Positions 1 to 35,940 of a stretch of DNA of 35,940 bases are shown one piece after another (the first letter of the stretch is position 1; each line of letters opens with the position of its first letter). Both the position numbers and the translations under genes were made by a program. The notes below the pieces were generated by a model. The model did no database searches, was not told where the DNA came from, and was given only the letters and a program-made list of their open reading frames with translations. The DNA is from Candidatus Berkelbacteria bacterium (GTDB lineage: Bacteria > Patescibacteriota > UBA1384 > JACPKC01): assembly GCA_016198415.1 (NCBI GenBank), contig JACQIO010000001.1, positions 1 through 35,940 on the forward strand, read 5' to 3'.

Positions 1-1295
1 ACCCCCACCCAGTGACTCCAGAGCAGAGCATCATCGGCCAGACGATCTTCTCGATCAACGACTACCGGCATGGCCAAACGGCCCCGAGCGCCAGCCAAAT
101 TCGGGAGTACCGGGCCACCCAGCCCGCTCCCACCCCAGCCGTTCGGCGGCCCAGCTTGGCGCTCCCCACGCTGCCTGCCCTTGGCCAGCAGCTCGGCCGG
201 AACCCGCTCTGGCAGTCCAAGACGCTTGGGATGACACTCCTGGCTGGTGCACTCATCGTCATCCTCCTCATCAACCTCCGGGCCCTCTCGTCCAAGCGCG
301 AGACGGAGCAGCAGGCCGCCGCCCACGCTGCCGAGCTCGTGGCCCTGGAAGACCAGCTCGAGGAGGCCAAGCTCGCCAAGGTCTTCAACCAGCCGGATAA
401 AGCCCGGGCTAGCTTCCAGGCGGTTCTGACGGGCGCGGACGACCTGGTCAACACCACGGTGGCGGCCGAAGCCGCGCTCCTGGCCTCAGACGCCCAGGCC
501 GAGCTTGACGAGCTGACCGTCACGACGCGCCTGACCAAGCTGACCGAACTCGCCTCGATCCAGGACGGCAGCGCCCTCAGTCTCTGGGATGGCCAGCTCT
601 CGGTTCTTGGTGCCGACGGCTCGCTCCTGACGGTCCCGCTGACCGGTGGTGAGACAAGCACAGTCACCGCTCCAAGCAGTGCACCACCGGTTGCCACGAC
701 GGCCTTTGATGAGAAGATCGGACTCGCCGTCCTGACCAGTGCGCCAAGCGTCCTCGAGCTCGCCACTGCCAGCGGGCCCACCGCCCCACTGGCGCTCACG
801 AACGGCAGCTGGAAGGCCGGGACCGCCCTCGCCCCGTTCTTCAACACCCTCTACGTCCTGGCACCGGCGGACAACCAGATCTGGAAGTTTGCCTCCACGA
901 ACGGCCAGTTCCAAGCGCCAGTTGGCTACGTTGAGGATGGCACGGCTGTCTCCGGCGCCGTTGACCTGGCCATCGACGGCAGCGTCTACGTTCTCCTGGG
1001 CGATGGGCAGATTCGGAAGTTCTCCCGAGGCAAGGTGACCGAGTTTCCACTCCGCGATATCCCGGAGCCAGCGCCCACGTTCACCGCGCCCACGCAGCTC
1101 CTGACCACCCGGGATGGGGATGCCCTCTACGTCTTGGATGGTCATCGGGTGGTAGTGCTCGATAAAACCGGCCGCTTCCAGCGCCAGTACGCCTTCGCGC
1201 CAGAGCTGGGCGACGTGACGCGCATCGCCATCACGCCCGATGAGACCACGCTGGTGGTCCTTACGCCCACGGCCCTCTACTCGACCCCACTCTAG
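1..1295 (+). CDS. Membrane-anchored protein with C-terminal beta-propeller-like domain (5' end probably outside window)
   Basis: The reading frame is open from the left edge. The first possible start is a GTG at 12 with no Shine-Dalgarno site, so the true start is probably upstream and only the C-terminal part is seen. Counting from that GTG, residues about 1-60 are Pro/Ala-rich. One membrane helix follows at about 72-90 (TLLAGALIVILLINL), then a charged, probably coiled-coil stretch at 92-125. From about 175 to the end there are repeated short beta-rich units, such as LYVLAPADNQIWKF, VYVLLGDGQIRKF and ALYVLDGHRVVVLDKTG, which look like NHL/WD-type propeller blades. I infer a cytoplasmic N-terminus, one membrane pass and an outside or sensory propeller. 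An attached N-terminal enzyme, for instance a PP2C-type phosphatase as in some relatives, is possible but cannot be seen here. Function is unknown. Confidence 0.75.
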   Translation, partial: PHPVTPEQSIIGQTIFSINDYRHGQTAPSASQIREYRATQPAPTPAVRRPSLALPTLPALGQQLGRNPLWQSKTLGMTLLAGALIVILLINLRALSSKRETEQQAAAHAAELVALEDQLEEAKLAKVFNQPDKARASFQAVLTGADDLVNTTVAAEAALLASDAQAELDELTVTTRLTKLTELASIQDGSALSLWDGQLSVLGADGSLLTVPLTGGETSTVTAPSSAPPVATTAFDEKIGLAVLTSAPSVLELATASGPTAPLALTNGSWKAGTALAPFFNTLYVLAPADNQIWKFASTNGQFQAPVGYVEDGTAVSGAVDLAIDGSVYVLLGDGQIRKFSRGKVTEFPLRDIPEPAPTFTAPTQLLTTRDGDALYVLDGHRVVVLDKTGRFQRQYAFAPELGDVTRIAITPDETTLVVLTPTALYSTPL

Positions 1296-1309
1296 CGCTG
1301 GTTCGAAGG

Positions 1310-1338
1310 TTGACGCTCGTCAACCACGATGACACCAT
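1310..1338 (+). promoter_or_regulatory. Promoter for the gene at 1399
   Basis: TTGACG (1310-1315) and CACCAT (1333-1338) are separated by 17 bases, and TGA just before the -10 makes an extended -10. The -35 lies inside a small hairpin (1308-1325, stem GGTTGAC/GTCAACC). The expected start of transcription is near 1345. The -10 itself is weak (3/6). Confidence 0.4.
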
Positions 1339-1398
1339 AGACTCGGTCCCACTCCGGGATACGCTTGGGGCTTTGCCCCGGAACGGTGGTTGTTTTCC

Positions 1399-2286
1399 AT
1401 GGAGGAACAAGTTGGTGCGTTCGTGTTCATCGATCGCAACCAAGAGGCCCTGAAGGCCCGAGCTGGGCGCCGGATGGCCGTCCTCATCCTCAGCATCATG
1501 GCCCTCGTGGTCGGCTTGGCCGTCCTCACGGCCGAGCAGCCCGCTCGCCTCTTTGTCCCCACGCTCGGCGTCTGGTTCGAGTGGGAAGGGCACGCGCGGG
1601 TCGACGAGAAGCAGAACCTCATCCGCCTGCGACTGCCGGCCGATGAGCGGCTGCAGATTGGAATGCTCGCGGCCGTCGGCGATCCGGTCATGGTTACGAT
1701 CGGCAACACCAGCTTCGCGGCCACGCCAACCGAGCCCATCGCTTGCCGCAGGGCGCAGGAGGTCACGCTCCAGCGGCTCTACCCGGTGGCGGACCAGGAG
1801 GCCCTCGTCAAGAGCCTGCCCAAGGTCACCACCCGCGGCTGGCTGGCACTGCCGGACCAGCCGCTCACCCAGACGGTCTTCCAACGGCGGCCGATCGACT
1901 TCGAGTGGCTGGCGGCCAAGAAGCTGGCCGGCCTGATCGTCTTCACCCAGACGAACCAGCTTTACTGTCGGACCCCGAACCTACCCGATGGGATGCTGGA
2001 TATGAACGACTGGCCACCCTGGGCATCACTCCCCCTGGAGCTGAACGACGGGAGTGAGCGGATGGAGCGTCGGCTCCTACTCTTCAAGGCTCGGGACGAC
2101 GGCGAGCCGACCTCCCTGACCGCGCTGACGTTCGTGGATGCAAAGGGCCAGACGTGCTTCGGCATGAAGGAGTTCCGCATCTCCGCCGGTCCTGGCCACG
2201 TCACGGTCCTGGTAGAGCGGTTCGGTGAGGGAGCCAACCTGAGCGACTACAAGGTTGACCTCCTCTACCCCCGGCCCAGACAGTGA
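1399..2286 (+). CDS. Single-pass membrane-anchored protein of unknown family
   Basis: This encodes about 295 residues from the ATG at 1399; an in-frame TTG at 1390 is an alternative, and neither has a strong Shine-Dalgarno site. One membrane helix lies at about residues 28-46 (AVLILSIMALVVGLAVL). A polar region of about 245 residues follows that would lie outside the cell. It holds only three cysteines, well spaced, and no motif I recognise. The N-terminus ahead of the helix is rich in Arg and Lys, consistent with N-in/C-out topology. The gene has its own candidate promoter (1310-1338) and a GC-rich hairpin after it (2313-2334), so it appears to be a single-gene unit. The next gene (2567) is also an N-terminally anchored unknown. 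No function is proposed. Confidence 0.8.
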   Translation: MEEQVGAFVFIDRNQEALKARAGRRMAVLILSIMALVVGLAVLTAEQPARLFVPTLGVWFEWEGHARVDEKQNLIRLRLPADERLQIGMLAAVGDPVMVTIGNTSFAATPTEPIACRRAQEVTLQRLYPVADQEALVKSLPKVTTRGWLALPDQPLTQTVFQRRPIDFEWLAAKKLAGLIVFTQTNQLYCRTPNLPDGMLDMNDWPPWASLPLELNDGSERMERRLLLFKARDDGEPTSLTALTFVDAKGQTCFGMKEFRISAGPGHVTVLVERFGEGANLSDYKVDLLYPRPRQ

Positions 2287-2312
2287 GCTCGCGCTCACCT
2301 CTGGGTCCCATC

Positions 2313-2334
2313 GCACCCCGCTCCGGCGGGGTGC
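2313..2334 (+). terminator. GC-rich hairpin after the gene at 1399
   Basis: A perfect 9-bp stem (GCACCCCGC/GCGGGGTGC) has a TCCG loop and begins 27 bases after the stop codon. A smaller hairpin precedes it (2283-2298, GTGAGC/GCTCAC). There is no T-run, so it is a weak terminator or a 3' end protector. Further on, TTCACACC (2364-2371) pairs with GGTGTGAA (2405-2412), making a third, longer hairpin just before the next promoter. Confidence 0.4.
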
Positions 2335-2437
2335 AGCCATGTCCCGCCGTTTCATGGTTCTGTTTCACACCTCCACCCCCACACTTCCGGAGTGAAAGGC
2401 CGGTGGTGTGAATCGGGGTGCTGTGAGGGAGTCGGTG

Positions 2438-2466
2438 TTGACGGGAAGATCCTGGTATGATACCTT
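2438..2466 (+). promoter_or_regulatory. Promoter for the gene at 2567
   Basis: TTGACG (2438-2443) is followed after 17 bases by TACCTT (2461-2466), with TGA just upstream of the -10. A second, overlapping candidate is the extended -10 TGGTATGAT at 2453-2461. The roughly 95-base leader holds two small hairpins, CCGCC/GGCGG near 2482-2495 and GCCGG/CCGGC near 2516-2534, before the Shine-Dalgarno site. Confidence 0.45.
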
Positions 2467-2566
2467 CCAGCGTCGCCTTGCCCGCCAATCGGCGGATCAC
2501 GAGGTGGCTTAACAAGCCGGAACTAAAAACCGGCAGATTCGAGACTTCAACGGAGGGAGATAAGAA

Positions 2567-3628
2567 ATGAACAGAGCTCGAGTCTTCCAGCTGGGGGCAC
2601 TCATGGTCGTCCTCTGCGTAGTGACGATCGTGATGTCCCTCACCAACCCGCCTCGGCTGGATACGGCCAAGGCCGCACCGGAACCCATCGCGACGACCAC
2701 CCCGAGCGCCGTCCGCGGCGCCCAGGAGATCGCCTCGGCCGCGTCCGAGATCCTCGAGGAGATCGTGACAGAGCAGTCCAAGACCGCCGAGGCCGAGGAC
2801 AAGCTGTCCGAGGCCGGCATCCAGAAGATCGAGATCCCGGAGGGGGCAAACCCCACCGACGTGATCTTCGACCTCTACACCAAGAGTGCGTTCGGAGACG
2901 GTACCGACCTGTTCCTGCTGGACGAGACCGGCCCGCCCTGGCTCGCCACCTGCACCCACTACAAGCAGGGCACCGCCCACCTCCAGGTGGAGATGCGGGA
3001 TCGGCTCCTGCCGAACATGGGCGGCCAGATGGCCTCCATCTACTCGATCGGCCGGGACGGCGAGCTGTTCTGCGGCTACGTCTACGAGGGGCAGGTGGTC
3101 AGCCAGACCGCCGTCGGCGAGAACGTCACGCTGCTGGTGCTCCAGGACGTGGCGCTCTCGGACGACCAGAGCAAGTACGCACTGACGGGGGCATTGCCGG
3201 ACCTCACCTCTAACAACTTCATCGGCCGGCCGGACGCCACGACCCTGATGCCCACCGGCCCGATGATCGACCGGGAGGTGGCCCAAGTCTTCCTCAAGCA
3301 CCACGGCCTGTGTGGGATTGCGCTCGATCCCAGCGTCCACCAGGGCGTCAAGGGGCTCTACCTGCCCCACACCGACACCACCGCGACCAACCTGATGGAG
3401 CCGGATGCGTGGCCGTGGCGGTTCCAGCTGGACGACGGGACCGTCGTCCACTGCTTCCAGGCTCACCACGAGCCGGGGGGAAACCGGGCCACGGTGGCCG
3501 ACTACGAGACCACCACCGGCGATCGCGGCTCCTTCCCGCTCTACTCGAGCCGGGGAGAGATCAGCCACCTGGCCTGGAGCGTGGCGACAGGCCTGACCGT
3601 CAGCTCCGGACGCCCCAAGGCGCCGTGA
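2567..3628 (+). CDS. Exported or anchored protein of unknown family
   Basis: This encodes 353 residues. The ATG at 2567 follows an excellent GGAGGGA site, which fixes the start. Residues about 8-25 form a hydrophobic segment (LGALMVVLCVVTIVMSL) behind a short basic N-terminus, so the protein is exported or tethered by its N-terminus. Residues about 50-85 are Ala/Glu-rich and probably helical. The rest is a soluble region of about 265 residues with four cysteines (in ATCTHY, LFCGY, GLCGI and VHCFQ), which could form disulfides outside the cell. I recognise no catalytic motif. The gene is a complete single-gene unit with its own promoter and a strong terminator (3651-3688). A neighbouring unit (1399) encodes another anchored unknown. 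No function is proposed. Confidence 0.85.
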   Translation: MNRARVFQLGALMVVLCVVTIVMSLTNPPRLDTAKAAPEPIATTTPSAVRGAQEIASAASEILEEIVTEQSKTAEAEDKLSEAGIQKIEIPEGANPTDVIFDLYTKSAFGDGTDLFLLDETGPPWLATCTHYKQGTAHLQVEMRDRLLPNMGGQMASIYSIGRDGELFCGYVYEGQVVSQTAVGENVTLLVLQDVALSDDQSKYALTGALPDLTSNNFIGRPDATTLMPTGPMIDREVAQVFLKHHGLCGIALDPSVHQGVKGLYLPHTDTTATNLMEPDAWPWRFQLDDGTVVHCFQAHHEPGGNRATVADYETTTGDRGSFPLYSSRGEISHLAWSVATGLTVSSGRPKAP

Positions 3629-3650
3629 CCTGATCGCCCCAGACGGGGCA

Positions 3651-3688
3651 CGAGAGAGGGTTCCTTCGGGAGCCCTCTCTTCCTTTTT
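3651..3688 (+). terminator. Strong Rho-independent terminator
   Basis: The stem AGAGAGGG/CCCTCTCT (3653-3660 with 3673-3680) is extended by inner CC/GG pairs around a TTCG loop and followed by TCCTTTTT. It ends the unit at 2567. A smaller hairpin, GCCCC/GGGGC (3636-3649), sits between the stop codon and the terminator. Confidence 0.9.
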
Positions 3689-3885
3689 GACTCGATTGCG
3701 TGGAACTCAATCCGAACCTGTCACAACGCATTTGACTACGATCGTTAGCAAATGCGTTGTCTGGCTGGGCTGGCTAACCATGGGGGCGGTGGTGGTAGCC
3801 TTAACTTTCTTCATTGCTGCTCCACCTGCCCTCATCACTCGTTTCTCCGCACCAAGGTACGACCTTTGTGATGAAACATCCGCCA
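3689..3885. other. Spacer between convergent units; holds a perfect inverted repeat
   Basis: No gene is supported here. An 88-codon plus-strand frame (3687-3953) starts with TTG inside the terminator T-run, lacks a ribosome site and runs into the 3' end of the opposite gene. It contains a hydrophobic stretch but I do not call it. The only clear structure is the inverted repeat at 3723-3760. Confidence 0.5.
3723..3760. repeat. Perfect 12-bp inverted repeat
   Basis: The arms ACAACGCATTTG (3723-3734) and CAAATGCGTTGT (3749-3760) match 12/12 across a 14-base loop that contains the 8-bp palindrome ACGATCGT. There is no T-run on either side, so it is not an obvious terminator. It could be a protein-binding site or one more member of the palindromic insertions seen elsewhere in the window. 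Confidence 0.7.
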
Positions 3886-4410
3886 TCAACTGCGTTCCCA
3901 GAACGCCAAAAATTCATCGATCACTGAGAACAACCAGAGGGGAAAGACAGTGAACCCCAGGCTTCCCAACAAGACAATTCCAAACGCCAAGAAACGCTCA
4001 GGAAGCGTTGGGATAGTCGCGGTCGTGGCAAAGATGAGTGAGCTCACGACGAGCAGCGCTGCCAAGACTATAAACTTACTCTCGCTCGGAATCTCGAATC
4101 GGCGACGCAGCAAAGCACGGAAAGCGGCGAGTGCGAGCGAGAGTAAAAGCGAGAGCCACAGATAGACCCGGACGATTCCTGACGCGTCAAGATCAAAATC
4201 TCCCCGTCTCGGCAGCCAGGGCACAACATACCGCAGGTTATCATGGAGTTCGTCGTAGATCGCCAGTGATGGATTTATGAGGCTTAGGATGAAGAACCCA
4301 TGAGCGAAGAAAACGATGATCATCGGCAGCAGTACCAACGACCGGGCATAGCCAGTGACAATCCGAGCAAGGGCAAGCCAGAGCTGATCACCGATCCGAG
4401 CACCCTGCAT
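3886..4410 (-). CDS. Four-helix membrane protein of unknown function
   Basis: This encodes 174 residues. The start ATG (4410-4408) shares one base with the argS stop codon (TGATG), so it is translationally coupled to argS and is the last gene of the tyrS-argS unit. Four hydrophobic segments are visible, at about residues 24-45 (LVLLPMIIVFFAHGFFILSLI), 84-103, 115-137 and 143-166. A polar loop of about 40 residues lies between the first and second. I see no conserved motif that gives a family. A longer open frame upstream reads through the argS 3' end and is not real, because its sequence is low-complexity Arg/Pro shadow. Function is unknown. Confidence 0.75.
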   Translation of the reverse strand: MQGARIGDQLWLALARIVTGYARSLVLLPMIIVFFAHGFFILSLINPSLAIYDELHDNLRYVVPWLPRRGDFDLDASGIVRVYLWLSLLLSLALAAFRALLRRRFEIPSESKFIVLAALLVVSSLIFATTATIPTLPERFLAFGIVLLGSLGFTVFPLWLFSVIDEFLAFWERS

Positions 4411-6106
4411 CACATCCTCTCCAGCACCTTGATGCCCAAGAGATCGAGGCCGCGCCTGAGGACGTTGGCAACACCAGCCACGATGGCAAGGCGAATGGCC
4501 CGATCCTCGCCCTCGGCCTTGAGGACTGGGTAGCACTCGTAGAACTGACTGAACTGACCAGCCAGGTCGTTGAGATACTGCGCGATCGTGTGGGGTGTAT
4601 AGTCGGCGGCCGCGCGCTCGAGGACGAGCGGGAACCGAGCCAGCTCGCGGACCAGCCGCTGGACGTCTTCGGGCAAACCCACACCGAACCTTCCACTTTC
4701 CCCCTTCCACTTGTCAAGTGGAAAATTCACCGTCCCCACCTTCGCTAAAATCTGTACCGCCCGGACGTAGGAGTACTGGAGGTACGGGGCGGAGTCACCC
4801 TTGAGGGAGAGCATCCGGTCCCAGTCGAAGACGATATCATGGCGACGATCGTGAGATAAGTCAAAGTACTTGAGCGCCCCGATCCCCACCACCTCGGCAA
4901 TCTCAGTCTTCTCACGGTCGGAGAGCTCTGGATTCTTGGCCTCGACGACCTCTCGAGCTCGCCTGACCGCCTCATCCATGACGTCTTGGAGGAAGATGCT
5001 CGTGCCGCGGCGCGTACTGAGCTTCCCTTCTGCACCCCGCATGAGGCCAAACTTCACGTGGACGAGCTCGAGGGAGTCTGGTACAAAACCAAGCCTTCGG
5101 GCCGCCGCATGGTACTGCCGGAAGTGCAGCGCCTGCTCGTTGGCCACGCAGTAGAGGATCTTGGCGGGATGGAAGGTCTGAGCCCGGTACCGGACCTGAG
5201 CCAGATCTCGGGTCGCGTAGGTAGTGGTCCCGTTACTCTTAAGGAGCAGGAGCGGCGTTTCCTCCCCCGGCACCTCAATGATGAGGGCCCCATCACTCTG
5301 CCTGGCGACCCCTTGCTCCTTTGCCTCAGCAATCACCTCGCCGAGATATGGTTGGTAGAAGGCCTCGCCATCCTTTGGGTAGTCGAGCGTCACGCCACCC
5401 AGCCGATCAAAGATCCCAAACATTTCCTGAAGCGAGATCTCCACGAGCTGGCTCCAGAGCGTTCGGACCGCCGGATCTCCCTCCTCCAGCCGCCTGAACA
5501 TCTCTCGCGCCTCCTCGTCCAGATCCGGATCACGTTCAGCGTCTTGGTGGAAGCCAACGTAGAGCTCCAGGAGCTCCTCGAGGGTAGTTCCGGTTCGAGG
5601 TTCCCAAACTTGCGCTGGTAGGCGACCAGGACTTTGCCAAACTGTGTCCCCCAATCACCCAGGTAGTTGTGGGACTGAACGTCATATCCGAGGGCGCGGA
5701 AGATGCGCTGGAGCGAGTCACCAAGGATGGTGGACCGAAGATGACCAATCCCCATCGGCTTGGCCACGTTCGGACCCGCGAACTCAATCAGGATTCTTTG
5801 ACCTTTTCCCAGCTCTGAGGTTGGGTAGTCGGGGTCGGCTGCCTGGCTGACCACATCACTCACGTCCGTTGGAGTAATGTTCACGAAGCCGCCGGCGGTT
5901 TCGATCGCGACGCCCTCGATCGTAGAGAGTGTCTCAGCCACTGCTTTGCCCACATCGGCCACGTCCCTCCTCTGCTGCTTGGCTACGCCAAACACCGGCA
6001 CGGCGAGCCAGGCCGATTGATTGCTCGGCAGCTCGGTGGTAATCGGATAGTCCGGCCCGAGCAGCTCACGAACACGATTGACGAGTTGAGGCAAAAACCA
6101 GCTCAT
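4410..6106 (-). CDS. argS: Arginine-tRNA ligase, interrupted by a 1-base frameshift
   Basis: This is the class I synthetase that charges tRNA-Arg in the cytoplasm. Residues 1-90 are the N-terminal additional domain. The HIGH-box region is PNVAKPMGIGHLRST (about 113-126), with GIGH in place of the usual HxGH. YLGDWGTQFGK follows. The KMSKS-like loop is GKLSTRRGTS, and the C-terminal helical anticodon-binding domain ends at LGIKVLERM. The frame is broken near 5582-5584: the N-terminal frame reads correctly to NLEPEL, and the rest (LEELLELYVGFHQDAERD and onward) is one frame back. One extra C in the CCC run restores a protein of about 565 residues, the normal family length. No slippery heptamer is visible, so a sequencing error or a recent mutation is likelier than programmed shifting. 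The start overlaps the tyrS stop by ATGA. A palindromic repeat (4688-4732) is inserted in the linker before the anticodon-binding domain. Confidence 0.92.
4688..4732 (-). repeat. Palindromic repeat element, copy A, inside argS
   Basis: The 9-bp arms TTCCACTTG/CAAGTGGAA (4705-4713 and 4715-4723) flank a single central base. The flanks, a TTCCACTTTCCCCC-like stretch on one side and TTCACCG on the other, also match copy B (11569-11615); about 40 of 45 aligned positions are identical by eye. In argS it is read as [15 protein letters not shown], in a variable linker. Confidence 0.8.
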
Positions 6107-7287
6107 ACCAGCTTCACTTTGGCGTACCGCCGCTTGCCCACCTTGATGATCATGCCGTGGTGCGGTGTCATGACGGCCTGCGGGTCCTCAATCCTGGCCT
6201 CGTCGACGGTCACGCCACCCTGCTCAATGAGCCGCATCGCCTCGGATTTGGATGACGCGAGTCCTAGATCAACCAGGAAGAATGCCACCTTGGCTGCCTG
6301 GCTGACGGAGGGTGTCCGCTCCGGCAGATCGGTTGGGACGTGACCCTCTCGAAACTGTGCCGTGAAGGCAGCCTGGGCTTGCTCGGCCCGAGTTGTGCCA
6401 TGGTAGAAGGTAACCACCTCATAGGCCATCTTGGCCTTGGCGCCCCGCGGATCCTCGGCAATCAAGGCCTGGCTGGCCCGCGAGGAGGCATCGATCCCCG
6501 CCGCCAGCTCAAAGTACTCAGGGAGCTGCTCATCGCGGATCGACATGAGCTTCCCATACATGTCGTTCGGCTCGTCGAGCACACCGACAAAGTTGTGGTA
6601 GCTCTTACTCATCTTACGACCGTCAGTCCCCGTCAGAAGCCGGGTGGTGATGACAAACTTCTCGCTTGTCCCCATCTTCTTTCCCAGCTCGCGACCAGCC
6701 AGCATGTTGAAGGTCTGATCGGTCCCACCCACCTGAACATCGGCATCCAGTGCCACAAAGTCGTAACCCTGGAGAACCGGGTAGATAAACTCGGTGAGCG
6801 TCACCGGCTGACCCTTGGCTTGGCGCGTTTGGAACATGTCCCGCTCCCAGAGCTGGGCGGCCGTAAAGTGGTGGCCGAGGGTCAGGAAGTTCCGGAGGCT
6901 CCCCATCGCCCGGGGATCCGTGAACCACTCGCTGTTGTCGCGGAAGCTGGTCCGTTTTGGATCCAAGATTCGGAAGACCTGCTCCTTGTACGTCCTGACG
7001 TTTTGAGCAATCTCGGCTTCTGAGAGCACGGGCCGGCTGCTATCCCGTCCAGAGGGATCGCCGATGAGCGTGGTGAAACTTCCCAAGAGGAGCGTGACTC
7101 GGTGCCCCTCCTCTTGGAGGGATTTGAGAATGCGAAGGACGACGGCGTGGCCGAGGTGGACGACCGGTCCGGTGATATCGATACCGAGGTAGACATGACA
7201 CGACCCCTCACCGAGCCGACGGGTGAAGGCCCGCTCGTTGGGATAGATTTCCTCCGCTGCCAGTTTCCAGTACGGGCTCTGAGCCAT
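6103..7287 (-). CDS. tyrS: Tyrosine-tRNA ligase
   Basis: This class I synthetase attaches tyrosine to tRNA-Tyr. It encodes 394 residues, a normal length. The HIGH box is HLGH at 44-47, preceded by YLGIDITGP. The tyrosine-binding region is FIYPVLQGYDFVAL, followed by VQVGGTDQTFNMLAGRE. The KMSKS loop is intact at 225-229. A C-terminal S4-type RNA-binding domain runs from about 325 (SSKSEAMRLIEQGGVTVDEARI) to the end. The start ATG is chosen because it follows AAAGGA at a suitable distance and no better upstream start exists. It is the first gene of a minus-strand unit with argS (ATGA overlap) and the small membrane protein. Its promoter lies in the spacer shared with the divergent PBP1A gene. 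Confidence 0.95.
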   Translation of the reverse strand: MAQSPYWKLAAEEIYPNERAFTRRLGEGSCHVYLGIDITGPVVHLGHAVVLRILKSLQEEGHRVTLLLGSFTTLIGDPSGRDSSRPVLSEAEIAQNVRTYKEQVFRILDPKRTSFRDNSEWFTDPRAMGSLRNFLTLGHHFTAAQLWERDMFQTRQAKGQPVTLTEFIYPVLQGYDFVALDADVQVGGTDQTFNMLAGRELGKKMGTSEKFVITTRLLTGTDGRKMSKSYHNFVGVLDEPNDMYGKLMSIRDEQLPEYFELAAGIDASSRASQALIAEDPRGAKAKMAYEVVTFYHGTTRAEQAQAAFTAQFREGHVPTDLPERTPSVSQAAKVAFFLVDLGLASSKSEAMRLIEQGGVTVDEARIEDPQAVMTPHHGMIIKVGKRRYAKVKLV

Positions 7288-7346
7288 GGATGAGGTCCTT
7301 TACCTGCCGGCTACGATGCGCTATGCTCACGTAATTTCTCAAGACT

Positions 7347-7352
7347 AGTATA
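7347..7352 (-). promoter_or_regulatory. Candidate -10 of the tyrS unit
   Basis: TATACT on the minus strand predicts a transcript start near 7340, about 53 bases before the tyrS ATG. No good -35 is visible. The box overlaps the palindrome ACTAGT. On the plus strand a weaker TATAGC (7349-7354) and a TAGAAT (7400-7405) could serve the divergent PBP1A gene. Confidence 0.4.
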
Positions 7353-7416
7353 GCCGGTTGCATCCAGACCGAACACCCGCGAGTCCCAGAAGAACGTGAT
7401 AGAATGGAGCAACACT

Positions 7417-10239
7417 ATGGCACGACGCCTCAGGGACCTCATCCCGTTCCATAATCCACTTCACGTCCGCACCACCACCAGGGTGGGGCGATCGAGGAAG
7501 CGGCGGATCCAGTGGCCACTCGTGTGGCGCTGGGTCCGACTCCTCATGGTGCTCGGCATCTTCCTGACGGCCGGTCTATTTGCTTGGTACGCCAAAGATC
7601 TCCCCACGCCGGGCAAGATTCGAGACCGACAAGCCGCCGAGTCAACCAAGATTGTCGCCAGTCGCGGCGAGCTCCTCTACGAGGTCCACGGTGAGGAAAA
7701 TCGGACCAATCTGGCCTTCAATCAAATCCCCGAGACCGTCAAGCATGCCACCCTAGTGGCCGAGGATCGAACCTTCTACACGCACTTTGGCCTTGACTTC
7801 AAGGGACTGGCGCGGGCCGTCTTTCTGGATGTCTTCACCGGAGCCCGAGTGGGCGGCTCAACGATCACGCAACAGTTCGTGAAGAATGCCCTCCTCACCA
7901 ACCAAAAAACGTTTGACCGAAAGATCAAGGAGCTGATCCTTGCCCTGGAACTTGAGGCGATGTTCACCAAAGACGAGATCTTCACCTTCTACCTGAACGA
8001 GATCCCCTACGGATCAAACAACTACGGCATCCAGGCCGCTGCTCAAGCCTACTACGGCAAGCACGCCAACGAGCTGGCGCTCCATGAAGCCGCGACGCTG
8101 GCCGCCCTCCCTCAAGCGCCCACCTACTACTCTCCCTACGGAACCCACACCGATGTCCTCTTGGGCCGCCGCGACTGGATTCTGACCTCGATGGCCGAGC
8201 TCGGCTACATCTCCGAGGAAGAGGCGGCGGAGGCCAAGCAACAACCACTTGGTGTCCAGCCAAGGCGAGACTCAATCAAGGCGCCTCACTTCGTCTTCTA
8301 CGTGCGCGAGCAGCTCGTCGAGCTGTTCGGAGAGCAACTCGTGGAAGAGGGCGGGCTTCGGGTCACGACCAGCCTTGACCTGCCCCTCCAAGCCGAGGCT
8401 GAGCAAGCCATTCAGGCCGGGATGGCCCGGGTGCGGCAGCGCGGTGGGAGCAATGCCGCCCTCGTCTCCGTCAGCCCCAAGTCCGGTCACGTCCTGACGA
8501 TGGTTGGCTCACAGGACTACTTTGATACCGAGCATGACGGCAACGTCAACGTGACACTCGCCGAACGACAGCCAGGTTCGAGCTTCAAGCCAATCGTCTA
8601 CGCCACCGGCTTCAAGCGCGAGTTCAGTCCGACCACCACGCTCTGGGATGTCCCAACCGACTTTGGCAACTACGCGCCCAACAACTACGACGGCAACTTC
8701 CGCGGACCGATCTCGGCCAGACAGGCGCTCGCCGGCTCCCTGAACATTCCAGCGGTCAAGATGCTCGGCCTGGTGGGTTTGAACGAGGCTTTGAAGACGG
8801 CCCATGACATTGGGATCACGACCCTCAACCAGCCCGAGCGGTACGGCCTCTCGCTGGTCCTGGGCGGGGGCGAGGTTCGTCCGCTCGATATGGCAACCGC
8901 CTTCTCCACCTTTGCCAACGGGGGGACGTATCGTCCACCAGTCAGCATCCTCAAGGTGGAGGATCCAAACGGCAAAGTCCTCTTTGAACACCAGGAACGG
9001 AAGGGTGAGAAGGAGGTCCTCGATCCCTCCGTGGCCTACCTGGTCACCGATGTCCTCAAAGACAATGAGGCGCGCGCCCACATCTTTGGTTCGCGCTCGG
9101 CTCTCTACTTTGCCGATCGGCCGGTGGCAGCCAAGACCGGCACCACGCAGGAGTATCGGGATGGCTGGACCGTTGGCTACACCCCTAGCATCGCCACTGC
9201 GGTTTGGGTGGGCAACAACGACAACACCCCTATGCACAAGGGCGCGGATGGCTCGGTGGTGGCCGCCCCAATCTTCAATAAGTTCATGACGGCTTCCTTC
9301 GGGAGCAACGAGATTGAGTCCTTCACCAAGCCCAACGTGATCCGCGAGTACGCTGTCGATCGCCTCTCGGGCAAGCTCCCGTCCCAGGACTCGCCAGAGA
9401 TTGTCTATGATCTCTTTGCCCCCTGGCACGCGCCGAAGGAGAAGGACACCATTCACGTTCGTGCTACTGTGAACCGCCTGAATGGAAAACTGGCCACTGA
9501 GTACACGCCCGTTGACCTTCGGGAAGAGCGAACCTACACCGTCATCCACTCTGAGCGACCCGCTGATCCACGCTGGGAGGAGCCCGTCCTCGCCTGGGCC
9601 AAGGATCACGGGCTGGCGATTGGCGACCCTCCCACGGAGATTGACGACTACTCAGCCGTCACCGTGCCCGAGGTTCACATTACCTCACCAAGCGATGGGG
9701 CCACGGTCGTAGGGACCGTTGCCGTCACCACCAGGGCGAGCGCCCACTTTGGGCTCAGCTCCGTTTCCCTGGCCATCGATGGGACCATGCTCGCCACTCG
9801 GACTGAGGCACCGTACGACTTCACCATCGACACGAGCACCCTGGTGGCGGGCAGCCATACGCTGACGGCGAGTGCCTCAGACGTGCATGGCGCCAGTGCC
9901 ACCACCACAATCACGATTGGCGTGCAGGGTGACGTCACACCCCCTGGGCCAGTCACGGCCGTGACCGCGGTGCCCAAGAATCAGTCGGCCAAGCTCCAGT
10001 GGCTCAACCCGGCCGATGCAGATTTGGAACGGATTCGAATCTATGTGAGTCAGTCGCCCACCATCCTGGGGACCCTCTATTCAACCGAGGTCCTGGTGAC
10101 GCCGTCGAGCATCAGCTCGTACACCGTCACCGGCCTTGTCAACGGCATACCCTACTACTTCACGATTCGACCACTCGATCGGCTCGGCAATGAGCGCGCC
10201 ACACCGCCCTACAACGCCACGGCCACTCCCGGCCTGTAG
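7417..10239 (+). CDS. Class A penicillin-binding protein (PBP1A type) with Ig-like and FN3 C-terminal domains
   Basis: This bifunctional peptidoglycan synthase has 940 residues. The ATG at 7417 is preferred over the GTG at 7396 because GGAG lies 8 bases upstream. A basic cytoplasmic tail is followed by one membrane helix (about 42-58). The GT51 glycosyltransferase domain has the catalytic Glu in AEDRTFYTHFG (about 116) and GGSTITQQ (146-153). The transpeptidase domain has SSFK (388-391, catalytic Ser), SLN (441-443) and KTG (573-575). All active-site motifs are present. A linker leads to a bacterial Ig-like domain (about 751-845) and a fibronectin type III domain (about 848-935), which probably bind wall polymers or space the enzyme from the membrane. 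It stands alone, divergent from tyrS and convergent with radA, with only 15 bases between the stop codons and no terminator visible. Confidence 0.95.
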   Translation: MARRLRDLIPFHNPLHVRTTTRVGRSRKRRIQWPLVWRWVRLLMVLGIFLTAGLFAWYAKDLPTPGKIRDRQAAESTKIVASRGELLYEVHGEENRTNLAFNQIPETVKHATLVAEDRTFYTHFGLDFKGLARAVFLDVFTGARVGGSTITQQFVKNALLTNQKTFDRKIKELILALELEAMFTKDEIFTFYLNEIPYGSNNYGIQAAAQAYYGKHANELALHEAATLAALPQAPTYYSPYGTHTDVLLGRRDWILTSMAELGYISEEEAAEAKQQPLGVQPRRDSIKAPHFVFYVREQLVELFGEQLVEEGGLRVTTSLDLPLQAEAEQAIQAGMARVRQRGGSNAALVSVSPKSGHVLTMVGSQDYFDTEHDGNVNVTLAERQPGSSFKPIVYATGFKREFSPTTTLWDVPTDFGNYAPNNYDGNFRGPISARQALAGSLNIPAVKMLGLVGLNEALKTAHDIGITTLNQPERYGLSLVLGGGEVRPLDMATAFSTFANGGTYRPPVSILKVEDPNGKVLFEHQERKGEKEVLDPSVAYLVTDVLKDNEARAHIFGSRSALYFADRPVAAKTGTTQEYRDGWTVGYTPSIATAVWVGNNDNTPMHKGADGSVVAAPIFNKFMTASFGSNEIESFTKPNVIREYAVDRLSGKLPSQDSPEIVYDLFAPWHAPKEKDTIHVRATVNRLNGKLATEYTPVDLREERTYTVIHSERPADPRWEEPVLAWAKDHGLAIGDPPTEIDDYSAVTVPEVHITSPSDGATVVGTVAVTTRASAHFGLSSVSLAIDGTMLATRTEAPYDFTIDTSTLVAGSHTLTASASDVHGASATTTITIGVQGDVTPPGPVTAVTAVPKNQSAKLQWLNPADADLERIRIYVSQSPTILGTLYSTEVLVTPSSISSYTVTGLVNGIPYYFTIRPLDRLGNERATPPYNATATPGL

Positions 10240-10254
10240 GAACCCGAACTCCCT

Positions 10255-11568
10255 TTAGCGCAGTGTCTCGGAGAGTGCGCTCGTGAGATGGTTGGTTGTG
10301 AGTACCGCAAACCCAAATCGCGTCGCCTCTTTCTGTCTGCGGCTCGCTAACCGCACCTTGCGGATCTCGCCGGCCAGGCCGAGCTCGCCATAGATCACCG
10401 TCTTGGGATCGACTGGTGTATTTTTGATGGCAGACGCGACGGCCACGGCCACCGCCAAATCGAGCGCCGGCTCACTCACCTTCAACCCACCGACCACGCT
10501 GACAAAGACGTCGTAGTTGTTCAAGTTGAGCTTGGTCCGCGTGTCCAGGACCGCCAAGACGAGCTCGAGTCGGTTCGTATCCACACCAATCGAACGGCGT
10601 TTGGGCATCCCAAACTTGGTTGGCGTCGCCAAGGCTTGGACTTCCAAGAGGAAGGGGCGGGCACCTTCAATGACGCAGGTGACCACCGACCCCGCCACTT
10701 GCTGACGCTCTGAGAGGAACCGTTCGGAGGGATTTTCGACGGCCTGGAGGCCAGACTCATGCATGTCAAAGACGCCCACCTCGTCCGTTGGTCCGTAACG
10801 ATTCTTGACCCCCCGCAAGAGCCGAAGCTCGTGGAAGCGATCACCCTCCAGGTACAAGACGACGTCGACCAAGTGTTCTAACGTTCGTGGACCAGCTAAC
10901 GTCCCCTCCTTGGTAACGTGGCTGGAGAGGATGAGCGGGATATTGGATTGCTTGGCGTGATCGACGAGGGCGAGGGCCGACTCGCGAACTTGGACGATCG
11001 AGCCGGGGGTGGAGGGGACCTGGGGGTGGTAGACGGTCTGAATCGAGTCGACGATCAAGAGGGCTGGTACTGGTTCACTCGCGGCTGCCTCTTTGATTTG
11101 CTCCACGTTCGTGAGTGATGCGACTGAGAGGTTGGGCGAGATCGTCTTGAGCCGTCGCGCCCGATCGGAGACCTGTGCGACCGACTCCTCGCCGGAGATG
11201 TAGCGGACGGGTCGATGCTGCGCGATTGAAGCAGCCAACTGGAGGAGGAGCGTCGACTTCCCCACGCCGGGTTCGCCCGCCAGCAAGATCACCGATCCCG
11301 GGACAATCCCGCCACCGAGGACGCGATCCGCCTCTGGGAGGGTGGTGCGACGCGCGGTCGCCGCTTGCTTTTTCTGCGTCGCTTCATCCAGCGTGACCAG
11401 TTCACTGGACCGAACCCAAGAAGACTTCTGGGTCCCAGCCGCCTCCTTGGCTGAGAATCTCATCTCTTTGACCGTATTCCAGTTCCCGCACGCACTGCAC
11501 TTCCCCACCCACTCCGGGTACTCATTCCCACACTCGCTGCAGACGTAAACGCTCGCCGCCTTAACCAT
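10255..11568 (-). CDS. radA: DNA repair protein RadA
   Basis: RadA is a RecA-like branch-migration helicase that acts with RecA during recombinational repair. This one encodes 437 residues from the ATG at 11568; a GTG at 11577 is possible, but AGGTGG is well placed for the ATG. The N-terminal zinc finger is [19 protein letters not shown]. Walker A is GEPGVGKST, the Walker B region is [10 protein letters not shown], and the RadA-specific KNRFG motif appears as KNRYG. The C-terminal Lon-like domain follows ([17 protein letters not shown]), as in the family. The start lies 8 bases inside the 3' end of the CYTH gene, and the Shine-Dalgarno site belongs to the palindromic repeat copy B, so translation is probably coupled to the CYTH gene. 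Confidence 0.94.
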
Positions 11569-12199
11569 ACTTTCCACCTACCCCCTTTCCACTTGACAAG
11601 TGGAAAGGTTCACCGAGTGTGATCTCCTCGTTGACCGCCCGATCGAGCTCGTAGATGAAGTCACGCATCGCCTCGTCGGTCTCGAGCACCGGAACCTTGA
11701 ACTGACCAGCGGCTATCATGAGTTGCTCACGAACGTGAGGCACGTCGGCCTCAGACTTCGCGGCTGCCTCAGCCTCGTAGTAGGTCTTGCGGACCTCACC
11801 GTCTCGGGTCAGTGCTTCAACGATCGCCCACTCAATGCCGCTGTGCTCGTAGATCTCTGAGATCCGGTGCACCCAGAGGCCGTGGGTACAGCCAAACCCA
11901 GCAGCGATTGCCTTGGCTTGCTCAAAGCTGTCCCCTTCAAGCGGTAACGAGATCTCATGCCGACCCACGTTGCCCTCCCCTGCCTTGTACTTGAGCATGA
12001 TCTCGCTCTGCCCATTCGTCCGACGGATTCGAATGTCGGCGTGCCGTCTGGTTGGATCCTTATCGTAACCTGGGTAATCGCGTAGCAAGATCATCTCCCG
12101 ATCCTGCGTCCGGATATGCTTCCCGCGTTGGCTCAGGAGCTGCTTCAGCTCCTCGGACTGCTCTTTGGTCAGCTCCCCACGAATCTCTACTTCAACCAT
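11561..12199 (-). CDS. CYTH-domain protein (adenylate cyclase/thiamine triphosphatase superfamily)
   Basis: This encodes 212 residues. The N-terminal signature is VEVEIRGEL, an ExExR form of the usual ExExK strand. Charged beta strands typical of the CYTH tunnel follow ([29 protein letters not shown]), and a later acidic strand (EWAIVEALT). Family members hydrolyse triphosphates (inorganic, thiamine) or make cyclic AMP with divalent metals. Which applies here cannot be told. The last 20 or so residues ([16 protein letters not shown]) are encoded by palindromic repeat copy B and are probably an added tail. It lies 6 bases after the toxin gene and overlaps radA. Another CYTH domain occurs in the fusion protein at 33838. 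Confidence 0.85.
11569..11615 (-). repeat. Palindromic repeat element, copy B, at the CYTH/radA junction
   Basis: The perfect 12-bp arms CCTTTCCACTTG (11584-11595) and CAAGTGGAAAGG (11597-11608) are separated by one base. The flanks match copy A in argS. It encodes the C-terminal tail of the CYTH protein in a frame different from that used in argS, and it also provides the AGGTGG ribosome site of radA. Confidence 0.85.
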
Positions 12200-12205
12200 A
12201 GTGTG

Positions 12206-12451
12206 TCACTTTGGATGATGGCGGATCTCGACGAGCGAAATCGTATCTTCCTCTATTTGGAAGTAGAAACGAACGTCCCGATCAACTCGCGCCTGCCAGA
12301 GGTCGTATCTTGCATTATACTTCTTGGCGTGGAGTGAAGGGTGACGGAGGTCCTGACTGAGAAATCGGAGCTGCTTTCGGAAAATTCGCTGTGTCATGAG
12401 CGGCAGTGACTCGAGCTGTCGAATGAATCGTCGCCCAAAGACCACTCTCAT
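12206..12451 (-). CDS. RelE/ParE-family toxin
   Basis: This encodes 81 residues, a typical size for RelE/ParE toxins. The sequence follows the family plan: an N-terminal helical part (RRFIRQLESLPLMTQRIFRKQLRFLSQD), then the beta part with LRHPSLHAKKYN, YDLWQARVDRDVRFYFQIE and a final VEIRHHPK. The conserved Lys/Arg residues and the late H-H-P segment suggest a ribosome-dependent or general mRNA endonuclease (RelE/YafQ-like), though gyrase-directed ParE activity cannot be excluded. The start ATG shares one base with the antitoxin stop (TAATG), so the two are translationally coupled with the antitoxin first, as usual for type II systems. Confidence 0.85.
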   Translation of the reverse strand: MRVVFGRRFIRQLESLPLMTQRIFRKQLRFLSQDLRHPSLHAKKYNARYDLWQARVDRDVRFYFQIEEDTISLVEIRHHPK

Positions 12452-12675
12452 TACTTCTTCGGTTCTCTGTCCTCGAGATATTCAATCGCATCGTCAATGG
12501 TCTCAAAGGGCCCAACAGCTTTTCCCTGCCGAATCTCTTCTAGCGCCGTATCAAGATCATCGTCGAGAGCCCGCTTTGCTAGAGCATCGCGAACGAGTGC
12601 GTCGTAGTCCTTTTTGAGGATTCTCACGTACTCGTTACTGACTTTCCTGACTTTTGGATCCTTGATCGCTGGCAT
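12451..12675 (-). CDS. Antitoxin of the RelE-type system
   Basis: This encodes 74 residues and starts at the ATG at 12675, not at the longer upstream frame, which runs through the SOD gene. A basic N-terminus (MPAIKDPKVRKVSNEYVRILKKDYDALV) probably holds the DNA-binding or dimerisation part. It is followed by an acidic helical tail (ALDDDLDTALEEIRQGKAVGPFETIDDAIEYLEDR) that would wrap the toxin. The tail resembles that of RelB/Phd-like antitoxins, but the exact family is not clear. A -10-like TACAGT lies 9 bases before the ATG. The operon is expected to be self-repressed. It is inserted between the SOD and CYTH genes. Confidence 0.75.
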   Translation of the reverse strand: MPAIKDPKVRKVSNEYVRILKKDYDALVRDALAKRALDDDLDTALEEIRQGKAVGPFETIDDAIEYLEDREPKK

Positions 12676-12695
12676 AGTCGCTCTACTGTACCAAC

Positions 12696-13325
12696 TTAGG
12701 CCGCGGCTTTCCACAACTCGGCGACCTTTTTCCAATTGACCAAGTTCCACCACGCCTCGATGTAGTCCGGGCGTCTGTTCTGGTACTTGAGGTAGTAAGC
12801 GTGCTCCCAGACATCGAGACCGAGGAGCGGCGTGTCGCCGTCCATGAGCGGACTGTCTTGGTTCGGCTTGCTGTAGACCGCGAGTTTCCCGCTGGGCTTC
12901 TTCACGAACCACGCCCAGCCAGAGCCAAAGTGGGTTGTCGCCGCGTCCTCAAACTGCGTCTTGAACGCATCGAGGCTCCCAAAGTTCAGCGTGAGGACTT
13001 TCTCCAGCGTGTGCTTCGCCTGCTTCTCAGCCTCGAGGTCGCGATCATCGATCGGGCACAGCAGCTCCCAGAACAGCGAGTGGTTGGCGTGTCCCCCGCC
13101 GTGATTGCGCACAGCCGTGCGAATGTCCTCCGGAACATCGTTGATCCGGCACAAGATCTCCTCGATTGTGTCAGGCGCGTGCTCCTCGTGACCCTCAAGC
13201 GCCTTGTTGAGCTTATCCACATACATCTGGTGGTGCTTGGTGTGATGGATCTCCATCGTCTGGGCATCAATCACCGGCTCGAGTGCATCGTACCCGTACG
13301 GAAGTCTGGGCAGTTCAAATGCCAT
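12696..13325 (-). CDS. sodA: Superoxide dismutase, manganese type
   Basis: It converts superoxide to oxygen and hydrogen peroxide. It encodes 209 residues. The ATG at 13325 is chosen because AGGAG lies 7 bases upstream; an in-frame earlier ATG has no such site. All metal ligands are present: His27 (MEIHHTKHH), His82 ([11 protein letters not shown]), and Asp171 and His175 ([18 protein letters not shown]). The metal-selecting residues point to manganese: Gln156 in NQDSPLM and Gly-rich GGGHANH, whereas iron enzymes place the Gln near the second His. Cambialistic use cannot be excluded. There is no signal peptide, so it is cytoplasmic. It lies 20 bases after recJ and just before the toxin-antitoxin pair. 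Confidence 0.93.
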
Positions 13326-13345
13326 GATGTCTCCTTTCGCTTCAC

Positions 13346-15040
13346 TCATCCTATCATTGTTCTCAGGTCGTTGAGTTTGAGCTGAATCCGCTCAATCCCA
13401 TTGTAGGAGTTGAACTCGAGCGAGCCGAGCGCCTCGATCCTCTCTCCGACCGTGAGGGTACTCGCCAGCTTGCCGAGCCCAAAGCCGATTGCGTCAAGTC
13501 CGCCCTCCGGCCCTTCCGCACACCGCAGCTTGAGGTGTTTGCCCTCAGCTCCAACCGACTTGACCGCGGCAATCGTCAGCGGCGAGACCACAAACTTGAT
13601 GGTTGGATTACCCATGCCGTGCGGCGCAAAGCGCAAGAGATCCGTCACGAGCGTCTCAGTAATCTGGCCGGGACTAATCTGAAGATCGGCCCGGAACACT
13701 GGCTCAAGAAGTTCGGGGGTCAGGACCTTGGCGGCACCGGCGACAAATCTCTGCCGAAACGCCTCGATGTGCTGTGTTTGCAGGTGAAGTCCCGCTGCCT
13801 TCTCGTGGCCCCCGTAGCCCAAAAGTAACGCCGCCTGGGCATCGATGGCTGCGAGCAGGTTGAAGCCATCAATGCTCCGGCCAGACCCCTTGGCTCGATC
13901 ACCCTCGATCCCCAACACGATCGTGGGACGATGGAATCGCTCCACCAGGCGCGAGGCCACCAGGCCGACCAGACCAGCTGGCCAGCCGTCCCCCGCCACC
14001 ACGATGGCTGGCTGCCCATGGAGTTTCTGCTGACGCACGGTTGTCACGGCATCCAGAACCAGCACCTCGAGCTGGGCCTGTCGCTCTTGATTCTGCTGCT
14101 CGAGCTTGGCGGCGAGTGTGGTGGCCGTTGCCTCATCCTCGGTCACCAGGAGCTCGAGGGCGGCACTGGCGTGATCAATCCGGCCTGGCGCGTTGATGCG
14201 CGGGCCAATCTGGAAACCAATCGTCCACTCGGTGATGGTATCCGGGGTGATGCCAGCTGCGCGATACAAAGCACGCAGGCCAAGATTCCGCGTCTGCATA
14301 AGCACCTTGAGGCCATAGTGCACGATCATCCGATTCTCGCCGGTGAGCGGGACAATGTCGCAGACGGTGCTGATGGCCGGCAGCTCAAACCACCACTTGA
14401 GCTGGGCGAGCTCGGGTTGGTTGAGGTTCTGTTGGAGCGCCTGGACCAGCTTCCACGCCACCCCACCCCCGGCCAGACCTTGGAAGGGATACGATGATCC
14501 CGGCAAGCCCGGATGGACCAGGGCAACCGCCTCAGTTGGGATACGATCGTGGTCAATGTGGTGGTGGTCGGTGACGATGACATCAATGCCAAGGGACTGC
14601 GCCAACGCTACCTCGGACCGGGCGGTAATGCCAAGGTCAACGGTCACCACCAGCGATACGTCCTGCTTCTTGAGGGAGCGCAACCCAATCTCATTCAGCC
14701 CATAGCCTTCGCGCTCACGATCGGGAACATATGGTACGACCGTGAGACCTATCGACCGAAAGACCTTGACGAGCAGCGCGCCGGCGTTGATGCCATCCGC
14801 GTCGTAGTCCGCAAAGACACCCACCGTCTCCCCCGCCTTGATCGCTTGCGCAATCCTCGCCACCGCCTGCTCCATCCCAGGGAGAAGGAACGGATCGTGA
14901 CTGTCCCGCGCAAAGTCAGGGTGGAAGAACCGCTCGCGATCCATGATGCCACGGTTGGCGAGGAGCTGTTCGACGATGTCGGGCTCCGTTCGCTCAGCGA
15001 TCACCCAGCGTCGATTCGGTAGCGTTGTGGCGTTCCCCAT
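13346..15040 (-). CDS. recJ: Single-stranded-DNA-specific exonuclease RecJ
   Basis: It is a 5'-3' exonuclease acting on single-stranded DNA in recombination and mismatch repair. It encodes 564 residues, normal for the family. The DHH-domain motifs are DYDADG (about 78-83), DLGI and [14 protein letters not shown] lies at the core end. The DHHA1 domain has [10 protein letters not shown], and a C-terminal OB-fold-like RecJ domain follows ([13 protein letters not shown]). The cysteine usual in DCG is replaced (DLGI), which is a known kind of variation. The ATG has no Shine-Dalgarno site; a TAGACT box ends six bases before it, so the message may be leaderless. Confidence 0.94.
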
Positions 15041-15046
15041 GCAACC

Positions 15047-15052
15047 AGTCTA
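15047..15052 (-). promoter_or_regulatory. Leaderless-type -10 of recJ
   Basis: TAGACT, six bases, then ATG. This spacing would put the transcript start at or within a base or two of the start codon. No clear -35 is seen. Confidence 0.5.
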
Positions 15053-15061
15053 GCAGGTCGA

Positions 15062-15709
15062 TCAGTCGGCCCGCTCCACAAAGTAGACCAGCCAGTGGGT
15101 CTTGTTGCTCACCGATTTGACGTACTGCAAACGAACCCGAAAGCCAGCCTGCTGAAGCTCAGTAGTCAATGCTTCTCCCTGATAGTACACAAAGTAACGG
15201 GGGCCAGATCCGCCCGCAAGATCGGGATCCGTCACCATCTCTTCGCCTACGCCCTGTTTGACGGACAGAAAACCGATTCCGCCGGGCCGGAGGACACGAT
15301 GCATCTCACGAAGGGCCTGCGCGAGCTTGGAGCGCGGAATGTGGAGGAGGACGGCCGAAGCCCAGAACCCATCAAAGGCCTGATCCGGCAGCTCCAGCTC
15401 GTAGAGGCTCATCGTCCGAAACTCGAGTGCCGGCAGACGCTCAGCTGCCACCGCCAACAGCTCCGTGGCGACATCGGTCCCCAGGTAGTCGTACCCACGC
15501 GCCGCCAGCTGAGCCGCATCGCGGCCGTGGGCCGCTCCAAACTCAACCACCCGCCCCTTGGGTAAGAGCTCCTGGAACTGATCGAACTCAGTCTGCCAGT
15601 AGTCGGCGGTATTGTGTTGGTCTGCCCACGCACGAGCGTGCTGATTGTAGGTCTCGATCGTCTGGAGTTCCTCGGGGGTGAGCACTGTCTCGGTCTGGCT
15701 GACTGGCAT
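15062..15709 (-). CDS. Class I SAM-dependent methyltransferase
   Basis: This encodes 215 residues. The Rossmann-type methyltransferase motifs are in order: motif I VVEFGAAHGRDAAQLAARGYDYLGTDV, an acidic end to beta-2, a post-I segment LEFRTMSLYELELPDQAFDGFWASAVLLHIP, and then LREMHRVLRPGGIGFLSVKQG. The order matches the Methyltransf_11/25 group, which methylates small molecules. The C-terminal part (RYFVYYQGEALTTELQQAGF) is typical of these enzymes. The substrate cannot be told. A GAGGAGGGAT site precedes the start, unlike its leaderless neighbours. It lies 21 bases upstream of recJ and 17 bases downstream of the PH-domain gene. Confidence 0.88.
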   Translation of the reverse strand: MPVSQTETVLTPEELQTIETYNQHARAWADQHNTADYWQTEFDQFQELLPKGRVVEFGAAHGRDAAQLAARGYDYLGTDVATELLAVAAERLPALEFRTMSLYELELPDQAFDGFWASAVLLHIPRSKLAQALREMHRVLRPGGIGFLSVKQGVGEEMVTDPDLAGGSGPRYFVYYQGEALTTELQQAGFRVRLQYVKSVSNKTHWLVYFVERAD

Positions 15710-15726
15710 ATCCCTCCTCGTCCTAG

Positions 15727-16545
15727 CTACTGCTGCTTGAGCTTCTTTTGAGCCGCTCGGATCCGGTCAGACTCATCGATCCCATCGCCATGGAGATCCT
15801 CAACCTCGTCGGCCGTCGAGACGGGCACAACAGGGGACGGAGGCGCCGGACGTGGGCTCGTCGGTCCTACCGGTGACTCGGGCGGCGGTGAGCTGTGGTC
15901 TTGGTGCTCACTGGGCGACTCACCGACTGAGCGATGCAGGGTGGCGAGGGCCTCGGCTTCGTTCCTGGCCATCCCAGTTTCAACCTTGAGCTTCGCGAGG
16001 TACCGGTCGTCGATCGCATAGCCGTTCTGCGCCGCGCTGGCCAACTGCCGCAGTTGGGCCCGACGTGCCGAGGGATCATCAATATTAGTGAGCTGGATCT
16101 CCTCCGTTGGCCCACCGGCCGTGTTGACGCCCAGGGTGCCGGTGTTGAGGATCAGCCGATTGATGACATCCTGACGCACGGTCAGATCGGTGATCATCTT
16201 GTACTCACTACTGACACTGCTCATGGAAAACAAGCCAATGGCCTGCATGACCCGCTGATCGGTGAAGTAGTAGTGGTACGCCAACTGGAAGTAGATCCCC
16301 AGGAGCACAAGGTAGAGTCCCAGGAGACCGAGCACGAGTGGCACGACCGTGGCGAGGAGAGACGCGAGGGCGACTCCAAAAGCTGCCAAGAGTGCCAGGA
16401 CAGCGCCACGTTGCCCAACCCCAACCACGGCCAGCGTCAGGAATAGGACCCCAATGAGAATAAGGAGAACGGTGTACTTGCGGGAGATACCGAACGCCTC
16501 GATGACGGTCTCGTTGGTCCGCAGGTGGTCTGGCTGGAGGTGCAT
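15727..16545 (-). CDS. PH-domain (bPH2/YdbT-like) membrane protein
   Basis: This encodes 272 residues. After the N-terminal HLRTNETVIEAFGISRKY come two hydrophobic helices (about 25-48 and 52-88). A bacterial PH-type domain follows (YHYYFTDQRVMQAIGLFSMSSVSSEYKMITDLTVRQDVINRLILNTGTLGVNTAG), with the family hallmark of a Y-x-x-T-x-x-R strand and a late NTAG. The last 70 or so residues are Pro/Ser/Asp-rich and probably disordered. The function of these DUF304-type proteins is poorly known. A close paralogue follows directly upstream (16560-17303). No Shine-Dalgarno site is present; a TACAAT box ends six bases before the ATG. Confidence 0.82.
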   Translation of the reverse strand: MHLQPDHLRTNETVIEAFGISRKYTVLLILIGVLFLTLAVVGVGQRGAVLALLAAFGVALASLLATVVPLVLGLLGLYLVLLGIYFQLAYHYYFTDQRVMQAIGLFSMSSVSSEYKMITDLTVRQDVINRLILNTGTLGVNTAGGPTEEIQLTNIDDPSARRAQLRQLASAAQNGYAIDDRYLAKLKVETGMARNEAEALATLHRSVGESPSEHQDHSSPPPESPVGPTSPRPAPPSPVVPVSTADEVEDLHGDGIDESDRIRAAQKKLKQQ

Positions 16546-16551
16546 GGCGGT

Positions 16552-16557
16552 ATTGTA
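16552..16557 (-). promoter_or_regulatory. Leaderless-type -10 of the PH-domain gene at 16545
   Basis: TACAAT is followed by six bases (ACCGCC) and ATG. A possible -35 (TTGAGC) lies 19 bases upstream, inside the preceding gene. Confidence 0.55.
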
Positions 16558-16559
16558 CG

Positions 16560-17303
16560 CTACTCATCCCCAGGCTGCTCAAGCTCCATCTCTCGCTGAG
16601 CCCGCCGAACCGAACGCGAGCCACGGGAGCGACTGGACCGGATCTCCGTCCGGGATCGCGGCTCTGGTCTGGCGGGCTGACTGTGGCTTGGCTCCGACTG
16701 ACTGCTCCGCGCCTTGGGGGCTGTCTCCCCGATGAGAAGTTCTCCGGCTCTCACGCCCGAGATGGCGCTCCCGTGCCTGGCGGTGGCCGATGACAGACGC
16801 CGGATCTCAGCCTGGCAGCGATCCGGTCGGTCGATTCTGGAGAGGAGGAGTTGCTCACTGTGCCCACCAGCCGTGTTGACCGCCACCGCCCCAATGCCAA
16901 ACAGCCAACGCGTCAGGATGTCCACGCGAATTTGGAGATCGGTAATATTGCGGTACTCGATGCTGGTGATTTGGGCAGCCCAGAGACCACGGATCGCAAT
17001 CACCCGCTGATTGGTCAAGTAGTAGTGCCGTGAGACCCGGAGGTACCACCCGTTCACAAAGAGGTAGGTGCCAGCCACGATCAGACCAAAGAAGATGATC
17101 GTCATCACCAGCGGCGAAACCCCAGCCGCTTGAACAAAGTACGCCCCAAGCAGGGGCAGTCCCAGCGCCACGCCAATGAGACCGAGGACCACGAGCAACG
17201 CGCCGCTGACCATCAAGGTATGAGTGTAGGCCGGCGAAACGCCAAACTCCTCAATGATCGTCTCTTCATGCCGCAGGGTTGGCTGGGGATGCAGGTGCTT
17301 CAT
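16560..17303 (-). CDS. PH-domain (bPH2/YdbT-like) membrane protein, paralogue
   Basis: This encodes 247 residues from the ATG at 17303, which follows a TATACT box by exactly six bases and lines up with the start of the paralogue (HxxPxxRHEETIIEEFGVSPAY against HLRTNETVIEAFGISRKY). Two hydrophobic helices lie at about 30-55 and 63-88. The PH-type domain is RHYYLTNQRVIAIRGLWAAQITSIEYRNITDLQIRVDILTRWLFGIGAVAVNTAGG. The tail of about 70 residues is Ser/Arg/Pro/Glu-rich and basic, unlike the acidic tail of its neighbour. The pair probably arose by duplication and may act together at the membrane, but this is inference. A longer frame upstream (to 17372) is less likely because it lacks any start signal. 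Confidence 0.82.
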   Translation of the reverse strand: MKHLHPQPTLRHEETIIEEFGVSPAYTHTLMVSGALLVVLGLIGVALGLPLLGAYFVQAAGVSPLVMTIIFFGLIVAGTYLFVNGWYLRVSRHYYLTNQRVIAIRGLWAAQITSIEYRNITDLQIRVDILTRWLFGIGAVAVNTAGGHSEQLLLSRIDRPDRCQAEIRRLSSATARHGSAISGVRAGELLIGETAPKARSSQSEPSHSQPARPEPRSRTEIRSSRSRGSRSVRRAQREMELEQPGDE

Positions 17304-17309
17304 ACGGGT

Positions 17310-17315
17310 AGTATA
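17310..17315 (-). promoter_or_regulatory. Leaderless-type -10 of the PH-domain gene at 17303
   Basis: TATACT, six bases (ACCCGT), ATG. A GTGACC element 17 bases upstream of the box matches the -35 consensus at 4 of 6 positions. It lies between the ftsQ stop codon and this gene. Confidence 0.6.
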
Positions 17316-17334
17316 CCGAGCACTGTGACCACGG

Positions 17335-18168
17335 TCACTTGAAGTAGGCTCGGCCGGCAATACGGAGGTCAACGTACTGCCGAATATCGGCGTGGTAGGT
17401 CTCGAAGACCTGCTGGAGGGCCGTCAGCTGCCCCTCAACCGCGCGCGTGGTGTCAAGTTGGACCGACCAGCCAGCGGAGGTGATGGCCCGGAGCTCCAGC
17501 ATCGATTCGTCAATCTCGAGCCGTTCGAGCTCGAGCGGGAAGCGATCCGGGAACTGACTGGCCAGACGCGTCACGAAGGCCACAAACTCGCGACGCGCCA
17601 GTTGTTTGCCCGGCGTGACTGGCTGCTGGCGCAAATCGGTCAGCTCGGGAAGATCCGGGTGCTCAAAGAGGTAGACACCCGGCTCAAAGAGCTCAAACGC
17701 CACGCCGTCCCGGTCCAGAAAGTAGATGAGGGTGCCAACCCGCCAGGCCATGACTGGCTGCCGGAGCGCCAGCTCGACTCTGAGGGTGTTAGGGAGACCT
17801 TTGGAGAGTGACAGATCGCGGATGGAACTCTGCGACTGCCTGAGTGTCTCGGCCATGCCGCCAGCTGAGTAGCTCAGGAGATTCTGGCCAATCAACTCCT
17901 CAATTCTGGCTTGGACAGGCGGCGTCACCTCGCCAATAATGGCGATCGTCTGGATGGCAAAGAGGGGCGAGAGAAAGAGCCCGTAGCCCAAGAGAGCGAT
18001 GAGCAGGCCCGTCCCGAGCCCCCACCAGACGGCCCGGGACCAACTTGGCCGAACCCGTCGGGGCTCGAGCCGATCGGTGGTCCCGTAGATTGCGGGATGA
18101 CGGTAGGCCCGCTGACGAGACCGAACCGATTGACTGCTGAGCGGTCGGGACCACCGTGGCTTGGTCAC
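17335..18168 (-). CDS. ftsQ: Cell division protein FtsQ/DivIB
   Basis: FtsQ is a bitopic divisome protein that links FtsL and its partners to the septal machinery. This one encodes 277 residues from the GTG at 18168, whose GTGA overlap with the murC stop and GAGGG site support this start. A basic cytoplasmic tail of about 45 residues is followed by one membrane helix (about 47-68, VWWGLGTGLLIALLGYGLFL). A POTRA-type domain (FAIQTIAIIGEVTPPVQARIEELIGQNLL) comes next, then the beta domain with LRQPVMAWRVGTLIYFLDRDGVAFEL. The fold order matches the family and the gene sits at its classical place after murC. It is the last gene of the murD-to-ftsQ chain, and murB and ddl are absent before it. Confidence 0.88.
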   Translation of the reverse strand: MTKPRWSRPLSSQSVRSRQRAYRHPAIYGTTDRLEPRRVRPSWSRAVWWGLGTGLLIALLGYGLFLSPLFAIQTIAIIGEVTPPVQARIEELIGQNLLSYSAGGMAETLRQSQSSIRDLSLSKGLPNTLRVELALRQPVMAWRVGTLIYFLDRDGVAFELFEPGVYLFEHPDLPELTDLRQQPVTPGKQLARREFVAFVTRLASQFPDRFPLELERLEIDESMLELRAITSAGWSVQLDTTRAVEGQLTALQQVFETYHADIRQYVDLRIAGRAYFK

Positions 18169-19424
18169 GTTACCCTCACCCACGCCCGGCCGATCTTGGT
18201 GATGTCGGTTGCCCCCATGGTCAGGAATGCGTCACCATCCCGAAGCTCCACATCCAAGACTGCCCGAAGTCCGTCGAGATCACCTACGTATCTCACGTCC
18301 GTACCATGTCTAGCGATGGCCTGGGCAAGATCACGCGACTCCACCCGAACGCCCTCGTTTCGACCCGGCACAGCATAGACATCGAGCAGGAGGAGTCGAT
18401 CGGCATCCGTGAAGGCAGCGGCAAAGTCCTCAAAGAGAGCCTGGACACGACTGTGCTGGTGTGGTTGGAACGCCACCACCCGGCGGCGATCCGGGTAGGC
18501 CGCCTTGAACGCCTGGAGCGTGGCCCGAACCTCCGTGGGATGATGTCCGTAGTCATCGTAGACCGCGACTCCCCGACGCTGCCCCAGGTACTCGAGCCGA
18601 CGACCGGTCCCCGGAAAGGAAGCCAGCGCCCCGAGCGCGCGCACTCGCTCAACCCCCAGGGCCTCAACCGCGGCCAGGGCGGCCGTCGCGTTCAGCCGCA
18701 TGTGCTCACCCAGGACTTTGAGTGGCGGCACGAGGGCGGGTTGGTACGGCCGGTCCGCTCCATACCGAATCACTGTGACGCCCGGACCAATCCCCCCCAG
18801 AGCCGGGTCGACGCTTTGATCTGCCCAGGCGATGACAGTCGCCCCATCCTTGACCCCTTGGAGGAACTGCCGAAACGCCTCTTGGACATCGAAGAGGGTT
18901 GGATAGACGTCAATGTGATCGTGGTCGAGCGTGGTCACGACGGCGATGTCCGGATGGAGAGTCAGGAACTTTCGGTCAAAGTCGTCAGCCTCGAGGACCC
19001 ACAGCCCCGACTTGCCCACGCGATAGTTTCGGCCGTCCCACTTGGGCACCGGCGCCCCCAAGAGCACGGTTGGGTCCTGGCCAACCTCTTCAAGGACGTG
19101 GGCGATCATGGCGGTGGTACTCGACTTGCCGTGGGTGCCCGTCACGGCCACGAGGGTGGCGCCCTGGGTCAGTTCGCCCAAAAGCGTGTCGTACCGGATG
19201 ATCTCGATACTGGCCTGACGCGCCGCCTCGATCTCAACCCAACCCGGCGATCCCTCGGTGACGGCTGGCGAGTAGACCACCCGAGCCGTCCGGGTCGTCA
19301 CGTGCTCGGCCCGGTGACCCGTGGTCGCCAAGTCAGAACCGGTGACCTCGTGACCATGCGCCCGCAGGATCTCGGCGAGCCCCGACATGGCCGATCCGTT
19401 GATGCCAATCAGGTGGTACGTCAT
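18165..19424 (-). CDS. murC: UDP-N-acetylmuramate-L-alanine ligase
   Basis: It adds L-alanine to UDP-MurNAc using ATP, the first step of stem-peptide assembly. It encodes 419 residues, slightly shorter than common (about 450). The N-terminal nucleotide-binding fold starts HLIGINGSAMSGLAEIL. The ATP loop is VTGTHGKSSTTAMI. The middle domain has VLEADDFDRKFLTLHPDIAVVTTLDHDHIDVYPT, and the C-terminal domain has VYDDYGHHPTEVRATLQAF and FQPHQHSR, all diagnostic of MurC rather than Mpl. The start overlaps the murG stop by ATGA. It is part of the overlapping chain with murG, ftsW and murD. Confidence 0.95.
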   Translation of the reverse strand: MTYHLIGINGSAMSGLAEILRAHGHEVTGSDLATTGHRAEHVTTRTARVVYSPAVTEGSPGWVEIEAARQASIEIIRYDTLLGELTQGATLVAVTGTHGKSSTTAMIAHVLEEVGQDPTVLLGAPVPKWDGRNYRVGKSGLWVLEADDFDRKFLTLHPDIAVVTTLDHDHIDVYPTLFDVQEAFRQFLQGVKDGATVIAWADQSVDPALGGIGPGVTVIRYGADRPYQPALVPPLKVLGEHMRLNATAALAAVEALGVERVRALGALASFPGTGRRLEYLGQRRGVAVYDDYGHHPTEVRATLQAFKAAYPDRRRVVAFQPHQHSRVQALFEDFAAAFTDADRLLLLDVYAVPGRNEGVRVESRDLAQAIARHGTDVRYVGDLDGLRAVLDVELRDGDAFLTMGATDITKIGRAWVRVT

Positions 19425-20494
19425 CGCTTTGCCACCTGGAGAATGAGGTGCGCGACTCGATCGGCGGCATCGGGCCGGTCAAACTGCTTGATCCGTGTCC
19501 CTAGCCGAGCCCGCTCCTTATCGTCCCGCAAGAGCGTCGTGACCAACTCCGTCAGTCGTTCGGGAGTCGCCTCGGCCTGCTCGAGCACCATGGCGGCGTG
19601 ACGCTCAGCCAGTACCGACGCGTTGGCACGTTGGTGATCGTTCCCAGCCGTGGGGAGCGGAATCAGGATGGCTGGCTTGGCCAGGGCGGCGAGCTCAAAG
19701 ATGGTGCCGCCCGCCCGCGAGATCACCAGGTCAGCCGCAGCCATCAGCTCGGGCATACGGTCAGTGTACCCCACCGGTTCATAGTTCCGATGCTCAAACG
19801 TTTGCCGCATCCGGGAGAAGTCATCGGGACCGGTGATGTGGGTCACGTGATACCGCTTGGTCAGGTCCGGCAGCGCCCCAGCCACGATGGTGTTGAGAGG
19901 CTGGGCACCCTGTGATCCACCCGTGATGAGGAGTTCAGGCCGATCGTGCGGTTGATTCCGGTCGATAATCTCCGGCGCGTGGAAGCGTCTCAGGATGGGC
20001 AGCCCCGTGTAGACAAACTTTGGGGCGGCTGACGTGCCTGGCCGAGGAAAACTGACGGCCACCCGTCTTGCGAATGGGGCGATCAGGCGATTGGCTAAGC
20101 CCATGATGCTGTCTGTCTCATGGACCACCACCGGGATGCCCAGGAGCCAAGCCGCGACGGCCACTGGGAACACCACATACCCGCCCTTGGCAAAGACCGC
20201 CGCCGGCCGGAGGCGGGCCAACGCGGTCAGTGACTCAACGATGCCCTGCGCGATCTTGACCGGGACCAAGATCGTCCGGAGATCCCAGTACCGACGGAGC
20301 TTCTCGGCATGGATGCCAATGAATAGCAGGCCCGCGTGCGTGACGATCTCGTGCTCACGACCGCCAATCTGCCCAAAGTAGACAAACTGCAGGGTGGGAT
20401 CGATCGCCTTCAGGGCATCGACCACGGCGAGCACGGGGTAGACATGACCCCCAGAACCACCCCCAACGACCACGATGGTGCGAGACTGGCTCAT
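19421..20494 (-). CDS. murG: UDP-N-acetylglucosamine transferase (lipid II synthase)
   Basis: It transfers GlcNAc to lipid I at the inner face of the membrane, making lipid II. It encodes 357 residues, the standard length. The N-terminal glycine-rich loop is GGGSGGHVYPVLAV, the middle is FAKGGYVVFPVAVAA and VVHETDSIMGLANR, and the C-terminal donor-binding motifs are TGGSQGAQPLN and SRAGGTIFELAALAKPAILIPLP. All GT28 landmarks are present. The start follows GAGGTG and overlaps the ftsW stop by 4 bases. Its neighbours supply the substrate (MraY product) and use the product (FtsW). Confidence 0.95.
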   Translation of the reverse strand: MSQSRTIVVVGGGSGGHVYPVLAVVDALKAIDPTLQFVYFGQIGGREHEIVTHAGLLFIGIHAEKLRRYWDLRTILVPVKIAQGIVESLTALARLRPAAVFAKGGYVVFPVAVAAWLLGIPVVVHETDSIMGLANRLIAPFARRVAVSFPRPGTSAAPKFVYTGLPILRRFHAPEIIDRNQPHDRPELLITGGSQGAQPLNTIVAGALPDLTKRYHVTHITGPDDFSRMRQTFEHRNYEPVGYTDRMPELMAAADLVISRAGGTIFELAALAKPAILIPLPTAGNDHQRANASVLAERHAAMVLEQAEATPERLTELVTTLLRDDKERARLGTRIKQFDRPDAADRVAHLILQVAKR

Positions 20495-21621
20495 GTTCGC
20501 ACCTCGCGAGCCACGTGACGGGAGATGTTGAGGAGAATGCCCACGCCCACCATCAGGCTGACGAGCGATGAGCCGCCGTAACTCATGAAGGGCAGGGTGA
20601 CACCGGTCAGCGGGACGAGGCCGAGCATGGCGCCGATGTTAATGAAGGCCTGGATGGCAATCAAGCTCGTGATCCCCACCGCCACGTTCCGGCCGAACGG
20701 ATCCGGTGCCCGCTTGGCAATCTCATAGCCTTTCAGGATGACGAAGACGAGGACCGCCAAGATGAGGAGCGCACGCAGAAAGCCAAGCTCCTCGAGCGTA
20801 ATCGCAAAGATCGAGTCGGTGTGCGGCTCCGGAAGGTAGAGGAACTTCTGCTTACTCTGGCCAAAGCCAACGCCAAAGAGTCCGCCCGCCCCAATCGCTA
20901 GGAGCGCCTGGTTGATGTGGTAGCCAGCACCGAGCGTCTCGGCACTGGGATTCAGAAAGGTCATGAGTCGCTCGAGCCGGTATGGCGCCGAGAGGATCAA
21001 GATGCCCAAGAGACCACCACCCAACACCCCACCCAACAGGAAGTGCGTCCACGGGGCCCCCGCCACCCAGTACATGCTCACGATCGTGAGGAGTGTCACC
21101 ATCATGGTCCCGGCATCCGGCTGCAGGAGAATGAGGAGCGCGATCGCGCCCAGGAGGATGACAAAGGGCAGAAAGCCGTGCGTGAGGCTCGCGAGTTTTT
21201 CCCGCTTCCCGGCCAACCAGGCCGAGAAGTAGAGAATCGCCAGCACCTTGACGACTTCCGAGGGCTGGAACTGGACGGGACCGAGGTTGAGCCACCGCTG
21301 TGCCCCTTGCTGGACGTCCCCCACGCCCGGTAAGAAGGTCACGAACAAGAGCAGAAAGATCAGGCCAAGCAGGATGGGGGCGGCCTTCTGCCAGACGCGG
21401 TAGTCGATGAACGAGAAGACGCCGAGCGCCACGATCCCCAGACCCACGTGCAGCAGCTGGCGGCTGGCGTAGACGTAGCTCGTCCCAAACTCTTCTGATG
21501 AGAGGACCACCGAGGCCGACGAGATCATCATGAGGCCTAACCCAGCCAACAGCAGGACCGCGACCAAGAGCCAACCGTCCACGCGAAACTTGGCCGGACG
21601 GCGGTACTGAGCCAGGCTCAT
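20491..21621 (-). CDS. ftsW: SEDS peptidoglycan polymerase FtsW
   Basis: FtsW polymerises lipid II into septal glycan together with FtsI. This one encodes 376 residues with about ten membrane helices, as expected. The landmarks are GLMMISSASVV near the N-terminus, QRWLNLGPVQFQPSEVVKVLAILYFSAWL, the QPDAGTMM loop with its conserved Asp, LAIGAGGLFGVGFGQSKQKFLYLPEPHTDSIFAITLEELGF, and the C-terminal PLTGVTLPFMSYGGSSLVSLM. FtsW is preferred over RodA because of its position between murD and murG. Both ends overlap its neighbours by 4 bases. Confidence 0.94.
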   Translation of the reverse strand: MSLAQYRRPAKFRVDGWLLVAVLLLAGLGLMMISSASVVLSSEEFGTSYVYASRQLLHVGLGIVALGVFSFIDYRVWQKAAPILLGLIFLLLFVTFLPGVGDVQQGAQRWLNLGPVQFQPSEVVKVLAILYFSAWLAGKREKLASLTHGFLPFVILLGAIALLILLQPDAGTMMVTLLTIVSMYWVAGAPWTHFLLGGVLGGGLLGILILSAPYRLERLMTFLNPSAETLGAGYHINQALLAIGAGGLFGVGFGQSKQKFLYLPEPHTDSIFAITLEELGFLRALLILAVLVFVILKGYEIAKRAPDPFGRNVAVGITSLIAIQAFINIGAMLGLVPLTGVTLPFMSYGGSSLVSLMVGVGILLNISRHVAREVRT

Positions 21622-23015
21622 GGCGTGAGTCCTGGGCGGAGTTTGGCGACCAGCGACCGAAACACCTCGCCCCGGTGCGTCACGTTGTCAAACTGATCGA
21701 ACGAGGCGCTCGCCGGTGACAGTAAGACGACGTCGCCAGCGGTCGCGCGCTGGGCGGCCACTGCGACCGCCTGAGTGAGCGTCTCGGCCGCCACGATCCG
21801 CTCCTCCGGGTACCCGGCCGCCACGGCCGCCTGGGCAATCGCTGGTCCAGTCTGACCAATCGTCAGCAAGAGCTTCGGCGCGTGTGAGGCGATCGCCGCT
21901 CCGAGTGCCTGCCACGGCACCCCCTTGTCGTAGCCGCCCACGATCAACAGCAGCGGCGCCTCCCCAAAGCTGGCAAAAGCGGCCATGGTGGCATCAGGGA
22001 CGGTCGCGTACGAGTCATTGATCCAACGAACGTGACCGATCTCGGCCACCAGCTCGAGACGATGCGGGAGTCCGCTGAACGACCGAATCGCCACAACGAT
22101 GGTCTCATTCGGAATCCCAAGGAGTTTGGCGACCGCCATCGCCGCGGCAGCGTTCTCCTGGTTATGCGGAGCCTCGATGCCCAGCTCCTCAGCGGTTGCA
22201 ACCTCCTCAGGAATCTCCAAAGCCGGATCCCGCCACCAGTACGTTCCGTCGATGAGGTAACAACCGGCATCGACGCTCTTGCCGCTGGCGTAGTAGACCA
22301 CTGTCCCGCCCGCGAGCGCGGCGTAGCCGAGCGCCACCTGACTGCTCAGATTGAGAACCGCCACGTCACCCGGGCCTTGGGAGCGCACGATGGATGACTT
22401 GGCATCGTGATAGGCCGTCAGGCTCGCGTGGTGGTCTAGGTGATCGACGCTCACATCGAGGACAACGGCAATCCGCGGACTCTGCTGGATCCCATCCAGC
22501 TGGAAGCTCGAGAGTTCAAGGACGACCGTATCGTCCTTGGTGAGCTCGTCGAGGAACTCGAACGGATCCTTCCCAATGTTCCCGGCAAGATAGACCTGAC
22601 ATTTGACCTTTGACAATTGACAATTGACCTTGAGGAGCTCGGCGATGAGCGACGACACGGTACTCTTCCCCTTCGTCCCGGTGACCCCGATGGTGGCCGC
22701 GGGGCACACCTGGAGGAACAGCTCGGTCTGCGAGGTGATCCGGATCCCTTGCTCCCGGAGTGCATCGAGTCGGTGCAGCGGGATGCCAGGACTCCGAAAC
22801 ACGACGTCCGACTCAATCTGGTCAAGGGCACCCGGCTTGGCCACCACCGACGCTCGAAGCCCCGTCGATCGGACTCGTTCGGCCACGCCAGGATCTTCAT
22901 CGTAGACTGTCACGTCCTCGGCGCCATGCGTCAGGAGCCAACCAAGCAGGGCGCGATGGTTCGCGCCAAACCCCAAGATCCCGATCCGCTTCCCGCGGAG
23001 CTGTTCGGGCACCAT
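21618..23015 (-). CDS. murD: UDP-N-acetylmuramoylalanine-D-glutamate ligase
   Basis: It adds D-glutamate to UDP-MurNAc-L-Ala in the cytoplasm. It encodes 465 residues from the ATG at 23015. The larger open frame upstream to 23249 belongs to another unit and lacks a start signal. The N-terminal fold begins KRIGILGFGANHRALLGWLL. The ATP loop is VTGTKGKSTVSSLIAELLK, followed by LAGNIGKDPFEFLD and VVLELSSFQLDGI. The C-terminal domain has WINDSYATVPDATMAAF and LLIVGGYDKGVPW. Between ELLK and VYLAGNIG a run VNCQLSKVKCQ is encoded by a TTGACAA tandem repeat (22597-22632), about six residues longer than usual. It heads the murD-ftsW-murG-murC-ftsQ chain. There is no Shine-Dalgarno site; a TATACT box ends six bases before the ATG. 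Confidence 0.94.
   Translation of the reverse strand: MVPEQLRGKRIGILGFGANHRALLGWLLTHGAEDVTVYDEDPGVAERVRSTGLRASVVAKPGALDQIESDVVFRSPGIPLHRLDALREQGIRITSQTELFLQVCPAATIGVTGTKGKSTVSSLIAELLKVNCQLSKVKCQVYLAGNIGKDPFEFLDELTKDDTVVLELSSFQLDGIQQSPRIAVVLDVSVDHLDHHASLTAYHDAKSSIVRSQGPGDVAVLNLSSQVALGYAALAGGTVVYYASGKSVDAGCYLIDGTYWWRDPALEIPEEVATAEELGIEAPHNQENAAAAMAVAKLLGIPNETIVVAIRSFSGLPHRLELVAEIGHVRWINDSYATVPDATMAAFASFGEAPLLLIVGGYDKGVPWQALGAAIASHAPKLLLTIGQTGPAIAQAAVAAGYPEERIVAAETLTQAVAVAAQRATAGDVVLLSPASASFDQFDNVTHRGEVFRSLVAKLRPGLTP
22597..22632 (-). repeat. TTGACAA tandem repeat inside murD
   Basis: On the plus strand, TTGACAA occurs twice and TTGACC once at a 7-base spacing (22610-22629), preceded by two more TTGACC/TGACA-like units. 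It is read in-frame as VNCQLSKVKCQ at a loop between the ATP-loop helix and the next strand, where MurD length is variable. Confidence 0.75.
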
Positions 23016-23021
23016 GCCCGT

Positions 23022-23027
23022 AGTATA
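23022..23027 (-). promoter_or_regulatory. Leaderless-type -10 of the murD operon
   Basis: TATACT, six bases (ACGGGC), ATG. The box lies in the 112-base gap between murD and the inserted unit upstream. It would let the lower half of the dcw cluster be transcribed independently of the upper half. Confidence 0.6.
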
Positions 23028-23079
23028 CCCGGAAGCGGTCAGAGTCGGAATGGAATCCGAGTGCGTGCAGACGCAGCAA

Positions 23080-23099
23080 GGGCCCGCCGTAGCGGGCCC
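23080..23099 (-). terminator. GC-rich hairpin ending the gene at 23128
   Basis: A perfect 8-bp stem GGGCCCGC/GCGGGCCC has a 4-base loop and lies 28 bases after the stop codon. On the minus strand it is followed only by TTGCTG, so it is a weak terminator without a good T-run. Confidence 0.55.
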
Positions 23100-23127
23100 C
23101 GCATAAGGATGGGACTTGCCTAGCTTC

Positions 23128-24105
23128 TCAGTAGAGCAAACCCACCTGTTCGTCGTCGCGGTAGAGAGCGGGACGGTGCTCCGGGGCCGTCTCCTTCCAG
23201 ACCCGGGTGACGTGCCCGACCATCCTGCGAACATCGGGCAGCGTTGCATCGACGCTCTGCCAGCCGATGTTCCCCGCGAGGTTGTGTTCCTCGCCGATCA
23301 CCGAGAAATCGTCATCGCCTTCCCGGAAAGTTAGCACGACACGGCCACACATGACCCAGCTCATCAGCGTGACCGGGCCGAACTGGCCGGACATCCCCCT
23401 CTTAGTAGAGGTGTCGATGATCACCTCGAGGCCTTTCGCGAGGACCTCGCGAGCGAACGCAGCGGTGATCTCGGCGAGGACTGCGTTGGCAGCCCGGTAG
23501 TCCATGCAGGTCGGTGAATCGGTCTCGAGCACCGACTCCAGGAGGAACTTGGAGTGGAGCCGAGCGTGGTCCATGAAGTTCGCCCTCGCGAAGAGTGTCT
23601 CCCAGCCCACCTCGGGCCGCAGGTAGAGCGTGATCCGCAGCTCGCGCTCGATGAACTTACCGAACTCGCTACCACTCTCCCGGATCTCGGGCGGGTTGCG
23701 GTGGTGCCAGTCGTACTGGTCCACCCAGGCCACCATGGAGAAGTCCCGGCCAGGATACTTCCGGAAGAGGTCGCGCACGAAGTAGGGCTCGGTCTCATAC
23801 CACCAAAGACCCTCGAGCATATCCGGCTCCCGAGGCGAGTCACTGGGCTGGTTGAACAGATAGGCGAACTCTCTGTTCTGAGCTACCTGATCTGGGCGGT
23901 CGCTGGACATGATCCAGCCATTGGGACCGGTCCCCCTCCCGCGCCGGAAGAGCAGCTCGGCATCAGCTCGTTCGACGGCGATGTACGTGATCTTGGGCTG
24001 CACCTCCTGCCCCCTGTCCCGAACTGAGTGTATGAAGACGATCGGATCGACGTGGGGGTACTGTTTGCGAAGCCGCTCGATCTTTCGGTTCAACTTCTTT
24101 GCCAT
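23128..24105 (-). CDS. Protein of unknown family, inserted in the dcw cluster
   Basis: This encodes 325 residues from the ATG at 24105, 9 bases after GAGGAGG; an ATG at 24114 lies too close to that site. There is no signal peptide or membrane helix, so it is probably cytoplasmic. The N-terminus is strongly basic (MAKKLNRKIERLRKQYPHVDP). The middle is rich in aromatic and acidic residues (WWYETEPYFVRDLFRKYPGRDFSMVAWVDQYDWHHR, then ELRITLYLRPEVGWETLFARANF). The C-terminal half alternates helices and strands (LEVIIDTSTKRGMSGQFGPVTLMSWVMCGRVVLTF). I recognise no family or catalytic signature. The gene has its own terminator and is divergent from the ABC exporter, and the two make up the insertion between mraY and murD. 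Any link to the exporter is unproven. Confidence 0.8.
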   Translation of the reverse strand: MAKKLNRKIERLRKQYPHVDPIVFIHSVRDRGQEVQPKITYIAVERADAELLFRRGRGTGPNGWIMSSDRPDQVAQNREFAYLFNQPSDSPREPDMLEGLWWYETEPYFVRDLFRKYPGRDFSMVAWVDQYDWHHRNPPEIRESGSEFGKFIERELRITLYLRPEVGWETLFARANFMDHARLHSKFLLESVLETDSPTCMDYRAANAVLAEITAAFAREVLAKGLEVIIDTSTKRGMSGQFGPVTLMSWVMCGRVVLTFREGDDDFSVIGEEHNLAGNIGWQSVDATLPDVRRMVGHVTRVWKETAPEHRPALYRDDEQVGLLY

Positions 24106-24258
24106 TGTTTCCATCCTCCTCTGGCATCGCCAGGATTTTTCAGCACACTTTCCGCGTGCCGTGAGAGATGCCACGTTCACCCTGTGGCAAGGGTCATTTC
24201 TGTGAAGATGCGTCTGACCTGGATCAGAACCGGTGCAATGTACGCTCATCCTCCAACC
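24106..24258. other. Divergent spacer upstream of the gene at 23128
   Basis: No gene is seen. It must hold the minus-strand promoter of the gene at 24105, but I find no convincing -35/-10 pair. TTGCCA (minus strand, near 24190) is the best -35 candidate, without a matching -10. Confidence 0.4.
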
Positions 24259-24287
24259 TTGACAAGGGTCGGCTCATCTGGCATGGT
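24259..24287 (+). promoter_or_regulatory. Promoter of the ABC exporter leader
   Basis: A perfect -35 TTGACA (24259-24264), a 17-base spacer and CATGGT (24282-24287), with TGG just upstream as an extended -10. The expected transcript start is near 24294, about 265 bases before the exporter start codon. Confidence 0.6.
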
Positions 24288-24322
24288 GGGTCAACCCATT
24301 TGGGTACAGAAAGTAGGCAGAC

Positions 24323-24460
24323 ATGATTCTGGACCGACGCCAACTCGGATCTTGGATGCTCACTCCCGTTGCTCGGGCGCGTTTTGGTGTGCTCCAGGAT
24401 GTGACCGGCACACCGCGCCACGCCGTCTGTACCCAAGAGGACTCGGTTCCGATCCCATAA
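24323..24460 (+). CDS. Possible leader peptide in the attenuator
   Basis: An ATG-started frame of 45 codons (MILDRRQLGSWMLTPVARAR and onward) ends with TAA 20 bases before the terminator. The upstream AGG is a weak ribosome site. If it is translated, a ribosome on it would open the 10-bp closing helix and the inner hairpin, as in translation-controlled attenuators. It may also be a chance frame. Confidence 0.25.
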   Translation: MILDRRQLGSWMLTPVARARFGVLQDVTGTPRHAVCTQEDSVPIP

Positions 24461-24480
24461 CCGACCTGCCTTGAGACCAG

Positions 24481-24510
24481 ACGCTGTGGCGCACCCGCCA
24501 CAGCGTTTTT
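24481..24510 (+). terminator. Intrinsic terminator in the exporter leader
   Basis: A perfect 11-bp stem ACGCTGTGGCG/CGCCACAGCGT with a CACC loop runs straight into TTTTT. It lies upstream of the exporter start with no called gene before it, which is the reason for proposing attenuation. Confidence 0.9.
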
Positions 24511-24560
24511 GATTGCCGACGAGAGGGCAACCGTAACCTAACAACTGGAGGTGTACATCG

Positions 24561-26366
24561 GTGAAACAGTCAACAACTGACGCGCTGGCGCATGTCTGGA
24601 AGGTTCTCAGGATCCTCTGGGGACTCCTGCTCGATGGCGAGCTGCGAGGGCGCTACGTCCTCCTGGTCAAGCAACTCTTCGTCTCAGAATGGCTGAAGAT
24701 TGGGCTCACATATGCCGTGAGCGCGATCGTGCTCCTCGCCCCAATCGACCCCGCCTGGCAGGTCTGGACCGCCCTGATCGTCTGTTACCTTCTCCTCGAC
24801 GAACTCTACCTTCGGCTCGACTGCCGGCTCATGGAGCTCATCGCGATCGAGATCGATGAGGAAAGCTACCGGATGCTCAAGGAGAAAGCACTCCGCCAGC
24901 TCTTCCGGCTCGACCTGGCATGGTTTCAACGTTCAGGCTCGCGCGGCTTTGTGGCCAAGGTCAACAAAGGCGTCGAGAAGGTGAGTGACCTGGTGAGTTT
25001 GATCGCGTGGGAGTTCATTCCCAACGCCATCCAACTTGCCCTGACCTTAGTGCCCATCCTCGCCCTCTCTCCGGCCTCGGCGGGAATCGCGCTCGTCGCA
25101 TTCCTCGCCTTTGGCTGGCAGACCGTCCTCTCCTACCTGGACCGATACCCGCTCCGCGAGGCGCGACATGACGTCTGGGAGGAGGATACACAACGCTTCG
25201 ACGAGCTCGCGGAAACCCACCGAACGGTCGTGCTGATGGGCCAGGACGAACGGGCCGTTGATGACTATCGGGGCATCCTCGACCGAGGGTTCGCGCTCGG
25301 GCAAACGGATACCCAACAGAACCTGAGAAAGCACCATCGGCCGCGAGCCCGGGTTCTCTCTTGGACGAAGGCAGGGGTCTACGGGGTCTGGATCGTTCAA
25401 CTCCGTTCCGGTCTCCTGACGCTCCCGTCGTTGGTCTTTGTGAGTACGCTCTTTGAGAAGCTACTCGCGACCTGCTGGCGATTCTCCAAGAACTTCGAGC
25501 GACTCATGGAAGCCAGCGAGTCGGTCCGCCGCCTCGGTGACTTGATGGCTGAGGAGCCGACCATGCAGAGCGGGAGTTGGACGCAGTTACCCACGGGCTC
25601 GGTTGGCTTTGGCTTCCAGGCCGTCCAGTTCGACTACTCCGGGACGGACCAGAACGGCCAGAGTACGCTCCAGAGCGTCTCGTTCACGGCTGAACCGGGA
25701 CAGGTGGTGGCGATCGTGGGCAAGTCGGGTGCCGGCAAGTCAACGATCAGCCAGCTCCTGCAGCGGCTCTACGATCCGCAGGTGGGCCAGGTGATCGCAG
25801 CCGGCCGACCGGCTCCCGAGTGGGACCTACGCACCTACCGGAGCCTCTTCGCCGAGGTCCCGCAAGGCAACAAGGTCCACATCTTCGAGAGCACGATCGG
25901 CGCCAACATCGCCTTCGGGCGGCCCGACGCCACGCACAAGGACATCGAGCGGGCGGCCCGGCAGGCAGGGCTCCACGAATTCATCGTGGGCCTCGAGCAG
26001 GGGTACCGGACGCTCGTCGGCGAACGCGGACACCGGCTCTCGGGTGGGCAGATGCAACGGCTCGCCCTGGCCCGGGCCTTTCTGGCCAACGCGCCGATCC
26101 TCATCCTCGATGAGGCGACGAGCTCGCTGGACGGGCCAACCGAACAGGTCATTCTGGATGGCATCCGCGAGGCGTCACACCAGAAGACCGTGCTGGTCAT
26201 CGCCCACCGCCTGTCCACGATCAAGGACGCGGATCTGATCCTCGTCCTGTCCGAGGGACAGATCGTGGAGCGTGGCACGCACACCGAGCTCCTGGCGCTC
26301 AGCGGTCACTATGCCGCTCAGTACGCCAAGGATGCTGAGACCGAGCTCGCCAGCCAGGTGAGCTAA
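24561..26366 (+). CDS. ABC exporter, fused membrane and ATPase domains
   Basis: This encodes 601 residues from the GTG at 24561, 9 bases after GGAGG. The N-terminal half (about 40-320) is a type IV exporter membrane domain with five or six hydrophobic segments and long charged helices. The C-terminal ATPase (about 350-590) has every motif: Walker A GKSGAGKST, a Q-loop region FAEVPQGNKVHIFESTIGANIAFG, signature LSGGQMQRLALARA, Walker B ILILDEATSSLD and the switch His in IAHRLST. It should act as a dimer, exporting a lipid, peptide or drug. The substrate is unknown. As a half-transporter with no partner gene next to it, it is probably a homodimer. It has its own promoter, a structured leader and a strong terminator. 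It lies on the strand opposite to the dcw genes it separates. Confidence 0.93.
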   Translation: MKQSTTDALAHVWKVLRILWGLLLDGELRGRYVLLVKQLFVSEWLKIGLTYAVSAIVLLAPIDPAWQVWTALIVCYLLLDELYLRLDCRLMELIAIEIDEESYRMLKEKALRQLFRLDLAWFQRSGSRGFVAKVNKGVEKVSDLVSLIAWEFIPNAIQLALTLVPILALSPASAGIALVAFLAFGWQTVLSYLDRYPLREARHDVWEEDTQRFDELAETHRTVVLMGQDERAVDDYRGILDRGFALGQTDTQQNLRKHHRPRARVLSWTKAGVYGVWIVQLRSGLLTLPSLVFVSTLFEKLLATCWRFSKNFERLMEASESVRRLGDLMAEEPTMQSGSWTQLPTGSVGFGFQAVQFDYSGTDQNGQSTLQSVSFTAEPGQVVAIVGKSGAGKSTISQLLQRLYDPQVGQVIAAGRPAPEWDLRTYRSLFAEVPQGNKVHIFESTIGANIAFGRPDATHKDIERAARQAGLHEFIVGLEQGYRTLVGERGHRLSGGQMQRLALARAFLANAPILILDEATSSLDGPTEQVILDGIREASHQKTVLVIAHRLSTIKDADLILVLSEGQIVERGTHTELLALSGHYAAQYAKDAETELASQVS

Positions 26367-26367
26367 C

Positions 26368-26417
26368 GAGACGCCGCGGGGTATCGATCCAGATACTCCG
26401 CCGGCGTCTCTTTCTTT
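26368..26417 (+). terminator. Strong terminator after the ABC exporter
   Basis: A long stem starting 2 bases after the stop codon pairs GAGACGCCG with CGGCGTCTC, and CGGGGTATC with GATACTCCG (with a G-T pair), around a 6-base loop, followed by TTTCTTT. Confidence 0.92.
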
Positions 26418-26708
26418 GCGCAAAAGGGAGGCCCCGCGTGATCCGGCAAGCCGGGCACGGGGCCATGAGCGTTGGAGGAACCAGAAACCCGGCTTTCACC
26501 GGGCTCAACTATTGAAAAACGGGCTCGAAAGCCCGCCTTGGTCCTCAACTCCTGCGCCGGAGGGCGACGCTGCGGCAACCGTGAACGGTCCCGCGAGGAG
26601 CTTCATGAGATTGTGCAGTGCAGTTGTATGCACGGACCCTCCTTGCGTTCACTGTACCAGACTCAGTTTTCCCCAGCTCCACCGCGGTCGCTGTGGGACC
26701 TATACGAC
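26418..26708. other. Structured spacer downstream of mraY and the exporter
   Basis: No gene is supported. The spacer is packed with hairpins: GGCCCCG/CGGGGCC enclosing CCGGC/GCCGG (about 26430-26464), CCCGG/CCGGG (about 26488-26503) and the terminator at 26511-26535. Between that terminator and the mraY stop codon lie about 170 bases of minus-strand 3' untranslated sequence with GTGCA/TGCAC, ACCG/CGGT and GGTCC/GGACC pairs. A 32-codon frame there has no ribosome site. Confidence 0.5.
26511..26535 (-). terminator. Terminator of the mraZ-to-mraY operon
   Basis: On the minus strand, CGGGCT/AGCCCG with a TTCG loop is followed by TTTTTC. Another hairpin (CCCGG/CCGGG then TTTC) lies just beyond it. 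They face the exporter terminator, so the two transcription units are well insulated. Confidence 0.85.
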
Positions 26709-27743
26709 CTACTGTCCTTGCCCGAACAACGCCACCACCAACCCCACAATCGCGAACATCCCCCCAATGACCCAGAGGCGCATTGTCACCATGGTCTCCG
26801 GCCAGCCAAGCGACTCAAGATGGTGGTGGAGTGGCGCAGAGTTGAAGATCTTGCGACCCACCAGCCGCTTACTCGCAATCTGCAGAATGGACGAAAGGGT
26901 CTCGATGACAAAGACGCCAGCAATGAGAATGAGCGGCAGGGCGGTATTGGTCAGCATCGCCACCACCCCGAGCGTCGCCCCGGTGGCCAGCGAACCAGTA
27001 TCGCCCATGATGAACCGGGCGGGATAGATGTTAAACCAGGTGTAGGCCAAGACCGCCCCCACCATGCTCCCGCAGAAGCCGGCGAGCGGGATGTTGCCCT
27101 GGGTGAGGGCAATGACCGCGTAGGCCGTGAAGACGATTGCCAGCAAGCCACCCGCCAGCCCATCGAGCCCATCGGTGATATTGACGGCATTGGCGGCCGC
27201 AATGATGACGAGCATGAAGAGCGGGACGTACCAGAGTCCAAGCGAGAAGTCGCCCACCCCTGGGACGTGGAGAATATCGAACCCGAGCTTGGTGAAGAAC
27301 CACCAGGCGCCTACTCCGGCAATGAGCAGCTGGGCGCCAAACTTGACGGAGGTGCGTAAGCCCTTGATGCCGTTCCGGTCACTCCAGGTAATGTTGACGT
27401 AGTCATCGGCCAGCCCCAGGAGTCCGGCTGCCACCATGATCCCAAGCGGGAGCCAGGTGCCGGCTCGATCCAGGTTGAAGAGTAGCGTCATGATCGCCAC
27501 CACCCCCCAGATGAGGACGCCGGCCATGGTGGGGATGTGCCGCTTGTGCTTGGCAGCGTGGAGCTTGGTGAAGACGGGCGTGCGCTCGCCGGTGATGGCC
27601 GTGTCTCTCGGCCGCTTCCAGACCTTGTGACTGTAGAGGTAGTCGGTCAAGAGCGGCGTCAAGAGGATCGCCACCACAAAGCTCATCGCCGTCAGCCAGA
27701 AGACGAAGGAGAGATCGTTGAGCGAGAGGAGGATCGTTTCCAT
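26709..27743 (-). CDS. mraY: Phospho-N-acetylmuramoyl-pentapeptide transferase
   Basis: MraY joins the UDP-MurNAc-pentapeptide to undecaprenyl phosphate, giving lipid I. This one encodes 344 residues from the ATG at 27743, which AAGGA precedes closely. An upstream TTG start would fall inside a repeat and is rejected. About ten membrane helices are present. The family motifs are KHKRHIPTMAG, the catalytic ADDYVN, NAVNITDGLDGLAGG, FNIYPARFIMGDTGSLATGA and NSAPLHHHLESLGW. It is the last gene before the terminator. Normally murD follows at once, but here 3.7 kb of other genes intervene. Confidence 0.95.
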   Translation of the reverse strand: METILLSLNDLSFVFWLTAMSFVVAILLTPLLTDYLYSHKVWKRPRDTAITGERTPVFTKLHAAKHKRHIPTMAGVLIWGVVAIMTLLFNLDRAGTWLPLGIMVAAGLLGLADDYVNITWSDRNGIKGLRTSVKFGAQLLIAGVGAWWFFTKLGFDILHVPGVGDFSLGLWYVPLFMLVIIAAANAVNITDGLDGLAGGLLAIVFTAYAVIALTQGNIPLAGFCGSMVGAVLAYTWFNIYPARFIMGDTGSLATGATLGVVAMLTNTALPLILIAGVFVIETLSSILQIASKRLVGRKIFNSAPLHHHLESLGWPETMVTMRLWVIGGMFAIVGLVVALFGQGQ

Positions 27744-27756
27744 GGATCCTTCATGA

Positions 27757-27814
27757 TATCGCAAATCTCAAATCTACGATGAGATTTGCGATCTACAGTC
27801 TGCGATTTGCGATC
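27757..27814. repeat. Inverted/tandem repeat between murF and mraY
   Basis: The 13-bp perfect arms ATCGCAAATCTCA (27758-27770) and TGAGATTTGCGAT (27780-27792) have a 9-base loop, followed by a second ATTTGCGATC copy ending at 27814, right against the murF stop codon. It is AT-rich compared with the genes on either side. Confidence 0.8.
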
Positions 27815-28972
27815 CTATGGTGCCACGTATGGCTTCTGTTTCCAAGCGGACGTCTGGCGGACGAGGCTCTGTGTGGGATCGAGTGACGGATCGAGGATCG
27901 CCTCAACCACCTTCTCCATCCGCATGCTCTGTGAGCCTTTGACGAGCACAAGGTCCCCTGGTGCGACCAGCCCGCGCAGGTGCTCTGCCGCTGGCAGCGG
28001 GCCCGGGAACCAAGTCCCCCGCTGGGTGCGACGGAACCGTGGGCCAACCAGGATCACAAGGTCAGCCGCCGTCTCGGCCAGGAGGGCCACGCCCGTGTGG
28101 ACCCGATTCTCCTCCTCCCCGAGCTCCAGCATGTCACCCAGGACGGCAATCCGGCGCTCGGCCCGGCGCTCGGCGCCGAGTCGCTTGAGCTCTGAGAGCG
28201 CAAGGGTCATCGAGAGTGGATTGGCGTTGTACGTATCGTCCAGAATGGTACTCGATCGCAGACCAGGGTAGAGCCGGAGGCGACCCGTCGGGCGCTCCCA
28301 ATCCTTGAGCGCGCGCCGAGCGACCGCGACCGGAATGCCAAAGCCGCGCTCTGCCACCGCAACGGCCAGCTCAACGGAGAGATCGGCCGGCGCGGCGCGG
28401 ATGAGGACGCTCTGGGCGGTGGTCAGATCCTGCATCGCCCGGACTCGGTCATCGCTCCCATTCAGGACCGCCAAACCGGAGGCCGGCAGGGCCCGAACCA
28501 GCTGGCCCTTCTCCCGAGCCACGTTCGCAACCGAGCCCAGGAACTGGGTGTGGGCCTCACCCACGTTCGTGACTACGGCCAGCGTCGGACGCGCAATCGC
28601 CACGAGCGTCTTCATGTCGCCCGGCTGTTCCACCCCGTACTCGAGGACCAGGACGACGGGCTGCTTTCTCTGGGCTGGAAAGGCGCCGCGGGCGAGGGCG
28701 GTCGTGGCGGTGCGAAGCCAGGCGAGCCTCCCCTCTGGCTTGGGCAGTCCCAGGACCACGAGCGGCAGGCCAAACTCCGTGTTGAGATTCTCTGACCCAA
28801 CCACCACAAACCGATCAGTCAGCACCTTGGCCAGCACATAACCGATCGCCTCCTTGGTGCTCGTTTTCCCAGAACTGCCGGTCACCCCCACAATCATGGG
28901 TTGACAAGCAGCCAGCTGCCGCCGCGCGGCCCAGCGGAGTAGACCCTGAACGATTGATTTGATGATGCTCAT
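27815..28972 (-). CDS. murF: UDP-N-acetylmuramoyl-tripeptide-D-alanyl-D-alanine ligase
   Basis: It adds D-Ala-D-Ala to the tripeptide precursor. It encodes 385 residues, slightly shorter than usual because the N-terminal substrate-binding domain is reduced: the ATP loop VGVTGSSGKTSTKEAI already appears near residue 29. Next come VLEYGVEQPGDMKTLVAIARPTLAVVTNVGEAHTQFLGS and STILDDTYNANPLSMTLALSEL, diagnostic of MurF. The C-terminus has AVLGDMLELGEEE. murE is missing before it, so the missing L-Lys or meso-DAP addition must come from elsewhere. A repeat of about 110 bases replaces the usual short spacer upstream, and GGAA in it may serve as the ribosome site. Confidence 0.92.
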   Translation of the reverse strand: MSIIKSIVQGLLRWAARRQLAACQPMIVGVTGSSGKTSTKEAIGYVLAKVLTDRFVVVGSENLNTEFGLPLVVLGLPKPEGRLAWLRTATTALARGAFPAQRKQPVVLVLEYGVEQPGDMKTLVAIARPTLAVVTNVGEAHTQFLGSVANVAREKGQLVRALPASGLAVLNGSDDRVRAMQDLTTAQSVLIRAAPADLSVELAVAVAERGFGIPVAVARRALKDWERPTGRLRLYPGLRSSTILDDTYNANPLSMTLALSELKRLGAERRAERRIAVLGDMLELGEEENRVHTGVALLAETAADLVILVGPRFRRTQRGTWFPGPLPAAEHLRGLVAPGDLVLVKGSQSMRMEKVVEAILDPSLDPTQSLVRQTSAWKQKPYVAP

Positions 28973-29086
28973 GAAATTCCAATAACCAAATCACAATGAC
29001 CAGACAAGTCCCAATCTTCAATGACGAAAACCGGATCTCGGAATTTGGAAATTGAACATTGTCTGGACATTGGAATTTGGTGCTTA
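28973..29086. repeat. Long imperfect palindromic repeat between ftsI and murF
   Basis: AAATTCCAAT (28974-28983) matches the complement of ATTGGAATTT (29069-29078), and CAATGACCAGACAA (28994-29007) matches that of TTGTCTGGACATTG (29059-29072) at 13 of 14. GGAATTTGG units recur between them (29040-29080). It is AT-rich, fills the whole ftsI-murF spacer and touches both genes. It would fold into a long hairpin in the message. Confidence 0.8.
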
Positions 29087-29087
29087 G

Positions 29088-30818
29088 TCATTCACGATCA
29101 GGAGCTATTTTATAGTAATTGAACAAATACTGCGCCAGATCGTGAAAGACTGGCCCGGCGGTGGACTCAGCAAAACGCCCCTGCTTGGGCCGATCGAGCT
29201 TGACGAGCATCAGGTACTCTGGAGCATCAGCCGGGAAGAAGCCGAGCAAGGAGTGCGTGAAGGCATCCTCCAGGTACCCGCCGCCATCCGGGTTGGCAAT
29301 CTGGGCGGTCCCGGTTTTCCCCCCAATCGCATAGCCTGGCACTCGCGTGCTGCCGTAGGGCCCATTGTCAACAACCGAGCGGAGCATCCCCCGAATCTTC
29401 TCACTCGTTTCCGGCCGAATGATCCCCTCCTGCTGCGGCGCCTCGGCATCCACGGTCACGCCGCGATCCCCAATGAGACGTCGGACGACGTGGGGCGTGA
29501 CCAGTGTCCCGCCGTTGATGAGGGCTGCCCAGGCCCGCGCCACCTGGAGCGGCGTCGTTGAGATGCCCTGACCGAACGCCATCGTGGCCCGGTGGATCTC
29601 ACGCCAGGCCGACAACTCCAGGAGACTCCCGCGCGTCTCCCCGGCCACGTCCACGCCGGTCGCCTCGTCAAACCCAAACCGGACAAAGGCGGCGTGTAGC
29701 TCCTCGTTGCTCATCTTCCCAGCCACCCAGACCATCCCGACGTTATCCGAGTTCTCAAGGACCTGTGTCATCGTCTCTTCGCCGTAGGCCTTGTCAAGCG
29801 CCGTGTTAATCTCGTAGCCCTGGACCACCACCGACTTCCCGAACGTCTCCTTGGTGTCCGGCTCCACCTTGCCGAGCTCAAGGGCGGTGGCCATCGTCAC
29901 TGGCTTCAAGATCGATCCGGGCTCGTAGACCGCCGCCACGAGCGGATTCTGGAACCGAAACTGCTCTTCTGCCGGGACGTCGTTGTACGTGTTGGGATCA
30001 AAGGCTGGCTGAGCGGCCATCGCGATCACCTCTCCAGTCCGGGGATCCAGAATGAGAATCTGGCCAGACTGGGCCTCTGTCTCGGCGAGCGCCTTGGCGA
30101 GCCGCTGCTCAGCCGCAAACTGGACATTGTGATCGATCGTGAGTTCAATACTCACCCCGTTCTCCGGAGCGACTTGGCTCACGGTCGAGATGATGCGGCC
30201 CAAGGTGTCACGCTGGCCCACCACCGAGCCAGCCGTCCCCCGGAGCTCTTCGTCGTAGTAGGCCTCCACGCCGTAGTTGCCCTGACCGTCACGATTGACG
30301 AAGCCGAGGACGTGGGCGGCCGTACTCCGTTCCGGGTAAACCCGAGCGTGTCGCTTCTCAATGAGGAGACCAGTGAACCCTCGGGCCACGGCCGCCTCCT
30401 TCTGATCTTTGTTGATCCCCCGGACAAACGGCGGGAGGTAGAGACGATCGTTGTCCATTGCCGCCAGCGTGGCCGGCTCATCCAGACCAAAGAGCTCAGC
30501 CAACACCCGAGCGGCCGCCGGCTTGTCTGTGACGTTTCGCGGTACCACCGAGACGTCAAAGCGCTCCTCGGTGGCCGCCACCGGCACACGCTTCCCCAGC
30601 TCGGCATCCTGGGCGTAGACGGTCCCGCGCCGACTCGGTAGCTCCTTGGACACTTCGTACTGACTCTCCGCCTGGGCGGCATAGAGTGGGTGCTCAACCA
30701 CGCTCTTCTGGAAGAGTCGCCAGGTGAGGAGCAGGCTGACCGCCAGACAAGCACCGACCACCGCCCGGAGTCGTTGATCCGAATCGTAGCGGCCCCGTGG
30801 ACGCGCTTCGCGGGTCAT
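29088..30818 (-). CDS. ftsI: Septal transpeptidase FtsI (PBP3, class B)
   Basis: It cross-links septal peptidoglycan with FtsW. It encodes 576 residues, a normal length. A short cytoplasmic tail is followed by one membrane helix (about 19-36). The class B N-terminal pedestal has RRGTVYAQD and VYPERSTAAHVLGFVNRDGQGNYGVEAYYDEELRG. The transpeptidase has YEPGSILKP (SILK, catalytic Ser), ENSDN (SxN) and GGKTGTAQ (KTG). All active-site motifs are intact. No Shine-Dalgarno site is evident; the start is 17 bases after the ftsL stop codon. Together with ftsL, rsmH and mraZ it keeps the classical dcw order, but murE, which normally follows, is absent. Confidence 0.94.
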   Translation of the reverse strand: MTREARPRGRYDSDQRLRAVVGACLAVSLLLTWRLFQKSVVEHPLYAAQAESQYEVSKELPSRRGTVYAQDAELGKRVPVAATEERFDVSVVPRNVTDKPAAARVLAELFGLDEPATLAAMDNDRLYLPPFVRGINKDQKEAAVARGFTGLLIEKRHARVYPERSTAAHVLGFVNRDGQGNYGVEAYYDEELRGTAGSVVGQRDTLGRIISTVSQVAPENGVSIELTIDHNVQFAAEQRLAKALAETEAQSGQILILDPRTGEVIAMAAQPAFDPNTYNDVPAEEQFRFQNPLVAAVYEPGSILKPVTMATALELGKVEPDTKETFGKSVVVQGYEINTALDKAYGEETMTQVLENSDNVGMVWVAGKMSNEELHAAFVRFGFDEATGVDVAGETRGSLLELSAWREIHRATMAFGQGISTTPLQVARAWAALINGGTLVTPHVVRRLIGDRGVTVDAEAPQQEGIIRPETSEKIRGMLRSVVDNGPYGSTRVPGYAIGGKTGTAQIANPDGGGYLEDAFTHSLLGFFPADAPEYLMLVKLDRPKQGRFAESTAGPVFHDLAQYLFNYYKIAPDRE

Positions 30819-30835
30819 GACTGACCAGTCATCAA

Positions 30836-31180
30836 CTAGTCGACCGTCTTGAGATCGCCGGTCGGCTCAAAGTCCTTCTCGAGCGACTCGCCAAGACCGT
30901 CTTGGATCGCCGGGAGTGACTGCAGGCGCTCGGCTTCAAGCTCAAGCCGCTCAACGTCCTCCTGCAACTCCTGCCGCGTTTGGTCGAGGGCCTGAACGGC
31001 GTAGGCCTTGGTGGCGCTCTGGGTGGTCTGCGCCACGTAGAACAAGGCCAGGCTCGCTACCGAGGCAATCGTCAAGATCCGTAAGCTGACCGGACCGAGC
31101 TGGACGGTTCGTTCAATCGTGTGTTTCTGGACGCCGTCGGCGTGCTGGTTGCCAACGGTCAGTGGGATGGCTCGTTTCAT
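30836..31180 (-). CDS. ftsL: FtsL-like division protein
   Basis: This encodes 114 residues from the ATG at 31180, 9 bases after GGAGG. A longer frame upstream overlaps rsmH and is not needed. A cytoplasmic tail of about 30 residues is followed by one membrane helix (about 32-52, ILTIASVASLALFYVAQ) and a heptad-like coiled coil (about 58-95, AVQALDQTRQELQEDVERLELEAERLQSL), the exact plan of FtsL. Sequence identity is low in this family, so the call depends on the architecture and on its place between rsmH and ftsI. It would form a complex with FtsQ (17335) and a DivIC/FtsB-type partner not seen here. Confidence 0.8.
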   Translation of the reverse strand: MKRAIPLTVGNQHADGVQKHTIERTVQLGPVSLRILTIASVASLALFYVAQTTQSATKAYAVQALDQTRQELQEDVERLELEAERLQSLPAIQDGLGESLEKDFEPTGDLKTVD

Positions 31181-31184
31181 AGAA

Positions 31185-32132
31185 TCACTCCTCCTCGTGA
31201 TCGGTGATCGGTTTGGTGGCCGCGCGCAGGGTGGCACTTCTAGACCGGGGATTGGCTCGCTGCTCAGCGTCGCTGGGGTGCGCTCGGAGCGTTGGGACGG
31301 ACACGGACCTCAGGAACTGCTTGACGATCCGATCCTCACCGCTGTGAAAGGAGAGGACGACGAGCCGTCCGCCGGGCGCCAGGAGCCGCCACCCCGCCCG
31401 GAGACCAGCCACGAGCGCGCCGAACTCGTCGCCTGCGAGGATCCGGAGTGCCTGGAACACCGGCGCCAGACGAGCCGGGTCACGCGTACCCAGGGCCGTC
31501 ACCAGTTCCCCGGTGGTGTGGATGGGTCGGCCGGTGACGACTCGGTGCGCGAGGGTCCGCGCGCTCGTCACATCGCCCAATCCGCTGAGTGCCTTGGCAA
31601 GGTACGGTTCCGGTGCCGTGTTGACAAACTCGGCCGCTGACCGGAAGCGCCACGTTCGCACCACGCGTGCGAGCATTGCGTCTCTGGTCCACTGGCTGGG
31701 ATCTTCATCCTGACTGGTAAAGTCCTGGGGCCGCTGCGGGGTGAGTCGAAGATCGAGCGGTGCCTCAACCTGGAAACTTAGGCCTCGGTACCCGGTATCC
31801 ACCTGCCACGACGCCAGACCCAGGTCAAAGAGCAAGCCATCAACCGCCTCCCACGCTGCGTCATGGACGATCTCCTCGAGCGTTCGGAAGTCGGCCTGGA
31901 CGAGCACCAGCTGCCTCGCGGAGGCCGCGAGCCGTTCGCGCGCCGTCGATAGTCCCTCGCTGGTGCGCTCGATCCCAAGCAGGCGACCGGTTGGCCCAAT
32001 CCGCTTGAGAATCTCGGCCGCATGACCTCCGAGCCCCAACGTGGCATCCACCACCGTCTCACCGGGCCGAGGGTCCAGCGCGCTGAGAACCTCGTCCATC
32101 ATGACGGGGCGATGAGTGAGTGGCTGGTCCAT
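31185..32132 (-). CDS. rsmH: 16S rRNA (cytosine-1402-N4) methyltransferase
   Basis: It methylates C1402 in the decoding centre of 16S rRNA using SAM. It encodes 315 residues from the ATG at 32132, 4 bases after AGGAGG; the frame is open further upstream but has no start signal. Diagnostic segments are THRPVMMDEVLSAL, VVDATLGLGGHAAEIL (SAM loop), GLLFDLGLASWQVD and YRGLSFQVEAPLDLRL, and the C-terminal VLSFHSGEDRIVKQFLR. It follows mraZ by 150 bases that hold a small hairpin (32255-32272, TGAGCAC/GTGCTCA), and ftsL follows after 4 bases. Confidence 0.95.
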   Translation of the reverse strand: MDQPLTHRPVMMDEVLSALDPRPGETVVDATLGLGGHAAEILKRIGPTGRLLGIERTSEGLSTARERLAASARQLVLVQADFRTLEEIVHDAAWEAVDGLLFDLGLASWQVDTGYRGLSFQVEAPLDLRLTPQRPQDFTSQDEDPSQWTRDAMLARVVRTWRFRSAAEFVNTAPEPYLAKALSGLGDVTSARTLAHRVVTGRPIHTTGELVTALGTRDPARLAPVFQALRILAGDEFGALVAGLRAGWRLLAPGGRLVVLSFHSGEDRIVKQFLRSVSVPTLRAHPSDAEQRANPRSRSATLRAATKPITDHEEE

Positions 32133-32282
32133 AGATCCTCCTGGGTGCGGTCTCCCGAACTCCCCTCCAGTCGTCCGGGAGGCCCGCTCCAGTTTGCCCC
32201 TCCTCATTGTCCGCTCACTCGTTCGAGCGAGACGGTCCCCTGAGGTACAACTCATGAGCACGCCCGTGCTCACGGGTACACC

Positions 32283-32699
32283 TCAGATCGCTAATCCTTC
32301 CAGGTCTGACTCGGGTTGTTGGGCACTCGCCTGAGTCTGCCAGCGGGCCGTGCTCCACAGTTCCACCCGGTTGAAGACCCCTGCCACCACCACCTCGCTC
32401 CCCAGGTCGGCGTAGGTGCGCAGGTAGCCAGGCAGGAGAATCCGCCCTTGCTTGTCAAACTCCAGCTCAGCCGCACCGGCCAAGAAGAATCGGGCAAAGC
32501 GTCGCGCCTTGGCGTCTGAGAGCGGCAGCGCCGCAATCCGGCCAGCCAGGTTCTCCCACTCGGCTCTGGTGTAGAGCGTCAGGCAGCCGTCCACCCCCCG
32601 AGTCACCACCGCGCCATCCTCAAGCTGCTTGCGCATCCGATACGGGATGGCCAGACGCCCCTTGTCATCCAAGTTGTGGGTGTACTCGCCAACGAACAT
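32283..32699 (-). CDS. mraZ: Transcriptional regulator MraZ
   Basis: This encodes 138 residues, the usual length. The two AbrB/SpoVT-type halves each carry the signature DxxGR: LDDKGRLAIPYRMR near residue 11 and FDKQGRILLPGYLR near 82. MraZ forms rings that bind direct repeats upstream of its own gene and controls the dcw operon. Matching repeats are present at 32869-32893. It is the first gene of the minus-strand block that ends at mraY. No Shine-Dalgarno site is seen before the ATG. Confidence 0.95.
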   Translation of the reverse strand: MFVGEYTHNLDDKGRLAIPYRMRKQLEDGAVVTRGVDGCLTLYTRAEWENLAGRIAALPLSDAKARRFARFFLAGAAELEFDKQGRILLPGYLRTYADLGSEVVVAGVFNRVELWSTARWQTQASAQQPESDLEGLAI

Positions 32700-32821
32700 A
32701 GGGGTGAGCTGCTAGCTCAGACGTGGACGGGGCCAGAGTCTTTCCATGGTGTTTCTCCTACCTTCCTAGAATCCGATCCGCGAGATCTGTGACCTAGGTT
32801 TACGAAGCATTATGGTGCCTT

Positions 32822-32953
32822 TTATCCACAGTCGTCTCTCGAATTCACCGTCCGTCTGCGGTCCTTTTCCCCACCTTTTTCCACATCTCCCCACTGCGCT
32901 GTTGCTAGTGTATCGAGCCAACTCGGAGGCGTCCAGTGGACAACTGTGGATAG
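32822..32953. promoter_or_regulatory. Cluster of DnaA-box-like sites
   Basis: A perfect box TTATCCACA lies at 32822-32830. TTTTCCACA at 32877-32885 is one base off. On the other strand CTATCCACA (32945-32953) is one base off and TTGTCCACT (32935-32943) is two bases off. Four sites within 132 bases suggest DnaA control of the dcw operon; an origin of replication is a weaker possibility. Confidence 0.5.
32869..32893 (-). promoter_or_regulatory. MraZ-binding direct repeats
   Basis: On the minus strand TGGGG, TGGAA and TGGGG start at exact 10-base intervals with 5-base spacers, the pattern of the known MraZ box (TGGGN repeats). The middle, deviating repeat overlaps the DnaA-like site at 32877-32885. 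Confidence 0.75.
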
Positions 32954-33026
32954 GTCTCACGATCGGAGAATGTCCAGCGTCGGATGAAGTTCGAACCTGA
33001 TAGTGAGCACCTGGTGGCACTGCGTG

Positions 33027-33063
33027 GGGAAAGAAGAGCACCTCGACCGGCTGGTCGAGGTGC
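33027..33063 (-). terminator. Terminator of the gene at 33097
   Basis: A perfect 11-bp stem GCACCTCGACC (33038-33048)/GGTCGAGGTGC (33053-33063) has a 4-base loop. On the minus strand it is followed by TCTTCTTTCC. It begins 33 bases after the stop codon. Confidence 0.8.
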
Positions 33064-33096
33064 GAGGCGCGTGTCTGGTTGCGATCGTCCGAGGCG

Positions 33097-33660
33097 CTAC
33101 TCGGCCGATTGACCCTGGTCCTCCAGGAGCGGAGTCGGCAGGACCGCCGGTCCGAGATCCGGCTCCGCCTTGGGCAGCCAGGCCGGGTCCGTGGGGAGCG
33201 TCTCGATCTGGGGGTAGGGCGACTCCCGCGCCCCGTCCCACTCGTAGAGCCCGCCGCAGGCCGGGATCCGGCCGGTCAGGCTCTCCAGGACGGTGACGAG
33301 GTAGGCCAGGCCCTCTTCGTCGATCCTCGGCTCCTGGGTCAGATCGACGTTGGTGACTCGGACGAACCAGAGCGGCTGACTCGGGTCGAACGACCAGCCA
33401 GTCTGCCCGGACCAGATCATCGTCCCCGTCTGTCCGATCGGCCGCTCGATGGTCAGGGTCGGGCCGCCACGACCCCCGATCGCGAGCGGTACCCCAGCCT
33501 CGTGACCAGCCAGAACCTCTCCGAGCAGCTGGCCGAGGTAGGCGCGATCCCGATCCTGAACGGCCTGGATGGTCGCGTCGACCTGCGCCCAGGCGATCGG
33601 CGCGACTGCGAGGAACAGGAGGACTGCCAGCCCTCCCGAGTGTAGATAGCGAGGCTTCAA
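33097..33660 (-). CDS. Secreted protein of unknown family
   Basis: This encodes 187 residues from a TTG at 33660, which lies 7 bases after GGAGG; a GTG at 33669 overlaps the ribosome site and is less likely. It has a clear signal peptide (KPRYLHSGGLAVLLFLAVAPIAWAQ) with an AWA-Q cleavage site. The mature protein of about 160 residues has an N-terminal helical part (IQAVQDRDRAYLGQLLGEVLAGHEAG), then a beta-rich part with several Trp (MIWSGQTGWSFDPSQPLWFVRVTNV), and a Pro-rich acidic tail. There is one cysteine. No family is recognised. It is a single-gene unit with a strong promoter and terminator, divergent from the P-loop/CYTH gene. Confidence 0.82.
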   Translation of the reverse strand: MKPRYLHSGGLAVLLFLAVAPIAWAQVDATIQAVQDRDRAYLGQLLGEVLAGHEAGVPLAIGGRGGPTLTIERPIGQTGTMIWSGQTGWSFDPSQPLWFVRVTNVDLTQEPRIDEEGLAYLVTVLESLTGRIPACGGLYEWDGARESPYPQIETLPTDPAWLPKAEPDLGPAVLPTPLLEDQGQSAE

Positions 33661-33706
33661 AGGCCTCACCTCCCCTTCTGCGCCCGCTCGAGGCAGGCGA
33701 CGTCTT

Positions 33707-33735
33707 CTTATACCCTACTTGAGTGATCCAGTCAA
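33707..33735 (-). promoter_or_regulatory. Promoter of the gene at 33660
   Basis: On the minus strand, TTGACT (33730-33735), 17 bases, TATAAG (33707-33712). This is the best sigma-70-type promoter in the window, with a leader of about 40 bases. Confidence 0.7.
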
Positions 33736-33749
33736 TCCACGGTCGTCAC

Positions 33750-33778
33750 TTGTGGTCATCCCTGCCTCCTGCTAGGGT
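33750..33778 (+). promoter_or_regulatory. Promoter of the P-loop/CYTH gene
   Basis: TTGTGG (33750-33755), 17 bases, TAGGGT (33773-33778) with TGC as an extended -10. A nearby TTGACA (33797-33802) has no -10 at the right distance. Confidence 0.4.
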
Positions 33779-33837
33779 GCCGGTGGCAGTCGTCCCTTGA
33801 CATGCCAGATCTCAACGAGAGAAAGGAGCGTGCGCCA

Positions 33838-34956
33838 ATGCACGTCTTCGCGATTACTGGTGGCCCGATGGCCGGTAAGTCGACCTGTCTACGAGCCGTC
33901 GCCCAGGAGTTCGGCGATCGGGTGATCGTTGTCCCCGAGGTGGCGAGTGTCATGTTCGGTGCCGGCTACCCGCTCCCCGGCCGCGACATCAGCTACTCGA
34001 TCGGCTGGGTGCTGGCAACCCAGGGTGGGATCGTTGGCCTCCAGCGTTCCTTCGAGGACGCTAGCCGTCTCAGGGCCGAGGAACACGGGGCCCGGGCGAT
34101 GATCTGCGACCGCGGTCTGCTCGACGGCGCCGCCTACGTCCCCGAGGGTCTGCCGCAGTTCTGCCGGCTCTTCCAGATCGACGTCGAACAGGCCCACGCT
34201 CGGTACGGGACCGTCATCCACCTGGAGACGCTGGCGCGGGTTGCGCCCGAGCGCTTCGGGAAGGAGGGCAACGAGCAGCGGTACGAGACGCACCCAGACC
34301 AGGCGATCGAGCTGGACGACCGGCTCCAGGCCGTCTGGCGTGGTCACCCCAACCACCTTGTGGTCCCCGCCTCCCTCGGCATCGAGGGTGTCGTCGCCCG
34401 CGTCCTCGAGATCGTCGGGGCCGTCGTCAACCAGGAGTTCCAGCGGAAGTGGGTCCTGACCGCCCCGGAGCGAACCGACCTGCCGGCTGGCCTCGATGAG
34501 GTCAAGATCGCGCAAGGCTACGGCGTCCAAACCGGGGGCTCGAGCACGGAGATTCGGATTCGCTATGTCGGAGTCGGACAGGGAAAGCGCGCGTTTCTCA
34601 CCTGTAAGTATGGGATGGACGACTCGGCGGGCTGGCCGAGGCGCGACTGGACCTGTCCTGTCCCACTGCCCCTGGCCGAGGAGCTCTGGCTGGCCCTCAC
34701 CGACGGCCAGCTCTGGAAGCAGCGCCGACAGATCAAGGAAGGTCGGCACGAGCTCCGGCTCGATCGCTTCTCTGGCGACCTCGAGGGGCTCGTCCTCCTC
34801 GAGTGCGTCTTCGCCGATGCCCAAGAGGCCTCGACGTTCACGCTTCCCCCATGGGCCATGGAAGCCGGGGCCGTCGAGGTCACTGGCCGGCCCGAGTTCA
34901 TGGGCCGCCAGCTGGCCCAGAACCAGACCTGGCCCAAGTTGGTTCCGAGCACCTAG
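33838..34956 (+). CDS. P-loop ATPase (AAA_28) fused to a CYTH domain
   Basis: This encodes 372 residues from the ATG at 33838, preceded by AAAGGAG. The N-terminal half is a nucleotide kinase-like P-loop domain: Walker A GGPMAGKST (about 8-16), VVPEVAS, CDRGLLDGAAY and LETLARV. This pattern matches the AAA_28/NadR-like group. From about 200 comes a CYTH domain: QEFQRKWVL, a variant of ExExK with Gln at the second Glu, then STEIRIRYVG, FLTCKYG, RHELRLDRFSGDLEGLVLLECVF and a final segment with EVTGRPEFMGRQLA. The same two-domain order is known from Drosophila Ttd14 and its bacterial relatives, which are thought to bind phosphorylated ligands; the bacterial role is unclear. It is a single-gene unit with its own promoter and terminator. 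Confidence 0.85.
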   Translation: MHVFAITGGPMAGKSTCLRAVAQEFGDRVIVVPEVASVMFGAGYPLPGRDISYSIGWVLATQGGIVGLQRSFEDASRLRAEEHGARAMICDRGLLDGAAYVPEGLPQFCRLFQIDVEQAHARYGTVIHLETLARVAPERFGKEGNEQRYETHPDQAIELDDRLQAVWRGHPNHLVVPASLGIEGVVARVLEIVGAVVNQEFQRKWVLTAPERTDLPAGLDEVKIAQGYGVQTGGSSTEIRIRYVGVGQGKRAFLTCKYGMDDSAGWPRRDWTCPVPLPLAEELWLALTDGQLWKQRRQIKEGRHELRLDRFSGDLEGLVLLECVFADAQEASTFTLPPWAMEAGAVEVTGRPEFMGRQLAQNQTWPKLVPST

Positions 34957-34974
34957 CCAGCCGCCGGTGCTCAC

Positions 34975-35006
34975 AGGAGCGGTTCGGTATCACCCGAGCC
35001 GCTCCT
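34975..35006 (+). terminator. Terminator after the P-loop/CYTH gene
   Basis: A 13-bp stem AGGAGCGGTTCGG/CCGAGCCGCTCCT (one G-T pair) with a 6-base loop begins 19 bases after the stop codon. The T-run after it is poor (CTTCATGCTCCTTT). Confidence 0.7.
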
Positions 35007-35008
35007 CT

Positions 35009-35743
35009 TCATGCTCCTTTGGCAAGCGCCCGGTAGAGCCGCCAGATGTAAGCCAGACTGAAGGCGGTGGTCAGCGCGGACAGACCGTTCAACGCGAGCT
35101 GGACCAGGAACCGTTCCGTGGTATAGGGCGGCACCTGACCCATTCGGAAGATGCTCTCGTCCAGTCCCAGGACCGCCAGGACCAGGACCGCCAGAATGGA
35201 GATGCCCGTGACCACCAGCCCTAGCACGAGGAGTCGGCCAAAGACCGCCCACCAGCGACCGGCACTGAGCAACTTACTGTGCCCCAGACTGGCAAAGACC
35301 CTCGTCTGCTCAGCGGTAAACACGAACGGGGCAAAAACCCACCAAACCAGAAAGATGATGGCCGGGATGGCAAAGAGGAACGCCCCCGCAAAGATGGCGG
35401 CCAGCAGGACAAGATTGAGACCCACAAAGGGCCAGTAGCGACGGAGCGCTCGTCGCGCTCGGGTGGCGAGGGCGGGCGCTCCCTCGTCTGCCACCAGGAG
35501 GTCAATCGCCACCAGGAGCGCAGCGAAGGAGACCAGCCAGGCCCCGAGGATGAGGAGATTGCCGATCCCTTCCTCCAGGTTGGTCACGCCGCCCACACCC
35601 GTTTTGGCCACAAAGGTCCCGCTCAGACTCAGGATCGATGGCAGGAAGAGCAACCAGAAGAGCGGACGGAGCGAGCGGCACCACGTCTGCCAGGCCTGAT
35701 CGAGCAGGGCGCCGGCGCCGGGGAGAAGATGGGAAGTTGGCAT
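35009..35743 (-). CDS. Multi-pass membrane protein
   Basis: This encodes 244 residues. The N-terminal part (LLDQAWQTWCRSLRPLFWLLFLP) is amphipathic to hydrophobic. About six membrane helices follow, at about 27-45, 60-82, 105-125, 127-145, 172-197 and 218-238. The plan resembles the YciC/DUF-type or glycerophosphodiesterase-membrane-domain proteins, in which a cytoplasmic repeat R-A-R-R-A-L-R-R-Y-W-P occurs before a long hydrophobic hairpin; this is only a resemblance. The ATG follows a TAGGAT box by six bases, and that box overlaps the stop codon of the glycosyltransferase gene. It could be a leaderless -10, or its AGGAT could be a ribosome site. Confidence 0.8.
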   Translation of the reverse strand: MPTSHLLPGAGALLDQAWQTWCRSLRPLFWLLFLPSILSLSGTFVAKTGVGGVTNLEEGIGNLLILGAWLVSFAALLVAIDLLVADEGAPALATRARRALRRYWPFVGLNLVLLAAIFAGAFLFAIPAIIFLVWWVFAPFVFTAEQTRVFASLGHSKLLSAGRWWAVFGRLLVLGLVVTGISILAVLVLAVLGLDESIFRMGQVPPYTTERFLVQLALNGLSALTTAFSLAYIWRLYRALAKGA

Positions 35744-35749
35744 GGGGTT

Positions 35750-35755
35750 ATCCTA
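35750..35755 (-). promoter_or_regulatory. Possible leaderless-type -10 of the gene at 35743
   Basis: TAGGAT, six bases (AACCCC), ATG. The first three bases are the stop codon of the upstream gene. AGGAT could equally be a Shine-Dalgarno site, so this is the least certain of the five such boxes. Confidence 0.35.
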
Positions 35756-35940
35756 GCGACTGCTCGCCCGCTCCTCAAGCTCACGCAGGTGCGCGGCCGC
35801 CAAGCAGCGACCGTAGGCTGAGATCCAGGCAACGTGGAACCCCGCCACGCCATCCAAGAAACCCCGCTGGCGAATGAAGCGATCAGCGAACTCGCGGATC
35901 GGTTTGCCAACCTGGTAGAGCCAGCTCCAGCGCCGCCCCT
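35753..35940 (-). CDS. Family 2 glycosyltransferase, C-terminal part (runs off the window)
   Basis: The last 62 codons are seen, ending in TAG at 35753. The sequence RRWSWLYQVGKPIREFADRF, then IRQRGFLDGVAGFHVAWISAYGRCLAAAHL, matches the tail typical of WaaE-like family 2 glycosyltransferases (KPxxxFxxxYxxxxGFxDGxxGFxxAxxSAY). Such enzymes transfer sugars to surface polysaccharides or lipids on the cytoplasmic side. The catalytic domain lies outside the window, so its donor motifs cannot be checked. Confidence 0.8.
   Translation of the reverse strand, partial: GRRWSWLYQVGKPIREFADRFIRQRGFLDGVAGFHVAWISAYGRCLAAAHLRELEERASSR

Follow-up and report, generated by a model that had tools for sequence, protein, structure and literature searches.

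A probable leader-peptide transcription attenuator in front of an ABC exporter from Candidatus Berkelbacteria

What controls the expression of an ABC exporter that is encoded as a single gene in a bacterium with a small genome? Hardly any bacteria of this kind have, to our knowledge, been cultured, and very little is known of how they regulate their genes. We analyzed a stretch of 35,940 nucleotides from a Candidatus Berkelbacteria bacterium (hereafter the window), which is part of a genome of 738,346 bases in 37 contigs that is 83% complete. Genomes are small throughout its phylum, as would fit the candidate phyla radiation. An ABC exporter gene is located on the plus strand (24561-26366), and a divergent, uncharacterized ORF lies upstream of it on the minus strand. 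Together, these two genes break up a minus-strand cluster for division and cell wall synthesis, with ftsI, murF and mraY on one side and murD, ftsW, murG and murC on the other (cluster genes without a Pfam call were named from a reading of their translations). The gene that follows the exporter is mraY-like and lies on the opposite strand. The leader region that we address here lies in the roughly 450 nt that separate the divergent ORF from the exporter.

The exporter has a Pfam ABC_tran domain and a sub-threshold match to ABC_membrane. Comparison with PDB and NCBIfam showed a resemblance to transporters of the MsbA, P-glycoprotein and Atm1 type, with scores under every NCBIfam cut-off shown. 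Its family and the kind of control described below suggest that it might serve in drug efflux or in the removal of toxic compounds. The combined evidence makes it quite probable that the leader region is a transcription attenuator, in which a leader peptide ORF (uORF) ties the exporter to the translation state of the cell. This reading builds on the following features:

24259-24287, plus strand: promoter candidate, read from the sequence as TTGACA, a 17-nt spacer and CATGGT.
24300-24310, plus strand: strand 1 of the closing helix (TTGGGTACAGA), the predicted 5' strand of an anti-antiterminator, just 5' of the leader ORF.
24323-24460, plus strand: leader ORF (uORF) of 45 amino acids (MILDRRQLGSWMLTPVARARFGVLQDVTGTPRHAVCTQEDSVPIP); its ATG is the first one downstream of the predicted start, its frame crosses the antiterminator, and its stop lies before the terminator.
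24415-24429, plus strand: antiterminator segment A (GCGCCACGCCGTCTG), with 14 pairs to the left arm of the terminator.
24426-24436, plus strand: strand 2 of the closing helix (TCTGTACCCAA), which overlaps segment A by 4 nt.
24478-24492, plus strand: left arm of the terminator, T1 (CAGACGCTGTGGCGC), which can pair with A or with T2.
24481-24510, plus strand: predicted intrinsic terminator with an 11-bp stem, a 4-nt loop and TTTTT (from sequence and fold, -22.7 kcal/mol).
24561-26366, plus strand: ABC exporter gene, a half-transporter of 601 amino acids with a GTG start and the Shine-Dalgarno sequence GGAGG; sole gene of the unit.

The original prediction had described a promoter with a perfect TTGACA, and this -35 box was indeed found at 24259-24264 by direct reading and by script. 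The -10 element CATGGT matches 3/6 consensus positions, at a spacing of 17 nt and with an extended-10-like TG just upstream. Because of this weak -10 and since a consensus promoter scan did not list the window's promoter, we regard it as plausible, not strong. Transcription is predicted to start at about 24294. All other structural elements that had been proposed were likewise present on direct reading or by script, with corrections to the helix, the antiterminator and the -10. The closing helix, reported as a perfect helix of 10 bp, is a perfect inverted repeat of 11 bp (24300-24310 x 24426-24436). The perfect 11-bp terminator about 50 bases before the exporter was recovered at 24481-24491 x 24496-24506, with 13 pairs if an A-U extension is counted; TTTTT follows at 24506-24510 and leaves 50 nt to the GTG at 24561. 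Also the 45-codon frame at 24323-24460, ending 20 nt before the terminator, was found as described. An antiterminator that excludes the terminator was correctly proposed, and only its geometry had to be revised from 11 pairs with a 2x2 loop to 14 pairs with one 1x1 mismatch, formed by GCGCCACG-C-CGTCTG (24415-24429) and CAGACG-C-TGTGGCGC (24478-24492). The energy of this A:T1 duplex is -25.0 kcal/mol versus -15.3 +/- 2.1 kcal/mol in shuffled sequences, and 0/1000 dinucleotide shuffles reached the observed value (p 0.001). The region as a whole folds better than 200/200 shuffles (z -3.3).

We then asked how these elements would behave in a growing transcript, using stepwise folding that yields minimum-energy structures, not kinetics. 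The closing helix was the first to form, and in RNA extending up to 24483 strand 1 was paired with strand 2 over 11 pairs. When T1 was completed, the best fold was A:T1 with 14 pairs, and when T2 was made, helix 1:2 together with the terminator won. Blocking of 24308-24338, as by a ribosome at the start codon, let A:T1 persist even with T2 complete, which in terms of folding is antitermination. With a ribosome placed over A, or at the stop codon, the terminator was part of the resulting fold.

We propose the following scheme, in which transcription would start near 24294. Without a ribosome, strand 1 (24300-24310) would pair with strand 2 (24426-24436), segment A would be occupied and the terminator would form, leaving the exporter OFF. 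During normal translation of the uORF, ribosomes would cover A or the stop codon while the terminator emerges, and the exporter would again be OFF. A ribosome that stalls at or near the uORF start, due to a ribosome-targeting drug or another translation stress, would break helix 1:2 and leave A free. Free A would then pair with T1, the terminator would be blocked, and RNA polymerase would continue into the exporter gene (ON). We favor the ribosome as sensor because the short ORF through the antiterminator is what is conserved. The attenuator parts, their exclusive pairings, the recurrence and co-change in the clade and the folding outcome for each ribosome position were computed, and we infer that promoter, uORF and terminator are functional in the cell and which sign the response would have.

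Relatives were sought via the exporter, in the class, then in the phylum, and then in the order or class of the matches. Full-length relatives are 34-40% identical to the exporter of the window where compared, and they are thinly scattered across many families, a distribution that suggests transfer or loss. When named genomes were scanned for the exporter, two distant transporters were all that was returned; the order of G332 contained no additional clade member, and the distant exporters of the class were without comparable leaders. In a tree of 43 exporters (including L064 and excluding L065, a partial gene) the 14 with the leader plan formed a single clade with a support of 100/100, in which the window is a deep branch. 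The next branch, L040, had no terminator-like site within 160 nt, and among 28 other exporters outside the clade such a site was found within this distance in a single case (L005). Since the 14 fall into one clade and the exporters outside it are nearly all without a terminator-like site, the leader plan looks ancestral to the exporter clade.

All 13 other exporters of this clade are preceded by a promoter-like sequence, a short ORF and a hairpin. In most of them, TTGACA and, 17-18 nt further on, a TATA-like -10 occupy the position that the promoter candidate has in the window; L036 is without a perfect TTGACA, and the -10 of L070 is weak like that of the window. Their short ORF starts near the predicted transcription start and is followed by the hairpin, in many cases a canonical terminator, roughly 35-85 nt 5' of the exporter start with its Shine-Dalgarno sequence. 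No clear T run is seen in roughly half of these hairpins (L037, L038, L039, L068, L069, L071). The terminators of L070 and the window have ACGCTGTGG...CCACAGCGTTTTT in common. In 14/14 leaders tested, translation from the first ATG downstream of the predicted start would proceed across A and end between A and T1. This ORF arrangement arises by chance in 4-13% of shuffles per leader, and the 14 events are not all independent, because five leaders are close relatives. The close relatives have retained the frame (34 or 30 codons) under weak purifying selection (pN/pS 0.5-0.9).

In RNAduplex, we paired the left arm of each hairpin with its upstream leader, using 1000 dinucleotide shuffles per leader for comparison; L064 is partly masked and was excluded from the leader tests. 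The A:T1 pairing stood out in the window, L070 and L039 (p 0.001 each), in L068 (p 0.007), in L037 (p 0.020) and in L065 (p 0.021). It was not individually significant against shuffles in the other leaders, among them L035, L003, L063, L069 and L071, and in L062 the best duplex site was elsewhere. Fisher combination over 11 diverged leaders gave p 6e-8, a result that may be favored by the arms of L037, L038, L039 and L069, since these were picked by eye and their hairpins are non-canonical. Restricted to the five diverged leaders that are clearly canonical (L035, L003, L070, L036 and the window), the test gave a combined p of ~6e-5 by hand arithmetic from the same values. As a control, 55 unrelated terminators were run through the same pipeline; four had p <= 0.1 and one p <= 0.025, which is the chance expectation. 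When arms were swapped among the leaders, cognate pairs beat permuted pairs (p 1e-4, row and column effects removed). Hence, the leader sequences change and the A:T1 complementarity stays. The original prediction had named a lack of compensatory changes in relatives as evidence against it, and this comparison of cognate with swapped arms leaves the attenuator unrefuted.

The distance between A and the terminator arm is confined as well, with A located 29-52 nt upstream across the leaders (for L062 and L071, A was placed by homology or by trimming the best duplex). In nascent RNA ending at T1, most leaders form the A:T1 duplex; L068 and L039 do so only with the 5' part blocked, and L071 does not. 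Local pairing upstream of A, as expected for a conserved anti-antiterminator, was not significant across the clade. We therefore argue for helix 1:2 from the fold of the window only.

The leader peptides share little among the wider clade. Those of the close-group leaders have the C-terminus CASVFAYI in common, with CATAFAYI in L065. The degenerate codon pattern of CASVFAYI was searched in 380 genomes and occurred only in two already-known exporter leaders. The peptide of the window ends without this motif, and in L003 it is preceded by Gly-Gly. Six leader peptides were scanned against Pfam and none gave a match above the cut-off. It seems unlikely to us that these peptides form a new class of regulated arrest peptides, in which the C-terminal motif (CASVFAYI with the variants CATAFAYI and CSAAFAS) would stall the ribosome upon a specific compound, perhaps the substrate of the exporter, rather than upon general translation stress.

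Somewhat less likely still is a role of the short ORF as the product itself, that is a small exported peptide such as a pheromone, a bacteriocin or a modified peptide made together with its dedicated exporter, with the terminator between them setting the product ratio. The ORF adjoins the ABC exporter in every clade member, there are peptide exporters among the NCBIfam relatives, and both the CASVFAYI terminus conserved in some peptides and the Gly-Gly before it in L003 would fit. However, the complementarity of the ORF RNA to the terminator arm, which changes with the arm, and the narrow distance from A to the terminator would be unexplained. Moreover, peptides across the wider clade are dissimilar, selection on them is weak, and the six that were scanned lack a Pfam match above the cut-off.

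Control by a leader-peptide attenuator was also weighed against known classes of RNA. No Rfam family matched the window or its relatives; the original prediction had likewise not recognized a known riboswitch class. With E up to 10 the region gave chance matches only, and a T-box was absent from the Rfam scans both at this setting and at the gathering threshold. A single-sequence covariance model of the structure was searched against 14 sources, fellow-exporter leaders among them, and detected no relative. The covariance search that had been suggested, with Rfam and a custom model, thus detected no relative, and therefore a conserved aptamer is not supported. The leaders, when compared, have neither a conserved sequence nor a closing domain in common. 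In riboswitches, conservation is usually highest in the aptamer. We consider it very unlikely that the 11-bp helix closes an aptamer domain which binds the exporter substrate and controls the terminator directly and without translation. The domain is compact and closed, the fold is strong (z -3.3), and segment A shares nucleotides with strand 2, which would fit a metabolite riboswitch, but such a switch would leave the uORF arrangement unexplained, in addition to the negative searches and the divergent leaders. Of the initial designation as attenuator or riboswitch, we keep the attenuator, given the terminator, the exclusive antiterminator and the recurrence before 13 other exporters, and find no support for the riboswitch, as Rfam and the model were negative and the closing domain is not conserved.

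6S RNA (RF00013) had no match in the genome of the window, and in 55 genomes of the class none scored over the Rfam cut-off, with one sub-threshold match (L034); it is either absent from the class or too diverged for the model. For this reason the strongly folded RNA of ~215 nt, which has promoter-like and terminator sequences of its own, could be a diverged housekeeping RNA. However, a stable small RNA that ends at the terminator, while the exporter depends on a different promoter or on leaky read-through, is hardly credible, given that the leader plan is always directly before this exporter clade, that Rfam is negative and that the antiterminator would be without a role.

Our best reading is that the leader of the window would act like the bmrB-bmrCD or vmlR attenuators of Bacillus. 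In bmrB-bmrCD of Bacillus subtilis, ribosome-targeting antibiotics lead to antitermination, and removal of the bmrB start codon lowers expression and abolishes the induction by lincomycin (Reilman et al., 2014; PMC4191407). Similar to the window, a small leader ORF, alternative stem-loops and an intrinsic terminator precede a multidrug ABC exporter, and the effect of the start codon agrees with our folding prediction of an OFF state without translation. In contrast to the window, where the ORF stops before the terminator and a single half-transporter gene follows, the bmrB terminator is inside the coding region and bmrCD is a two-gene exporter that is also under AbrB (PMC4191407). The vmlR leader of B. 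subtilis likewise combines a uORF, an anti-antiterminator, an antiterminator and a terminator, and a stalled ribosome prevents the anti-antiterminator; it also uses NusG pausing and translation attenuation, and it controls an ABC-F ribosome-protection protein, whereas the window encodes an exporter (Takada et al., 2022; PMC9226507). In the patAB leader of Streptococcus pneumoniae an intrinsic terminator limits an ABC multidrug exporter, as it may do in the window; the abstract describes control via terminator stability and names no leader peptide, whereas the window has a leader ORF (Baylay and Piddock; PMC4319486). The toiL uORF of Escherichia coli, which resembles the window in being a uORF, senses several antibiotic classes by stalling at different codons, but unlike the window it acts on translation and Rho-dependent termination in a toxin-antitoxin transcript (Baniulyte and Wade, 2025; PMC12121999).

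Among the open-access journal papers retrieved on leader peptides, attenuators or antiterminators together with Patescibacteria or the candidate phyla radiation, no title or abstract describes such control. As far as we have seen, the mechanism is known, and its occurrence in this family and lineage and its clade-wide upkeep without sequence conservation are new. If our reading is true, RNA and the ribosome alone would suffice to control an efflux pump, and no dedicated protein would be needed, the parts of the regulator all being encoded in cis. A regulator would have been kept before one exporter clade despite complete sequence turnover, and bacteria with small genomes would meet translation stress that is worth sensing. 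Attenuators that are unseen by covariance libraries may then be found through the gene that they control.

Several further observations were made at this locus and in its relatives. A second frame of 63 codons (24284-24474, plus strand) overlaps the leader ORF and also stops before the terminator; since its ATG falls within the -10 candidate, it would not be part of the predicted transcript. In addition to the -35 and -10 boxes, the promoter spacers of L035, L062, L063, L064, L065, L069 and L071 share a CCTATA-like stretch (TTGACAnnCCTATAG...TGATAT), which may belong to the promoter or be a site for a protein. In L035, L062, L063, L065 and L069 a short 5'-end hairpin (GCCAATTTTGGC, with variants such as GCCCGAAATTTTGGGC) is found just after the predicted start and before the leader ORF; it is not seen as such in the window. 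The 11-bp inverted repeat made us consider a mobile element with 11-bp ends, and this was rejected, as blastn found no second copy in the genome and no target duplication was visible by eye. A blastn search with the region in 60 relatives returned the self-match only. The divergent ORF (23128-24114, minus strand) encodes ~325-328 amino acids with a likely start at 24105 or 24114, and had no Pfam or NCBIfam match. Farther upstream, a class A penicillin-binding protein is encoded at 7396-10239 (plus strand), with a Big_7 domain at its C-terminus, where fn3 also matches weakly.
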